Origin: a virus | IMG/VR virus record: IMGVR_UViG_3300009120_000072 | Span: 1 to 53,294 of that record | Reading direction: 5' to 3' (one strand) | DNA length: 53,294 nucleotides | Part shown: positions 1 to 53,294 of the stretch, one piece after another | How the letters are laid out: each line of letters starts with the position of its first letter | How positions within the stretch are numbered: the first letter of the stretch is position 1 | Notes under the pieces: generated by a model | What the model saw: only the letters and a program-made list of their open reading frames with translations | What the model was told of the DNA's origin: nothing | Databases searched by the model: none | Translations under genes and position numbers: made by a program

Positions 1-854
1 TAGTCAGATAACCTTGAGCAGCCCACTCGATAATCAATGAGACAACATCCTTGTTATCCACAGCACCATCAAAAATATATCCGACTTGTGCACTGGAATA
101 ACCGGCGGGCGGATTGAATTCTACTGTTTTTACAAGCAAATCATCCTTGCCGAATCGCAGGTACAGTAGTGCAACAAACACAGCAAATATAACGGCATAT
201 GCCGTCGAAAGGATTGTATAATCGAAAGGTATCGGGAAGCTGAAGAAATCATCCGATACCGGCATCCAAATCGTCAGCGCTTCATAGGGTCCAAGACCGG
301 ATTCCACAGTTCCGAAAATCATGTTTCCTTCTACTGTATAATCAACGCCTTCACTGACAGATGAACCATAGTCCCCGGAGTAAAACTCTTTAGTAAAAGA
401 AGTCACATCCTTTGGAAACAAGATCTTGAACTCGACTCGTTCCATGGGAAGTTGCCATCCATCACCGATCAGGTTGAAGTAGAACAATTGTTTTCTGTCC
501 AGACCCAAATCCCGCGTTTTGATCGTGTACGAATAGGTGAAGCGTTTGGCTCCGGTAAAGTACTCACCTTCGGTTCCGATACGTATGCTCACACCTTCAT
601 AACTGCTCTCAATCAAAGATTCTTCATTGAGTACACTGATGTCAGAAACCGGAAAACGGTAAACACAGGGCATAGATTCCTTGGGAAGGCGTATCAAAGA
701 AAACATCGATGACATGGGTCATTTTATAAATCCCATCTTCCTCAACGACCATTTCAACACTGTGATTGGTGAATCGGTCATAAGCATTTACAGACAGGGC
801 AGAGTTAAATAAAAGGAAAATTGAAACGAAAAGAAGCAAGAAAAGTTTTTTCAT
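1..854 (-). pseudogene. DUF2207 membrane protein, frameshifted, 3' part outside window
   Basis: The gene starts at 854 after a clear AAGGAGG site and encodes a signal peptide or first membrane helix (about residues 1-24), then a typical DUF2207 N-terminus. The first frame stops at 642 soon after the GIY motif. The family sequence continues in another frame from about 670 to position 1, through YRFPVSDISVLNEES, a membrane helix (AVIFAVFVALLYLRF) and NPPAGYSSAQVGYIFDGAV. A one-base gain or two-base loss near 645-672 therefore breaks it. DUF2207 proteins are predicted membrane proteins of unknown role and often lie next to lemA, as here. The break could be a true pseudogene or a sequencing error, because the rest of the frame is well preserved. 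Confidence 0.8.
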
Positions 855-871
855 CCGCTACCTCCTTGGTT

Positions 872-896
872 AAAAAAAGGGACTTATGTCCCTTTT
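872..896 (-). terminator. Rho-independent terminator after lemA
   Basis: On the minus strand a GGGAC/GTCCC stem with an ATAA loop is followed by seven T. It starts a few bases after the lemA stop and ends before the ribosome binding site of the DUF2207 gene, so it may limit read-through between the two. Confidence 0.75.
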
Positions 897-899
897 GAC

Positions 900-1454
900 T
901 CAGAATTGTACTTTAACGTTTTGACGTTGGGTAGCATCTTCTACTTCAAACAACGGACGTTTGATAAATTTGAATAAGTTAGCTACGATATTGTTAGGGA
1001 ATGATTCGACCATCGTGTTGTACTGACGGGTCGTACCATTGTAGAACTTACGGGCATTGGCAATGTCTTCTTCCAATACTTTTAACTGTGCCTGCAAATC
1101 CAAGAATTGAGTATTTGCTTTTAAATCCGGATAGGCTTCCGCAAGTGCAAATAAACGACCTAAGACACCGGCAAATTCACCTTCAGCCTTGGCTTTGTCT
1201 TCGACATTTGAGGCATTAACTGCTTTGTTACGGGCAGAAATGACACGTTCAAGCGTTTCGCTTTCGTGTTTGGCATAACCTTTGACAGTTTCGACCAAAT
1301 TGGGGATCAAGTCATAGCGTTTGACCAAATATACATCCATGGTGGAGAATGCTTCGTCTACTTTATTGCGCCAGGCAATAAATCCGTTGTATGCCGACAT
1401 AAGCCAAAGGCCGATGACGACGACTATGGCTAATAAGCCAAAAAACCATTCCAT
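900..1454 (-). CDS. lemA: LemA family membrane protein
   Basis: This 184-aa protein has an N-terminal membrane helix (about residues 2-22, MEWFFGLLAIVVVIGLW) followed by the LemA helical domain. The family signature is clear: YNGFIAWRNKVDEAFSTMDV, KRYDLIPNLVETVKGYA, ARKFYNG, and FPNNIVANLF. The start at 1454 is preferred over an upstream ATG at 1541 because a GGAGG box lies 8 bases before it and the protein then begins at the membrane helix, as in other LemA proteins. The role of LemA is not settled. It is a membrane protein with a long helical domain, usually next to DUF2207 or TPM-domain genes. Confidence 0.95.
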   Translation of the reverse strand: MEWFFGLLAIVVVIGLWLMSAYNGFIAWRNKVDEAFSTMDVYLVKRYDLIPNLVETVKGYAKHESETLERVISARNKAVNASNVEDKAKAEGEFAGVLGRLFALAEAYPDLKANTQFLDLQAQLKVLEEDIANARKFYNGTTRQYNTMVESFPNNIVANLFKFIKRPLFEVEDATQRQNVKVQF

Positions 1455-1484
1455 ATGTGTACCTCCTGGTATTGATATGAGTAC

Positions 1485-1513
1485 ATTATACACCGTTGTG
1501 TAATAAATCTCAA
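1485..1513 (-). promoter_or_regulatory. Promoter of lemA
   Basis: The minus strand has TTGAGA at 1513-1508, a 17-base spacer, and TATAAT at 1490-1485. It lies 30 bases before the lemA start and diverges from the ssrA promoter. Confidence 0.75.
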
Positions 1514-1534
1514 TTAATGACATGGGGCACATCC

Positions 1535-1563
1535 TTGTCATTTCTGTGCTTTCGTTGTATAAT
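1535..1563 (+). promoter_or_regulatory. Promoter of ssrA
   Basis: TTGTCA, a 17-base spacer and a perfect TATAAT end 12 bases before the predicted 5' end of tmRNA. This is the strongest host promoter in the window. Confidence 0.8.
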
Positions 1564-1575
1564 TCATTTGCAAAC

Positions 1576-1925
1576 GGGGGTGTCTTGGTTTCGACAGGAT
1601 TTCGTTTGATTCAGGGTGCAGTGGTGTGGCTACCTAAAGGCTAAAAAAATAACTGGAAACAGACTTTCTTTCGCTGCTTAATTAGCAACTAACAAGCTAT
1701 CAGCGCGTCCGGTACGGCTTTCCCATTGGGCCATACCCTGACGTCAGAAACGATGGGTAAGTGCAGAGTAGTTCGCTCAGCGAGGCTGCATCGACAATCC
1801 AGTGAGCAAATCAACGCTTGTTTGTCTATTTCTTAAGGGTTGATCAAAAGCAAATAGAATAAACTGTAGACCTCTGAATGTGGGACACTTCTTGGACAGG
1901 AGTTCAATTCTCCTCACCTCCACCA
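1576..1925 (+). ncRNA. ssrA: tmRNA (ssrA)
   Basis: The 5' end carries the tmRNA signature GGGGGTGTCTTGGTTTCGAC and the 3' end the matching T-arm (GGAGTTCAATTCTCC) and a terminal CCA at 1923-1925. The tag frame runs from GCT at 1640 to TAA at 1679-1681 and encodes AKKITGNRLSFAA, with the usual small hydrophobic AA end. tmRNA rescues stalled ribosomes and marks the unfinished protein for proteolysis. Its 3' end is a common prophage target, and here the last 12 bases are part of an attachment site. The mature RNA sequence is kept intact after integration. Confidence 0.95.
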
Positions 1926-3445
1926 ACCTTATCTCTTGTCACTTCCTTTCCAGTGGAAGTGATTTTTCTATTCTTGGCTAGCGGATCAAGTTTGAAATCA
2001 ATTTTGACTTCATCGTCATAGATGAGGATTTTGTCTACTAAAGCTTCAATGATTTCTCTTTTAACGTTATCATCAGCGTCGTTTAGTTTGTCTCGCAAAT
2101 CATACATGAAAAATTTGATCTTCTCAATTTTCAAGTTTTCAAAAGCATCAACATTAATTTGTTTTAATCTTGATTCGTAATGGTCAATCTGTTCCTTCAT
2201 TGAGTTTGTTTTTTCAACGATAGTTTCTTTTGAAATATTTCCTTCCAAATACAAATCAAATAGTTTAGTAACTTGAGACTTTAACAAGTCTCTTTTTTTC
2301 GTTAAATCCTTGATCAAATCCTTATTGATGAAAATAGCCTTATCAGCAATGTTCAAAATCATATTGGCTAGTTCTTCTATTTGCTCGTTGCCTAAAATTT
2401 CATTTTTTATCATATCCAGAACGTAATTTTCAAGTAAATCAGCTCGAATCCGTTTATTTGTGCATCCTGTTTTTCGCTGGCTGGAGTTACAGGCATAGTT
2501 AAAATACTTTGTTTCTCTATCTCTTCCAAGCACATATGAACCACCGACATATGCGGATCCGCAAGATCCACAGAAGAGCCTTCCGGTAAGCAAATATACA
2601 CGAGTGGCATTCTTGCGTGGTTTACTGTTTTCACTCAGCTTTATCTGAACGGAATTCCATAGTTCATCTGATATGATCTTCGGTAATGCTCCTTCAATTT
2701 TTGTTATTTCGTTATCCTTTTTAAAAACTCGATTGCCGGTCTTTTTAGACATACGTTTATTAAAAACATAAGTGCCGATATATTTCTCATTTCGCAATAT
2801 ATCAAAAATACTGTTCTTTCCGAATGTTTTATTTAATTTAGTCTTGAATCCCTGTTCATTTAACGATTTAGCTATTGCACCATAACCATAACCATTTGCA
2901 TACATTTCAAAGATAATACGCACAGATTGCGCTTCTGCAGGGTTTAATGTATAAATCTGATCCACACCAACATCAAAGCCTAAAGGAGGCACACCGCCAT
3001 TGTGTAGCGCTTTGAGAGCGTTCTCGTTCATCCCTTTACGAACTTCACGTGCTAAATTCATAGAATAGTACTCAGCCATGCCTTCCAAGACTGATTCTAG
3101 GATAACTGATTCTGGACTATCATCCAGTTGCTCAAGAACTGATACAATCCGCACGCCATTTTGTTTCAGCTCACGTTTATAAAAAGCGCTATCATATCGA
3201 TTGCGTGCGAATCGATCCAGCTTGTGAACGATTACTGCCTGAAATATCCCGAGCTTTGAATCTTTTATCATTTGAATAAACTGCTCTCTTTTATCAGTTG
3301 TGGCACTCATGGCTTCATCCTGATAGATCCGGACAATGTCAAATCCGTTCTTATCACAATAAAGTTTGATCGCTCTTATTTGCGCATCGATGGATTCCTG
3401 TCGCTGGTTATCGCTAGAAAAACGAGCATATACTGCAACTTTCAT
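1904..3445 (-). CDS. Large serine recombinase (prophage A integrase)
   Basis: This 513-aa protein has the serine resolvase catalytic domain at the N-terminus (YARFSSDNQRQESIDAQ, with the nucleophile serine about residue 10, and HKLDRFARNRYDSAFYKREL at about 115). A recombinase domain (GGVPPLGFDV) follows, then a zinc ribbon (CGSCGS ... C ... C, about residues 290-330) and a C-terminal coiled coil. This is the standard order for phage integrases of this class. The gene follows the exonuclease stop by one base (TAA-t-ATG), so it is probably translated by coupling from the repressor operon. The last codons lie inside tmRNA: the final EEN and the stop come from host DNA. On excision the same frame would continue to 36616 and give about 532 residues. 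Confidence 0.95.
   Translation of the reverse strand: MKVAVYARFSSDNQRQESIDAQIRAIKLYCDKNGFDIVRIYQDEAMSATTDKREQFIQMIKDSKLGIFQAVIVHKLDRFARNRYDSAFYKRELKQNGVRIVSVLEQLDDSPESVILESVLEGMAEYYSMNLAREVRKGMNENALKALHNGGVPPLGFDVGVDQIYTLNPAEAQSVRIIFEMYANGYGYGAIAKSLNEQGFKTKLNKTFGKNSIFDILRNEKYIGTYVFNKRMSKKTGNRVFKKDNEITKIEGALPKIISDELWNSVQIKLSENSKPRKNATRVYLLTGRLFCGSCGSAYVGGSYVLGRDRETKYFNYACNSSQRKTGCTNKRIRADLLENYVLDMIKNEILGNEQIEELANMILNIADKAIFINKDLIKDLTKKRDLLKSQVTKLFDLYLEGNISKETIVEKTNSMKEQIDHYESRLKQINVDAFENLKIEKIKFFMYDLRDKLNDADDNVKREIIEALVDKILIYDDEVKIDFKLDPLAKNRKITSTGKEVTRDKVGGGEEN
1914..1926. other. attL of prophage A (in the ssrA 3' end)
   Basis: The 13-bp TCACCTCCACCAA is repeated exactly at 36683-36695. The bases to the right (1927-1940, ending CTCTTGTC) form the right half of a long palindrome whose left half lies at 36658-36682. 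The integrase reading frame passes leftward through this site and stops in the T-arm of tmRNA. Confidence 0.8.
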
Positions 3446-3446
3446 A

Positions 3447-4547
3447 TTAAGAATCTCGTAGCAAAGTTTTAATATAAAGTATCCAATATTTCATATGGAT
3501 AAAAGCCTCACTTAACTCAGTTATATCGATCCAGTGAACACTTTCCTTTGTTAAAACTTGAATCTGTTTTTTTCCTCTAAGCTTAACTCTTCCAAATTGC
3601 ATCTTGTTAATCTCAAAATTCAAAGTGCCATTCGACATACGTCTAATTTCTATTTCATCAACTATTTTATTCTCTTCTAGTTGCAACATAAGTCTATCGT
3701 AAAATTGTTTTTCTTCATCACTAAACGAGTTCATCAGTTGATTCCTACCATATTCCTTGAGTTCCTTAGTGTTAATGTAAATTTCTTTACAAGATTCAAG
3801 TAATTTATGTGTAGTGTAGCAATCATGAAGTGATCTATGCGAAGAGTAATCTAAACCTAAGTATTTTTTTATAGTTTCGAGTTTATGATTATTAAGGTTT
3901 GGGTAATACTGACGAGCGTAATCAACTGTATCAATTACCGGGAAATTTAGTTCAAAATCATCTGTCAACCCATTTATTGCAGAAACTAAGAACTTCAAAT
4001 CAAATTCTGCATTGTGAGCAACTAACGGTGATTCCCCTATCATAGTTACAACCTTCTGAATTACTTCATAGATTTTGGGTGCTTCAGCTATCATTTCATT
4101 TGTTATTCCAGTAATAGAGATAATCTCATTAGAAATCCTTACTTCTGGGTTAACTAATGTTGAAAACTCTTCAACAATTAAAGAGTTTTTGACTTTAATT
4201 AATGAAACTTCAATAATCCTACTTTTCACTGGTTCAAAACCTGTGGTTTCAAAATCAAGAACGACATATTCATCAGGGAAAAAATCCATATATTTTTGGA
4301 AAGTAAGTCGCTTAGGGAAGAATAAATTGTACCTGTAATTGATTTTACTTCCATCAATTTCATTTGCTACAGTACTTTTAATCCTTGATTTTGATTTATT
4401 TTTTTGTTTAATCAATATACTCACAATAGCAAAAAGAAACACAAAAAGAAATGCAAGAAAGAACTCACCTGCTATCAAGAGACTAACAACAATCAGAAAG
4501 TAAAATAATCTGAAAAGTATAATCATTATTTTTGAAATGGTTTTCAT
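3447..4547 (-). CDS. Membrane-anchored DEDDh 3'-5' exonuclease
   Basis: The 366-aa protein begins with two hydrophobic segments (about residues 7-26 and 29-47), then a basic linker. A DnaQ-type exonuclease domain follows at about 93-255. All DEDDh catalytic residues are visible: D98 and E100 in LDFETTG, D183 in AHNAEFD, and H237 and D242 in HRSLHD. A C-terminal region of about 110 residues matches no family I know. The start overlaps the repressor stop (ATGA) and has an AGGAGG box, so it is made in lysogens with the repressor. Soluble DnaQ proteins proofread or trim DNA. Fixing such a nuclease to the membrane suggests action on DNA entering the cell, but that is inference. Confidence 0.85.
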   Translation of the reverse strand: MKTISKIMIILFRLFYFLIVVSLLIAGEFFLAFLFVFLFAIVSILIKQKNKSKSRIKSTVANEIDGSKINYRYNLFFPKRLTFQKYMDFFPDEYVVLDFETTGFEPVKSRIIEVSLIKVKNSLIVEEFSTLVNPEVRISNEIISITGITNEMIAEAPKIYEVIQKVVTMIGESPLVAHNAEFDLKFLVSAINGLTDDFELNFPVIDTVDYARQYYPNLNNHKLETIKKYLGLDYSSHRSLHDCYTTHKLLESCKEIYINTKELKEYGRNQLMNSFSDEEKQFYDRLMLQLEENKIVDEIEIRRMSNGTLNFEINKMQFGRVKLRGKKQIQVLTKESVHWIDITELSEAFIHMKYWILYIKTLLRDS

Positions 4548-5167
4548 AGAGCCCTCCTTATTTCAACCACTTTTCCAACAATTGTAATAGGCAATAAAGA
4601 CATCTGATCTTTATTATAAAATGTCTTATTAAATAGAGGATTGAGAGGAATCAACGTAATGCCATCATCTTGTATTAATACTTTTTTGCAAGTTGCTTCG
4701 TCTCCGTTTACCTTTACAATAGCAATACTACCGCTATCGACTGAAGATTGCTGTTTTATGATTAGTGTATCACCATCCTCAATACGAGGATTCATAGAAT
4801 CTCCCTTAGCTTTCAAACCAAAGAACTCGCCTTTTTTCGACATCTCAGCGGAGATTTCTTCAAAATCTATAATATTTTCTATAGCACTTATTGGAACGCC
4901 ACAAGGCACTTCACCTAACACAGGGATCTTAATTCCGGTCGAATTTCTAAAAAAACTTTTATCTTCAGTAAGTTCTGATTTGTAAACTCCAAAATAATCA
5001 GCAATCTGCTGAAGCCGATCAATTCTAGGATATTTTCTTCCATTAACCCAATCAGACACTGTCGCTTGGCCAACTTGTAAATCATGAGCAATATCCATTT
5101 GTGTCTTATTATTAATTCTCATATATTTACCTAAGTTTCTAGAAAAAACATCTCTGTTTTCAATCAT
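4544..5167 (-). CDS. CI-like repressor with LexA/S24 peptidase domain
   Basis: The 207-aa protein has an XRE helix-turn-helix (about residues 10-65, TQMDIAHDLQVGQATVSDWVNG) and a C-terminal S24 domain. The catalytic serine is S124 in KGDSM and the lysine is near K161 in EATCKKV. The expected self-cleavage bond is C89-G90 in EVPCG. Such repressors hold the lysogenic state and cleave themselves when RecA is activated, so SOS induction is likely. It is the first gene of a leftward operon with the exonuclease and integrase. Its operators lie in 5198-5272 and again at 5498-5530. Confidence 0.92.
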   Translation of the reverse strand: MIENRDVFSRNLGKYMRINNKTQMDIAHDLQVGQATVSDWVNGRKYPRIDRLQQIADYFGVYKSELTEDKSFFRNSTGIKIPVLGEVPCGVPISAIENIIDFEEISAEMSKKGEFFGLKAKGDSMNPRIEDGDTLIIKQQSSVDSGSIAIVKVNGDEATCKKVLIQDDGITLIPLNPLFNKTFYNKDQMSLLPITIVGKVVEIRRAL

Positions 5168-5197
5168 GCGTTATCACCACCTTAAATATATTATATA

Positions 5198-5277
5198 TTC
5201 CTTTAAGCGAAATAAAAAGCACATTATTAAAATATTATTCACTTTAAAGTTGACAGTATCGCTTTAAGCGATATAAT
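5198..5277. promoter_or_regulatory. Early promoter and repressor operators of prophage A
   Basis: The rightward promoter is TTGACA (5250-5255), 16 bases, TATAAT (5272-5277). The perfect 15-bp palindrome ATCGCTTTAAGCGAT (5258-5272) fills the spacer. A related palindrome, ACTTTAAAGT, covers 5241-5250 and touches the -35 box. A half-matching copy, CCTTTAAGCGAA, lies at 5200-5211 towards the repressor. Repressor binding would block RNA polymerase directly. The leftward promoter is less clear: TATAAT-like sequence lies on the minus strand near 5190-5197. Confidence 0.8.
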
Positions 5278-5296
5278 TTAATCAAGGAGGGTTAAT

Positions 5297-5554
5297 ATGG
5301 CAACATTTACCATTACACTAAAAGCAGCTAGAGTAAACGCACACAAAAATCTTAAGGATGCTGCTCAACATTTGGGAGTCACAAAAAGAACAATATTGAA
5401 TTGGGAAAACGGAACAACTGTTCCAGATCATGATTTGGCAGCGAAGTTAGCAGATTTTTACGAAATTGACATATCATACATTTTTTTTGGTAGGAATATC
5501 GCTAAAAGCGAATCAAATCGCTTAAAGAGGACAAGAAATGATTCGACTGGGTAA
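5297..5554 (+). CDS. Cro-like XRE helix-turn-helix regulator
   Basis: This 85-aa protein has a helix-turn-helix at about residues 14-60 (KNLKDAAQHLGVTKRTILNWENGTT). It is the first gene rightward of the operator region and has a strong AAGGAGG box. The position and size fit a Cro-type lytic regulator that competes for the same operators. Two more copies of the operator motif lie in its last 60 bases (5498-5530). Confidence 0.88.
   Translation: MATFTITLKAARVNAHKNLKDAAQHLGVTKRTILNWENGTTVPDHDLAAKLADFYEIDISYIFFGRNIAKSESNRLKRTRNDSTG
5498..5530. promoter_or_regulatory. Repressor operator copies inside the cro-like gene
   Basis: ATCGCTAAAAGCGAA at 5498-5512 and ATCGCTTAAAGAGG at 5517-5530 match the ATCGCTTTAAGCGAT operator. 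Bound repressor here could act as a roadblock to early transcription. Prophage B has an operator at the same place in its cro-like gene. Confidence 0.6.
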
Positions 5555-5720
5555 AAAATTATACACACCGACACCATTAATGATATGGATTTCAACAATC
5601 ATCTCATTAATTGCCGGTTTCATGTTAGAGGGCGCAACGGCATTAAACCACCTGTTCCTACCAATAAGTCTAGCAGTAGTTTTTGGTTATATAGCATTAA
5701 GCGGCAAACATGATCGTTAG
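5538..5720 (+). CDS. Small two-helix membrane protein
   Basis: The 60-aa product has two hydrophobic segments (about residues 14-30 and 37-54) joined by a short acidic turn, with basic ends. The start overlaps the end of the cro-like gene and has an AGAGGA box. I recognise no family. Small membrane proteins in this position sometimes take part in superinfection exclusion, but nothing in the sequence shows that here. Confidence 0.65.
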   Translation: MIRLGKKLYTPTPLMIWISTIISLIAGFMLEGATALNHLFLPISLAVVFGYIALSGKHDR

Positions 5721-5772
5721 GAAAGAGTGATCGGACTTCAACTCCGGTCATCTATCAAAGAAAGGAACCAAT

Positions 5773-6543
5773 ATGCAAGAACTTCAAGTGTTTCAAAATA
5801 TCGAGTTTGGTAATTTAGGAGTAACAATCAGCAACGGTAAGGAATACTTTCAAGCTACTGATGTTGCAAGAATGTTAGGATATACGAATCCGCATAAAGC
5901 AATTCAAGACCATTGTAAAAGTGTTAAACAAATACGAACTAACGATTCGTTAGGTCGTCAGCAAGAAATAAATTTTATTCCAGAAGGCGATTTGTTCAGG
6001 TTAATTGTAAGATCGAAACTTCCGAGTGCAGAAAAATTCGAACGTTGGGTATTCGATGAAGTTCTTCCAACACTCCGCAAGCATGGCGCTTATCTTACTC
6101 CAGATGTACTGGAAAAAACGCTATCTGATCCTAATTACATCATTGGAATAATTTCGGCACTTGCCGAATCGAAGAAGGAGTTGGCTATGAAAGATCAAGT
6201 CATCGGTGAATTAAAGCCAAAGGCTGATTATCTGGATAGAATTCTGAAATCGAGATCACTTGTTACAATCACTCAAATTGCGAAAGATTACGGAATGTCT
6301 GGAGTTGCAATGAATCGATTGCTTCACGATAAAAAAATCCAATACAAGCTTGGTGATCAATGGCTTCTTTATTCTGAATATCATGACAAAGGTTTTACTT
6401 CCAGCAAGACAATAGTCATTGAAGATGTACCAGGCAGCGAGAAGGTGGTCATGCAGACTTACTGGACTATGAAAGGAAGGCTATTTTTATACAACTTACT
6501 TAAAGAGGATGGAATTATTCCAGTCATTGAAGGGATTGACTAA
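5773..6543 (+). CDS. Phage antirepressor, BRO-N plus KilAC
   Basis: The 256-aa protein has a BRO-N domain (about residues 12-112; QATDVARMLGYTNPHKAIQDHC, LFRLIVRSKLPSAEKFERWVFDEVLPTLR). A linker and a KilAC DNA-binding domain (about 145-253; LVTITQIAKDYGMSGVAMNRLLH) follow. Such two-domain proteins oppose the repressor or regulate early genes. The KilAC half is very close to that of the prophage B protein at 42218, while the BRO-N half is much less alike, which points to domain exchange. Start: AAAGGA box 8 bases before ATG. Confidence 0.9.
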   Translation: MQELQVFQNIEFGNLGVTISNGKEYFQATDVARMLGYTNPHKAIQDHCKSVKQIRTNDSLGRQQEINFIPEGDLFRLIVRSKLPSAEKFERWVFDEVLPTLRKHGAYLTPDVLEKTLSDPNYIIGIISALAESKKELAMKDQVIGELKPKADYLDRILKSRSLVTITQIAKDYGMSGVAMNRLLHDKKIQYKLGDQWLLYSEYHDKGFTSSKTIVIEDVPGSEKVVMQTYWTMKGRLFLYNLLKEDGIIPVIEGID

Positions 6544-6714
6544 ATGAAAAAAACGAAAAAACAAAGATGCAATATCGGCGATCGAAAAGTGACAAGCAAT
6601 ATCGACCATATTTCAATCGATAAAGAAGTTTTGTCTAAAGTGTTATTCCGATTATTCTTGAGATCGTGTGGTGTTGATTATTATGAAGAAATCAGATATC
6701 CCAGCACTTCTTGA
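6544..6714 (+). CDS. Hypothetical 56-aa basic protein
   Basis: An ATG directly follows the antirepressor stop (taaATG) and opens a 56-codon frame rich in Lys and Arg that ends 31 bases inside the recombinase gene. The tight junction suggests translational coupling. No family is recognised, and the short length leaves some doubt that it is translated. Confidence 0.45.
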   Translation: MKKTKKQRCNIGDRKVTSNIDHISIDKEVLSKVLFRLFLRSCGVDYYEEIRYPSTS

Positions 6715-7513
6715 TGAGTTTATCATCGAACTTAAATATCAAGAAAAAGCAGAAAGAACTCTTATGAAGTATCGAGCTGATGTGATTAAGTTCATAGAGT
6801 TTGTTCAGCACGATAATCCAATTAGCAAAGATGATGTTTTGGAATATAAGAAGTTTATCAGCTCCGGCCAGTATAAGCCTAGAAGCATTAATTCCTACAT
6901 TGTGGCATTGAATAAGTTCCTGAAATGGTGTGGTCAAGAAAATCTAAAAGTTAAGAAGTTAAAGATGCAGCAAAGGAATAGCATCGATGACATTATCAGT
7001 TTTAGTGATTATAAGCGACTGCTGCGATTTGCCAAGAAGCTTGGCTATGTAGATATCTTCATGATCATGAAGATTATCGCCACAACTGGCATCCGAATAA
7101 GCGAGTTGAAGTTCTTTACAGTCGAAGGGATTAAATCATTCTACATTCATGTGAGGAACAAAGGCAAAGACAGAGATATTATACTAACGCAAGAATTGGC
7201 AAGAGAGCTGCGCAAGTACTGCCGAGATCACAATATCAAATCTGGCCGGATATTCAATCTTGGCGATGTGGCTATATGGCGAAAGATGAAAAAGATAGCC
7301 GGTGCATCTAGGGTGAATAAAGAGAAGGTACACGCTCACAGCTTTAGGCACTTATTCGCAAAGGAATTTATGGCCGAGTACAATAATGCGCTGGAACTGG
7401 CCGACATTCTCGGTCATAGTTCACTAGAAACAACCAGGATCTACACACGATCGACAAACGAAGAGAAGCGTAAAAAGCTTGAAAAAATGAAAATCAAAGG
7501 AGTTAAAAAATGA
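6683..7513 (+). CDS. XerC/D-like tyrosine recombinase in the early operon
   Basis: The 276-aa protein has an N-terminal SAM-like core-binding domain (residues 1-90) and a tyrosine recombinase catalytic domain. Visible motifs are TGIRISELKF with the first Arg, HSFRHLFA, and LGHSSLETTRIYTR with the nucleophile Tyr. The start at 6683 is chosen because it aligns residue for residue with the start of the prophage B copy at 44189; an upstream GTG at 6668 is possible. It is not next to an attachment site, and the prophage already has a serine integrase. Roles could be dimer resolution, DNA inversion, or excision of a hidden element. Confidence 0.9.
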   Translation: MKKSDIPALLDEFIIELKYQEKAERTLMKYRADVIKFIEFVQHDNPISKDDVLEYKKFISSGQYKPRSINSYIVALNKFLKWCGQENLKVKKLKMQQRNSIDDIISFSDYKRLLRFAKKLGYVDIFMIMKIIATTGIRISELKFFTVEGIKSFYIHVRNKGKDRDIILTQELARELRKYCRDHNIKSGRIFNLGDVAIWRKMKKIAGASRVNKEKVHAHSFRHLFAKEFMAEYNNALELADILGHSSLETTRIYTRSTNEEKRKKLEKMKIKGVKK

Positions 7514-7788
7514 GGACTTTTAAATCAGTAAGACCACTTGAAGAAGTAAAAAAATTAATGTTAGAACAGGGTTATTTTATTCCTTCAAAAAGTCAAAAGG
7601 CATATAACGATGGAAGTGATTGGATTTTATTTTGCAGACCAGAGCGAAGGATTCAATATAGGCCACATGATGGATCGTTTGCATTGATAAACAGTGTTGG
7701 TTACGTCATTGCGACACATTTAAGTGAAGAATTTGAGGATAGAGAAGATTATCAAGAACTACTTAACATCTTCTATATAAGTGAGTGA
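7510..7788 (+). CDS. Hypothetical 92-aa early protein
   Basis: The start overlaps the recombinase stop (ATGA). The protein is mixed alpha/beta in character, with an aromatic-rich middle (WILFCRPERRIQYRPHDGSFALINS). No family is recognised. Its place between recombinase and replisome organizer suggests an early role. Confidence 0.7.
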   Translation: MRTFKSVRPLEEVKKLMLEQGYFIPSKSQKAYNDGSDWILFCRPERRIQYRPHDGSFALINSVGYVIATHLSEEFEDREDYQELLNIFYISE

Positions 7789-7794
7789 CAAAAG

Positions 7795-8571
7795 ATGGCT
7801 GAGCGAAGAATGTTTGCAAAAACAATCATAGATTCAGATGCATTTCTTGATATGCCTGCAACAACACAATTGTTGTACTTCCACTTATCCATGAGAGCTG
7901 ACGATGACGGGTTTATAAACAAACCTAAAACAATAATGAGGATGATTGGAAGTAAAGATGATGACATCAATTTACTAATTGCAAAAAAGTTCTTAATACC
8001 ATTTGAAAGCGGTGTAGTGGTTATAAAACACTGGAAAATCCACAACTACATTAGAAAGGACACCTACAGCGAAACAAAATATAAAGACGAGAAAGCACAG
8101 TTGGAGTTTGATGAAAATAACGCTTATAAGCTTTCGTCTACAATCCGTCACCGTATCGTCGACGGAACGTCGACACAGGTAAGGTTAGGTAAGGATAGTA
8201 TAGGTAAAGAAAAAGATAATAATGTTTCATTTAGCAATGAAACGATTGAATTTAAACTGGCAGAACTTCTTTATCAATCAATTGTAAAAAACGATGATAA
8301 GTTCAAAAAACCGGATTTGTCAAAATGGGCGGATCATATCGATAAGATCATCCGAATTGATAAAAGAACAGTAAAAGAAATTGAAGAAGTGATCAGATTT
8401 GCGTCAACCAATGATTTCTGGAAGAGCAATATCCTATCAACCGCCAAACTGCGCAAACAGTTTCCAACACTGGTAATCCAAATGAAACGAGGTGAAAAAG
8501 GTGCAACCAATTCAAAACCTGTTGAAAAGAGCAATAAACCAGAATGGGATATCGAAGGAATCATCATATAG
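7795..8571 (+). CDS. Phage replisome organizer (DnaD/DnaB-like)
   Basis: The 258-aa protein begins with the N-terminal winged-helix domain common to Gram-positive phage replication initiators (AERRMFAKTIIDSDAFLDMP, YFHLSMRADDDGFINKPKTIMRM, VVVIKHWKIHNYIRKDTY). A low-complexity linker encoded by iterons follows (about residues 120-150), then a C-terminal helical domain of the DnaD kind. It should bind the origin within its own gene and recruit the helicase loader encoded next. The prophage B protein at 45753 shares the first 110 residues closely but lacks the C-terminal domain. Confidence 0.88.
   Translation: MAERRMFAKTIIDSDAFLDMPATTQLLYFHLSMRADDDGFINKPKTIMRMIGSKDDDINLLIAKKFLIPFESGVVVIKHWKIHNYIRKDTYSETKYKDEKAQLEFDENNAYKLSSTIRHRIVDGTSTQVRLGKDSIGKEKDNNVSFSNETIEFKLAELLYQSIVKNDDKFKKPDLSKWADHIDKIIRIDKRTVKEIEEVIRFASTNDFWKSNILSTAKLRKQFPTLVIQMKRGEKGATNSKPVEKSNKPEWDIEGIII
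8176..8210 (+). repeat. Iterons, probable replication origin of prophage A
   Basis: Short direct repeats of AGGTAAGG, AGGTTAGGT and ATAGGTAAAG occur in the linker region of the replisome organizer gene. Origins inside the initiator gene are known in many Gram-positive phages. Prophage B has the same AGGTTAGGTAAGGATAG units at the matching place. Confidence 0.65.
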
Positions 8572-9313
8572 CGAAACGAGATGCCAGCACTGGAATGATG
8601 TCGAAGGTGAAATGACCGGCCATGATTGCCGGAAGTGTAAAAACAAAGGATACATCATGATCATTGATAACAGCGGATATGAAGCTCTGAAAGAATGTGA
8701 ATGTATGCCATCAAGAAGAAGCATGGCAATCATCCGGAAGAGTGGACTTGAAAAACTGTTGGATGAATACACCTTCGAAAATTACACAACCAGCCAGGCA
8801 TGGCAAAAGCAGATCAAAGATTCGGCATTGCGATATGTAGATGACTTAATCGGTAATTGGTTCTTTATTGGCGGACAAGTCGGAAGTGGAAAATCACATA
8901 TTTGCACCGCCATTGTAAAGGAGCTGATGATGCGAGGAAATGAAGCACTTTATATGCGATGGCGAGATGATAGCGTGAGTTTGAAAAAATCGATCATGGC
9001 TGAAGGATACGAATATGCTGAAGAAATCAAACGGTTCAAGAATGTTAAAGTGCTGTACATTGATGACTTCTTCAAAACAGAAAGAGGAAAGCAACCAACT
9101 GCAGCTGACATCAACCTAGCATTTGAAATATTAAACCACCGGTACATCAATAAAGATTTGATCACAATTATTAGTTCTGAGTTAAGTATCAACGAACTGC
9201 TGGACATTGATGAAGCGATCGGATCGAGAATATACCAAAGGTCAAAAGGATACTACTTGGCCATTACAAAAGATAGCGGCAAAAACATGAGAATGAAAGG
9301 GAGCAAGCTATGA
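8501..9313 (+). CDS. DnaC-like helicase loader with zinc-binding N-terminus
   Basis: The 270-aa AAA+ ATPase has Walker A GQVGSGKS (about residues 125-132) and Walker B VLYIDDFF (184-191). An N-terminal Cys cluster (C28, C43, C46, C66, C68) resembles the zinc ribbon of DnaI/DnaC proteins that contacts the helicase. It loads the replicative helicase at the phage origin with the replisome organizer encoded just before. The GTG at 8501 is preferred because AGGTG lies six bases upstream; GTG at 8492 is possible. It overlaps the preceding gene in another frame. Confidence 0.9.
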   Translation: MQPIQNLLKRAINQNGISKESSYSETRCQHWNDVEGEMTGHDCRKCKNKGYIMIIDNSGYEALKECECMPSRRSMAIIRKSGLEKLLDEYTFENYTTSQAWQKQIKDSALRYVDDLIGNWFFIGGQVGSGKSHICTAIVKELMMRGNEALYMRWRDDSVSLKKSIMAEGYEYAEEIKRFKNVKVLYIDDFFKTERGKQPTAADINLAFEILNHRYINKDLITIISSELSINELLDIDEAIGSRIYQRSKGYYLAITKDSGKNMRMKGSKL

Positions 9314-9603
9314 GAAAGTTTCGCAAAGAAGTTGATTATTACTGGTACAACTTCGATAAACTCGTCAACAGCAAGAATACGGATGATAAGAAATGGATCA
9401 AGATAATTTCCGATATTAAAAAAAAATATGCCGGAACAAACATCGGTGAAATGATCCGGCTGAAGTACGAAATGAAGCAGAAGGAAACAAACATCTTGTA
9501 CCTTCTGGGAATCGAAAGAACAACATATTATGCCTGGTTGAACAAGCTCACAAACGAAATCACTTTACGAGCTGCATATGAGCGGCTGATCAAACCATTT
9601 TAA
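9310..9603 (+). CDS. Hypothetical 97-aa protein with possible helix-turn-helix
   Basis: The gene overlaps the loader stop (ATGA). The last 35 residues (ETNILYLLGIERTTYYAWLNKLTNEI) look like a helix-turn-helix of the ArpU/DUF1492 sort, so it may bind DNA. I do not recognise the family with certainty. Confidence 0.7.
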   Translation: MRKFRKEVDYYWYNFDKLVNSKNTDDKKWIKIISDIKKKYAGTNIGEMIRLKYEMKQKETNILYLLGIERTTYYAWLNKLTNEITLRAAYERLIKPF

Positions 9604-9635
9604 TATCGATACGATAACAAAAGAAAGGTAAATAC

Positions 9636-10145
9636 ATGGAAAACTTAATAAATCACTTCTTCGAGAAAATGAATGAAGAAATGAAAAATGAACACTCGCC
9701 ACTTGAAGATAAAATTCATAACTGGCTATGTGATCAGGTTAATGACATTGAATTAATGCAAGCTGTAGTCATTGAAGGTAAAAGTATCAAAAGCGCTGTT
9801 CACTACTTTTTCGATAAGCTCGCAAAAGAATCAGTGAAGATAGGAAACAATGTTTCATACGCAGGTTGTTCTGACGATGAAGGATATGCAATCGTTCGCG
9901 AGTATTTCTTGAGCGACTTAAAAGAAGTGAAAGCAAGTCAACTGTACTCGGTTCAATCCAAAGGCAAAGAGCAAAAGAATCAACCAGTGGATGCCGAACA
10001 AAGTAAAGAAGTTGAAAAGCCGAAGAAAGTCGAAAAGAAGGCAAAACCGAAAAGCGATGATTTAATATCAATATTTGATTTTATCGATGAACCGGATGCA
10101 TCCGATGAAGAAGATGGCGAAGATGAAGAATCAGACAACGATTGA
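9636..10145 (+). CDS. PcfK-like protein
   Basis: The 169-aa protein has an N-terminal PcfK-like domain (about residues 1-95; HSPLEDKIHNWLCDQVNDIELMQAV, IVREYFLSDLKE). A Lys/Glu-rich linker and a very acidic tail (DEPDASDEEDGEDEESDND) follow. PcfK and PcfJ were named from conjugative plasmid pCF10 and often occur as a pair in phages and mobile elements; their biochemical role is unknown. The prophage B relative at 47070 shares the domain and a similar linker but lacks the acidic tail. Good AAAGG box. Confidence 0.8.
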   Translation: MENLINHFFEKMNEEMKNEHSPLEDKIHNWLCDQVNDIELMQAVVIEGKSIKSAVHYFFDKLAKESVKIGNNVSYAGCSDDEGYAIVREYFLSDLKEVKASQLYSVQSKGKEQKNQPVDAEQSKEVEKPKKVEKKAKPKSDDLISIFDFIDEPDASDEEDGEDEESDND

Positions 10146-11607
10146 GCAGCTCGGAATTGAAATTCCACTTGAATTTGACATGACAGAACTGATCCGAAAT
10201 CATGCCAAGCATTATATGTTCCGGACCGGTAAAGAGTACATCTGTTCAAATTGCGGTTGTGTCGCTTTAGATGATTACTACCACTGCCCAAAATGTCATG
10301 TTGAACTTAATCCGAAAATCATAAGAAGCAATACAAACTACGAAAAATTGAACAAAGAGTTCTGGGTAATTAAACTTCAAAAGCTGTCGGATCGTATAGT
10401 CGAAAGATGGTTCATTGCTACACAAAAAATTAACAGACAATCATTGCAATTTGAAACATGGTATGAAGAAGTCGAGCGGAAAACCATTATGAATGGCCAT
10501 ACGAACATCATCAGAAAAGGATACTATCCGAATCCAAAAGAATGGCAGTTTGGCTACTACATGGATTCATACATGGGTAAAACACCAAGAAGAAAAATTG
10601 AATTGTATCCATTAAGAATGGATGAGTGGCTAAAAGACACAGAACTTCGATACACCACAATTGGAAATTATATTGACAATGAAAGTGAAAGAAAAATTAG
10701 CGGATATGGAGTACCTTCATACTGGGTATTTAACTACTTGGCATTTGCCGCCAAATATCCTTGGATCGAGCTATTATACAAAGCTGGTTTAAAAAAGTTG
10801 TGGAGAGATGTCCTGGCATCAACTGGTGGAACAATCGACATGCGTATATTCCGACCATCGATCATAAAAAAGTATCGGTCACAGTTAATTAAAATTGATG
10901 CTGGATATGCGCACTTCGCCGCAATACATTATTTCACAAAAAACAAGTTGGCATATGACTTGGAGTTAGTAAAGTCAATCAAAGATACAGTTGAAGCTGC
11001 TGATTTAATCAAAATAGCCAAAATCACAGGAATGACCATTTCAAAAATAAAGCGCTATTTGGATGAGATCGTTGGTACATGCGGTACAGGGAAAATGCAT
11101 TACTTTGACTACTTGGATATGACCGCCAAAATCTATAATAGTGAATTCACCGAGCAAATGGCATTTCCTAAAGATCTGATAAAAGCACATGATGATGCAG
11201 TTAAGAAATTCAACGCAATTAAACATGAATTAGACAACCAGGAATACAAGAAGCGGTTGGATCAGCTGAAGAAATTCAAATATCGCAATCAGCATCTGGC
11301 AATCGTTGTACCGATGAAACTTGAAGAAATCCTATTTGAAGGTATGAAGCTGAACCATTGTGTAGGATCATACATCGATCAAGTGAAGGCAGGCAAAAGA
11401 ACAATACTGTTTATCAGAAAAACGGATGATATGGAAAAACCATTCTTTACGATTGAATACTCCGGCGATCGAATCATCCAATGCAGAGGAAATGATAACG
11501 ATGATGCACCGGCAGAAATCAAAGAGTTCACTGAAGAATGGCAGAAGTGGCTGAAGAAGAGAAATCAAAAGAAAGGCGCAACGGTCGAACTATTGGCCGC
11601 AGCATAA
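10123..11607 (+). CDS. PcfJ-like protein with N-terminal zinc ribbon
   Basis: About 494 aa. Near the N-terminus is a four-Cys zinc ribbon (CSNCGC ... CPKC, about residues 36-60). The long middle part is helical. The C-terminal third is the conserved PcfJ core, with EILFEGMKLNHCVGSYIDQV, RTILFIRK, and ending PAEIKEFTEEW. The gene overlaps the PcfK-like gene. Several ATG or TTG codons from 10075 to 10123 could start it, and no ribosome site decides. The partner gene and the shared core with the prophage B copy (47557) make the family call firm. The molecular function is unknown. Confidence 0.85.
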   Translation: MKNQTTIEQLGIEIPLEFDMTELIRNHAKHYMFRTGKEYICSNCGCVALDDYYHCPKCHVELNPKIIRSNTNYEKLNKEFWVIKLQKLSDRIVERWFIATQKINRQSLQFETWYEEVERKTIMNGHTNIIRKGYYPNPKEWQFGYYMDSYMGKTPRRKIELYPLRMDEWLKDTELRYTTIGNYIDNESERKISGYGVPSYWVFNYLAFAAKYPWIELLYKAGLKKLWRDVLASTGGTIDMRIFRPSIIKKYRSQLIKIDAGYAHFAAIHYFTKNKLAYDLELVKSIKDTVEAADLIKIAKITGMTISKIKRYLDEIVGTCGTGKMHYFDYLDMTAKIYNSEFTEQMAFPKDLIKAHDDAVKKFNAIKHELDNQEYKKRLDQLKKFKYRNQHLAIVVPMKLEEILFEGMKLNHCVGSYIDQVKAGKRTILFIRKTDDMEKPFFTIEYSGDRIIQCRGNDNDDAPAEIKEFTEEWQKWLKKRNQKKGATVELLAAA

Positions 11608-11621
11608 AGAAAGGTAGCAAA

Positions 11622-11789
11622 ATGAAAATTAAAGATTTGATTAAAGCATTTGCAACAACGCAGCCAAAAGCAGAAATTGAGCTGTCACCATTCATCCGGC
11701 CAGCTGGCCAGGGTTACAACGAGTTTGTGCGCTATTGCATGGCAAAGCGAATAAGTAACCAAAGGAAGCGCAAACAGCGCAGAGCGTAG
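11622..11789 (+). CDS. Hypothetical 55-aa basic protein
   Basis: It starts after an AAAGGTAG box, 15 bases after the PcfJ-like stop. The C-terminus is strongly basic (RISNQRKRKQRRA), which fits nucleic acid binding. No family recognised. An in-frame ATG upstream at 11538 lies inside the PcfJ-like gene and has no ribosome site. Confidence 0.6.
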   Translation: MKIKDLIKAFATTQPKAEIELSPFIRPAGQGYNEFVRYCMAKRISNQRKRKQRRA

Positions 11790-11793
11790 CGAT

Positions 11794-11943
11794 ATGGAAG
11801 CGATACTGACACACATCGGAGCAACGATGCTCGGTGCAATCTTCGGATTCTTCCTAGCGGCACTAATGGCCATATCCGGAAGAGATTCCGATCGTGAAAT
11901 GATGCAAGAACTTCCGGATGACATGAAAGCGAAAGCGAGGTAA
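11794..11943 (+). CDS. Small DUF3789-like membrane protein
   Basis: This 49-aa protein has one membrane helix (about residues 7-26, IGATMLGAIFGFFLAALMA) and a short charged tail with many Asp, Arg and Met. It resembles the DUF3789 small proteins of Gram-positive phages. Prophage B has a matching 34-aa protein at 48909, also just after its PcfJ-like gene, which supports translation. Confidence 0.65.
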   Translation: MEAILTHIGATMLGAIFGFFLAALMAISGRDSDREMMQELPDDMKAKAR

Positions 11944-11948
11944 CAAAC

Positions 11949-12224
11949 ATGATTATTAAAAACACCAACAGCTCTATCTTGGGTGATTACGAGCTGATCG
12001 TAGTAGAGTTCAAAGCAGTTATACCGGCGCTAAAAGTCGGTGAAGAGGACTTACAAAACGAATACGCTCTGGTTGGATACACATCGACCAAAGGTGTGAT
12101 CCTAGCGGTATTTGATACTGAAGAAGAAGCAATTAATAACCTGAAAGCGATCTATGGATTGATTCCTGCCGGAATCAGTTTGGATAGAAATGATATGAAG
12201 ATCCATCCGGTCGAAATCCGATAG
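11949..12224 (+). CDS. Hypothetical 91-aa early protein
   Basis: A compact alpha/beta protein (IVVEFKAVIPALKVGEEDL, GVILAVFDTEEEAINNLKAIYGL). It sits in the tightly packed early operon, five bases after the previous gene. No family recognised. Confidence 0.65.
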   Translation: MIIKNTNSSILGDYELIVVEFKAVIPALKVGEEDLQNEYALVGYTSTKGVILAVFDTEEEAINNLKAIYGLIPAGISLDRNDMKIHPVEIR

Positions 12225-12237
12225 AAAGGTAACAACT

Positions 12238-12576
12238 ATGTCTGATGGAATTAACAAAAAAGATTGGGAAATATATGCAGACACGAAAATGCGACTTGAT
12301 AAAACATTCGGTTTCGAGCATGATCCAAAATCAATTGTTCGATTAGCAGAAGAAATTGAGAATTATCGAGAGACGATCAAGTTGCTGAAAGAAGAATTAA
12401 AAAAGCGATCAGAACCGATTGCAGCTCCTTTATCTGAAACGTTAGAATCAAGTCCGCTTCATCAAGTGACTGTTAACGGAAAAACGATATTCGATGCTCG
12501 AGATGCGTATGAAATGTTTGGTGATTTACCAGACGTTCAACTGATCATAAATATCAATATTGAGCAAAAAAATTAA
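12238..12576 (+). CDS. Hypothetical 112-aa early protein
   Basis: The central part is a probable coiled coil (about residues 30-60, LAEEIENYRETIKLLKEELKKR). It has a good AAAGGTAA box. It is the last gene before a conserved 140-base regulatory stretch. No family recognised. Confidence 0.65.
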   Translation: MSDGINKKDWEIYADTKMRLDKTFGFEHDPKSIVRLAEEIENYRETIKLLKEELKKRSEPIAAPLSETLESSPLHQVTVNGKTIFDARDAYEMFGDLPDVQLIININIEQKN

Positions 12577-12715
12577 GGTCGAAAATATCAAAAAGTATTG
12601 CCTTCCGGAAACGTGCTGAAAATCCACTGTTCAATAGGGTTTCTGGCACGTTCCGGACATGTAATATAATTTAAGGGTTATTTATCACTATGTATTCATA
12701 GAAAAGAGGTTAAAA
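12577..12715 (+). promoter_or_regulatory. Conserved promoter-plus-dyad element (prophage A copy)
   Basis: This gene-free stretch holds GGTCGAAAA (12577-12585), AAAAAGTATT (12590-12599), a dyad with arms CCGGAAACGTGC (12605-12616) and GGCACGTTCCGG (12645-12656), TTTCTG (12640-12645), TATAAT (12665-12670) and AGGGTTATTT (12674-12683). The same blocks occur in the same order at 45017-45123 in prophage B, with different but again complementary dyad arms. The -10 box marks a promoter for the next gene, and the dyad spans the -35 region, so an operator is the simplest reading. Confidence 0.7.
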
Positions 12716-13342
12716 ATGGCATTAAAAAATGAAGAGATTGAAGCTGGTATAAAACGAAAAAACGAGCTGAATTCATTCTTGGAACGTTACGAAGTCAAAA
12801 GCAGAGAATTTGCCAACCTGTGTAATTTAGCTGAACAAAACATGTATGCATACCGGAAAGGCGGATCCAGAATCACCGATAAAATGTGGAAGATCATGCA
12901 AGCAGCCATGAAGAAGTATGAAGCTGAAAATATAGTCAACGGAAAGAAGTATCAGATCCTGCTTGATGACTTCATCAAAAGATACAAAGTACCAATTCAT
13001 AAGCTTGCGGTGTATTCGGATATCACCGAGGAAGGTATCAGAAACTACTTGTCCGGCACTTGGGCGATTACCGATCGGAAGTGGTTATACATCAAACAAG
13101 CAATGAAACGGATAAAAGAAGAGAACTCGAAGGTTGATCGCAATAAGCGGCCAAACCTGGTGCTTGATTACATGGTCAAAAACTTAAAAGAACATCACAA
13201 CACAATAGTCATGAAGAAACATTGTGCGCATCGAGAAGATGAATTGCTGGATCAGTTAGCCGCAGCCGGATGTGATTGCAACATGACCGATACAGAATCC
13301 GATCACTACATGCTTGAAATCAAAGGGAGGTGGAATAAATGA
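12716..13342 (+). CDS. Tandem helix-turn-helix-like protein
   Basis: The 208-aa protein contains two related units of about 55 residues. The first is FLERYEVKSREFANLCN ... KMWKIMQAAMKKYEAEN (about 18-75). The second is FIKRYKVPIHKLAVYSD ... RKWLYIKQAMKRIKEEN (about 83-140). Each looks like an XRE-style helix-turn-helix followed by a long helix. A C-terminal part has H and C residues (KKHCAHRE, GCDCN) that might bind metal. It is the first gene after the dyad element and so is a good candidate to bind it. I know no named family. Confidence 0.75.
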   Translation: MALKNEEIEAGIKRKNELNSFLERYEVKSREFANLCNLAEQNMYAYRKGGSRITDKMWKIMQAAMKKYEAENIVNGKKYQILLDDFIKRYKVPIHKLAVYSDITEEGIRNYLSGTWAITDRKWLYIKQAMKRIKEENSKVDRNKRPNLVLDYMVKNLKEHHNTIVMKKHCAHREDELLDQLAAAGCDCNMTDTESDHYMLEIKGRWNK

Positions 13343-13548
13343 TAAAGCCGGAATTCATGCAGCAATATTGGCAATGGTTATATGAAGATGGTGACTGGTA
13401 CATCAGCCGCACAGTACACAGCAACTTCACAACGGATCTAACAAACATGCAAAGTGGCAACTGCTTCGAAAGTTATAAAGAATGTGCAGCGCATCCAGAG
13501 GTGCGTGATCGCCTGGCAAAACACATCGTAAAGGAACCAAAACTATGA
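13339..13548 (+). CDS. Hypothetical 69-aa protein
   Basis: The start overlaps the preceding stop (ATGA) and follows a GGGAGG box. The protein is rich in Trp and Tyr (QYWQWLYEDGDWYISRTVHS). No family recognised. Confidence 0.6.
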   Translation: MIKPEFMQQYWQWLYEDGDWYISRTVHSNFTTDLTNMQSGNCFESYKECAAHPEVRDRLAKHIVKEPKL

Positions 13549-14102
13549 ACATGAAAGATTATCAATTCAAATCTATGCGGACATTTCCGCCGCAGCTGAA
13601 CGAAACAAGAATCGAGAACGGAGTCATCGGTCTATTCGGTGAAGGCGGTGAAATCGCAGATCTGTATAAAAAGTTTAAGTATCAAGGACATCCGATGAAC
13701 CGAGAAAAAATGATCGAAGAATTAGGTGATGTATTATTCTATTGCGCAATGATTGCAACCGGTTTGAGAACAACGCTTGATAAGGTTGCAGATCAAAACA
13801 TCGAAAAGCTGCTAAAAAGATATCCGGATGGCTTCACACCAGAACGAAGCATGAACCGAGAACCGGAACCGCCGGTGGTGGAAATCGTCGAGGTAGAACA
13901 AGAAATTATTGAGGTAGATAAAAGGCTTGCAAGCCAGCTCATTGAGAGCAGATCGCCTGAAGGCTTATTCTGGATCAAAGAAAATAATAGATATATCGGT
14001 ATCGATAATTCAATGGGTGAAGCATGGGTAGAAGAATTCGATAGTTATGAAAATATGAAAATATGGCTAATTGGCGGAAAGGCGTTCGAACATGAAAGAT
14101 AA
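13545..14102 (+). CDS. MazG-like nucleotide pyrophosphohydrolase
   Basis: The 185-aa protein has a MazG-type all-helical domain at about residues 1-95. The metal-binding pattern is visible as EGGEIADLYKKF and, later, EELGDVLFYCAMIATG. MazG enzymes split NTPs or dNTPs to NMP and PPi; in phages they may alter nucleotide pools or (p)ppGpp. An acidic linker and a C-terminal domain of about 60 residues (RLASQLIES ... IKIWLIGGKAFEHER type) extend it beyond the usual single-domain length. It overlaps both neighbours by 4 to 11 bases. Confidence 0.85.
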   Translation: MNMKDYQFKSMRTFPPQLNETRIENGVIGLFGEGGEIADLYKKFKYQGHPMNREKMIEELGDVLFYCAMIATGLRTTLDKVADQNIEKLLKRYPDGFTPERSMNREPEPPVVEIVEVEQEIIEVDKRLASQLIESRSPEGLFWIKENNRYIGIDNSMGEAWVEEFDSYENMKIWLIGGKAFEHER

Positions 14103-14268
14103 GATGGTTCTGGTGACAAGAGATATGGTCAAAGAGTTTGTAATCAAAGGACTGGAAGCGGATCATATAGTCACAGATTTGCAAAAGGATGAAATCGGCC
14201 GGCAGCTGGAAAAGAGCATGAAGGATGAATGGCTTGTAAACATGAGAATGGACTTGAAAAGTGAATAA
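14092..14268 (+). CDS. Hypothetical 58-aa protein
   Basis: The start at 14092 overlaps the end of the MazG-like gene and has a GGCGGAAAGG box upstream. A longer start at 14071 is possible. The protein is charged and helical. No family recognised. Confidence 0.55.
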   Translation: MKDKMVLVTRDMVKEFVIKGLEADHIVTDLQKDEIGRQLEKSMKDEWLVNMRMDLKSE

Positions 14269-14422
14269 GCACTGCGACAATTGCAGATTTAATGACAACG
14301 GATTCTGCAACATACATATCAGATTTACAGCCTGGATGTTCTCGAATTATTGTGATCACTGGAAAGAGAAAGAAGGTGGAACTGATGAATCACATCAAGA
14401 ACAAAGGAACGCTGCCATGTGA
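14261..14422 (+). CDS. Small Cys-rich protein, MNKHCD family
   Basis: A GTG start overlaps the preceding stop and opens a 53-codon frame with C5, C8, C16 and C31 in a pattern suited to zinc binding. The product matches the 51-aa protein of prophage B at 45598 over the first 35 residues (NKHCDxCxF ... RFTAWMFSNYCD). Conservation between two prophages makes it very likely that this short gene is translated. Function unknown. Confidence 0.7.
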   Translation: MNKHCDNCRFNDNGFCNIHIRFTAWMFSNYCDHWKEKEGGTDESHQEQRNAAM

Positions 14423-14828
14423 CCATTGTGGCAAGTGGTCAATCTTGAAGAATGTTGATAATAAGCTCTTACTATGTTGCGAATGCAAAAAGGAATACGA
14501 AAAAAACAAACTTGAAAATGAAGTTCATGAAAAATTGAAGTGTTGCGCAGTTCAAACGTGCAATGGCATTATGTACGATATTGACGAGGAAACCATTGAT
14601 GAGTTAGTCAAAGAATACTTTGAAAAGAGTTATGATAAAAGAAAAGGTTTCAATGGATTCTTTAAGTATATTGGCATTGAACCGTATGGCAGTACAGTAA
14701 GGGGAAGTTTTGAGTACGAACCTCAATTCCTCATGTATGTATACGAAACAATAGTGAAGCAGCAAAAAGTAAGTAGGCACATAAACAAATTAAAACGCAA
14801 GTATGGTAATAACTTGCTAGATTGGTAA
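14385..14828 (+). CDS. Zinc-ribbon protein, 147 aa
   Basis: The start at 14385 has an AAGGTGGA box and aligns with the prophage B relative at 45167. The N-terminus is a four-Cys ribbon (LPCDHCGKWSILK ... LLLCCECKKEY). A helical C-terminal part follows that the prophage B protein lacks. It overlaps the MNKHCD gene by 38 bases in another frame. Function unknown. Confidence 0.7.
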   Translation: MNHIKNKGTLPCDHCGKWSILKNVDNKLLLCCECKKEYEKNKLENEVHEKLKCCAVQTCNGIMYDIDEETIDELVKEYFEKSYDKRKGFNGFFKYIGIEPYGSTVRGSFEYEPQFLMYVYETIVKQQKVSRHINKLKRKYGNNLLDW

Positions 14829-15019
14829 TGAACATGATAAAGGCATCATTTAAACATATTAAGCCGGAAAATAGAGCTGCATCATTAGTTGGACTAATCA
14901 GAGCTTTTACATCATTGAGCGATCCGATCATTGCGATTGATATGATCAAAGAAACGATTCAGAATTACGAAGAAGAACAAAAAAACGAAGGCATCAGCGA
15001 TGAGAATAGGCAAGTTTAA
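14828..15019 (+). CDS. Hypothetical 63-aa helical protein
   Basis: The start overlaps the previous stop (TAATG). The protein is helical with an acidic end (NYEEEQKNEGISDENRQV). No family recognised. Confidence 0.55.
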   Translation: MNMIKASFKHIKPENRAASLVGLIRAFTSLSDPIIAIDMIKETIQNYEEEQKNEGISDENRQV

Positions 15020-15251
15020 AGTCAGCCAGAAGCTGCTGAAATCCAAGCGCATTGATTACAAGTTTTATCTTCAGGTATTATTCTTCACTGTGATTATAAT
15101 GAACGCTGATCCAGTAGGTGATGATGTTGAATATAAGGCCATATGCGATCAGTTTGATGACATCGAAGATGGTGAAGCAATTCCAGATTATGAAGTGTTT
15201 ATCATTGAAAAAGAAAACAGAGTTGAATTTAAGCGTAAAGTACCGGAATAG
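15000..15251 (+). CDS. Hypothetical 83-aa protein, last early gene
   Basis: It overlaps the previous gene by 20 bases and is followed at once by a terminator. A hydrophobic middle (FYLQVLFFTVIIMNA) and an acidic C-terminal half are visible. Late-control proteins often lie here, but I see no motif to support that. Confidence 0.55.
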   Translation: MRIGKFKVSQKLLKSKRIDYKFYLQVLFFTVIIMNADPVGDDVEYKAICDQFDDIEDGEAIPDYEVFIIEKENRVEFKRKVPE

Positions 15252-15266
15252 TACGGTACTTTTTTA
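15237..15266 (+). terminator. Terminator between early and late genes of prophage A
   Basis: A stem AAAGTACCG/CGGTACTTT with an 8-base loop is followed by a T run. It begins inside the last codons of the 83-aa gene and separates early from packaging genes. Confidence 0.75.
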
Positions 15267-15311
15267 ATTTACAGATTATGTTATTTTCTGAATAGAAGAG
15301 GTGAGGCAGTC

Positions 15312-15758
15312 ATGGCAAAAAGTAAATGGCCAAGCGTTAAAGAGAAATTACATCTCGTAGAGAGATGGGCTAGGGATGGCCTGACTGAAAAACAGATCGG
15401 AAAAAACCTCGGAATATCGCATCAAACGATGGAAGAATACAAAAAAAACTACACTGAATTTTCTGTAGCCATTAAAAAGGGTAAGGAAGTTTTAATATTT
15501 GAACTCGAAAATGCGCTTATAAAAAAGGCATTTGGATACGAATACGAGGAATCCAGAAAGTACATCAAGGATGAAGATGGTACAAAAACAACGTATACAG
15601 AAGTAACAAAGAAACATCAACCACCGGACACAGCAGCGGCATTTATTCTCCTTAAGAACAAAGCGCCTGAGAAGTATGCTGACAATCCGCAGCTGTTAGA
15701 GCTTAAGCGACAAGAGCTAGAACTTAAGAAGTTAAACATTGAACAGGGTGAATGGTAA
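15312..15758 (+). CDS. Terminase small subunit-like helix-turn-helix protein
   Basis: The 148-aa protein has an N-terminal homeodomain-like helix-turn-helix (about residues 14-45, LVERWARDGLTEKQIGKNLGISHQTMEEYKK). A helical part with ALIKKAFGYEYEE and PDTAAAFILLKNKAPEKY follows. This is the common small terminase-like protein of Gram-positive phages. It has a GAGGTGAGG box and is the first late gene. A second, P27-type small subunit follows the HNH gene, so this one may instead be a packaging regulator. Confidence 0.8.
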   Translation: MAKSKWPSVKEKLHLVERWARDGLTEKQIGKNLGISHQTMEEYKKNYTEFSVAIKKGKEVLIFELENALIKKAFGYEYEESRKYIKDEDGTKTTYTEVTKKHQPPDTAAAFILLKNKAPEKYADNPQLLELKRQELELKKLNIEQGEW

Positions 15759-16468
15759 TGGCTTCGTTCCGATTACTATCAGACTTTTATAAGAGCAACG
15801 AATGGATTAACTTCCGGCGCATGCTGATGATAGAACGAGCGGATCCAGTCAAAGGTTTATGCTGCGAATACTGCAACCAACCAATACTAAAAGACATTGA
15901 ATGCATCGGCCATCACAAAAAAGAACTGACTGTTCATAACGTGAACGATGCAAACATATCACTCAATCCGGACAATGTCATGCTGGTACACCAACGATGC
16001 CACAACGTGATTCATGATCGTTTCGGTCAGTGGATGTCGCAGAAGGTGTTTATTGTATATGGCGCTCCATTGTCTGGTAAGACAACCTTTGTTAAGGAAA
16101 GCAAAGGAAGAAGAGATATTGTGCTTGATATGGATGAACTGTATCAAGCTGTCACTCTTTTATCTGCATATGACAAGCCAAATGAATTGGCGGTAAATGT
16201 GTTTCAGATAAGAGATTTAATCATTGACCAAGTAAAGACACGAACCGGCAAATGGCAACAAGCCTGGATCATTGGCGGTTATCCTTTGCAAACAGAACGT
16301 GAACGCTTGGCCAATCATCTTGGCGCTGAATTAATCTTCGTTGATGCAACAGAACAAGAGTGTATTGCTCGATTGTACAACGATGAAAAGAAATTACCTT
16401 ATCGCTCGGAATGGGAGCGTTATATAAGGGATTGGTTTACCAAGTTTCGACCGGATCAGTCCTCCTGA
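15758..16468 (+). CDS. HNH endonuclease fused to a P-loop kinase-like domain
   Basis: The 236-aa protein has an HNH domain at about residues 35-90, with C36 and C39, the H52-H53 pair, N73 and then H78, C81, H82 and H86. A P-loop domain follows directly: GAPLSGKTTF (102-111), then LDMDEL (123-128), and an Arg-rich lid region. HNH proteins next to terminase help cut cos DNA in many phages. The kinase-like half resembles AAA/polynucleotide-kinase type enzymes, so the fusion could act on DNA ends. The start overlaps the previous stop (TAATG); an ATG at 15752 is also possible. Confidence 0.85.
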   Translation: MASFRLLSDFYKSNEWINFRRMLMIERADPVKGLCCEYCNQPILKDIECIGHHKKELTVHNVNDANISLNPDNVMLVHQRCHNVIHDRFGQWMSQKVFIVYGAPLSGKTTFVKESKGRRDIVLDMDELYQAVTLLSAYDKPNELAVNVFQIRDLIIDQVKTRTGKWQQAWIIGGYPLQTERERLANHLGAELIFVDATEQECIARLYNDEKKLPYRSEWERYIRDWFTKFRPDQSS

Positions 16469-16501
16469 CAGATCCCCCCCACACCAAAAATGATCCGGTC
16501 G
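16448..16501. other. Candidate cos site of prophage A
   Basis: A perfect 11-bp inverted repeat, CGACCGGATCA at 16448-16458 and TGATCCGGTCG at 16491-16501, encloses 32 bases with a run of eight C (16473-16480). It lies between the HNH and small terminase genes, where cos sites lie in HNH-type cos phages. The remaining gene-free part (16502-16627) shows the ribosome site of the next gene and no other clear signal. Confidence 0.5.
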
Positions 16502-16627
16502 GCTTGGGAACTGTCAAAAGGTCAACAGATGCACGCAAAGGGAAAAATTCAGATTTCCGAAAAAGTGTCCGGAAATACTCCAAAAGTGAAGTATTGATTC
16601 AAAAAAGTCAAGAAAGGCGGTGATGTT

Positions 16628-16975
16628 ATGGGAAATTCAAAGCCATTGAATGAGCTAGATAAATTATTGTTGATATTTGAAAAGGTCGAACCGGCCAAGC
16701 AACAGTTGGTAGAGAAAATGGTTGAACATACCGCCTTCTTATCTGACCAGTTAGATCAGCAAAAAGAGATGATCAAGCAGCATGGCATGGTGAAAATACA
16801 TCCAAACAATCCGAACTTACAGAAACCGACCGAAGTAGGAAAACAGTATTTAAAAACTCTTCAAGCCTATTCGCTGGCAATAAAGACATTAAACAGTGTT
16901 TTGACAAAGAATGCGGTGGATGATGATGACGAGTTCGATCAGTTTGAAAAGGAAGAGTATGACGAACTATCTTGA
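16628..16975 (+). CDS. P27-type terminase small subunit
   Basis: The 115-aa protein has the usual P27 layout: a helical N-terminus, then IKQHGMVKIHPNNPNLQKPTEVGKQYLKTLQAYSLAIKTLNSVL. It binds the packaging start and regulates the large subunit. It has an AAAGGCGGTGAT box and overlaps the large subunit gene by 17 bases. Confidence 0.85.
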   Translation: MGNSKPLNELDKLLLIFEKVEPAKQQLVEKMVEHTAFLSDQLDQQKEMIKQHGMVKIHPNNPNLQKPTEVGKQYLKTLQAYSLAIKTLNSVLTKNAVDDDDEFDQFEKEEYDELS

Positions 16976-18656
16976 GCAATACCAGGCAATCACATCAGAA
17001 AAAAACTACAAGATTACTTACCTAGAAAATTACTTTGATGAGATCAAGACCGGCAAGATTATTGTTGGCCAAGAATTGTACACCGTATTGAGCCAGCTGA
17101 TCGCCGACAAGAATGATGCAAAATGGATCTACGATACCAGGGAAGCAAATCGCCGAATCCGGTTCATCGAGAAGTTCTGCAAGCATAGCAAATCACCGTT
17201 TCATGGAAAACCATTCATCCTCGAATTGTGGGAAAAAGCATTTATTGAAGTCATCTATTCATTCAAAAAAGCATCCACCGGATTAAGACGATTCAAGAAA
17301 GTCATTCTGCTGATCAGCCGGAAGAATGGAAAATCAACACTGGCCGCAGCACTTGCATTCACTGAATTAATGCTTGGGAATGGTGGATCCGATATCGTAT
17401 GTTCGTCCAATGACGATGCGCAGGCCGGTATTATCTTTGATGAGATTGCCAATATGCGTGAGCTGTTTGATCAAAACAATAAGCGCACTCATAAGAACCG
17501 AAAAATCATCATTAACAAGAAAAACAAATCGAAGGTGTTCAAGCTCACCGAAAAAACGCAGAAAAAAGAAGGTTACAACATCGAATTTGGCATACTGGAT
17601 GAATCTCATGAAATGAAAGATAACTCGATCGCCAAGCCGATTCAGCAATCTCAGTCGACAAAGGATGAGCCGCTATTCATCAATATCACAACGGAAGGAT
17701 TCATCAACGATGGATATCTGGATAAAGAGCTTCAGTATGTCCGCCGAGTGATTGGCGGTGAAATCGAAGATGATACGGTGCTTGCATGGTTATATACGCA
17801 GGATTCCGAAGCCGAAATCTGGCAGGATGAAAGCAGCTGGTACAAATCAAATCCTTCACTTGGCTTGATCAAGAAGTGGGATTACTTGAGAGATGAGATT
17901 AATAAGTCAAAGCATGATAAAGGCGATCGGATGTTTGTACTTGCCAAAGATTTTAACATAAAGCAAAACAACGCTGAAGCCTGGCTGATGGAGCAAGATT
18001 ATGTTAACAACTCAAAGTTTAACCTGGATGACTTCATCGGATCAGTAGCACTCGGAGCGGTCGACTTAGCCGAAACAACTGACTTGACTTGCGCAAAGGT
18101 GCTGCTGATGCGCAAAGGTGATCCGACAAAGTACATTCACACCAAGTATTTTATTCCGGAATCAAAGGTCACACAGGGGTTCATCGATGATAAAAAAGAT
18201 TACCTAGAGTGGGCAAGAAAAGGGTTCGTTGAGATCACCGAAGGTAACGAAGTAGACTTATCAAAAGTGGCCGATTGGTTTGCCAGTTTATACAAACAGC
18301 ACAGTATTAGGCTATATAAATGCGGTTATGACAACCGCTTTGCCAAAACATGGCTTACATCGATGGATAACTACGGATTTGAAACCGAACGTGTCGATCA
18401 AAACCGATGGACAATGAGCAATCCAATGAAACTGCTGGAAGCCGATTTAAAGGCCGGACTGGTCAACTATAACGATAACGAAGTAGATCGTTGGTGTTTA
18501 GGAAACACCGCATTGAAAATTGACAATCTCGGTCTGGTGATGCCGGTCAAAGTTCAAGATGCAAGAAACCGAAGAATAGATGGTGCGGTTACAAAGATTA
18601 TTTTATATGCAATGTGGCAGCGTTATCGAACGGAGTTCCTGGAAATGTTGAGGTGA
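16959..18656 (+). CDS. Terminase large subunit
   Basis: The 565-aa packaging motor has an N-terminal ATPase with Walker A RKNGKST (about 121-127) and Walker B GILDE (211-215). The C-terminal nuclease begins at GAVDLAETTDLT (D369). It pumps DNA into the prohead and cuts it. The start at 16959 has a GGAAGAG box and avoids a run of unlikely residues coded upstream. The type (HK97-like, with P27 small subunit) matches the portal, protease and capsid that follow. Confidence 0.95.
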   Translation: MTNYLEQYQAITSEKNYKITYLENYFDEIKTGKIIVGQELYTVLSQLIADKNDAKWIYDTREANRRIRFIEKFCKHSKSPFHGKPFILELWEKAFIEVIYSFKKASTGLRRFKKVILLISRKNGKSTLAAALAFTELMLGNGGSDIVCSSNDDAQAGIIFDEIANMRELFDQNNKRTHKNRKIIINKKNKSKVFKLTEKTQKKEGYNIEFGILDESHEMKDNSIAKPIQQSQSTKDEPLFINITTEGFINDGYLDKELQYVRRVIGGEIEDDTVLAWLYTQDSEAEIWQDESSWYKSNPSLGLIKKWDYLRDEINKSKHDKGDRMFVLAKDFNIKQNNAEAWLMEQDYVNNSKFNLDDFIGSVALGAVDLAETTDLTCAKVLLMRKGDPTKYIHTKYFIPESKVTQGFIDDKKDYLEWARKGFVEITEGNEVDLSKVADWFASLYKQHSIRLYKCGYDNRFAKTWLTSMDNYGFETERVDQNRWTMSNPMKLLEADLKAGLVNYNDNEVDRWCLGNTALKIDNLGLVMPVKVQDARNRRIDGAVTKIILYAMWQRYRTEFLEMLR

Positions 18657-18660
18657 TAAC

Positions 18661-19920
18661 ATGGGACTGATTGACGGAATTAAAAGTTTATTAAAGAGTT
18701 CAAAACCAGCGGATTCAAGCTATGCCAATTTACTTAATGGATCATGGCCGATATTCTCACAATTTGGTCAGAACATCTATTCAAGTGATGTAGTCCAGCA
18801 AGCAATTAATTGCATAGCTACGGAAATAAGCAAGCTGCAACCTCGACACGTTCGATTTGCTGATGACATGCAAATTAATGTGAATAGCTCATTAAGCAAA
18901 TTGCTAAAGCGACAGCCGAATGAGCTGATGACTACCAGAGATTTTCTAGAAAAGATTACATGGCTTCTATTTTTGAATTACAACGTGTTCATCTATCCGA
19001 TGTATGACACAAAGATTGAACAGGATGGAACGATATCCAGAAATTATAAGGCATTGTATCCACTGCAACCGGATGTAGTTCAATTCCTACAAGATCAATC
19101 CGGCAAATTGTTTGTTGAAATGCAGTTCAAAAACGGAATGAAGTCAACATTGCCATATGATCGGCTGATTCACTGGCGATACCGGTATTCAGTCAATGAA
19201 TTTATGGGTGGTAATGAAAACGGTCAGCCAGACACAACCGCATTATTGAAAACAGTACAAATGAATCATTCATTGCTTGAATCGGTGTCTAAATCTCTTG
19301 AGTTTTCTATGAAAATTCATGGTTTGCTCAAGATAAACACCATGCTTGATGGCGATAAAATGAAGTCTGAAATTGAACGATTTGAAACTATGATTACCAA
19401 CAATAAAAGCTCCATTTTGCCTACAGATTTAAAATCAGAGTACGTTCCAATAAAGCCTGATCCGAAACTGGTTGATCCGGAAACGCTGATATTCATAGAT
19501 TCAAAGATACTTCGCCATTATGGTGTTTCACTTCCGATTTTAACCGGTGATTACACCGATGAACAGTACCAGGCGTTCTATGAAAAGACACTTGAGCCGC
19601 TTATCATATCGCTCGGACAAGCATTCACAAAAGACTTGTTCAGCGAACGTGAGAAGGATTTCAATAATGAAGTAATCTTCTATCCGAATAAGCTGCTCTT
19701 TACAAACACAGACAAGAAAGTGGCCATTGCTGACATTCTCGGCAATCGTGGCGCTTTGACTAATAACGAATTGCTTGAAATGTTTGGCTATCCGCCATAT
19801 CCGGATGGTAATGTGCGGCTGATGTCGCTCAACTATGTAGATGCAAAGATTGCAAATCAATACCAAATGCAAAAGGCAAAGGTTGAAGGAGGTGGCGAAA
19901 ATGCCAAAAACGAAAAATAG
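18661..19920 (+). CDS. HK97-type portal protein
   Basis: The 419-aa protein has the typical portal N-terminus (VVQQAINCIATEISKLQPRHV) and later LTGDYTDEQYQAFYEKTLEPLI, and ends with the LTNNELLEMFGYPPYPDG motif common to HK97-type portals. It forms the 12-subunit ring through which DNA passes. The next gene starts within its last codons. Confidence 0.93.
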   Translation: MGLIDGIKSLLKSSKPADSSYANLLNGSWPIFSQFGQNIYSSDVVQQAINCIATEISKLQPRHVRFADDMQINVNSSLSKLLKRQPNELMTTRDFLEKITWLLFLNYNVFIYPMYDTKIEQDGTISRNYKALYPLQPDVVQFLQDQSGKLFVEMQFKNGMKSTLPYDRLIHWRYRYSVNEFMGGNENGQPDTTALLKTVQMNHSLLESVSKSLEFSMKIHGLLKINTMLDGDKMKSEIERFETMITNNKSSILPTDLKSEYVPIKPDPKLVDPETLIFIDSKILRHYGVSLPILTGDYTDEQYQAFYEKTLEPLIISLGQAFTKDLFSEREKDFNNEVIFYPNKLLFTNTDKKVAIADILGNRGALTNNELLEMFGYPPYPDGNVRLMSLNYVDAKIANQYQMQKAKVEGGGENAKNEK

Positions 19921-20566
19921 CAACTTGCCAGAAGTGGACTTAATTGCTCGTGATCGCTTCTTCCAAGCGGAATTCAGAGCCGAAACTGTAGATGATGAGA
20001 AGCGTATTATTGGTCGACCGGCAGTGTATGGTCAGATGACGAATATCGCCGGACTGTTCTATGAAGTGATTGAACGTGGTGCATTTGACGGAACGGACTT
20101 CGATGATGTCCTTCTATTCATCAATCACAACATCGACAAAATACCGCTGGCACGAAGCCGCCGGAACAACGGAAACAGCACGATGAAAATTACAACTGAT
20201 GATGGCGGAATGGTAATGGATGCAGCTGTCGATACAGAGAACCATTACGAATCTAAAGCACTTTATTCAGCTGTAAATCGTGGTGATATCAAAGGCATGA
20301 GTTTGATGTTCAGGGTAAAAGAACAGAAGTGGGAAAATCTCGACACAGCAATGCCTACCAGAAGAATTCTTAAAGTCGCAAAAGTGTTCGAAGTAAGCGC
20401 TGTGAACTTTCCAGCTTACGATGGCACTGAAATAAATGCACGAGATGCGAGATCGTTGGATAACGATTTGAATGCGTTGGAAAACGCACGTGCCGCATTG
20501 GATAATGCGAACGCAGATGAAATTGAAGTATTAAGACTAAAAACCAAAATTTTAGGAGGTAACTAA
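19901..20566 (+). CDS. HK97 family prohead protease
   Basis: The 221-aa protein has the S78 protease signature (GRPAVYGQMT, VIERGAFDGTDFDDVLLFINHN, SLMFRVKEQ, SAVNFPAYDGTEI). H77 in FINHN and the serine in GMSLMF are the likely catalytic residues. It matures the capsid. The start at 19901 has a GGAGGTGG box. The Ala/Asn/Asp-rich tail may act as a scaffold. Confidence 0.93.
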   Translation: MPKTKNSNLPEVDLIARDRFFQAEFRAETVDDEKRIIGRPAVYGQMTNIAGLFYEVIERGAFDGTDFDDVLLFINHNIDKIPLARSRRNNGNSTMKITTDDGGMVMDAAVDTENHYESKALYSAVNRGDIKGMSLMFRVKEQKWENLDTAMPTRRILKVAKVFEVSAVNFPAYDGTEINARDARSLDNDLNALENARAALDNANADEIEVLRLKTKILGGN

Positions 20567-20567
20567 C

Positions 20568-21803
20568 ATGAATATTTTGGAACAATTAAGAAAAATGATA
20601 TCCGACAAAGAAGCTCGGAAAGCCGAGCTTACTGCCAATGCTGCTAAATCGAATGATGTCACTGAACTTCGCTCGATTAATTCTGAACTTGAAAAAATGA
20701 ATGGTGAACTTGCTGAACTGCGTGGCATGCTAATCGCTGCCGAAGCAACCGAGCAAAGAGCAAATCCGAACAATCTGAATCCGGTTGCGACATACTTGCA
20801 AAACACGCAGGTTCAAACTCGCTCTGAAGCCACCGATCCGTTTGATACGATCGAATATCGCCAAGCTTTCATGAAGTTTGCTCAAACCGGTGCTTGGGAA
20901 CAACGTGCTGATGCTGTTACAACCACTTCTGATGGATCGAAGGTTATTCCGACAACCATCATGAAGGAAATCATCAAAGAATTGAAGGTTCGTGGACAAC
21001 TCTTCCAACGTGTCCGCAAATTGAATGTTCAGGGTGGTGTCCAATTCCCTATTCTTTCTCTCAAACCGGAAGCAACCTGGATCACTGAAACCGCTTCTTC
21101 TGAACGCAAGAAGGTACAAGCCAACACCGCAGTTTCTTTCAACTACTACGGACTGGAATGCAAAGTATCAACTTCACTGGTTGCCAGCATCACTACATTG
21201 CCAGCATTTGAAGAAACGATTCGTGATGTTATCGTTGAAGCCATGATGAAAGCATTGGATATCGCAATCGTCACAGGCGATGGCAGTGGCAAACCTTTAG
21301 GTGTCACCATTGACACACGTGTTGCAAGTGGTCAAAAAGTTACTGTTGATGAAGTAGATTTCTCTACTTGGACAGCCTGGAAGAAGAAAGTATTTGCTAA
21401 AATTCCTCTAGCTTATCGTTCCGGTGGACTTCTTCTGATGTCTGCTTCGACTTGGGAAGGTCAAATTGACGGTATGGTTGATGAGAATAAGCAACCGATC
21501 GCGCGTACCAATTACAATATCACTGATGCAATTCAAGAACGTTTTGCCGGTAGAGAAGTATTGTTGGTTGAACCGGATGTAGTTGCTGATTATGATACTG
21601 CAGCTGAAGGCGATATTGTTGCAATTTATATGCGGCCTTCTGATTATGCGGTCAACTCGAACTTGTCGATGAGCATGAAGCGTTACTTCGATGAGGATAA
21701 AAACGAGTGGGTTGACAAATGCATCCTGATTGCTGATGGCAAGTTGCTTGATCCGAAGGGTGTAATCATTGTTAAGAAAGGCGCAGCTCCAGCTGGAGCT
21801 TAA
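20568..21803 (+). CDS. HK97-type major capsid protein
   Basis: The 411-aa protein has an N-terminal coiled-coil delta domain (about 1-70), which the protease would remove. The HK97 fold follows with VIPTTIMKEIIKELKVRGQLFQRVRK, ALDIAIVTGDGSGKPLGV and RFAGREVLLVEPDV. The codon use is the most even of the prophage, as expected for a highly expressed gene. Confidence 0.95.
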   Translation: MNILEQLRKMISDKEARKAELTANAAKSNDVTELRSINSELEKMNGELAELRGMLIAAEATEQRANPNNLNPVATYLQNTQVQTRSEATDPFDTIEYRQAFMKFAQTGAWEQRADAVTTTSDGSKVIPTTIMKEIIKELKVRGQLFQRVRKLNVQGGVQFPILSLKPEATWITETASSERKKVQANTAVSFNYYGLECKVSTSLVASITTLPAFEETIRDVIVEAMMKALDIAIVTGDGSGKPLGVTIDTRVASGQKVTVDEVDFSTWTAWKKKVFAKIPLAYRSGGLLLMSASTWEGQIDGMVDENKQPIARTNYNITDAIQERFAGREVLLVEPDVVADYDTAAEGDIVAIYMRPSDYAVNSNLSMSMKRYFDEDKNEWVDKCILIADGKLLDPKGVIIVKKGAAPAGA

Positions 21804-21822
21804 TCCAAAGGGGTGATAACAC

Positions 21823-22104
21823 ATGACAGGGGCAGAATTATTGATCAAAGTTAAGAAAGGTTTGGGGGTATCCGGATCATACCAGGATGATACGCTTCAG
21901 CTGCACATTGATGAAGTGAAAGCATTCATGAAGGATGCCGGAGTATCTCAAGCCACAATCGATAGTGATGCCTCTGTCGGTGTCATTATTCGAGGTGTAA
22001 CAGATCTTTGGAACTTGGGAAGTGGTGCTGCAAAATTCAGTGATCATTTCAATTACCGAGTGATTCAGCTAGCCGCAATTCCAAAGGTGACAACGAATGT
22101 ATAG
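21823..22104 (+). CDS. Head-tail connector (gp6-like)
   Basis: A 93-aa helical protein (LQLHIDEVKAFMKDAGVSQ, GVIIRGVTDLWNLGSG) with the size and place of the HK97 gp6-type adaptor that binds under the portal. It overlaps the next gene by 8 bases. Confidence 0.85.
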   Translation: MTGAELLIKVKKGLGVSGSYQDDTLQLHIDEVKAFMKDAGVSQATIDSDASVGVIIRGVTDLWNLGSGAAKFSDHFNYRVIQLAAIPKVTTNV

Positions 22105-22447
22105 GCCAAAAGAAGCTGAACAAATGACAACGGTTGTCAAGCTGCAAAACAGAGTGACCACTAATGTCAGCGGCGCAAAAAATATCAGTTATGTAGATGC
22201 AGAAGATTCAATCCTTTATTGCAATTTCAAAACCTATGGCGGCAATGAATCGGTGGTCAACGGAAAGTTGGTCATCGATAACACCGCCACTGTAGTCACT
22301 TGGTTTCGACCAGATATCAAAGCATCCTGCCGGATTGTTCTATTGAGTGATGGTAGTTTGTGGGATATCATCAGCGATCCTGAAAACATCGAACAACGAA
22401 ATCAAATGTTGCGATTTAAAGTACGTAAAGTTACCGGTGGTGCGTAA
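22097..22447 (+). CDS. Head closure protein (head-tail adaptor)
   Basis: A 116-aa, mainly beta protein (VVKLQNRVTTNVSG, DSILYCNFKTYGGNES, ATVVTWFRPDIKASCRIVLLSDGSLWDI-like core). Its size and order between connector and gp10-like protein fit the head closure protein that seals the filled head. An AAGGTGA box precedes the ATG. Confidence 0.8.
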   Translation: MYRPKEAEQMTTVVKLQNRVTTNVSGAKNISYVDAEDSILYCNFKTYGGNESVVNGKLVIDNTATVVTWFRPDIKASCRIVLLSDGSLWDIISDPENIEQRNQMLRFKVRKVTGGA

Positions 22448-22851
22448 TGGGAAAAAACTCAATGAAACTAGATCTGAAGGGTTTGGAAGAGATGCTTGAA
22501 AGAATTAAAAGAGCTGGCGGAAACATTGAACAAGCGGCTGAAAAAGCACTAAAAGAAAGTGCAGAGCCTTTCTATGATGATTTGCAAGCAGGAATAAAAG
22601 AGCATCATGATACCGGAGATACTGAACTATCATTACGGACTACAAATGTTAAGTGGGAAGGAAATGTTGCAACATTAAAAGTTGGATTTGACATGAAAAA
22701 AGGCGGGTTACCTGCGTTATTTATTGAGTACGGTACACCGAAGCAAAAGCCAAGACCATTCATCCGACCGGCGATCACCAGGAACAAACCGAAAGCTAGA
22801 AAGATTCAGCAGAAAGTGTTGTCTGATATTCTAAAGGAGCTTGAAAAATGA
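22447..22851 (+). CDS. HK97 gp10-like tail completion protein
   Basis: A 134-aa protein with the family pattern LEEMLERIKRAGGNIEQAAEKALKE ... FIEYGTPKQKPRPFIRPAI. It overlaps both neighbours by 1 to 4 bases. The family acts in head-tail joining. Confidence 0.88.
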   Translation: MGKNSMKLDLKGLEEMLERIKRAGGNIEQAAEKALKESAEPFYDDLQAGIKEHHDTGDTELSLRTTNVKWEGNVATLKVGFDMKKGGLPALFIEYGTPKQKPRPFIRPAITRNKPKARKIQQKVLSDILKELEK

Positions 22852-23207
22852 ACGTAAGAGATGTCTTGATCGAAGCGCTCGAACCATTGAAGACAGAGGG
22901 ATATGAAGTATCATTGCAGGGTTCTTATGGCGAAAATGAACCGCTTCCGGAATCTTTTATCACATATTTCATCGTAGATTCAAACGATCGTTCATTCTAT
23001 GATGATAGTCCTAAATTGTCCGACTACAGAATACAAATTGTGTTCTACTCCAAAAAAGTTGAATTGATCAAAACCATACCAGATTTGATTTACCAGCATT
23101 TAAAAGCCGCCGGATTTGTCAGGACTGGAAAAGGTCGAGATATATCTTACAATGTCGAGCATTACGCTTGGCAAATCGATTACCTATTCACAGAAAGGAA
23201 TGAGTAA
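22848..23207 (+). CDS. Tail terminator-like protein
   Basis: A 119-aa protein with NVRDVLIEALEPL at the start and SFITYFIVDSNDRSFYDDS in the middle, like the DUF3168/gp17-type tail terminators that cap the tail tube. The call rests mainly on gene order and size. Confidence 0.78.
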   Translation: MNVRDVLIEALEPLKTEGYEVSLQGSYGENEPLPESFITYFIVDSNDRSFYDDSPKLSDYRIQIVFYSKKVELIKTIPDLIYQHLKAAGFVRTGKGRDISYNVEHYAWQIDYLFTERNE

Positions 23208-23209
23208 AC

Positions 23210-23833
23210 ATGCCTGAAACTTACAAATACGAAGAATACCAGGGGTTTGACAAGTTGTATTATGCGGAAATCACCAAAGATGATGCAACCGGATATACAG
23301 CTGGAACACCGGCAATTTTAGCGCCAGCTGGCGAAATCTCAATCGCTACTGAAAGAGCATCGGCGGTCAAATATTACGATAACAAGCCTTTTTTGAGCTT
23401 ATCAGCAGAAGGGGCAGATTCGATTAACCTGACTGTACCGATTCTACCGGTTTCATTGCTTGGCAAACTACTTGGAAAGCAAGTAGATCCTACCACCGGA
23501 GCATTGATTGACAGTGGAGGAATTACCACTAAATACTTTGCGATCGGATACCGATTGCGCTTTACTGATTCAACATATCGCTATGTTTGGCGCTTAAAAG
23601 GCACATTCAGAACGGAAGATGAAGAAGCGAAGTCCAAAGACAACACTACCGATACCAACAACATGCAGCTGATCTTCACTGGCATCGCAACCAACTTTGA
23701 ATTCGATATGCCGGATAGCACCAAAGCACCTGGCAAGCAGATCGTAGTTGATGCACGTGATGGTTTGGCTGATGTAACCAACTGGTTCACTAATGTAGTC
23801 ACACCGGAAAATGTAACTCCGGTAACACCGTAG
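23210..23833 (+). CDS. Major tail protein
   Basis: The 207-aa protein matches phi13-type major tail proteins (FDKLYYAEITKDDATGYTAGTPA, LAPAGEISIATERASAVKYYDN, IGYRLRFTDSTYRYVWRLKGTF). It forms the tail tube. It has an AAAGGA box and directly precedes the frameshifted tail chaperone. Confidence 0.9.
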   Translation: MPETYKYEEYQGFDKLYYAEITKDDATGYTAGTPAILAPAGEISIATERASAVKYYDNKPFLSLSAEGADSINLTVPILPVSLLGKLLGKQVDPTTGALIDSGGITTKYFAIGYRLRFTDSTYRYVWRLKGTFRTEDEEAKSKDNTTDTNNMQLIFTGIATNFEFDMPDSTKAPGKQIVVDARDGLADVTNWFTNVVTPENVTPVTP

Positions 23834-23846
23834 AAGGAGCTAATTT

Positions 23847-24143
23847 ATGAAGGCAACAATAAATTTGAAGATTTATGATGAGAATGATGGTGTAATTGCA
23901 GAATTTGAAACATCACGTGTTAGATGGGGATATTTGCATGATGTAATCGAACTATCTGAAAAAATCGAAGGGCAAAGCGCTATAGAGCAATTTGATTCGA
24001 TGGGCAAAATGGTACAATTGCTGTTCCCGAAATTGACGGATGAATTACTTCGGCAAGCAGACTACATCGATGTGAAAAACTGCTTTGAACAAATCAAAAA
24101 CATTGCCAAACAAATTGAGGTTGCCGACTCAAAAAACGTGTAA
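23847..24143 (+). CDS. Tail assembly chaperone, short form (gpG-like)
   Basis: The 98-aa protein lies between the major tail and tape measure genes. It has an acidic helical sequence typical of gpG-type chaperones. A slippery heptamer, A AAA AAC, lies at 24131-24137 just before the stop, in the correct frame for -1 slippage. Confidence 0.85.
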   Translation: MKATINLKIYDENDGVIAEFETSRVRWGYLHDVIELSEKIEGQSAIEQFDSMGKMVQLLFPKLTDELLRQADYIDVKNCFEQIKNIAKQIEVADSKNV

Positions 24144-24376
24144 GTGGAGTAGCTGATCAACCGGCTGCTCCACTATCAATGATAATGTTTGATTTGATTA
24201 TTACATTATGTGGTGCATTCCCTTCGCTCAATCCTTTCACGATCAGGGATGCCGAAGCGGATGAAGTGATATGGTTGATAAACAAAATGATTGAAAAAGG
24301 TCGCATGGTGGAAGCACCGTCTAAACCTACAAAGCAAAGAAAAAGAGTATATGCTGATGAAGTGAACTGGTGCTAA
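23847..24376 (+). CDS. Tail assembly chaperone, -1 frameshift product (gpGT-like)
   Basis: After a -1 slip at 24131-24137 the ribosome would pass the stop and read on through 24138-24376 to give a protein of about 176 residues. The added part contains MFDLIITLCGAFPSLNPFTI and DEVIWLINKMIEKGR and no stop until TAA at 24374-24376. The lone frame from 24179 has no good ribosome site, which favours frameshift expression. In lambda and many siphophages the ratio of short to long form sets up the tape measure complex. Confidence 0.8.
24131..24137 (+). other. Programmed -1 ribosomal frameshift site
   Basis: A AAA AAC in the X XXY YYZ register of the chaperone frame, 3 bases before its stop. I see no strong pseudoknot downstream by eye; 24146-24172 has short GC-rich runs (GGAGTAGC, CCGGCTGCTCC) that could pair. 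Confidence 0.8.
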
Positions 24377-24394
24377 TGAAGGCAGGTGATGATT

Positions 24395-26341
24395 ATGTCA
24401 GAAAACATCGGCGGTAAATGGACACTTGACATTACTGATCTTAAAACCGGTATTACAGAAGCGAATCGTTTGATTCGTGTTGCTGATTCTGAATTCAAAG
24501 CAGCAGCGGCCGGTATGGGCGATTGGAGTAAAAATGCCGATGGTTTATCCGCTAAAATCAAATCATTGAATACGATCGTGGATGTCCAAGAGCAGAAGGT
24601 AAGCGCTCTTAAAGAAGAATACAAAAAAGTTGCAGCTGAAAAAGGCGAAAACTCGAAGGCTGCTCAAGATTTAGAAGTGAAGATCAACAACGAAACTGCA
24701 TCGCTGAATAAAAACAAGCGTGAGCTTGAAACAACCACAGAAGCGTTAAATAATTTAGGAAAAGAAACAACAGATACCGGCAAGAAGCAAGAAGAGCTGA
24801 AAAAGAAAACAGAAGAACTGACTGAAAAGGTCAATGACTTTGCTAAAAAAGCGCTTGTTGCTGTTACTGCAGCAGCCGCAGCTGCTGGAGCTGCTATATT
24901 GAAGTTGGCCAGTGATGCTGGTAAATTTGCCGATGATCTAATCACTATGTCAAACAAAACCGGCATATCGGTTCAACAATTGCAGGAGTTGGATTATGCG
25001 GCTCGATTCGTGGATGTATCCGTTGAAACAATGGCCGGATCCATGAACAAGCTGACAAGAACAATGGATCAAGCCAGGGAAAGCACAGCCAAAGGCGGTA
25101 AAAACCTAAATGATCAGGCAAAAGCCTACAAAGAACTTGGTGTCGAAATTACCAATGCCGATGGAACGCTGCGAAATAACAAAGACGTATTCTATGAAGT
25201 CATTGATGCACTCGGTCAAATGACCAACGAAACCGAACGTGATGCAATTGCCATGACTTTGTTCGGCAAATCCGCAACGGAATTGAATCCACTAATTAAA
25301 GCTGGATCGACCGAATTAAACCGCTTGGCCAAAGAAGCACACCAGGTCGGTGCTGTGGTCGGTGATGATGCAGTAACTGCACTTGGACAATTTGATGACA
25401 ACATGAACATCTTGAAAGCATCAACCGAAGGATTATCCAGGCAAGCGTTGGCCGAATTGATGCCATACATCAATGATTTAGTTAATTCTCTCAAAGAAAA
25501 TATGCCAGCGATTATTGAAGGCATCAAAGGATTTATTGATTTTGTGATAGAGAATTCTCCGAATATGATTGGTTTAGTTGGTGGAATTGCAGCTGGATTG
25601 TTGGCATGGAACGTTGTCACGATGGTTCAGGGTTTGGTCGGTGCTGTTAAAGCATGGACTGTTGCAACCGAAGGAATGACAATTGCTCAAAAACTATTGA
25701 ACATTGTCATGGCAGCGAATCCGATCGGTTTGATTATCACGCTGATTGCAGCGCTGATCGGTTGGTTTGTTACCATGATGGCAACGAATGAAGAGTTCAG
25801 AAACAAAGTCATTAAAGTTTGGAATGATGCCTGGGCAAAGATTAAAGAGGTTGGCGAAAACATCAAGAAATTCTTTACAGAAACGATTCCGGATGCACTC
25901 GATAACATTGGTGATTTTTTCAAAGATGTTGGTAAATGGATTGTTGAAGGAGTATGGAGCGGTATCAAAAACATGAGCAAATGGCTTGGTGATAAGGTCG
26001 GTGGATTCTTCGGTGGAATCGTTGATGGTGTCAAAGACTTTCTTGGCATCAAATCGCCATCTAAAGTATTTGCCGGTATCGGTGAGAACATGGCTCTTGG
26101 TTTGGGTGCTGGATTCTCTGATGAAATGAAAAGCATCAATAAAGACATTCAGAACGCAATTCCTACATCGATAGGCACAAACATAGGGGTTGGTTCAATC
26201 AATGCTTCTGGCTCGGTTGCAAGTGGCTCAAATTTGAGTTTTACACAGAATATCTATTCACCGAAAGCTCTGACACCATATGAAGTGTACCGTCAAACCA
26301 AGAATGCAAGTCAGCTATTGGCTTCAGGGGTGATTCGATGA
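24395..26341 (+). CDS. Tape measure protein
   Basis: The 648-aa protein has long helical and coiled-coil parts (about residues 15-150), an Ala-rich hydrophobic stretch (ALVAVTAAAAAAGAAILKLA), and a central hydrophobic part (about 380-460). The end is typical for tape measures: SPSKVFAGIGENMALGLGAGF. It sets tail length and may help DNA cross the membrane. The start at 24395 has an AGGCAGGTGAT box. The C-terminus overlaps the next gene by 4 bases. Confidence 0.93.
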   Translation: MSENIGGKWTLDITDLKTGITEANRLIRVADSEFKAAAAGMGDWSKNADGLSAKIKSLNTIVDVQEQKVSALKEEYKKVAAEKGENSKAAQDLEVKINNETASLNKNKRELETTTEALNNLGKETTDTGKKQEELKKKTEELTEKVNDFAKKALVAVTAAAAAAGAAILKLASDAGKFADDLITMSNKTGISVQQLQELDYAARFVDVSVETMAGSMNKLTRTMDQARESTAKGGKNLNDQAKAYKELGVEITNADGTLRNNKDVFYEVIDALGQMTNETERDAIAMTLFGKSATELNPLIKAGSTELNRLAKEAHQVGAVVGDDAVTALGQFDDNMNILKASTEGLSRQALAELMPYINDLVNSLKENMPAIIEGIKGFIDFVIENSPNMIGLVGGIAAGLLAWNVVTMVQGLVGAVKAWTVATEGMTIAQKLLNIVMAANPIGLIITLIAALIGWFVTMMATNEEFRNKVIKVWNDAWAKIKEVGENIKKFFTETIPDALDNIGDFFKDVGKWIVEGVWSGIKNMSKWLGDKVGGFFGGIVDGVKDFLGIKSPSKVFAGIGENMALGLGAGFSDEMKSINKDIQNAIPTSIGTNIGVGSINASGSVASGSNLSFTQNIYSPKALTPYEVYRQTKNASQLLASGVIR

Positions 26342-27186
26342 AACATATTAAGTTTGAAAATGATCGTGGATCATCGCTAATTATTGGCGATGATTCTGAT
26401 TATGCACTCATCAATATCACCGGAATAAGTCCACCAACCGCAAACATCAGCACCAGCAAGATTGCCGGATTTGATGGTACTACGTTCATCAATTCGAGTG
26501 TGAATCAACGAAACATCACATTGACATTGCAGCTGCGTGGCAATATTGAAGCGAATCGTTTAAAACTTTATGACATCTTCAAAATCAAGCGCAAAGGAAC
26601 GTTCAATTATACAAGTGACTTGATCAACGCAAAGATTGATGCCTATGTTGAAAACGTAGAAGCACCGCCTATGGATTGGCCGGTGAAGGCATTTATATCG
26701 TTGCTGTGTCCTCAGCCATACTTTGAAGCTTTGGATGACATTGTAACTGACATCACATCGATTCAGTACAGTTTGGAATATCCGCTTGAGCTTCTGCAAA
26801 TAGGTATTGAGTTAGGCTCATTACAGACATCTGAACCGGTTAACGTGATTAATCCAGGCGATATACCGATCGGAATGATTATTCGTTGTCGAGCTACCGG
26901 TGCAGTTGTTAATCCGAAGCTGGTCAACACACAAACGCTGGAGTTCATCGAATTGAATACAACGATGGAATCCGGCGATATTATCACGATCAACACCGAA
27001 GTAGGCAATAAACGGATCGAGCGAAACAGAAATGGAACAATCACAAACCTGTTCAATTCACTAGTAGTCGGTTCATCCTTCCTGCAGCTGACAGAAGGCG
27101 ATAACGTATTATTCGGATCAGCGCAAAGCGGATCAAATGCATTGTTTATCGAGGTGCAGTATCGAGCAAAGTACAGTGGGGTGTAA
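26338..27186 (+). CDS. Distal tail protein (Dit)
   Basis: The 282-aa protein has the siphovirus Dit N-terminal half (GFDGTTFINSSVNQRNITLTLQLRG, RLKLYDIFKIKRKGTFNY, PQPYFEALDD). A beta-rich C-terminal domain follows. It forms the hub at the tail tip that joins tube and receptor-binding parts. Confidence 0.87.
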   Translation: MKHIKFENDRGSSLIIGDDSDYALINITGISPPTANISTSKIAGFDGTTFINSSVNQRNITLTLQLRGNIEANRLKLYDIFKIKRKGTFNYTSDLINAKIDAYVENVEAPPMDWPVKAFISLLCPQPYFEALDDIVTDITSIQYSLEYPLELLQIGIELGSLQTSEPVNVINPGDIPIGMIIRCRATGAVVNPKLVNTQTLEFIELNTTMESGDIITINTEVGNKRIERNRNGTITNLFNSLVVGSSFLQLTEGDNVLFGSAQSGSNALFIEVQYRAKYSGV

Positions 27187-27188
27187 TT

Positions 27189-28997
27189 ATGCAACTTTAT
27201 GTTTATAACCATGATCTGGAACTGGTCGGTATTGTCGATACAGCAATATCCATCATATGGCATCGCCGGTATTATACTGCTGGTAATTTTGAAGTTATAA
27301 CACCGGCCACCGACATCACAATTGATTTGATTCAAAAGCAGTACATTCTTACCAAACCTGATTCAGTCGAGTGTGGAATCATTGAAAGTGTGACCATTGA
27401 GCAGACAGAAGAAGGTGAATTTATTAAAGCTATCGGTCGGTTTGGTTCATCGATTCTAGCAAGAAGAATTGTGTTTGCAACCACAACGATTAGTGATACG
27501 GTGGAAAACGCAATGCGTCAGTTGGTTTATGAAAATGCAATTAATCCGGACAATGCCGATCGTATCATCCCAAATCTTGAACTTGGCACATTAAACAGCT
27601 TCACAGAAACAGTTCAGTTCCAGGTATCTTATCGTAATTTACTGAACACGCTGACTGGCTTGGCTCAAACAAGTGCGATCGGCTATCGTGTCCGGCTTGA
27701 TCCAGTGGCTGAAAAGTTGATGTTTGATACATACAAAGCGCTGGATCGTTCAATCGCACAAAGCACAAATCCGAGGGTTATCTTCAGTAACGATTATGAT
27801 AATTTACTTGCATCACTATATCAAACCAGTGACATGGAAATATCCAATGTTGCACTGGTTGGCGGTGAAGGTGAAGGTGTCGATCGTAAAATGGTGATTG
27901 TAGGAAGCGAATCCGGTATTGATCGATATGAAGTGTTTGTAAATGCGAAAGATGTCAGGATGGAAGATGGCATAACAGAGCCTGAATACTTCGCAATGTT
28001 GGCGCAGAAAGGCGCTGAATCACTGCTTCCAAGAGTAGAATACTTCGAAGGTAATGTGCGAGCTGAAAGCAATGTTATTTATAAACATGATTATGATCTT
28101 GGCGATATCGTTACGATCGAAAACTCAAAATGGGGAAAGCGGATCAATGTGCAAATCACCGAAATTACTGAGGTTTATGATGAAAACGGTTCACAAGTAA
28201 TTCCAGTGTTTGGACAAGCTTCACAGACATTATCCGAAGCTTTATCCGGAAAGGAAGATACATCCGGATCTGGCGGTAGTGGAAGCGAAATTGTAGTAAC
28301 TGCGAATAGAGCGCTTGTTTCTGATGCAACAGGGAAAATGGCTGCAAGTGCTGTAACGGATACTGAACTAGGCCATTTAACTGGAGTTTCATCCAACATT
28401 CAAACCCAATTGAACGGGAAAGCCACTTCATCGCATACACACACAGCATCTCAAATAACCGATTTTTTAAATAAAGTGTATCCGATTGGCGCTATCTATA
28501 TGTCGGTGGTTAACACTTCACCGGCAACGCTGTTTGGTGGAACATGGTCAGCCTTTGGTGCTGGAAGAACGTTAGTAGGCTTTGATTCCGGACAAACGGA
28601 ATTCAACGCATCTGAAAAGACTGGTGGTGCGAAAACGCATGTATTGACTGAAAGTGAAATGCCATCGCATACACACGTTCAGAACAGCCACAATCATACG
28701 CAGAATGCTCACAGTCATGGAGCATCAACTGATACTACCGGCGCTCATACGCATGGTGTTAGATATGACTTTGACGGTGGAAGCGGAACAAATCGCTATA
28801 CCGTTGATATTCTAAACACACCATACGGAACAACGCAAACTGGTAGCTCCGGTGATCATAGTCATGTTGTCACCATTAATAACGCAACAGCAATCAATCA
28901 GGCTTCAACAGCAACCAATCAAAATACCGGTGGCGGTGGAGCGCATAACAATCTACAACCGTACATCACTGTATACATGTGGAAACGGACTGCTTAA
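27189..28997 (+). CDS. Tail tip protein (Gp37-like) with fibre and collar-type C-terminus
   Basis: The 602-aa protein begins with a ReqiPepy6 Gp37-like tail domain (about 1-345; VGIVDTAISIIWHRRYYTAGNFEV). One module (about 365-415; RALVSDATGKMAASAVTDTE, GVSSNIQTQLNGK) follows. The C-terminus is a collar/baseplate-type domain (VYPIGAIYMSVVNTSPATLFGGTW and a His-rich SHTHVQNSHNHTQNAHSHG part, about 430-602). His clusters of this type bind metal in phage fibres. The module is shared with the fibre gene at 31067, which suggests exchange between the two. Confidence 0.85.
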   Translation: MQLYVYNHDLELVGIVDTAISIIWHRRYYTAGNFEVITPATDITIDLIQKQYILTKPDSVECGIIESVTIEQTEEGEFIKAIGRFGSSILARRIVFATTTISDTVENAMRQLVYENAINPDNADRIIPNLELGTLNSFTETVQFQVSYRNLLNTLTGLAQTSAIGYRVRLDPVAEKLMFDTYKALDRSIAQSTNPRVIFSNDYDNLLASLYQTSDMEISNVALVGGEGEGVDRKMVIVGSESGIDRYEVFVNAKDVRMEDGITEPEYFAMLAQKGAESLLPRVEYFEGNVRAESNVIYKHDYDLGDIVTIENSKWGKRINVQITEITEVYDENGSQVIPVFGQASQTLSEALSGKEDTSGSGGSGSEIVVTANRALVSDATGKMAASAVTDTELGHLTGVSSNIQTQLNGKATSSHTHTASQITDFLNKVYPIGAIYMSVVNTSPATLFGGTWSAFGAGRTLVGFDSGQTEFNASEKTGGAKTHVLTESEMPSHTHVQNSHNHTQNAHSHGASTDTTGAHTHGVRYDFDGGSGTNRYTVDILNTPYGTTQTGSSGDHSHVVTINNATAINQASTATNQNTGGGGAHNNLQPYITVYMWKRTA

Positions 28998-29099
28998 TTT
29001 ATAGTCTGTAGGGCGAAATAAAACCAAATAGAGTTCAATGTATTAAATTACGGTGGGTGGAGGGTTGCAATACTTTTACTAAAAGAAAGAGGTAAACTT

Positions 29100-29453
29100 A
29101 TGGCAAGTGAAATCATGGTGGCCGGAAAGAATCTGATGCTCAATGCATTAGCCGGATCAGCTCTTTATATGGCACTTTATACAGATGTAGATGGAACAAC
29201 AGAAGTTAGCGGTGGAGGTTACACGCGAAAATCAGTGTCTTGGGCAGCGGCAAGCAGTGGTCAGCTCGTAACAAGTGCAGATGTATTATTTGATATCCCA
29301 GCAGGAGCAACGGTTCGCAAAATCGCTGTGCTTAGCGCTGTTAGTGGAGGAACTAAATACGCGCATATTGATCCAAGTAACATCGAAACATGGATAGGTG
29401 CAGGAACAAGCAAAGTACCGGCAGGAACAGGGTTTGTTTTAAATCTTCCATGA
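29100..29453 (+). CDS. Tail fibre-like accessory protein, 117 aa
   Basis: The protein (LMLNALAGSALYMALYTDV ... GGGYTRKSVSWAA) resembles small phage proteins found near tail fibres, of unknown role. It has an AAAGAGG box. The gap before it (28998-29099) holds no visible gene and only short A/T-rich sequence. Confidence 0.7.
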   Translation: MASEIMVAGKNLMLNALAGSALYMALYTDVDGTTEVSGGGYTRKSVSWAAASSGQLVTSADVLFDIPAGATVRKIAVLSAVSGGTKYAHIDPSNIETWIGAGTSKVPAGTGFVLNLP

Positions 29454-29480
29454 TAACTCCGATAGAAAGGAGTTAAGTTT

Positions 29481-30743
29481 ATGCCAATTGTAAAAAAATA
29501 TGCCCAAGTGGTTTCTACCGTAAATACATGGACTAATCCTGAAAACATATTTGCAGATGATGGGGTATATGCCACTACAGGAGGAACAAGAAACGGAAAT
29601 CATGACATTATAGGAAGTGATTTTGGTTTCACTATTCCGACAGGTTCAATAATCAATTCAGTGACTGTGGAAGTAGAATACAAGTTATCAACTACTGCTT
29701 CAGCTGCTACTTTAACATTACAGGCGCAGTACAACGGATCACTAAAAGGAAGCGCTAGTACAACCACAAACGAACCAACAGTTGACACAATATGGGATAC
29801 AAGTAACACAGGATCATGGAGTGTCGATGAATTAAATAACGAATTAGCAGAGGTTCTATTTCGAGTAAGAAGAACATCCAATACTGGGTGTACCTATTCT
29901 GTTGATTACATATCAATTGAAGTTGACTATACAGAACCAAGTTATGACTTTGATATTAGTGGTTCTATCAATCAATTCAGTTCCTTATCTGGAAACGCAA
30001 CAAAAGAAACATCCATAGCTGGTTCTATAAACCAAAGCCAATTATTGACCGCAAATACTGAAAAGATAGTAGATTTATCCGGAAGCATCAATCAAGCAAG
30101 CACATTGTCTGGAACAATTGAAAATGTTGCAATCGTGCATCACGATATCAGTGGTTCCATTAATCAAGCAAGCACATTGTCTGGTGGATTGAGCAAAACT
30201 TCAGATTTGTCCGGTGAAATTGGCCAAAATCAGACGGTGAGCGGAAATGCCGAGAAATCGGCAAATATGAGCGGTAGTATCGATCAAACAATTAATTTAT
30301 TTGGAAAGTCAATTAAAGTAGTTTCAATCGGTGGAACCATTGAACAGCCACAAACGCTATATGCATTCATCATTAAAGATGGTGAAGAAAGCACAGAAAA
30401 AGAGCTGGCCGGAAGTATTAACCAAACATCTGTTATAACCGGCGGAATTTTAAAAATAACCAGTATAGAAGGCAGCATACAAGCTTTGTCGGTTTTGAAC
30501 GGTAATTGTATAAAATCGGCTGATCTGTTCGGTTCAATCATTATCATCGCAGAGTTAACTGCAGTGATCACAAAGTTTGAATATACAGATACAAGAATAG
30601 TCAGAGTAATCCAAATTACAGCCAAGCTTAATGGCATACTCCAAAATGATGTGATCATAGGGAATCGATATCACCATCAATCCATATTGAATGGTGCTAA
30701 TAAATCGACCACAGTGATTGAAATCATCACAGAAAGACGGTGA
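29481..30743 (+). CDS. Tail protein with beta domain and GSINQ repeats
   Basis: The 420-aa protein has an N-terminal beta domain (about 1-155; FTIPTGSIINSVTVEVEY, SVDYISIEVDYTE) that resembles carbohydrate-binding jelly rolls. About ten imperfect repeats of roughly 20-28 residues follow (about 155-375), with the core (L/I)(S/A)GSINQxxxLSG. The repeats could form a stacked beta structure like a fibre shaft. No family known to me covers the repeats. It lies in the tail fibre block, so receptor binding is likely but inferred. Confidence 0.75.
   Translation: MPIVKKYAQVVSTVNTWTNPENIFADDGVYATTGGTRNGNHDIIGSDFGFTIPTGSIINSVTVEVEYKLSTTASAATLTLQAQYNGSLKGSASTTTNEPTVDTIWDTSNTGSWSVDELNNELAEVLFRVRRTSNTGCTYSVDYISIEVDYTEPSYDFDISGSINQFSSLSGNATKETSIAGSINQSQLLTANTEKIVDLSGSINQASTLSGTIENVAIVHHDISGSINQASTLSGGLSKTSDLSGEIGQNQTVSGNAEKSANMSGSIDQTINLFGKSIKVVSIGGTIEQPQTLYAFIIKDGEESTEKELAGSINQTSVITGGILKITSIEGSIQALSVLNGNCIKSADLFGSIIIIAELTAVITKFEYTDTRIVRVIQITAKLNGILQNDVIIGNRYHHQSILNGANKSTTVIEIITERR
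29943..30590 (+). repeat. GSINQ-coding repeat array
   Basis: Units of about 60-85 bases encode the GSINQ repeats. Two central units share the coding run for INQASTLSG almost unchanged (near 30088-30114 and 30160-30186), which suggests recent duplication; outer units have diverged. Confidence 0.6.
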
Positions 30744-30749
30744 TAAGAT

Positions 30750-31061
30750 ATGATTATCGAAGCATATCAGGGTGAAACAGTAAAAATTGAAACTAGTGTG
30801 GTTGATACATCCGGCAACGCTGCAAACTTAACTGGAGCAATTGCAAAATTTGCTTTGCTCCAGCCATCCGGCGATAAAATCACTAAAGACTGCAGTATCA
30901 GTGAAAACGTTGTGCAAATCACGTTGTCACCGGAAGAAACTGCTGATGTTGGATTTTATCGTTTCGAAATAAGAATAAAGTTAAATGATGAAGTAGATAG
31001 TCTTGTAATTGGGGATATGCAGATTCGAGAATCTCTAATTACATCCATAGAAAGTGAGTGA
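30750..31061 (+). CDS. BppU-like Ig-fold baseplate protein
   Basis: The 103-aa protein looks like one Ig-like domain (MIIEAYQGETVKIETSVVD, GDKITKDCSI, YRFEIRIKLNDE) as in the N-terminal part of BppU-type baseplate proteins, which attach receptor-binding proteins to the tail tip. The order before a fibre gene agrees. Confidence 0.7.
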   Translation: MIIEAYQGETVKIETSVVDTSGNAANLTGAIAKFALLQPSGDKITKDCSISENVVQITLSPEETADVGFYRFEIRIKLNDEVDSLVIGDMQIRESLITSIESE

Positions 31062-31066
31062 TCAAT

Positions 31067-32152
31067 ATGGCAGTAAGAAGCGGATTTTTCAATAGCATTG
31101 ATAGTGACCGATTGTACGATGCTTCGAGGTTTGCGGAATACTTTGCAGCATTTATCGGAACAGGGGTGTTCTCTGATCCAACAACAAGCTTGCAGGTTCA
31201 AGTCGATACCGGTATGAATGTGAAGATTAAGACTGGAAAAGCATGGATCAATGGCTACATTCTTGTCAGTGATGCCGATTATACAATGGCGGTTCCTTCA
31301 GAAGCTGTGTTGAATCGTATTGATCGAATCGTTGTTCGGCTTCATTATGCAAACAGGGAAATGACGATCGTACGTAAAGCTGGTACTGCAGCATCATCGC
31401 CAAGCGCACCGGCAGTGACCAGGGATGCCAACATGTATGAATTATCACTGGCCACAATTACGGTCAATGCCGGTACAAGCACGATCACATCCGGAATGAT
31501 TAGTGATACACGATCGGATGCCAGTGTTTGTGGCTATGTTTCTTCCACCATTACAAACTTGCCATATTTGACACCGGATAAAGTGCTGATATCTGATCCG
31601 GATGGAAAACTTGTTGTAAGCTCTGTTTCCAAAAATGAACTTGATTATTTGATAGGTGTATCATCCAACATTCAAACACAATTAAACGGTAAGCAAGCCA
31701 CAATAAACGGCGCAGCATCAACGATCGTTTCAAGCAACTTAACTGCAAATCGTGCGCTAATAGCAAACGCAAGCGGGAAGGTAGCTGTTTCATCCATAAC
31801 GGAAACTGAAATCGGTTTTTTATCTGGTGTTTCATCCAATCTTCAAACACAGTTGAATGGTAAGCAGGCTACAATTAGCGGCGCAGCATCAACGATCGTA
31901 TCCAGTAATCTTACTGCAAACAGAGCGCTTCTGTCGGATGCCAGTGGCAAAGTAGCGGTATCATCGATAACAAACACAGAGCTTGGACACTTATCCGGTG
32001 TAACTGCTGCCATTCAAACGCAACTGAATGGGAAGCTTGGAACATCTGCACAAGCTGCTGATTCACTGAAAGTCGGCGGTAAAAAGATTTCTGTCGGTAC
32101 ATCAGCACCATCATCACCTGCAGTCGGTGATGTGTGGATCGATACGAACTAG
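31067..32152 (+). CDS. Tail fibre with three repeated modules
   Basis: The 361-aa protein has an N-terminal baseplate-binding domain (about 1-165; FADPTTSLQVQVDTG-like GTGVFSDPTTSLQVQVDTG, NREMTIVRKAGTAA). Three modules of about 50 residues follow, each with RAL(I/L)(A/S)(N/D)ASGKVAVSSIT and LSGVSSNLQTQLNGK-type cores. The short C-terminus (SPAVGDVWIDTN) is common to phage fibres. The start at 31067 is preferred to GTG at 31058 because of the AGTGAGTGA box. Confidence 0.8.
   Translation: MAVRSGFFNSIDSDRLYDASRFAEYFAAFIGTGVFSDPTTSLQVQVDTGMNVKIKTGKAWINGYILVSDADYTMAVPSEAVLNRIDRIVVRLHYANREMTIVRKAGTAASSPSAPAVTRDANMYELSLATITVNAGTSTITSGMISDTRSDASVCGYVSSTITNLPYLTPDKVLISDPDGKLVVSSVSKNELDYLIGVSSNIQTQLNGKQATINGAASTIVSSNLTANRALIANASGKVAVSSITETEIGFLSGVSSNLQTQLNGKQATISGAASTIVSSNLTANRALLSDASGKVAVSSITNTELGHLSGVTAAIQTQLNGKLGTSAQAADSLKVGGKKISVGTSAPSSPAVGDVWIDTN
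31576..32035 (+). repeat. Tail fibre module repeat, three copies
   Basis: Copies of about 155 bases begin near 31576, 31735 and 31909. The stretch around GGCGCAGCATCAACGATCGT is almost the same at 31709 and 31880. A fourth, more distant copy lies in the tail tip gene at about 28285-28420. Confidence 0.7.
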
Positions 32153-32164
32153 GGGTGATGTAAA

Positions 32165-32800
32165 ATGGCTCAAGGCATTTTTGGATATAGCGCTCTGGCG
32201 GTCAATTTCAGTAGATGGGGCGGAGTTCCGTATTATGCGAACGTTGCATTACGAGCTGTCATGCCGGAAGATGGTACGGTTCTAAAGATAGCACTTAAAC
32301 TTGGAAGGAATCAAGATTCGGATACTCCAATTGTTTGGGGTGTAATTTGGGATCGTGACAATGGAAATCTTTTGGCGGTGTCACCAGCTTCACAATCGCC
32401 AAACAACACATTTACCGGATCATACTCATCATTACTTACCTATACATTTGATTTGCCGGAAGTGAAGATTGCGGCCGGAAAAGCATTGTGGATCGGATGT
32501 GCTAAACGATCCAATGAAAGCAACAGAGCATTATATTTTGGTTCAAGGCAATCGTTAAGCGGTTATACCACTGATTATCAAAACGTTTCAAGATCATCGC
32601 CTGGAAACTTCAGTGCAGTTACCGGAACATGGTCAAGTGAAGCATTATGGGTAGAAGTAACTTATCGAACCGGCGGTCAGGTCAAAGTGTGGACAGGCGC
32701 TGCGTTTGTAGAGAAACCGGTCAAAGTGTTTGACGGTTCTCAATGGGTAGAAAAACCGATTAAAGCGTGGGATGGTTCTTCCTGGAAGGAAAGTAACTAA
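32165..32800 (+). CDS. Putative receptor-binding or tail tip protein
   Basis: The 211-aa protein has a beta-rich domain (about 1-170; NVALRAVMPEDGTVLKIALKLG, LWIGCAKRSNESNRALYFGS). Three short WxGxxxVExPVK-type repeats follow (VKVWTGAAFVEKPVKVFDGS, WVEKPIKAWDGSSWKES). Repeats of this type occur at the ends of phage tail proteins. The function is inferred from position. Confidence 0.7.
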   Translation: MAQGIFGYSALAVNFSRWGGVPYYANVALRAVMPEDGTVLKIALKLGRNQDSDTPIVWGVIWDRDNGNLLAVSPASQSPNNTFTGSYSSLLTYTFDLPEVKIAAGKALWIGCAKRSNESNRALYFGSRQSLSGYTTDYQNVSRSSPGNFSAVTGTWSSEALWVEVTYRTGGQVKVWTGAAFVEKPVKVFDGSQWVEKPIKAWDGSSWKESN

Positions 32801-32821
32801 TAAAAAGAAAGAGGTACTGTT

Positions 32822-33553
32822 ATGAAAAAAATTTATTTAAGTCCGTCAAAACAACCAGCAAACATTTATTATGACAGAAAGCACACCGAAGAATTGGTGA
32901 TGAATTGGATCGCTGATGCAATGGTTTCGTTTTTGTCAAAGTATGATGTTCAAGTGTTGCGTGGTGGCAAAGATCAAGATTTAGTAAGCAGAGCAGCTGA
33001 AGCAAATCGTGAGCAAGTTGATTATTATTTTGCCATACATTCAAACGCTGGTGGTGGTATTGGCTGTGAAGTTTTCTATCAAGTCGGAGTAGACAAGTCT
33101 GCTGATGTTAAGACAAAATCAAAATCATATGCAAATAAGGTGAACACCGACTTATCAGCAATCACTCCACTAATGACAAAGGTTGGTGATCGTGGTATTA
33201 AGTTCAAAACATTGTTAGATGGTCGAGATTGGAATAATGAGTTGCGCAACACTAAAATTCCAGCAAACTTGGTTGAAATTGAATTTCACGACACAAAAGC
33301 CGGAAGCGAATGGATCTTGAACAACATCAAACTGATTGCTGAAACCATGAGTAAATCAATCGTTGATATGTTGGGTGTTCAGTTAAAACAGACTATCCCT
33401 GCAGATGACTTCTTCTTCGTTCAAACCGGTGCTTATAAAACGCTTGCTGAAGCTGAAGCTGAAGCAGTCAAACTTGCAAAACTAACTGGCAAAGAAGTTG
33501 GTGTTAAGTATGGCAGCAAATTTGCGCTAAAGTGGATCAAAGGCATTAAATAG
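32822..33553 (+). CDS. Endolysin: N-acetylmuramoyl-L-alanine amidase with SPOR-like end
   Basis: The 243-aa protein has an Amidase_3 domain (about 1-185) of the clostridial-phage kind, starting KKIYLSPSKQPANIYYDRKHTEE. Likely zinc ligands and active residues lie in KHTEE, AIHSNAGG and VEIEFHD. A C-terminal SPOR-like domain (about 195-243; FFFVQTGAYKTLAEAEAEAVKLAK) binds cell-wall glycan. It cuts the bond between muramic acid and the peptide to release phage. The holin genes follow. Confidence 0.9.
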   Translation: MKKIYLSPSKQPANIYYDRKHTEELVMNWIADAMVSFLSKYDVQVLRGGKDQDLVSRAAEANREQVDYYFAIHSNAGGGIGCEVFYQVGVDKSADVKTKSKSYANKVNTDLSAITPLMTKVGDRGIKFKTLLDGRDWNNELRNTKIPANLVEIEFHDTKAGSEWILNNIKLIAETMSKSIVDMLGVQLKQTIPADDFFFVQTGAYKTLAEAEAEAVKLAKLTGKEVGVKYGSKFALKWIKGIK

Positions 33554-33570
33554 ACAGGCGGTATCTCCAA

Positions 33571-33930
33571 ATGGATGTAGAAAAAATCTTTCTTGAATAC
33601 TGGTTACATTTTCTTCTGACAGGATTGTCAGGGTTTCTTACTTGGGTGGTTTATCGATTAAAAAATAAATTGGAATTATCCACAAAAAGATGGAACGCAA
33701 CTGAAAACGGTGTTCAAGCGCTTTTAAGAAATGAGATTATCAAATCATACAATCACTACATGGAAAGAGGTTTCTTGCCAATCCATGAACGTGATAACAT
33801 CAATAACTTGTACAAGCAGTATCAAAATCTAGGTGGTAACGGTACGGTTCCAAGACTAATGGAAGAACTTGAGGATCTGCCGGTTCACGATATATCCGTA
33901 CGGATGAAAGGGGATTATTATAATGAGTGA
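33571..33930 (+). CDS. Small membrane protein of the lysis block
   Basis: The 119-aa protein has one N-terminal membrane helix (about 8-26, EYWLHFLLTGLSGFLTWVVY) and a cytoplasmic helical part. Proteins with this layout are common beside holins and may tune lysis. The start has a GGCGG box and it overlaps the holin gene by 8 bases. Confidence 0.75.
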   Translation: MDVEKIFLEYWLHFLLTGLSGFLTWVVYRLKNKLELSTKRWNATENGVQALLRNEIIKSYNHYMERGFLPIHERDNINNLYKQYQNLGGNGTVPRLMEELEDLPVHDISVRMKGDYYNE

Positions 33931-34213
33931 GTTCTTTACATGGGAGTTTCTCGCAACATTTGCTGGTAGCGTTGCATTTGTTACCGCAGTGACCGAAGTG
34001 ATTAAGTATTATCTGTCAAAGGTCGATCCGAAGTATATTGCTTTGGTAGCAGCCATCGTGGTGACATTTGCGGTGCAGCTGTTGTTTTACAAAGACTTCG
34101 CACCGGAAGGATTGGTTCTGGCAGCATTCAATGTGATTGCTGTGCTATTCGGCTCAATCGGTGCATTTGAAGCCATTGTTAAACCGATCGAACGAAAACT
34201 AACAGATAACTAA
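33923..34213 (+). CDS. Holin
   Basis: The 96-aa protein has three probable membrane helices (about 8-28, 36-54 and 62-83) and a short basic tail (KPIERKLTDN). Size, helices and place after the endolysin fit a class I-type phage holin that opens the membrane at lysis time. Confidence 0.87.
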   Translation: MSEFFTWEFLATFAGSVAFVTAVTEVIKYYLSKVDPKYIALVAAIVVTFAVQLLFYKDFAPEGLVLAAFNVIAVLFGSIGAFEAIVKPIERKLTDN

Positions 34214-34240
34214 AAAGAGAGGTCTAATCCTCTCTTTTTT
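34212..34240 (+). terminator. Terminator after the lysis genes
   Basis: A stem AAAAAGAGAGG/CCTCTCTTTTT with a 6-base loop and a run of T. It marks the end of the late operon and separates it from the restriction-modification cargo. Confidence 0.9.
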
Positions 34241-34345
34241 TTTGGCAGACCTGGATTTGCCACATACCTTGTGTTAAAATGAGATTAGAAAGAGATAATC
34301 TCTATAAATTAGTTCATTGCACCTAATAAAAGGAGGTGGATATAC

Positions 34346-35347
34346 TTGGCAAATTTTACTTTTATTGATTTATTCGCAGGAATCGGGGGAATCCGCTTGG
34401 GGTTTGAATCAATTGGTGGTTCTTGTATATTCACAAGCGAATGGAATGAGTGGTCAAAGAAAACATACATAGCAAACTTTGGTGAAGGAGAAACAATTGT
34501 TGGTGATATAGTACCTTTCCCTTCTGAAGAGATTCCAGATCATGATGTGCTTTTAGCCGGATTTCCATGCCAACCTTTTTCTATTGCAGGTGTTTCTAAA
34601 AAAAATGCACTAGGTAAACCACATGGATTTGAGTGTACTACACAAGGTACACTATTTTTTGATGTTGCGAGAATTATTGCCGCAAAGAAACCTAAAGCAT
34701 TTTTGCTTGAAAATGTTAAAAATTTAGTTTCCCATGACAAGGGTAGTACATTTAAAATCATCATTGATACTTTAGAAAAAGAATTAGGTTACCATGTTTT
34801 TTGGAAAATTATTGACGGACAAGGGTGGGTTCCTCAACATAGAGAACGCATAATTATAGTGGGATTTAGGAATAAGGTTGATTTTTCATGGGATGATTTG
34901 AATATTCCAAGTGAACGCATATTACTAAAATCAGTATTGCATCCTGAAGATGGATCAGAAAAAACTGAACCACCATATACAACGGGTACTAATGCCAAAG
35001 TTCATTCAAAGTATGTCTTATCTGATAATCTATGGAAATATCTTCAAGACTATGCGGCAAAGCACAAAGCCAAAGGAAACGGTTTTGGTTTTGGTTTGGT
35101 CACAGAGAATGATATAGCAAGGACATTATCTGCACGATACTATAAAGATGGTTCAGAAATTTTAGTTTCTCGTGGAAAGAGGAAAAATCCTCGAAGGTTA
35201 ACTCCTCGTGAATGTGCGAGGTTGATGGGTTTCGATGATTCATATAAAATTGTCGTTTCTGATACACAAGCGTATAGGCAGTTTGGAAACTCAGTAGTGG
35301 TTCCTGTGATAAAAGAAGTTGCTCGACTTATGGAGCCATTTATCTAG
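34346..35347 (+). CDS. DNA (cytosine-5) methyltransferase, EcoRII/Dcm-type partner
   Basis: The 333-aa enzyme has the C5-MTase motifs in order: [15 protein letters not shown] (I), PCQPFS with the catalytic Cys (IV), ENVKN (VI), [11 protein letters not shown] (VIII) and [11 protein letters not shown] (X). It transfers methyl from SAM to cytosine. The next gene is an EcoRII-like endonuclease, so CCWGG is the likely target. It lacks the N-terminal extension seen in M.EcoRII. It has an AGGAGGTGG box and TTG-started coding; a CCTGG site lies at 34250 just upstream. Confidence 0.93.
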
Positions 35348-35366
35348 GAATGAGGGTGGTGAAAGA

Positions 35367-36581
35367 GTGAAAGAAGGATACTTATCTCAATACTTTAAAG
35401 GTATTGCTGTAAAAACCTTGAGCGCAGTAGAAGCGGATGTTACAAAAAGTCATCAACATGAATTTAATGGTGCAGCACCTTTAAAGAGAATTTTTAGTAT
35501 TGAAAGAAATAAGTATGAAGCAAACTTTATCTATCTAAATGATAATGACGATGAACCGGTTACGGATAAAGGGTACTTAACATGGTATGATGCAAGGGAA
35601 AATCATCCAACTCGAACAGAGTATCGAATGTATTTTCCTACTACAGCTGTATCAGTATGTACTACTGCCGGCGATACATTGTTTATTGGATTAAGGCCGG
35701 ATAATACTGTTTTAGTTGTTATTACTGAAAATGGATCAACGATTGGTAATCAGGTTCGTTGGTTGTTTGGTGTTGAAAATGCCTTATTTCCTAGTTTTTC
35801 TATCAGAGAAGAATTAGAAAGCGAGCAAGATAGAATTGCGTTTGCATCTAGATTTATCCTTGAAGAATTAGGGATTGAAGTAGAAGAGAATGCACCAAAT
35901 TATCTTGATGAAATGTTACATATATTTAATGGTAACTTTCCATCAACCAAAGAATTTTCACTATATGCACGTTCGACAATTAAGGACTTAGATCCTCGTG
36001 TTGATCCTTCAGATATCGTACTGATGGGGTGGATGGAAAGAGAAGAAATACTTTTCAGGACGCTAGAAAAATACTTAATAGCTGACCGATTAACCGCTGG
36101 GTTTAGTGATGATGTAGATGGGTTTATCAATTTTTCTCTTTCAATCCAAAATCGCAGAAAAAGTCGTGTTGGTCACGCATTAGAAAATCACATAGAACAA
36201 ATTTTAATATGCCGAAATGTTAGTTACGATAGAACAAAGATTACAGAGAATAAATCAAAACCGGATTTTATTTTTCCGAGCATAGCTAAATACCGTAATC
36301 CTAGATTTGACGAAACACTTCTCACAATGTTGGGTGTAAAGAGTACTTGTAAAGACAGATGGCGGCAAGTTTTAACGGAAGCTGACAGAGTAAGGCGGAA
36401 GCATTTGTTAACATTAGAAGCTGCTATAAGTGAAAATCAAACCAATGAAATGATGTATAATGAACTACAGTTGGTTGTTCCTAGTAGCCTTCACAAAACA
36501 TATTCATTAAGGCAACAACAGTGGTTGGTAACTATGGATGATTTTATTTCAATGGTAGTGGAACGCCAAAAAGTAGGATGA
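35367..36581 (+). CDS. Type II restriction endonuclease, EcoRII-like
   Basis: The protein is 404 aa, the same length as EcoRII. It has the N-terminal effector-type domain (about 1-170) and a C-terminal catalytic domain with HALENHIEQILICRNVSYDR, KPDFIFPS and MLGVKSTCKDRWRQVLTEADR. D300, Y309, K325 and K329 fall one residue from the catalytic positions I recall for EcoRII (D299, Y308, K324, K328). It should cut unmethylated CCWGG, needing two sites if it is of the type IIE kind. The GTG start has a GGGTGG box. It is expressed with the methyltransferase. Confidence 0.9.
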   Translation: MKEGYLSQYFKGIAVKTLSAVEADVTKSHQHEFNGAAPLKRIFSIERNKYEANFIYLNDNDDEPVTDKGYLTWYDARENHPTRTEYRMYFPTTAVSVCTTAGDTLFIGLRPDNTVLVVITENGSTIGNQVRWLFGVENALFPSFSIREELESEQDRIAFASRFILEELGIEVEENAPNYLDEMLHIFNGNFPSTKEFSLYARSTIKDLDPRVDPSDIVLMGWMEREEILFRTLEKYLIADRLTAGFSDDVDGFINFSLSIQNRRKSRVGHALENHIEQILICRNVSYDRTKITENKSKPDFIFPSIAKYRNPRFDETLLTMLGVKSTCKDRWRQVLTEADRVRRKHLLTLEAAISENQTNEMMYNELQLVVPSSLHKTYSLRQQQWLVTMDDFISMVVERQKVG

Positions 36582-36582
36582 T

Positions 36583-36606
36583 AAAAAGAGGCCGGAGCCT
36601 CTTTTT
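36583..36606 (+). terminator. Terminator after the restriction-modification pair
   Basis: A perfect 10-bp stem AAAAAGAGGC/GCCTCTTTTT with a CGGA loop, two bases after the endonuclease stop. Confidence 0.9.
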
Positions 36607-36682
36607 AAATTGATATTAATTTGCCTTACAATATTGATAGATATCTTTTCTTGTTCTGACAAGAGGTATGGTTAGGTACGGT

Positions 36683-36695
36683 TCACCTCCACCAA
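36683..36695. other. attR of prophage A / attL of prophage B
   Basis: Second copy of TCACCTCCACCAA. The bases to the left (36658-36682) form the left arm of the palindrome completed by 1927-1940. The bases to the right belong to prophage B, whose integrase gene ends 64 bases away. Confidence 0.75.
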
Positions 36696-36704
36696 ATGCA
36701 AAAA

Positions 36705-36723
36705 AACCGCTTAAATAGCGGTT
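36705..36723 (-). terminator. Terminator of the prophage B integrase
   Basis: Stem AACCGC/GCGGTT with a 7-base loop, with A and T runs on both sides, so it could work on either strand. It lies downstream of the integrase gene. Confidence 0.75.
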
Positions 36724-36758
36724 ATTTTTTATTTTTGGGGATACAATGGGGATACAAA

Positions 36759-37817
36759 CTACTTTTTTCTGATTGAGTTGATTACATCTGCGCTTTTCTG
36801 ATCGATATTTCTTAGTGCATGTGCATATACTTTTGATGTTATATCAATACTAGAATGTCCCAGTCTTCTTGAGACTGTTATCAGTGGAACATCAGCATCT
36901 AAAAGTAGAGAACCATTGCTATGACGTAGTTGATGGATTGTAATCTTTGGTCCACCATATTTACTGACCGCTCTTTCAAAATGTCTTGTAATTGAAGTGT
37001 CTGCGAGTGGCTCAAAACCGCCAAACAGAAACGGGCCATCAGTTTTCAATAGTGGTTTTAACGATTCAAATAGTTCGTCATCCATCTTTAACACCCGATG
37101 ACTTTTAGGTGTTTTTAGACTAGATAACCCTTCGAGACTTCTTGTGGCACCGTGTGGCAAACTTTTTGATATTGTTACTGTCTTGTTAGTTATATCAATA
37201 TCTGTTTTTAGTACAGCTCGTGTTTCCGCTCTTCTTGTTCCCAAATAATAACTAAATTCGAAATATTTTCTAAGAGTATCATTCTCAATGAATGTTAGAA
37301 GATGCTCAAATTGCTGGGGATCTATCACTTTTGCTTCGGTCTTATCTTCAAACGTCAACTTAAATCTCTTGAGAGACTTCGCGGTATCTTTTATATCATA
37401 GTCTATATACCCAAAAGATGTTATTGCTCGAATAATATCAATAGTGGAGTTCATTGTTCGAGTTGCGATTCCGAAATCAGTCAGCGACTCTCTCCACTTT
37501 TGGAGTTTTTTCGCATGGATTGGCAACTCAAGCTCTAGTATTTCTCCGGCATAACTTCGAAGTCTCGCTTTTTTCTGTTGTATAGTATTTTCATTTGCAT
37601 AGCCTTTTCGACTTGAGAAGTATCGTTCAGCCAAGCTACCTAAAGTGAATTTATGCTTTACTTCGCCATGATCAACTCGATAATTTGCTTCCCAATTTTG
37701 AGCTTCTCTCTTTGTTTCAAATCCTCTTTTCTTAATCGAACGAATTTTCCCTGTTGCATCACGGAAGCGAATATCTGCATACCATTTTTTTGTTTGTGAA
37801 TCTTTATAAGTGGCCAC
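36759..37817 (-). CDS. Tyrosine integrase of prophage B
   Basis: The 352-aa protein has an AP2-like arm-binding N-terminus (ATYKDSQTKKWYADIRF), a SAM-like core-binding domain (about 58-150), and a catalytic domain. Visible motifs are LGTRRAETRAV (first Arg), HQLRHSNG, LGHSSIDITSKVYAHAL (nucleophile Tyr). It inserts the phage at the ssrA 3' end. The start is GTG with an AGGAGG box. It reads towards the attachment site, whose core is 64 bases past the stop. Confidence 0.95.
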   Translation of the reverse strand: MATYKDSQTKKWYADIRFRDATGKIRSIKKRGFETKREAQNWEANYRVDHGEVKHKFTLGSLAERYFSSRKGYANENTIQQKKARLRSYAGEILELELPIHAKKLQKWRESLTDFGIATRTMNSTIDIIRAITSFGYIDYDIKDTAKSLKRFKLTFEDKTEAKVIDPQQFEHLLTFIENDTLRKYFEFSYYLGTRRAETRAVLKTDIDITNKTVTISKSLPHGATRSLEGLSSLKTPKSHRVLKMDDELFESLKPLLKTDGPFLFGGFEPLADTSITRHFERAVSKYGGPKITIHQLRHSNGSLLLDADVPLITVSRRLGHSSIDITSKVYAHALRNIDQKSADVINSIRKK

Positions 37818-37897
37818 TTTATCCTCCTGCCTCGTTTTTGTTGACTTCCATAAAATGTATCAAGGCTGTTAGTATAGAATTAGAATGATTAAAATGT

Positions 37898-38734
37898 CTA
37901 TTCAAATGTAGGAATTACTTTGATTTGATTGCAATAAATAGCGATTTCTGTGCCTTTACGCTTAGTTTCAACTGAGTAATTTAGTGTAAATTTACTCTGT
38001 CTATACTTCGAGTATAAAACTTCTATTAACTTGCAATCATCATATGTTACAAACCATGTGTTTTTTAGCACTGAAATTTGCTTAAACAAATCAATGTGAT
38101 CGGATTCTTTATATGAATTTGTGTAAAGTTGGTGTCCTTTGTTCACATATGGTGGGTCGAGATAAAAGAATGCGTTTGATATCCTCTTGTCAAGTTCATC
38201 AATAAAATTTTTTGCATCTTGATTTGACAATATAATACTATTTTTATGGCTAGCAATAACTTGAATTAGCTTGATAATACGTTCTTTATTAAAACGACAA
38301 TTCATTTTATAACTTCCATTTTGATTAACTCCGCCTATAGGATTCGCTTTTAGAATTCCTGAACGATTTGTTCGGTTCAAAAACAATGTCGCAAATCCAA
38401 GATCCAGAATGCTAGCATTCTCTTTATTGTTAAAAATCATTTTCTGAGTATGCCAATTTTCGACATTAATCTCAGTAGTTCGAATCTTATCAATCAACTC
38501 ATCAGTATTATTCAATATAGCGAACCACAATGAATAAATGGCAATATCTAGATCATTTAGGAAAATTCTATCTACTACACCAGTAATCAACAAGTCCAAG
38601 GCGATAGCAGAACCTCCAGCAAATGGCTCAACATAATTCACTATTTCAAAATCACAGTTAAGTATTAACTGCTTCAGATAATTCGCAAGTTTGGATTTCC
38701 CCCCTGGATATCTTAATGGTGATTTCGTTGTCAT
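37898..38734 (-). CDS. N6-adenine DNA methyltransferase (Dam/D12 type)
   Basis: The 278-aa enzyme has SPLRYPGGKSKLANYL at the start, VEPFAGGSAIAL (SAM binding, about 38-49) and YLDPPYVNKGH with the catalytic DPPY motif. The start at 38734 has an AAGGAG box. No matching endonuclease is adjacent, so it acts either alone, to guard phage DNA or regulate genes, or with the ParB-like protein upstream in the same orientation. The target is probably GATC-like by family, but the sequence does not prove it. Confidence 0.92.
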   Translation of the reverse strand: MTTKSPLRYPGGKSKLANYLKQLILNCDFEIVNYVEPFAGGSAIALDLLITGVVDRIFLNDLDIAIYSLWFAILNNTDELIDKIRTTEINVENWHTQKMIFNNKENASILDLGFATLFLNRTNRSGILKANPIGGVNQNGSYKMNCRFNKERIIKLIQVIASHKNSIILSNQDAKNFIDELDKRISNAFFYLDPPYVNKGHQLYTNSYKESDHIDLFKQISVLKNTWFVTYDDCKLIEVLYSKYRQSKFTLNYSVETKRKGTEIAIYCNQIKVIPTFE

Positions 38735-38808
38735 AAAAAACTCCTTGCTAATATTATAATGCATAATATTTAGATTGGCCATTAATGAATCTGCTGTTGC
38801 TAATAATG

Positions 38809-40206
38809 TTATTTAAGGCATTCTGTTATAAATGTTTGATGCGCTTTAAATAAATTTTTCAATGTTGCTGGTGTGGGTATTGTATCAGTATTATGTGCGA
38901 AGCCGTTGAACATTTGGTTAAGCACTTCTGAATCCGCCTTTAATTGAGCTTTTTGTGACAATGTAATTTTGTTTTCATTATAGAGAGACTCCCTAGCATC
39001 CTTTAGAAGCTTCTCGAATTTCATCTCTTCTAGTAAACCTCCATTACTCTTATTTTCTAGGTAATGCTTTGCGGCTAATTCAAACAATACGCGAAGTAGC
39101 AATCCACATGCATTTGGATATTTTTCAACATTCAATTTTTTAAGTTCATCAATAATTGAAGACATTCTATGGTTTCTAGATCCAATAGAATGCGACATTG
39201 GAATTATTGATATGCAATTCGAGAATATACTACTAGGTGTTATTGCTGCTTCTTCTGTTGTATCAATGTTATTATTTTGATTAGGTTCATTACGGTCAGA
39301 ATTTACGATTCTTCCTATTTCTTCACTATCATCGCTTAGGATTCTATCGTTAAAATCTAGTTGAGTGGAATTTCCATCTGATGAAACAACTGTTTCCTCT
39401 TCATCATATTGATATGTTGCTACACCAAATAACTCTTGGTTCACTTCATCAAGAAAAACTTGTATTTTTTCATTATCATAAACAATTCCAACTGTACGAT
39501 TTTTTAGTTTCTCGATGACTGTTCTAATTTTCAAAGTGAATAACCTCAAATCATCTGGTAACTTATAATTTGACTGTTGTTTCTCAAGTCCTAAGAAATC
39601 TCTACCTTTTTTAAGCAAAAGTCTTTCCCAGTTAGTTTTTGAAACAGATCTTATCTCATGGAAACTCAGGATATTCAGTTCAACCAATCTCTCCCAAAAG
39701 TCAATTAAGGCGTTTACGCCATACATTCTTTGTTCATATCTGGATTTCTGAACACTGTCCCATCCATCAATCCCTCTACCTTTATTCAAACCAAGATGTC
39801 TGATTTGGATCCAGTGTTGAAGCTTCGGATCTTCCCAACTTTCGAACACGACACATTCTATTTCCTTTGGAGGAATATTTGCCGTGGAAGCCCTTAAGTC
39901 AACAAATCTACGGTAAATTCGAGGGTCTATGTCTTTAATGATTGTAGGTTCATTAAGGATGATTATTGCTGAAAGTCTTCTGTTTCCTTCAGCTATTTTG
40001 TACATATTGTTTCCAGTAGGATATGCAGCCCAAGAATCAATTGGGCTTAATCCAAAATATAGAATATCTTCAGCTAGTACAAATAGTTTATCCTTTTGAT
40101 TTTCAACCATTTCTCGTAGAATATCTTGTGTATCATCATAAATGCTAAGCCTTGGATTGTCATCTGAAAGTACAAGTCTTTCAATAGGTATCACCATTCT
40201 AGTCAT
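38809..40206 (-). CDS. ParB/Srx-like protein with unknown C-terminal domain
   Basis: The 465-aa protein has a ParB N-terminal-type domain (about 1-150), with IPIERLVLSDDNPRL and the AEGNRRLSAIIIL motif like the GERRxxA box of ParB. A linker rich in Asp and Asn (about 270-325) follows. The helical C-terminal domain (about 335-465; LLLRVLFELAAKHYLENKS, QMFNGFAHNTD) recalls HEPN or nucleotidyltransferase-partner domains, but this is not certain. No ParA is present, so plasmid-type partition is unlikely. ParB-like domains can be CTPases or nucleases. It has its own promoter and precedes the adenine methyltransferase. Confidence 0.75.
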   Translation of the reverse strand: MTRMVIPIERLVLSDDNPRLSIYDDTQDILREMVENQKDKLFVLAEDILYFGLSPIDSWAAYPTGNNMYKIAEGNRRLSAIIILNEPTIIKDIDPRIYRRFVDLRASTANIPPKEIECVVFESWEDPKLQHWIQIRHLGLNKGRGIDGWDSVQKSRYEQRMYGVNALIDFWERLVELNILSFHEIRSVSKTNWERLLLKKGRDFLGLEKQQSNYKLPDDLRLFTLKIRTVIEKLKNRTVGIVYDNEKIQVFLDEVNQELFGVATYQYDEEETVVSSDGNSTQLDFNDRILSDDSEEIGRIVNSDRNEPNQNNNIDTTEEAAITPSSIFSNCISIIPMSHSIGSRNHRMSSIIDELKKLNVEKYPNACGLLLRVLFELAAKHYLENKSNGGLLEEMKFEKLLKDARESLYNENKITLSQKAQLKADSEVLNQMFNGFAHNTDTIPTPATLKNLFKAHQTFITECLK

Positions 40207-40267
40207 ACAATACCCCCAATAAAACAATTAATGAATTTCTCACTGTTATCATGTTTTCCTCCCACAG

Positions 40268-40296
40268 TATATATTGAAACCTTAGTTAAGGGTCAA
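40268..40296 (-). promoter_or_regulatory. Promoter of the ParB-like gene
   Basis: The minus strand has TTGACC, a 17-base spacer, and TATATA, about 60 bases before the start. It would let the ParB-like and methyltransferase genes be expressed separately from the repressor operon. The rest of the gap 40207-40363 shows no gene. Confidence 0.65.
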
Positions 40297-40363
40297 TACT
40301 TCTAAAAGTAAATCAATCATCTTTTGATAATATTAGTTGTGAGGACTTGATTACCCATTTATC

Positions 40364-41188
40364 TCAATTTTCCTTCTTGGGTAGATCTGCCATAATTTTT
40401 AAAATCTCGGTTTTTAACACAGCTGCACTAGAACCACGAATAAGATGAAGGAATAATACAACAGTCTTATCCATTAAGTCCATCAATGTCTTATCGTCGA
40501 ATCTTTTATATTTCTCGTGTCGGAAGAGATTCATAGATTGTTTTACTTTTTCAAAAGTATCTTTCTGTCCGTTAATGTCCAAAGTTCTCGAATTATCTTC
40601 AAGATAGATGTATAAATCCCTAATAATAGCTATCTTGGCTGTTATATTATTACGACTTCGTAAGTCAAAAAAAGATTTAAGGCTATGTTCAACATCAACT
40701 TTTAGTGATGGAACTATAGACTCTAAATCAACGTCCTTCTTCCTCAAAACAATGTAAGTATGATCAATTTTCGGATCATCAAAATGATCGATTTCATAAT
40801 TCAAAGCCTCAATAAAATATCTTAAGTCGCTAATGACCTTATCGAACGCTTCCCGACTTAAGCCGTGATTTAAGTCCTTCTCAAACTGAGGTATTAGTCT
40901 TATGAAATTTAAGTAAAATTCGATTTTAAGAAGCGCAAAAATTTGAATATCTTCTTCAGATGTTGGATTTGTATTTACTCCTCTTTCTTCAAAGTATTCA
41001 TTCAGATTTCGTGATGTATTAACAAATGGCAATTTCAGAAAGTTCTCTTCAAGTAAATCATTGAAACTGACTAAGCCAATATAGTCAATATGAAACATTC
41101 TCTTTTTAAGTAAGAAATTCTCTATTTTATCGAATTCTCTGTTGAGATTAAACTGTTGATTCAGTTCAAATAAATTTCTTCTTGTCAT
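40364..41188 (-). CDS. Unknown 274-aa protein co-transcribed with repressor
   Basis: The start lies 17 bases after the repressor stop, with a GGGGGG ribosome site like that of the ParB-like gene. The protein is mainly helical, with no membrane segment or known motif. The last 70 residues (FEKVKQSMNLFRHEKYKRF, MDKTVVLFLHLIRGSSAAV) are helical and end in a charged tail. Position in the lysogenic operon suggests an exclusion or defence role, as for many such genes, but there is no direct sign of function. Confidence 0.75.
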   Translation of the reverse strand: MTRRNLFELNQQFNLNREFDKIENFLLKKRMFHIDYIGLVSFNDLLEENFLKLPFVNTSRNLNEYFEERGVNTNPTSEEDIQIFALLKIEFYLNFIRLIPQFEKDLNHGLSREAFDKVISDLRYFIEALNYEIDHFDDPKIDHTYIVLRKKDVDLESIVPSLKVDVEHSLKSFFDLRSRNNITAKIAIIRDLYIYLEDNSRTLDINGQKDTFEKVKQSMNLFRHEKYKRFDDKTLMDLMDKTVVLFLHLIRGSSAAVLKTEILKIMADLPKKEN

Positions 41189-41205
41189 ACTACCCCCCAG
41201 TATAT

Positions 41206-41823
41206 TTACACTCTTTTATTAATCACTAACACCAATTTTCCAATCACTCTGAATGAAATCGTATTTGGCGTTACCAATTGAGGTAAATAGTTATCATTAG
41301 CAGGTTGTAAAGTAATTATACCAGAAGCCTTATCTTGATAAAACTTCTTGCATGTTGCTTCGTTGTGATCTACGCAGAAACATCCTATTTTCCCATCTTC
41401 AATCACATCTGTTCTTTCAAACACTAATAAGTCTCCGGGTATGATATTTTCGCCAATCATTGAATCCCCTTGAGCATATTGACAAAAGTATTGCTTTTTC
41501 GGATTCAATAATGAACTAGGTAATGTAACATACTCTTCAATCAAGTCATCAAGAAATGTTGCAGAACCGCATGAAATACTTGAGTATTGTGGAATCTTTA
41601 TGAAACTATATTGATGTTTTTTTACTTGACTGAAAACAAGGTCATCTACAGTAACACCAAAACGCTCAGCTAGTAATTCTACCATCCCCATGTTTGGTTC
41701 TGTCCTACCAATCTCCCATGATGATATGGTTTTACCACTAATTCCTAAAAAGTGTGCTAAGTCATCTTGGCTTAAACTTCGAGACTCTCTCAGCTTCTTC
41801 AAGTTATCTTTAAAGTGAATCAT
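41206..41823 (-). CDS. CI-like repressor of prophage B with S24 peptidase domain
   Basis: The 205-aa protein has an XRE helix-turn-helix (about 5-60; LSQDDLAHFLGISGKTISSWEIGR) and an S24 domain with GDSM and EATCKKFY. The cleavage bond is probably C-G in SISCGSAT. The start at 41823 has an AGGAG box. Its operator motif, CTACAxxATGTAG, differs from that of prophage A, so the two prophages should be heteroimmune. Confidence 0.9.
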   Translation of the reverse strand: MIHFKDNLKKLRESRSLSQDDLAHFLGISGKTISSWEIGRTEPNMGMVELLAERFGVTVDDLVFSQVKKHQYSFIKIPQYSSISCGSATFLDDLIEEYVTLPSSLLNPKKQYFCQYAQGDSMIGENIIPGDLLVFERTDVIEDGKIGCFCVDHNEATCKKFYQDKASGIITLQPANDNYLPQLVTPNTISFRVIGKLVLVINKRV

Positions 41824-41848
41824 TATATCACTCCTCTTGTAATAATTA

Positions 41849-41953
41849 TACACATAATGTAGTGGACTGCAAATAGAAATTTGTGTTTAACAATTAAAAT
41901 GTATACAAAATGTAGATAATGATGTTGACAATCTACAATATGTAGAATAAAAT
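41849..41953. promoter_or_regulatory. Early promoter and operators of prophage B
   Basis: The rightward promoter is TTGACA (41925-41930), 17 bases, TAAAAT (41948-41953). The palindrome CTACAATATGTAG (41933-41945) lies in the spacer. Related copies are TACACATAATGTAG at 41849-41862 and TATACAAAATGTAG at 41902-41915. The layout copies that of prophage A with a different operator. Confidence 0.8.
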
Positions 41954-41975
41954 GCAAATAGAAAGAGGTGATCGT

Positions 41976-42221
41976 ATGACAAATCTAAAGTTTGATCTCA
42001 AGAAGGCGAGGTTATTTAGGGGACTAAAGCAAGAAGATATAGCTGAGAAGATTGGAGTTCATGTTAATACTTATCAGAAGTGGGAAAGAAACCCAAAAAA
42101 GATTCCTATTGGTGCAGCCTCAGCAATTTCAGAATTACTAGAAATGCCGTTATCTATTTTTTTAAACAACAGTCTACAAAATGTAGATATAACTAATGAG
42201 AGTTCGGAGATTCCACTATGA
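41976..42221 (+). CDS. Cro-like XRE regulator of prophage B
   Basis: The 81-aa protein has a helix-turn-helix at about residues 8-60 (RGLKQEDIAEKIGVHVNTYQKWE). The start at 41976 has an AGAGGTGA box. First rightward gene; a perfect operator palindrome lies in its last 50 bases. Confidence 0.88.
   Translation: MTNLKFDLKKARLFRGLKQEDIAEKIGVHVNTYQKWERNPKKIPIGAASAISELLEMPLSIFLNNSLQNVDITNESSEIPL
42173..42187. promoter_or_regulatory. Operator inside the cro-like gene of prophage B
   Basis: TCTACAAAATGTAGA is a near-perfect palindrome matching the CTACAxxATGTAG operators. It occupies the same relative place as the intragenic operators of prophage A. Confidence 0.65.
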
Positions 42222-42970
42222 ATGAAGTGTCTGTTTTCAAAAAGCAAGAAGTATTGTCTAAGTGTTTTAGGGTATTTGGATCAGTTGAAGAGCCTTTGTT
42301 TCTTGCCAAGGATGTTGCTGACTGGATAGAACATTCAAATCATCGTGCAATGCTAGAAACAATCGATGAAGAGGAAAAGGGGGTAAGGATTGTTTACACC
42401 CCTGGCGGTAACCAAGAATCATGGTTTCTAACAGAAGATGGATTGTATGAAGTGCTTATGCAGTCTAGGAAACCAATTGCTAAAGCATTTAAGAAGGAAG
42501 TCAAAAAGATTCTGCGAGACATTAGACTTTACGGCACTTACTCGGTACCAAGAACATATACAGAGGCTTTACAGCTTGCAGTGGATCAACAAAGAAAAAT
42601 CGAGCAGCAGAGCCAATTAATTGGTGAGCTAAAACCAAGAGTTGATTATTTAGATAGAATCCTGAAATCAAAGTCCCTTGTGACTATAACTCAAATAGCA
42701 AAAGATTACGGAATGTCCGGATCTGCAATGAATCGTTTACTGCATGAACTTGGCATCCAGTTTAAACAGTCCGATCAATGGTTGTTATATCAAAAATATC
42801 ATGACAAAGGGTATACATTTAGTGAAACTTTCACCATTGAAGATGTCCCAGGTATCTCCAAGGTTGTCATGCAAACTAAATGGACACAAAAAGGACGTGT
42901 ATTTTTGTACAACCTGCTCAAATCAAACGGATATCTTCCAACCATAGAAAGGAGTCATGTGAATGAGTGA
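42218..42970 (+). CDS. Phage antirepressor, BRO-N plus KilAC
   Basis: The 250-aa protein has a BRO-N domain (about 8-108; FGSVEEPLFLAKDVADWIEHSNH, EVLMQSRKPIAKAFKKEVKKILRDIR) and a KilAC domain (about 135-246). From ELKPRVDYLDRIL onwards it is very similar to the prophage A protein at 5773. It overlaps the cro-like gene by 4 bases. Confidence 0.9.
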   Translation: MNEVSVFKKQEVLSKCFRVFGSVEEPLFLAKDVADWIEHSNHRAMLETIDEEEKGVRIVYTPGGNQESWFLTEDGLYEVLMQSRKPIAKAFKKEVKKILRDIRLYGTYSVPRTYTEALQLAVDQQRKIEQQSQLIGELKPRVDYLDRILKSKSLVTITQIAKDYGMSGSAMNRLLHELGIQFKQSDQWLLYQKYHDKGYTFSETFTIEDVPGISKVVMQTKWTQKGRVFLYNLLKSNGYLPTIERSHVNE

Positions 42971-43205
42971 GTTCAATATTAACGGAAAGTATTATGTTAC
43001 TGTTACGGACATTAGACGATTATTCAAGTGTAGCCACAAAAAGGCTCAGAGGTTATTCGAAACTGCACTGCAACAAGAAGCCAAATCAGGTTACATATCT
43101 GTTCATGATAATAAAGTAGCACTTAAGACAGTTGTTAAACTTACAGGCTTTGATCTTAATTTGTACTTAAAGTTAATTCTCAAAAAAGTCGAAGATTCAA
43201 AATGA
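42963..43205 (+). CDS. Small DNA-binding-like protein, 80 aa
   Basis: The sequence NGKYYVTVTDIRRLFKCSHKKAQRLFETALQ looks like a winged-helix or excisionase-type DNA-binding fold. If so it could be an excisionase for the integrase or an early regulator. Position in the early operon allows both. It overlaps both neighbours by 4 to 8 bases. Confidence 0.65.
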   Translation: MSEFNINGKYYVTVTDIRRLFKCSHKKAQRLFETALQQEAKSGYISVHDNKVALKTVVKLTGFDLNLYLKLILKKVEDSK

Positions 43206-43363
43206 GAAATCCTATAGTCCAGCTTGTTACTGCAGCACTTGAGAAGAAACTAAGGAAGTCTGAGTTCGATCATGATTACTACATCGATGTAGCAACTGGT
43301 GAAGTAAAAAAACGACTTTATGTAAAAAGAAAACATAAAAAGATATCTGAGGTTGAGGAATGA
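43202..43363 (+). CDS. Hypothetical 53-aa basic protein
   Basis: ATGA overlap with the previous gene. Many Lys, with the end KRKHKKISEVEE. No family recognised. The chain of overlapping starts in this block supports translation. Confidence 0.55.
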   Translation: MRNPIVQLVTAALEKKLRKSEFDHDYYIDVATGEVKKRLYVKRKHKKISEVEE

Positions 43364-43527
43364 GGTATGAATTTGTTAATGAAAAAGGTGAAAAACTCTA
43401 CTCAAAATTAAATGGTGTTGTGTTTTCAACTTTTTCTCAGGATCATGTAGATTTGCTGCCTAAAAGTGTTAAAGACTATTTAGAGAAAAATGGCTTTAAG
43501 AAAGTTGAGGTCAGAATAGAGGAATGA
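43360..43527 (+). CDS. Hypothetical 55-aa protein
   Basis: The start overlaps the previous stop (ATGA) with a GGTTGAGG box. Contains FSTFSQDHVDLLPKSVKDYL. No family recognised. Confidence 0.55.
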   Translation: MRYEFVNEKGEKLYSKLNGVVFSTFSQDHVDLLPKSVKDYLEKNGFKKVEVRIEE

Positions 43528-43573
43528 AAAATCCAATAAAAGATGAAGACTACCAAGAGTGGCCGGAACCAAA

Positions 43574-43792
43574 ATGGAACTAAGGAAATTTCAAGTTTGG
43601 ATTGAAACAAAATCCGGACCTATAAGAATTGATGTAGAAGCAGGTGATCCAACTAAAGCCGAGCAGAGCGCTTATTTGAAGTTATCCCACCAATTTGGCA
43701 ATACCAAAGGGTTTCGCACAATTGCGATTATTCCCGAACCACTCACACCATTTAAAAGCCCTTATGTAAGGCTTATGGAGGAACGAAATTGA
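43574..43792 (+). CDS. Hypothetical 72-aa protein
   Basis: The start at 43574 is the likely ATG; GTG at 43559 is possible. A 19-codon mini-frame (43524-43583) lies across its start and may serve as a coupling leader. The protein (LRKFQVWIETKSGPIRIDVEAG) looks like a small beta/alpha fold. No family recognised. Confidence 0.55.
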   Translation: MELRKFQVWIETKSGPIRIDVEAGDPTKAEQSAYLKLSHQFGNTKGFRTIAIIPEPLTPFKSPYVRLMEERN

Positions 43793-43881
43793 AAGGATAT
43801 AGATTGAAATGGTGGGTAACACCAATGCTGGCAGTGATTTGGCATATCTTTATATGGCTTTGGGCGGTAAGTAAGTTATGA
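43789..43881 (+). CDS. Very small membrane protein, 30 aa
   Basis: A TTG start overlaps the previous stop, after a GGAGG box. One Trp-rich membrane helix (WWVTPMLAVIWHIFIWLWAV). Its stop overlaps the next ATG. Short, so only moderately certain. Confidence 0.45.
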   Translation: MKGYRLKWWVTPMLAVIWHIFIWLWAVSKL

Positions 43882-44114
43882 AGATCATTGTACAGGGAAT
43901 AGAATTGAATGTAATCGCATTATGGATGGATGTAGCATTGAGCGAGGGATGGAATGAAATCACTCCCTACGTCGTTTGCTGGGGATTTCGTGAAAAAGAA
44001 GGTAGTTATCTATGGGATGGAGCTCGTTATTATTCAAATATCTTCAGCGCAAAAGCTGATTGGAGGGAGAAATCTGAAATATGGGATATATTGTATATTT
44101 CATCATCGGTGTGA
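43878..44114 (+). CDS. Hypothetical 78-aa protein
   Basis: ATGA overlap with the previous frame. Trp- and Tyr-rich (MDVALSEGWNEITPYVVCWG). No family recognised. Confidence 0.55.
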   Translation: MKIIVQGIELNVIALWMDVALSEGWNEITPYVVCWGFREKEGSYLWDGARYYSNIFSAKADWREKSEIWDILYISSSV

Positions 44115-44185
44115 TGTGGGGAATGGTTGGACTCTGGTGGTTTATTGATACCAAGTGTTACATCGTACCTAAGAAAAGGAATTGA
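44081..44185 (+). CDS. Small membrane protein, 34 aa
   Basis: A GGAGGGAG box precedes the ATG. One membrane helix (YIVYFIIGVMWGMVGLWWF) and a basic tail (KKRN). It overlaps the end of the previous gene and ends just before the recombinase start. Confidence 0.5.
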   Translation: MGYIVYFIIGVMWGMVGLWWFIDTKCYIVPKKRN

Positions 44186-44188
44186 TTC

Positions 44189-45010
44189 ATGAACAAAAAT
44201 GAGATGGAATCCAAACTTGCAGATTTCATTTCTGAACTGAAGTACCAGGAAAAATCGACTGCAACCTTATCAAAGTACAAAGCAGACATCACGAAATTCA
44301 TAGAATTTATTGATCATAATGAACCGGTTACTAAGGACGACACATTAGCCTACAAGAACTATTTGTTTGAAGCATCTTATCTGCCTCGAAGCATCAACTC
44401 ATATGTAGTTGCATTGAATAAGTTCTTGTATTGGCTCAATCTAGGCGAGCTGACAATCAAAAAGCTTAAGATGCAACAGAAGTACAGTATCGATAATGTG
44501 CTAAGTCCAACTGACTATAAGAGGCTTCAGCGCTACGCAAAATTGCTTGGTTATGAGGAGTTGGCAATGATCATGAAAGTCATCGTAAGCACCGGTATAC
44601 GTGTCAGTGAGTTGAAATTTTTCACTGAAGAATCGATCAAGTCATTTTATATTCACGTCAGAAACAAGGGTAAGGATCGCGATATCATCCTTACCCAAGA
44701 ACTGGCCCGGGAACTTAGAAAATACTGCAGAGAGAACAAGATAACCAAAGGGTACGTATTTAGTTTGTCACCTAAACAGATATGGTATCGTCTTCAAAAG
44801 ATAGCTGCTTTGGCGAGAATCAACAAGGACAAAGCACACCCTCACAGTCTGCGTCATTTATTCGCTAAAGAGTATATGAGCACTTTCAACAACCCTTTGG
44901 AGCTGGCAGATCACTTAGGTCACAGTTCACTGGAAACCACAAGAATCTACTCTCGAACGACGAATGAAGAGAAGCGCAAAAAGCTTGAAAATATGTCAAA
45001 AAAGCGTTAA
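44189..45010 (+). CDS. XerC/D-like tyrosine recombinase in the early operon
   Basis: The 273-aa protein aligns over its full length with the prophage A protein at 6683. Catalytic motifs are STGIRVSELKFF, HSLRHLFA and LGHSSLETTRIYSR. A second integrase (36759) already serves integration. The conserved dyad element follows at once, which raises the chance that the element is its DNA target in this prophage. Confidence 0.9.
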   Translation: MNKNEMESKLADFISELKYQEKSTATLSKYKADITKFIEFIDHNEPVTKDDTLAYKNYLFEASYLPRSINSYVVALNKFLYWLNLGELTIKKLKMQQKYSIDNVLSPTDYKRLQRYAKLLGYEELAMIMKVIVSTGIRVSELKFFTEESIKSFYIHVRNKGKDRDIILTQELARELRKYCRENKITKGYVFSLSPKQIWYRLQKIAALARINKDKAHPHSLRHLFAKEYMSTFNNPLELADHLGHSSLETTRIYSRTTNEEKRKKLENMSKKR

Positions 45011-45016
45011 AAAACA

Positions 45017-45125
45017 GGTCGAAAAAAGGCAAAAAGTATTCAACTCGAAAAACGCACGAAAAACGCACTGTTTAAGCATAGTTTCTGAGCGTTTTGCGAG
45101 GGAATATAATTCTAGGGTTATTTCA
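45017..45125 (+). promoter_or_regulatory. Conserved promoter-plus-dyad element (prophage B copy)
   Basis: Blocks: GGTCGAAAA (45017-45025), AAAAAGTATT (45031-45040), dyad arms CTCGAAAAACGC (45044-45055) and GCGTTTTGCGAG (45089-45100), CACTGTTT (45066-45073), TTTCTG (45082-45087), TATAAT (45105-45110) and AGGGTTATTT (45114-45123). All are shared in order with 12577-12715. The promoter would drive the genes from 45167. The rest of the gap (45126-45166) shows nothing further. Confidence 0.7.
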
Positions 45126-45166
45126 AATCACATTGCATACGATTTATATAGTAAAACAAACGAAAG

Positions 45167-45361
45167 TTGGTGACTGAATTGCTTAAAAATAAAGGCACAC
45201 TTCCATGTGATCGTTGCGGCTGTTGGACCATTCTGAAGCCATACGATAACAGATTGCTTCTGTGTGATGATTGCATTCCAAAACAGGCAGAAGGTGATTC
45301 AACGAGATTTGAAATCATACAATTGAATATCGATGAGGAGATAAGAAATCATGGAAAATGA
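45167..45361 (+). CDS. Zinc-ribbon protein, 64 aa
   Basis: A four-Cys ribbon (LPCDRCGCWTILK ... LLLCDDC) matches the N-terminus of the 147-aa prophage A protein at 14385. The start could be TTG 45167, GTG 45170 or TTG 45176; no clear ribosome site decides. Function unknown. Confidence 0.65.
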   Translation: MVTELLKNKGTLPCDRCGCWTILKPYDNRLLLCDDCIPKQAEGDSTRFEIIQLNIDEEIRNHGK

Positions 45362-45605
45362 TAAATTAATCAACGTCATCCAAGACAACTTGAAGCTGTT
45401 GAAAGAAGTAAATGACTTAAAGTATCAGCGGACAAGACTGATCAATCACATCATTGACTTGCATATGTACCGAATCAAAATGGGATTTACGAGAATCGAC
45501 GATTATGAAGAACTCGTATCATTGGGAATTACCCAGGAACAAATCACGAATAGACTGATGTTTCATATCGGCAGTCATCCGACTGGGGAGGAAAATCATG
45601 AATAA
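45351..45605 (+). CDS. Hypothetical 84-aa helical protein
   Basis: A coiled-coil-like start (INVIQDNLKLLKEVNDLKYQR) is visible. It overlaps both neighbours by 8 to 11 bases. No family recognised. Confidence 0.6.
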   Translation: MENDKLINVIQDNLKLLKEVNDLKYQRTRLINHIIDLHMYRIKMGFTRIDDYEELVSLGITQEQITNRLMFHIGSHPTGEENHE

Positions 45606-45753
45606 GCATTGTGATATTTGTGCATTCAACAATGAGGGTTTCTGCGAGTTTCATGTGAGGTTTACAGCTTGGATGTTTTCAAACTACTGTGATCAGTTTA
45701 AGGAAAGAGGAACAGATAATCAAATGCAAGTTGAAATAGTGGAGGTTGAGTAA
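45598..45753 (+). CDS. Small Cys-rich protein, MNKHCD family
   Basis: The 51-aa protein has C5, C8, C16 and C31 and is the partner of the frame at 14261 in prophage A. The start has a GGGGAGG box and overlaps the previous stop. Probably zinc-binding; function unknown. Confidence 0.72.
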   Translation: MNKHCDICAFNNEGFCEFHVRFTAWMFSNYCDQFKERGTDNQMQVEIVEVE

Positions 45754-46277
45754 TGGCACAACGACGAATGTTTGCACAAACCATTATTGACTCAGATGCA
45801 TTCCTTGATATGCCAAATACTTCCCAGCTTCTGTACTTTCATCTGGCTATGAGAGCAGACGATGATGGGTTCATCAACAAGCCTAAGGGAATAATGAGAA
45901 TTGTCGGAGCCAAAGATGATGATTTGAAAGTCCTGATCACAAAGAAATTCATCATACCATTCGAGTCCGGTGTCGTGGTTATAAAGCACTGGAGAATCCA
46001 TAACTACATCCAAAAAGACAGATACATTGAGACAAAATACAAGGATGAAAAGTCACAACTTGACTATGATGAAAACAATGCATACAAGCTTTTGGATACA
46101 GAATGTATACATAATGTACACGAATTGGAGACTCAGGTTAGGTTAGGTAAGGATAGGTTAGGTAAGGATAGTAATAATAGTAGGACATTCGTCCAACCCT
46201 CTCTAGAAGATGAGCCAACCAAGGAGATAATAGATCGAAAGAGTCTGATTGAGAAAATTAAGGGGGAGACGAAATGA
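45753..46277 (+). CDS. Replisome organizer-like protein, short form
   Basis: The 174-aa protein shares the N-terminal domain with the prophage A initiator at 7795 (AQRRMFAQTIIDSDAFLDMP, VVVIKHWRIHNYIQKDRY). It ends soon after the iteron-coded linker (TQVRLGKDRLGKDSNN) and lacks the DnaD-like domain. No DnaC-like loader gene follows, so replication in prophage B must use other partners, perhaps host proteins. Confidence 0.82.
   Translation: MAQRRMFAQTIIDSDAFLDMPNTSQLLYFHLAMRADDDGFINKPKGIMRIVGAKDDDLKVLITKKFIIPFESGVVVIKHWRIHNYIQKDRYIETKYKDEKSQLDYDENNAYKLLDTECIHNVHELETQVRLGKDRLGKDSNNSRTFVQPSLEDEPTKEIIDRKSLIEKIKGETK
46134..46174 (+). repeat. Iterons, probable replication origin of prophage B
   Basis: Two copies of AGGTTAGGTAAGGATAG in tandem and an extra AGGTT unit, inside the initiator gene. 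The same motif family is present in prophage A at 8176-8210. Confidence 0.7.
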
Positions 46278-46858
46278 GGTGTATCATTGATCGAAAAAAA
46301 ATGATGGAGCTTCGAGAAAAAGCAGGATTGAAATATGCAGAGTGTGATCCATATACACATGTTCGATTTTCTGCAATTGCCGGCAATCTTGTCAGGTCAA
46401 TAACCTTTGAAGATGCGAAGACATTTGCGCAGTTATTCAATTGCTCAGTTGATGATTTCGTTGTCGAACAGTTTGAAGGCATCAGAGCAGTTGGAAAATT
46501 TACTTCAAAACTGAGGGTTTCAAAAAATCACAATAAGAAAAGAGCAGAGAAGAAGATTATGAAATCATCATTGCAGTACAAAGGAATCAATCTTAATCGC
46601 AACCCCAAATATGCTTACTTCAATGGAATCAATATCATTGTTGAAGAAAATTGCCATGACAGATTGAGGGAGCTAAATGCGAAAATGTCAGCATTAGCAA
46701 AAGAGTTCAAATATTTAATGTCAGAACGACAAATCTACATTGACGACATAGGAACCGCTATGCACTTGCAAGGCATCAATAAGCTTGTCGGTCCAGGATG
46801 GCAAATCAATCTAGTAAATGAAAATGGCGTAATATCCGCCAAGATGGAGAAAAAATGA
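46274..46858 (+). CDS. Hypothetical 194-aa early protein
   Basis: The first 70 residues resemble an XRE-like helix-turn-helix with a different spacing (RKKMMELREKAGLKYAECDP, FEDAKTFAQLFNCSVDDFVV). A basic region and a C-terminal helical part follow. It may bind DNA. No close family recognised. Confidence 0.65.
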   Translation: MRCIIDRKKMMELREKAGLKYAECDPYTHVRFSAIAGNLVRSITFEDAKTFAQLFNCSVDDFVVEQFEGIRAVGKFTSKLRVSKNHNKKRAEKKIMKSSLQYKGINLNRNPKYAYFNGINIIVEENCHDRLRELNAKMSALAKEFKYLMSERQIYIDDIGTAMHLQGINKLVGPGWQINLVNENGVISAKMEKK

Positions 46859-47073
46859 AAGAAAGTGCCGGAAAGGAACGAGTTAAGGATGATTTGAAAG
46901 ACTACAATGGCAGAACCATTTCATTGGGAATGAAACTTGTAGATAAGTGGGGTGAAGTTGGAGCAGTTGAACACAACAATAACAGGGTTCACTGGGTAAC
47001 TAAGAATGGAACATACTGGTTAGGTACTGCGATCATCGAAGTATGGCAACTGACCATCAAGGAGGAAAAATGA
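46855..47073 (+). CDS. Hypothetical 72-aa protein
   Basis: ATGA overlap with the previous gene. Beta-rich middle (RTISLGMKLVDKWGEVGAVEH). No family recognised. Confidence 0.6.
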   Translation: MKESAGKERVKDDLKDYNGRTISLGMKLVDKWGEVGAVEHNNNRVHWVTKNGTYWLGTAIIEVWQLTIKEEK

Positions 47074-47585
47074 AAGAAGCTCTTGAGAAACTAAATCAAG
47101 AAATGAGTGCGGAGCATTCTAAGGTAGAAGATGCCATTCATAATTGGCTTTGCGACCAAACCGACAATACAGAACTGATGAACGCAATTCTGATTAAAGG
47201 TAAAACCATCAAATCGGCAATGGGTTATGTAATGAAGAAAGTCAAAGAAGCTTCTAAAGGCAACATGGCCATGATGACTGACGACGAAGTATTTCCTTTG
47301 GTTCGTGATTATTATTTTAGTAAGGATAAGGTAGTCAATCATGATCCAAGTGTTCAAGTGACAATGGCTGCCGAACCAAAACCGACGGTTGAGAAAACCA
47401 AAGAGAAGCTTGTTACGGAAATCAAAATATCTCTTGATAAGAAATCAAAACAATCTCTTGAAACGATTATGCGACTTGAGGTGAGTGACGAAGAAAAGTT
47501 ACGAATGATCAGTTCGCTAAATCAGCAGGAAGAAGTCGTAGAGGAGAAAAAAGAAGATGAAAACTTGTCCTTATTCGATTTCTGA
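47070..47585 (+). CDS. PcfK-like protein
   Basis: The 171-aa protein has the PcfK-like domain at about 1-85 (EHSKVEDAIHNWLCDQTDNTELMNAI) and a charged linker ending in LSLFDF, like the ISIFDF of the prophage A protein. The start at 47070 has an AAGGAGG box and overlaps the previous stop. Confidence 0.8.
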   Translation: MKEALEKLNQEMSAEHSKVEDAIHNWLCDQTDNTELMNAILIKGKTIKSAMGYVMKKVKEASKGNMAMMTDDEVFPLVRDYYFSKDKVVNHDPSVQVTMAAEPKPTVEKTKEKLVTEIKISLDKKSKQSLETIMRLEVSDEEKLRMISSLNQQEEVVEEKKEDENLSLFDF

Positions 47586-48936
47586 ACTAGTAGAAAATCG
47601 GTTTACACTACCCTACGACTTTGAAGATTATCTTCAATCGAAAACTGTCGGAGTTGAGTATTCCAGGCGAGGTGAAGCAATCGTTACTAACAGACATATA
47701 CCCGGAAGGGAAGTCGTTATAAAGCAACTGAGATCAAATTCAAACCTAAATAACCAAATGTGCAGATTTTATGTAATTGTGTTGCAATGTGATGAAACCA
47801 AAATCGAAGAGCAAACCTATTATGTGACTCGCCTTTTCAAAAGAACAGACATAAACTCGGTTAAAGAAATATTTGATATTCAATTGTGGAATCTTAAAGT
47901 ATTGCAAAACAACGAAATCATTAAAATCCATCTTGCATACGATTATGCCAAAGGTGGTTATACTTACCAGTTTGGTACTAACTCGATTATGCACATGGGT
48001 TATCAATCATTGAATATTTACGATTATCATCACCCAAGTGTTCTCGAATACTCGGAAATGAAATATACGCAAGTTTGGGAAATAGAACGTTTTAATCTTG
48101 AATTATCATACAAATATCGTAAGATGCTGGAAATGTTACTGAAGAATGGTTGCACAAATTTATGGGAAGATGTCGCCAAAGGGTATAGTGACATGCGAAA
48201 AATGACTAAAGGGAAGTTGATGAAAAATCGCACGATTCTCAAAAAGTTCAATCCGGATCATCATCAATGGGAGTGGTATCCAAAACTTCTTAAGTTGGGA
48301 TTAACCATAGTACTATCAATGGAAATATCAAAAAGGTGGACAAGCTACGAAATTGAGAACCAAATAAAAGGCGCAGCAACTCTTAGCATTGAGACCAAGA
48401 CACTAATGAAGTATTTACTTAAGCAGAACCAGGAATTCAGACACTATAACGATTACCTGGAAATGATGATAAAACTAAATACTCCAGTTGAGACATACCA
48501 AACCATGTTTCCAAAAGATTTGAAAAAAGCCCATGATGAAGCTGTCAACAAATACAACACAATGAAACATGAGTTTGATTCTAGAACCTATTCATCAAAA
48601 ATATTGCCAGTCATAGAAAAACTAGAATATACCAACAACGAGTATGCAATTATCGTACCCAAGGATCCAGATGAGATTTTGCAAGAAGGGAAAGCACTGG
48701 ATCACTGCGTTGGTTCATACATCGGCCAAGTGCTTAAAGGCGAAACAATCATATTGTTTATCCGAATGGCAACAGAAACCTCAAAACCACTGTACACAAT
48801 GGAATTCAAATACGGAAGAGTAAACCAAATCCGTGGCATTGGAAATAAGTCTGCACCAGACTCTATAAAAACGTTCGCCGACCAATGGCGTAAGAAGAAA
48901 GGTAAACTATGCAAATCATTATCTATTGGTTATTAG
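47557..48936 (+). CDS. PcfJ-like protein without zinc ribbon
   Basis: The 459-aa protein has the PcfJ core near its end (PDEILQEGKALDHCVGSYIG, ETIILFIRM, APDSIKTFADQW). The N-terminal Cys ribbon of the prophage A protein is absent; no CxxC pair is present there. The start has a GGAG box inside the PcfK-like gene. Function unknown. Confidence 0.83.
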   Translation: MKTCPYSISELVENRFTLPYDFEDYLQSKTVGVEYSRRGEAIVTNRHIPGREVVIKQLRSNSNLNNQMCRFYVIVLQCDETKIEEQTYYVTRLFKRTDINSVKEIFDIQLWNLKVLQNNEIIKIHLAYDYAKGGYTYQFGTNSIMHMGYQSLNIYDYHHPSVLEYSEMKYTQVWEIERFNLELSYKYRKMLEMLLKNGCTNLWEDVAKGYSDMRKMTKGKLMKNRTILKKFNPDHHQWEWYPKLLKLGLTIVLSMEISKRWTSYEIENQIKGAATLSIETKTLMKYLLKQNQEFRHYNDYLEMMIKLNTPVETYQTMFPKDLKKAHDEAVNKYNTMKHEFDSRTYSSKILPVIEKLEYTNNEYAIIVPKDPDEILQEGKALDHCVGSYIGQVLKGETIILFIRMATETSKPLYTMEFKYGRVNQIRGIGNKSAPDSIKTFADQWRKKKGKLCKSLSIGY

Positions 48937-49013
48937 CTAGTGCTATATTCACTGCCGGGTTCATTACTTGCGCACTTTTAAGAGCAAACGGGAGGGACGA
49001 TGACTACAGATGA
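48909..49013 (+). CDS. Small DUF3789-like membrane protein
   Basis: A 34-aa frame with one membrane helix (IIIYWLLASAIFTAGFITCA) and a charged end. It overlaps both the PcfJ-like and ArpU-like genes. A matching gene follows PcfJ in prophage A (11794). Confidence 0.55.
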   Translation: MQIIIYWLLASAIFTAGFITCALLRANGRDDDYR

Positions 49014-49410
49014 TGTTCGGGATGCATTAGTAAACTATCATAGGTACAAAAGACGACTAGAAAATGCGAATCTTGATTTGATTGCAATTGTTACTAAACA
49101 GACTAAAACAGGTGGAAGCATTATTCGTATGCCCGAGCATCCTACTGACAAGACAAAATTCATATTAAAGTGTATTGAAGACAAGACAGTCATTGAACGA
49201 AGATGTGCATATTGGCGTGATATGGTTTATCTTGCGGACGCGTTTATTAGAGCTTTACCAAATACCCCACAACCATACCGTGACATAGTAACGGACAAGT
49301 ATATCAATTTGCTAAATGATAATCGAATGGAGGTTAAGTACAACTATAGTCGCATGCAGATTTATCGACTAATCAAGAATGCAATATTTAAGTATGTTGA
49401 AGAAAGTTAA
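49000..49410 (+). CDS. ArpU/DUF1492-type late regulator
   Basis: The 136-aa protein has the family outline: a helical start (DALVNYHRYKRRLENANL), a middle with ERRCAYWRDMVYLADAF, and a C-terminal sigma-like helix-turn-helix (VKYNYSRMQIYRLIKNAIF). Such proteins sit at the end of the early operon and switch on late genes. A GGGAGG box precedes the ATG, and a terminator follows. Confidence 0.8.
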   Translation: MTTDDVRDALVNYHRYKRRLENANLDLIAIVTKQTKTGGSIIRMPEHPTDKTKFILKCIEDKTVIERRCAYWRDMVYLADAFIRALPNTPQPYRDIVTDKYINLLNDNRMEVKYNYSRMQIYRLIKNAIFKYVEES

Positions 49411-49479
49411 CATGTTACACGCAACTATCAAAACAGTGAGATAATGTTAACATAAGAAATGCCACCGAAGCGGAGGCCA

Positions 49480-49504
49480 AGAGCGGGAATCACCTGCTCT
49501 TTTT
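49480..49504 (+). terminator. Terminator after the ArpU-like gene
   Basis: Stem AGAGCGGG/CCTGCTCT with a 5-base loop and a T run. It separates early and late genes, as the terminator at 15237 does in prophage A. Confidence 0.75.
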
Positions 49505-49529
49505 CTATGTAATCATTGATGGAGGCAAC

Positions 49530-50639
49530 ATGCACATTAATCATAAAGCAGTTTTGGAAATGCAAAAGGTTGTGTTTGCAAAGTATGGAAGGAATGATTG
49601 GGTAAAAGTTTCCCAATTGATATTCGATAAGTACAAAGTTCGCAAATCGCCAGAAGCATGTAGAGGATTGTATAAGAGGCATAGAAACGTTGAAATTGAT
49701 GATATCGTCTTATCCAGTCATGACCATGAGCAAGATTTAATCAAGCAACTGTACAAAGGTGCTGACATTGATCAATTGATGAAAGTCCTTAAGTTACCTA
49801 AAATTGAAGTGTTTGGGCATATTGAAGAGTTGCGACAAAAAGGGTATACAATCATACAAGCGGGCAGAACATATAAAATCAGTAAGCAAGCTGAAACGAC
49901 CTTTGAAGAGCATAAACATTATCACGATGTCGATAAAGTCATTCGATTCGGAGTTGTTTCTGATACCCATCTGTCGAGCATTTTTTTCCAAAAGGCTTAC
50001 CTAGAGATTGCATATGATGATTTCAATTCACGTGGAATTGAAACTGTATATCACATCGGGGATGTTACAGACGGTCATTATGCAAACAGACCAGCTAGCA
50101 TTTACGAACTCAAAGCTATTGGGTATGATCAACAACTTGATGATGTTGTGACTAATTATCCTAAAAGAGAAGGACTCAAAACCAAGTTTATCACCGGTAA
50201 TCACGATGCAACGCACATGATGAATGGTGGAGCAAATATTGGAAAAGGAATTACTGGTAAACGGGATGATATGGAATATCTTGGACATGAATACGCCAAG
50301 ATATGGCTTACAGATAAAGTCGACATGGATTTAATTCATCCAAGAGATGGATCAGCTTATGCTTTGTCATATCATCTTCAGCGGCGCATTAATAACATGT
50401 CCGGGGGAAACAAGCCAAAGATATTGATAACGGGACACTATCACAAGTTCTTCATGATGTTCTATCGTAATGTGGTTGCAATCAGCATGCCGTCATTCCA
50501 GGCACAATCATCTTTTATGAGGGGAAAAGGTATTGATAGTGATGTTGGATATTTGATATTAGAACTTAAAGTTAATCACAACGGTGACATCATTGAGTGC
50601 CATCCTTACTATCGGCCATTCTTTGTAATGCACCAATAA
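49530..50639 (+). CDS. Metallophosphoesterase with N-terminal DNA-binding-like part
   Basis: The 369-aa protein has a calcineurin-like phosphoesterase domain (about 130-360) with SDTHLSS, YHIGDVTDGH, TGNHDA and TGHYHKF, all metal-binding motifs intact. The first 60 residues look Myb/SANT-like (KYGRNDWVKVSQLIFDKYKVRKSPEACRGLYKRH), followed by a winged-helix-like part. It could be a nuclease or phosphatase acting on DNA ends during packaging or repair. It has a TGGAGG box and is the first gene after the terminator. Confidence 0.85.
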   Translation: MHINHKAVLEMQKVVFAKYGRNDWVKVSQLIFDKYKVRKSPEACRGLYKRHRNVEIDDIVLSSHDHEQDLIKQLYKGADIDQLMKVLKLPKIEVFGHIEELRQKGYTIIQAGRTYKISKQAETTFEEHKHYHDVDKVIRFGVVSDTHLSSIFFQKAYLEIAYDDFNSRGIETVYHIGDVTDGHYANRPASIYELKAIGYDQQLDDVVTNYPKREGLKTKFITGNHDATHMMNGGANIGKGITGKRDDMEYLGHEYAKIWLTDKVDMDLIHPRDGSAYALSYHLQRRINNMSGGNKPKILITGHYHKFFMMFYRNVVAISMPSFQAQSSFMRGKGIDSDVGYLILELKVNHNGDIIECHPYYRPFFVMHQ

Positions 50640-50703
50640 ATAACGAATTAAGCCTACTTCCTAGAGTAATTTCTTTCCAGATGAACTGAATGAAACTTTT
50701 TAA

Positions 50704-50732
50704 TTGATTATGAAATCTCTAATTAGTATAAT
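50704..50732 (+). promoter_or_regulatory. Promoter of the three-gene insert
   Basis: TTGATT, 17 bases, TATAAT, about 20 bases before the ATG at 50754. A private promoter here fits an independently expressed cargo unit. Confidence 0.65.
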
Positions 50733-50753
50733 ATCCTTACTGGAGGATACAGT

Positions 50754-51068
50754 ATGAGTACAAATAAAGTTCCGGCAGAGTATGTTTATCCAACTGATTT
50801 TAATATTGAATATATCTCTGGAGCTGTGGGTGGGTTCAATGGAACAGGAGATTTTATTGCGAACTTCTATTTCGAGGTTTCAGATTTACCGACAACTTTC
50901 GAGATAATTGTGGATGAAGCAGGCATTGGACGTGATGAGTATAATCATCAAATGAAGATCAGAAGAGATGTCAAAGCAGGGATATCTATGAAGTATGAAA
51001 CATTAGTGAGAATACGAGACTGGTTTACTCAGAATATTGAAGAGATCGAAAGACAGAAAAATGGATAG
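50754..51068 (+). CDS. Unknown 104-aa protein of cargo unit
   Basis: The first gene of the unit has a strong GGAGG box. The protein (IEYISGAVGGFNGTGDFIANFYFEVSDLP ... YETLVRIRDWFTQNIEEIE) is beta-rich at the start and helical at the end. No family recognised. Confidence 0.65.
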   Translation: MSTNKVPAEYVYPTDFNIEYISGAVGGFNGTGDFIANFYFEVSDLPTTFEIIVDEAGIGRDEYNHQMKIRRDVKAGISMKYETLVRIRDWFTQNIEEIERQKNG

Positions 51069-51504
51069 TGTTATGCTAAACATTTCTAATACTGCTAGTA
51101 ATCAAGACTTTGATATCTTTAGGATTTTTAAATCTTCAAAATCGTTGAGTAATACTAGTAATGAGTATATTCATCCACAATATAGTAACCCAATAGCAAC
51201 ATACGTAGTAGATAACTTTAGTAGCACACACAACTTTTTAAGTATTAGAAGTGACGAGCTAAATAAGTTCGGATTAAAGTTTAGGAACAATTTCTTTATT
51301 AGTTTTGTTAAGTATGGTGAATACTTCGCTGCAGATAACTTGGAACTTGATATTGTCTGCACTGCAAAGAGTTTGTCAGAACTGCGCGAACAGGTAATCG
51401 ATGATATTTTATTTAAGTGGGAAACGTATGTTTTATCTCCCGAAAACGAACTAACCGACAAAGCCATTCAACTTAAAAAGAAATTATTGAGTATTTTGAA
51501 ATAG
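51061..51504 (+). CDS. Unknown 147-aa protein of cargo unit
   Basis: It overlaps the previous gene by 8 bases (start ATG 51061). Rich in Ser and Asn, with a helical end (TDKAIQLKKKLLSILK). The middle part may be a HicB-like or other beta fold, but I cannot support a call. Confidence 0.6.
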   Translation: MDSVMLNISNTASNQDFDIFRIFKSSKSLSNTSNEYIHPQYSNPIATYVVDNFSSTHNFLSIRSDELNKFGLKFRNNFFISFVKYGEYFAADNLELDIVCTAKSLSELREQVIDDILFKWETYVLSPENELTDKAIQLKKKLLSILK

Positions 51505-51507
51505 AAT

Positions 51508-51795
51508 ATGGCATACAATAGTAATAAAGTCAAAAGCGTCCTTACATCGAAAGGATTTGTATTCAGACGCGACGGGGGAAAACATCATAAGTATTATGTG
51601 CTGGTTGATCCAAATGGCAAGTTAACAAATATTACAACTCACTTTAGTCATAATGGAGAAGACATAGATGACTTTCTTATAAGTAGAATATCGAAACAAT
51701 TAAAACTTTCTATTGGTGATTTTAGGAAGTTGATTGACTGTAGTATCGACTATAACAAATATATAAAAATACTTAAGGAAAAAGAAGAGTTATAA
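51508..51795 (+). CDS. HicA-like protein
   Basis: The 95-aa protein has the HicA-type core (VKSVLTSKGFVFRRDGGKHHKYYVL) with the His of the GKHH motif where the mRNA interferase active residue lies. It is longer than usual HicA (about 60-80 aa) by a helical tail. A HicB partner normally follows or precedes it; here the 147-aa gene just upstream is the only candidate. Terminator directly after. Confidence 0.65.
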   Translation: MAYNSNKVKSVLTSKGFVFRRDGGKHHKYYVLVDPNGKLTNITTHFSHNGEDIDDFLISRISKQLKLSIGDFRKLIDCSIDYNKYIKILKEKEEL

Positions 51796-51796
51796 G

Positions 51797-51820
51797 ACCA
51801 AGAGATATTCTTGGTTTTTT
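51797..51820 (+). terminator. Terminator of the three-gene insert
   Basis: Stem ACCAAGA/TCTTGGT with a 5-base loop and six T, two bases after the HicA-like stop. Confidence 0.85.
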
Positions 51821-51831
51821 AATGGTGAAAC

Positions 51832-52194
51832 ATGAGAAAGCAGCCTAACCGACCTAAGCGATATAAATCTAAGCCAAAAGATTTCATGACTAGAATTTCC
51901 AATGGGGATGTGCTTTACTTTTATAAGTCCAGAGAATGGATCGACAAAAGACTTGAAGCTCTTATAAGAGATAAACATGAGTGTCAAAGATGCAACGGTA
52001 ACTTTGATAAGATTGAAATCAAAACTTTGAAAACTGCCGAAGAAGTACACCATATATTAGGGATTAAAGATAGACCTGAATTATGTCTTCAGCTGAGTAA
52101 CTTAGTATCACTATGTCATGATTGTCATGACTTTATTGAAGGAAGATGGGTTAATAAACCAAAAAAACAACACATAACTGATGAAAATTGGTAA
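51832..52194 (+). CDS. HNH endonuclease
   Basis: The 120-aa protein has CQRC (about residue 45), then EEVHHILGIKDRPELCLQLSNLVSLCHDCHDFIEGRW, the full HNH motif. It lies just before the terminase genes, as in HNH-type cos phages, where it helps terminase cut cos DNA. It differs from the prophage A protein, which carries an added P-loop domain. Confidence 0.9.
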   Translation: MRKQPNRPKRYKSKPKDFMTRISNGDVLYFYKSREWIDKRLEALIRDKHECQRCNGNFDKIEIKTLKTAEEVHHILGIKDRPELCLQLSNLVSLCHDCHDFIEGRWVNKPKKQHITDENW

Positions 52195-52300
52195 GTACCC
52201 CCGGTAAAATCTAGACACTGGGGTTTTTAACTTGGGTAACGGAGTAAGGGAGGGGACTGTACCTCTGCACAACGCGCGCACATGAGAAGGGGTGAGAGCT
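52195..52300. other. Candidate cos region of prophage B
   Basis: The gap between HNH and small terminase holds ACCCCCGG (52197-52204), TGGGG (52219-52223), GGGAGGGGACTGTACC (52248-52263) and GCGCGCGC-like sequence (52273-52281). GTACCCC near the start and GGGGACTGTAC later are loosely inverted. GC-rich inverted parts in this position are typical of cos sites, but the cut point cannot be set from sequence. Confidence 0.4.
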
Positions 52301-52612
52301 ATGAAAAGAGAAACTCGAAAAAGAATCCAAGAAGATTTACTCGCCCAACTCGAGCGTTCCGGGCACTATGGTGAGTATTATTTGGATTTAATCAGTCATT
52401 ATATGGAACTTGTGGACATTAAAGAGAAGCTTCAAGCGGATATTCGTAAAAACGGGTTAAGGATGGATGCTCTCAATGGAAATGGTGTTTTAACCACAAA
52501 ATCCAATGAATCCGTGGAAAGATTAGTAAAAGTAAGCGGCCAAATGTTGAAGATTCTGTCAGAATTAGGGCTAAAAACCCCACGAGAAGTCATTGAAAAA
52601 GAAGATTTATGA
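52301..52612 (+). CDS. P27-type terminase small subunit
   Basis: The 103-aa helical protein has the outline HYMELVDIKEKLQADIRKNGLRMDALNGNGVLTTKSNESVERLVKVS split as in P27-family proteins, with GLKTPREV at the end. A GGGGTGA box precedes ATG 52301. The stop overlaps the large subunit start. Confidence 0.85.
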   Translation: MKRETRKRIQEDLLAQLERSGHYGEYYLDLISHYMELVDIKEKLQADIRKNGLRMDALNGNGVLTTKSNESVERLVKVSGQMLKILSELGLKTPREVIEKEDL

Positions 52613-53294
52613 TCACATGTCCCGAGATTGAAACCTATCTCGAATACTGTAGAGAGCATCCTGACGAAGTCCCAAAGCGGGTACACCGACTGATTGAAAA
52701 TATCATCAGACCTACACTGGCCAGGACAGATATCTTTTTTGACATCGACACTTATTATGCATGTCTGACCTATGTCGAGAAGTATTTTTATCCCTTATTT
52801 CCATACCAAAAGTTCATGTATGCTTTTGTTTTCATGTATGATCAGGAGGATAATGTCGTCTTCAGTGTGTTCATTATGTTAATGGGACGTGGTAATGGTA
52901 AAGATGGTTTCATTGCGCCGTTGACCAACTTTCTTCAAACGCAGCGGTATGGGGTAAAGAAATATCATATCGATATCGTGGCTAATGCCGAGCAACAGGC
53001 CAAAGATACCTTTGATGTCGTTTACGACATGATGACATCCGCTCAACATAAAGAACGTTTCAAGAAATACTTCTATATCACTCAGGAGAAAATCGTCAAT
53101 CTCTCGACGATGTCCCGATTGCGGTTCAACACATCCAATGCCGGTACGAAGGATGGGAAGCAAACCGGCTTAATTTTATACAACGAATATCACGGATACC
53201 AGGATCACAGTCAAATATCCGTGTTTGAATCGGGGTTCGGTAAAGTTAAACACTGCCGGAAGATCATTATCTCCACTCAAGGACATATTCGAGG
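52609..53294 (+). CDS. Terminase large subunit, partial at window edge
   Basis: The frame from ATG 52609 runs open to the window end (228 residues seen). Visible parts are YPLFPYQKFMYAFVF, the Walker A motif MGRGNGKDG (about residue 91), and a Walker B-like LILYNEYHG where the usual DE pair reads NE. It is a different lineage from the prophage A terminase. The rest lies outside the window. Confidence 0.9.
   Translation, partial: MITCPEIETYLEYCREHPDEVPKRVHRLIENIIRPTLARTDIFFDIDTYYACLTYVEKYFYPLFPYQKFMYAFVFMYDQEDNVVFSVFIMLMGRGNGKDGFIAPLTNFLQTQRYGVKKYHIDIVANAEQQAKDTFDVVYDMMTSAQHKERFKKYFYITQEKIVNLSTMSRLRFNTSNAGTKDGKQTGLILYNEYHGYQDHSQISVFESGFGKVKHCRKIIISTQGHIR

Follow-up and report, generated by a model that had tools for sequence, protein, structure and literature searches.

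A described counterpart of the integrase considered here is DsiB of the Dehalococcoides ssrA islands, where the dsiB gene always overlaps attL and its ends diverge there, and where it was suggested that the full dsiB gene may be the circular one (McMurdie 2011, PMC3146451). The native tail was not identified in that study and the free form was not seen; unlike the element described here, the islands are not phages, and the DsiB module comprises a second, small serine recombinase, DsiA. In phage lambda, integration separates int from the downstream 3' control element sib (retroregulation), so that only the untranslated end changes and the protein is unaltered. Int of myxophage Mx8 is a tyrosine-type integrase that uses a tRNA gene site, and the segment replaced is much larger. 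As far as relayed in PMC6070905, attP lies inside int in Mx8 and also in Mx9 (Tojo 1996, Magrini 1999), and integration of Mx8 yields a recombinant int whose 3' end is replaced and which behaves differently. In mycobacteriophage BPs, attP lies in a coding gene and integration into a tRNA gene clips a C-terminal segment by means of a host-made stop (PMC9262239); there, however, a tyrosine-type integrase is at work, and it is the repressor that is truncated, losing an ssrA-like degron.

The window analysed here, i.e., 53,294 nucleotides of IMG/VR virus record IMGVR_UViG_3300009120_000072, holds a large serine integrase gene (int) that overlaps a tmRNA gene, and the features relevant to its integration are the following.

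1576..1925, plus strand: ssrA tmRNA gene (ARAGORN), intact in the lysogen
1904..1913, minus strand: host-encoded end of int (part of a Glu codon, Glu, Asn, stop), antisense of the tmRNA T arm
1904..3445, minus strand: large serine integrase, lysogen form, 513 aa (PF00239, PF07508, PF13408)
1914..1926, plus strand: attL core TCACCTCCACCAA, with the putative crossover dinucleotide TC at 1914-1915
1916-1925, plus strand: last ssrA bases ACCTCCACCA, probably phage-supplied, with the crossover set by attP symmetry
1916..1990, minus strand: codons of the disordered int linker, holding one attP arm (pLDDT ~40-45 in the model of relative L017)
1938..1963, plus strand: intrinsic-terminator-like hairpin for ssrA, antisense within the int linker
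3447..4547, minus strand: exonuclease-like gene (RNase_T), just upstream of int
4544..5167, minus strand: S24-type repressor gene, away from att
36582..36607, called on the plus strand: intrinsic terminator, downstream of the int stop in the circle (phage form) and separated from int in the lysogen
36616..36681, minus strand: separated int 3' end, 21 codons PYLTIPLVRTRKDIYQYCKAN plus TAA, rejoined in the circle, with homologous tails in L003 and L017
36658..36682, no strand assigned: second attP arm, overlapping the proximal tail codons (18/25 symmetry)
36683..36695, plus strand: attR core TCACCTCCACCAA, second copy of the 13-bp repeat

The integrase comprises Resolvase, Recombinase and zinc-ribbon domains in that order, all three scoring above the cut-off, with the catalytic N-terminal residues R8 and S10/S11 invariant among 40 relatives and cysteine residues at C292, C295, C318 and C327. 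The known large serine integrase structures, i.e., A118/LI (4KIS), SPbeta (9DXH), Bxb1 (9IU2) and phiC31 (9RAH), have the same overall fold and domains. The lysogen frame is open without internal stops and ends in DKVGGGEEN, and its TGA stop at 1904-1906 lies inside the antisense of the tmRNA T arm; the initial annotation had placed the stop and the GGGEEN end in this region, which is confirmed by the ARAGORN tmRNA prediction and by translation of the reading frame at 1904-3445. As in DsiB, this is a large serine integrase specific for ssrA, with a 3' end that overlaps attL and with variable C-termini among lysogens, and as in Mx8, within what the cited account of that phage conveys, attP lies inside int and the C-terminus is rewritten on integration. 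The two enzymes are nevertheless unrelated, since only serine recombinase domains are found in the integrase of the window and none of the tyrosine type that characterizes Mx8. In place of a DsiA-type neighbour, int is accompanied by the RNase_T exonuclease and the S24 repressor, and the repressor is not the gene that holds attP, as it is in BPs. Repressor, exonuclease and int lie on the same strand with abutting or overlapping ends and are probably co-transcribed, and because int follows the other two genes in this manner it is probably expressed in the lysogen.

The 13-bp repeat occurs in only two copies in the window, where 0.02 are expected. The attP rebuilt from them is an imperfect inverted repeat with 18/25 complementary positions (P = 3.6e-6) and with TC at 36683-36684 as its central dinucleotide, whereas attL and attR are far less symmetric, with at best 11/25 and 14/25. 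Such a short, roughly symmetric site with a central dinucleotide is the shape expected for the attP of a large serine recombinase. From this symmetry, the crossover most likely coincides with the left-hand boundary of the 13-bp core, which refines the initial annotation, so that the phage would supply ACCTCCACCA, the 3' end of the tmRNA. A C-5 cytosine methylase and an EcoRII-C-type restriction enzyme are encoded at the phage end beside attP (34346-36581, plus strand), a region that is likely a cargo or defence slot. Directly behind the same copy of the ssrA 3' end follows a second element with a tyrosine integrase (36759-37817, minus strand, and rightwards), the right end of which is outside the window; because the two elements adjoin in this way, two unrelated integrases seem to share the ssrA site.

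In the rebuilt circle the int frame comprises 532 aa and ends in GGGEPYLTIPLVRTRKDIYQYCKAN, adding PYLTIPLVRTRKDIYQYCKAN after GGGE before TAA at 36616-36618. That integration rewrites the C-terminus, from 532 aa in the circle to 513 aa in the lysogen, is thus found as had been predicted, exactly so for the tail and its stop codon. The further proposal that the excised form is the native one agrees with what is seen in four relatives. L017, an IMG/VR contig with an integrase 62% identical to that of the window, encodes a 535-aa protein ending in GGDKAYLTIPFVFSRLDMYDYFKMYQA, i.e., a free-phage homologue with the kind of tail foreseen, and because a GH25 endolysin, a small holin-like membrane protein and phage tail genes (holin and tail genes recognized by eye) lie beyond attP, this contig represents phage DNA in which attP is intact. 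The free-phage contig L056 (integrase 45% identical) also encodes a tail directly, and an amidase is encoded past its attP. L003 is a prophage that occupies another tmRNA gene and has both attL and attR; rebuilding from these sites gives GGDEPYLTLPFVRTRTQIYAYSKAS, the tail of which, PYLTLPFVRTRTQIYAYSKAS, is nearly the same as that of the window. The bacterial scaffold L110 holds the int 3' end twice around a 10-N gap, 90/90 identical (reverse complement, ~2915-3190), one copy with a symmetric attP and the tail AYRAISTVPKRT and the other joined to tmRNA and ending in GGGGGS; the sample apparently contained the element in both the excised and the integrated state, for which a scaffolding join is a fragile witness. 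If the L110 circle derived from that lysogen, the shortened form would still be able to excise.

The attP centre is shared by rebuilt L003 and by the sites observed in L017, L056 and L021, and by L110 to within half a base. None of the in-frame phage forms examined has an interrupted tail frame. Among the related free-phage contigs with attP at the 3' end of int, there is likewise none whose integrase terminates where the lysogen form does, the outcome that would have contradicted the initial annotation. The circle form is thus well supported as the native one by these contigs, and also by the terminator-like hairpin found behind the phage-form stop codon in the window, L003, L017 and L056. 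A pattern scan of viral contig DNA for GGTTGGTGGAGGTGAACC gave no match, a looser scan of the same DNA returned mostly unrelated genes, and a tail-specific pattern matched L017 and L003 only. Another relative, L002, was considered as an insertion in an AlwI-like restriction gene, a reading that was set aside; phage late genes follow its junction, but the site is asymmetric (9/25), and the locus was left out of the free-form count. Its integrase, 70% identical, ends in GGGDGSWNFNNWRKNTS without a symmetric attP (region 2590-3040), and a minus-strand reading frame that by eye resembles the end of an AlwI-type enzyme runs into the junction.

The lost tail is predicted to be a structured strand-helix element. 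In the AlphaFold model of the native L017 form, a disordered linker (residues 492-515, pLDDT ~40-45) is followed by a strand (518-522) and a helix (523-534), both at pLDDT ~77, and the crossover position is at the end of the linker, immediately ahead of the strand. An identical arrangement of strand (504-511) and helix (512-525), here after a short linker, terminates L005, an att-free relative from Sedimentibacter saalensis. On a small position-specific motif made from six att-free relatives chosen by eye, the phage tails beat their own shuffles (combined P = 6e-6, for tails that are not independent and with relatedness and sequence choice uncorrected), and the lysogen tails do not fit it (P = 0.67). 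Because several tails (L070, L105, L021 and L110) misfit the motif, several failing individually, the strand-helix is not strictly conserved, and the idea of strict conservation was dropped. The distal tails of the window and L003 differ by 3, 3 and 7 bases at codon positions 1, 2 and 3, which leans towards selection at the protein level on numbers too few for proof, and the tail residues beside the core are partly dictated by the symmetry of the attP DNA.

The spread of this arrangement was surveyed with the L017 protein as query in two genome samples, around Sedimentibacter saalensis and a Ruminococcus MAG, comprising 789 genomes. At about 30 of 50 loci (29 plus L094) the int frame continues into the antisense strand of a tmRNA (20) or tRNA (10) gene, and the lysogen ends are arbitrary antisense peptides of these RNA genes and highly variable, e.g., GGGGGSRTPVR. 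About 30 serine integrases thus appear to target tRNA or tmRNA genes in this survey, in contrast to the statement of a 2015 database paper that serine integrases are not known to do so. Following 14 lysogens 40-60 kb upstream for attR, we found that the rebuilt frames stay open for 15-35 residues and then stop in 7/7 tmRNA cases for which attR could be recognised and int is read in the GGG frame (L070, L075, L094, L098, L105, L106 and L109; with cores of 10-14 bases, each single case is weaker than the window or L003). No attR was found upstream in L068 and L107, and some tRNA elements gave ambiguous attR matches only. Tandem integrases beside attR were considered for L070, L094 and L105 and rejected, there being no second integrase gene at these places. 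The C-terminus swap is real and clade-wide.

Two further observations concern database records. Moorella phage MCACPph1 (L009, OR602863), described as a 'complete phage genome', has an annotated int C-terminus that is translated from host antisense tmRNA, and the record therefore appears to have been cut from a prophage. L161 (Dulem virus 37, a circular record) and L156 have other serine integrases, with a 17/25 symmetric site that precedes the stop codon of int by 94 and 61 bases, respectively; attP may lie inside int in further clades as well.

Integration exchanges not only protein ends but also transcript ends. In the window, L003, L017 and L056, the int stop of the phage form has a terminator-like hairpin behind it; that of the window, at 36582-36607, is possibly bidirectional, given a stem that is symmetric and flanked by A/T. 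After integration, the stop of int falls within ssrA and int converges on the ssrA promoter, and integration also removes the sequence downstream of ssrA itself. A terminator match is present at the corresponding place of the linker in L001, L003 and L017, and in these three and the window the linker hairpin is 13-16 bases past the tmRNA end; a hairpin within 130 bases was found at 12/33 sites, compared with 68/581 control windows in int (P = 4e-4). Because its codons hold both an attP arm and the antisense terminator-like hairpin of ssrA, the int linker appears to have three roles, as protein linker, as half of attP and as replacement ssrA terminator.

The best overall explanation, to which we assign a probability of roughly two in three, is that int is split by attP and loses the strand-helix and the terminator, and that integration is partly self-limiting. 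attP lies inside the 3' part of int, in the linker codons between the last β-hairpin and the C-terminal strand-helix, and virion or circle DNA encodes the enzyme in full (532 aa), with its own terminator behind it. When attP recombines with the 3' end of ssrA, the codons of the strand-helix are carried to the opposite end of the prophage together with the stop and the terminator, leaving a copy that encodes the 513-aa enzyme with two host-encoded residues at its end, and ssrA would gain in exchange a new CCA end and the terminator that lies antisense in the int linker. Since int is located downstream of the repressor gene and its product is probably present in the lysogen, we infer that loss of strand-helix and terminator may tune it down or towards excision after integration, and that integration would thereby become partly self-limiting; excision presumably works with the shortened form and a directionality factor.

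A serious alternative, with an appreciable if minority chance, is that the swap is a passive by-product, attP having crept into the int 3' end so that the tail is dispensable and both forms are alike. The att sites of large serine integrases adjoin int, most of the enzyme is encoded upstream of the cut, the lysogen tails vary widely, the phage tails of L021, L105 and L110 are degenerated, and L110 suggests excision with a shortened form; however, the predicted fold of the tail and its recurrence in an att-free relative argue against dispensability, as does the open tail frame of the in-frame phage forms. It is rather unlikely that the regulated entity is the end of the RNA and not the protein, int losing its terminator and 3' UTR on integration and transcription running antisense into ssrA. 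The hairpins behind the int stop in phage forms, the convergence of lysogen int with the ssrA promoter and the parallel of lambda int separated from sib are consistent with such control, which leaves the strand-helix unexplained and is otherwise compatible with the best explanation.

The loss could also be more drastic, the 513-aa form being inactive and excision needing full-length integrase from another copy, i.e., a superinfecting phage or a tandem element. The lost element is indeed predicted to be structured and is conserved in part of the family, but most lysogens would then be stranded, the L110 circle stands beside a lysogen copy ending in GGGGGS, and the lysogen frame is kept open, which together make this improbable. 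We give the least credence to the phage-form tail as a degron that keeps the integrase short-lived in infection and is removed on integration: the BPs repressor provides a precedent and some phage forms end in small residues (MYQA in L017, KKSA in L056), however, the ends KAN in the window and KAS in L003 are not ssrA-tag-like, and a tail that is predicted to be folded and that also terminates an att-free integrase is hard to reconcile with this role.

With the precedents of DsiB, Mx8 and BPs, the phenomenon is not categorically new. The ssrA overlap has been known for DsiB since 2011 and the change of tail on integration for Mx8 Int; the present analysis adds which sequence forms the native tail, how it is predicted to fold and how it relates to the family, together with the free-phage witnesses, the spread over tmRNA and tRNA genes and the terminator exchange. 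By analogy, the present data may answer the question raised by DsiB in 2011 as to the place of the native stop codon. They also carry a warning, as prophage-derived int sequences of this clade, whether annotated in genomes or mined as tools, carry host-encoded C-termini and are without their native end.

What sets the direction of the reaction is the central question in work on serine integrases, also where they are applied as genome tools. The phage and lysogen forms are naturally matched pairs of enzymes that differ only by the C-terminal element, and the role of this element is therefore directly testable. We tentatively extend the preferred reading of a split int to a large Bacillota clade, in which a detachable strand-helix would be encoded across attP, its loss would act as a one-way latch and the linker would serve as replacement ssrA terminator; if true, the latch would bias the integrase towards excision or rest. 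Because the same swap occurs in many related elements, the exchange of tails may serve as an inherent switch of the integrase.
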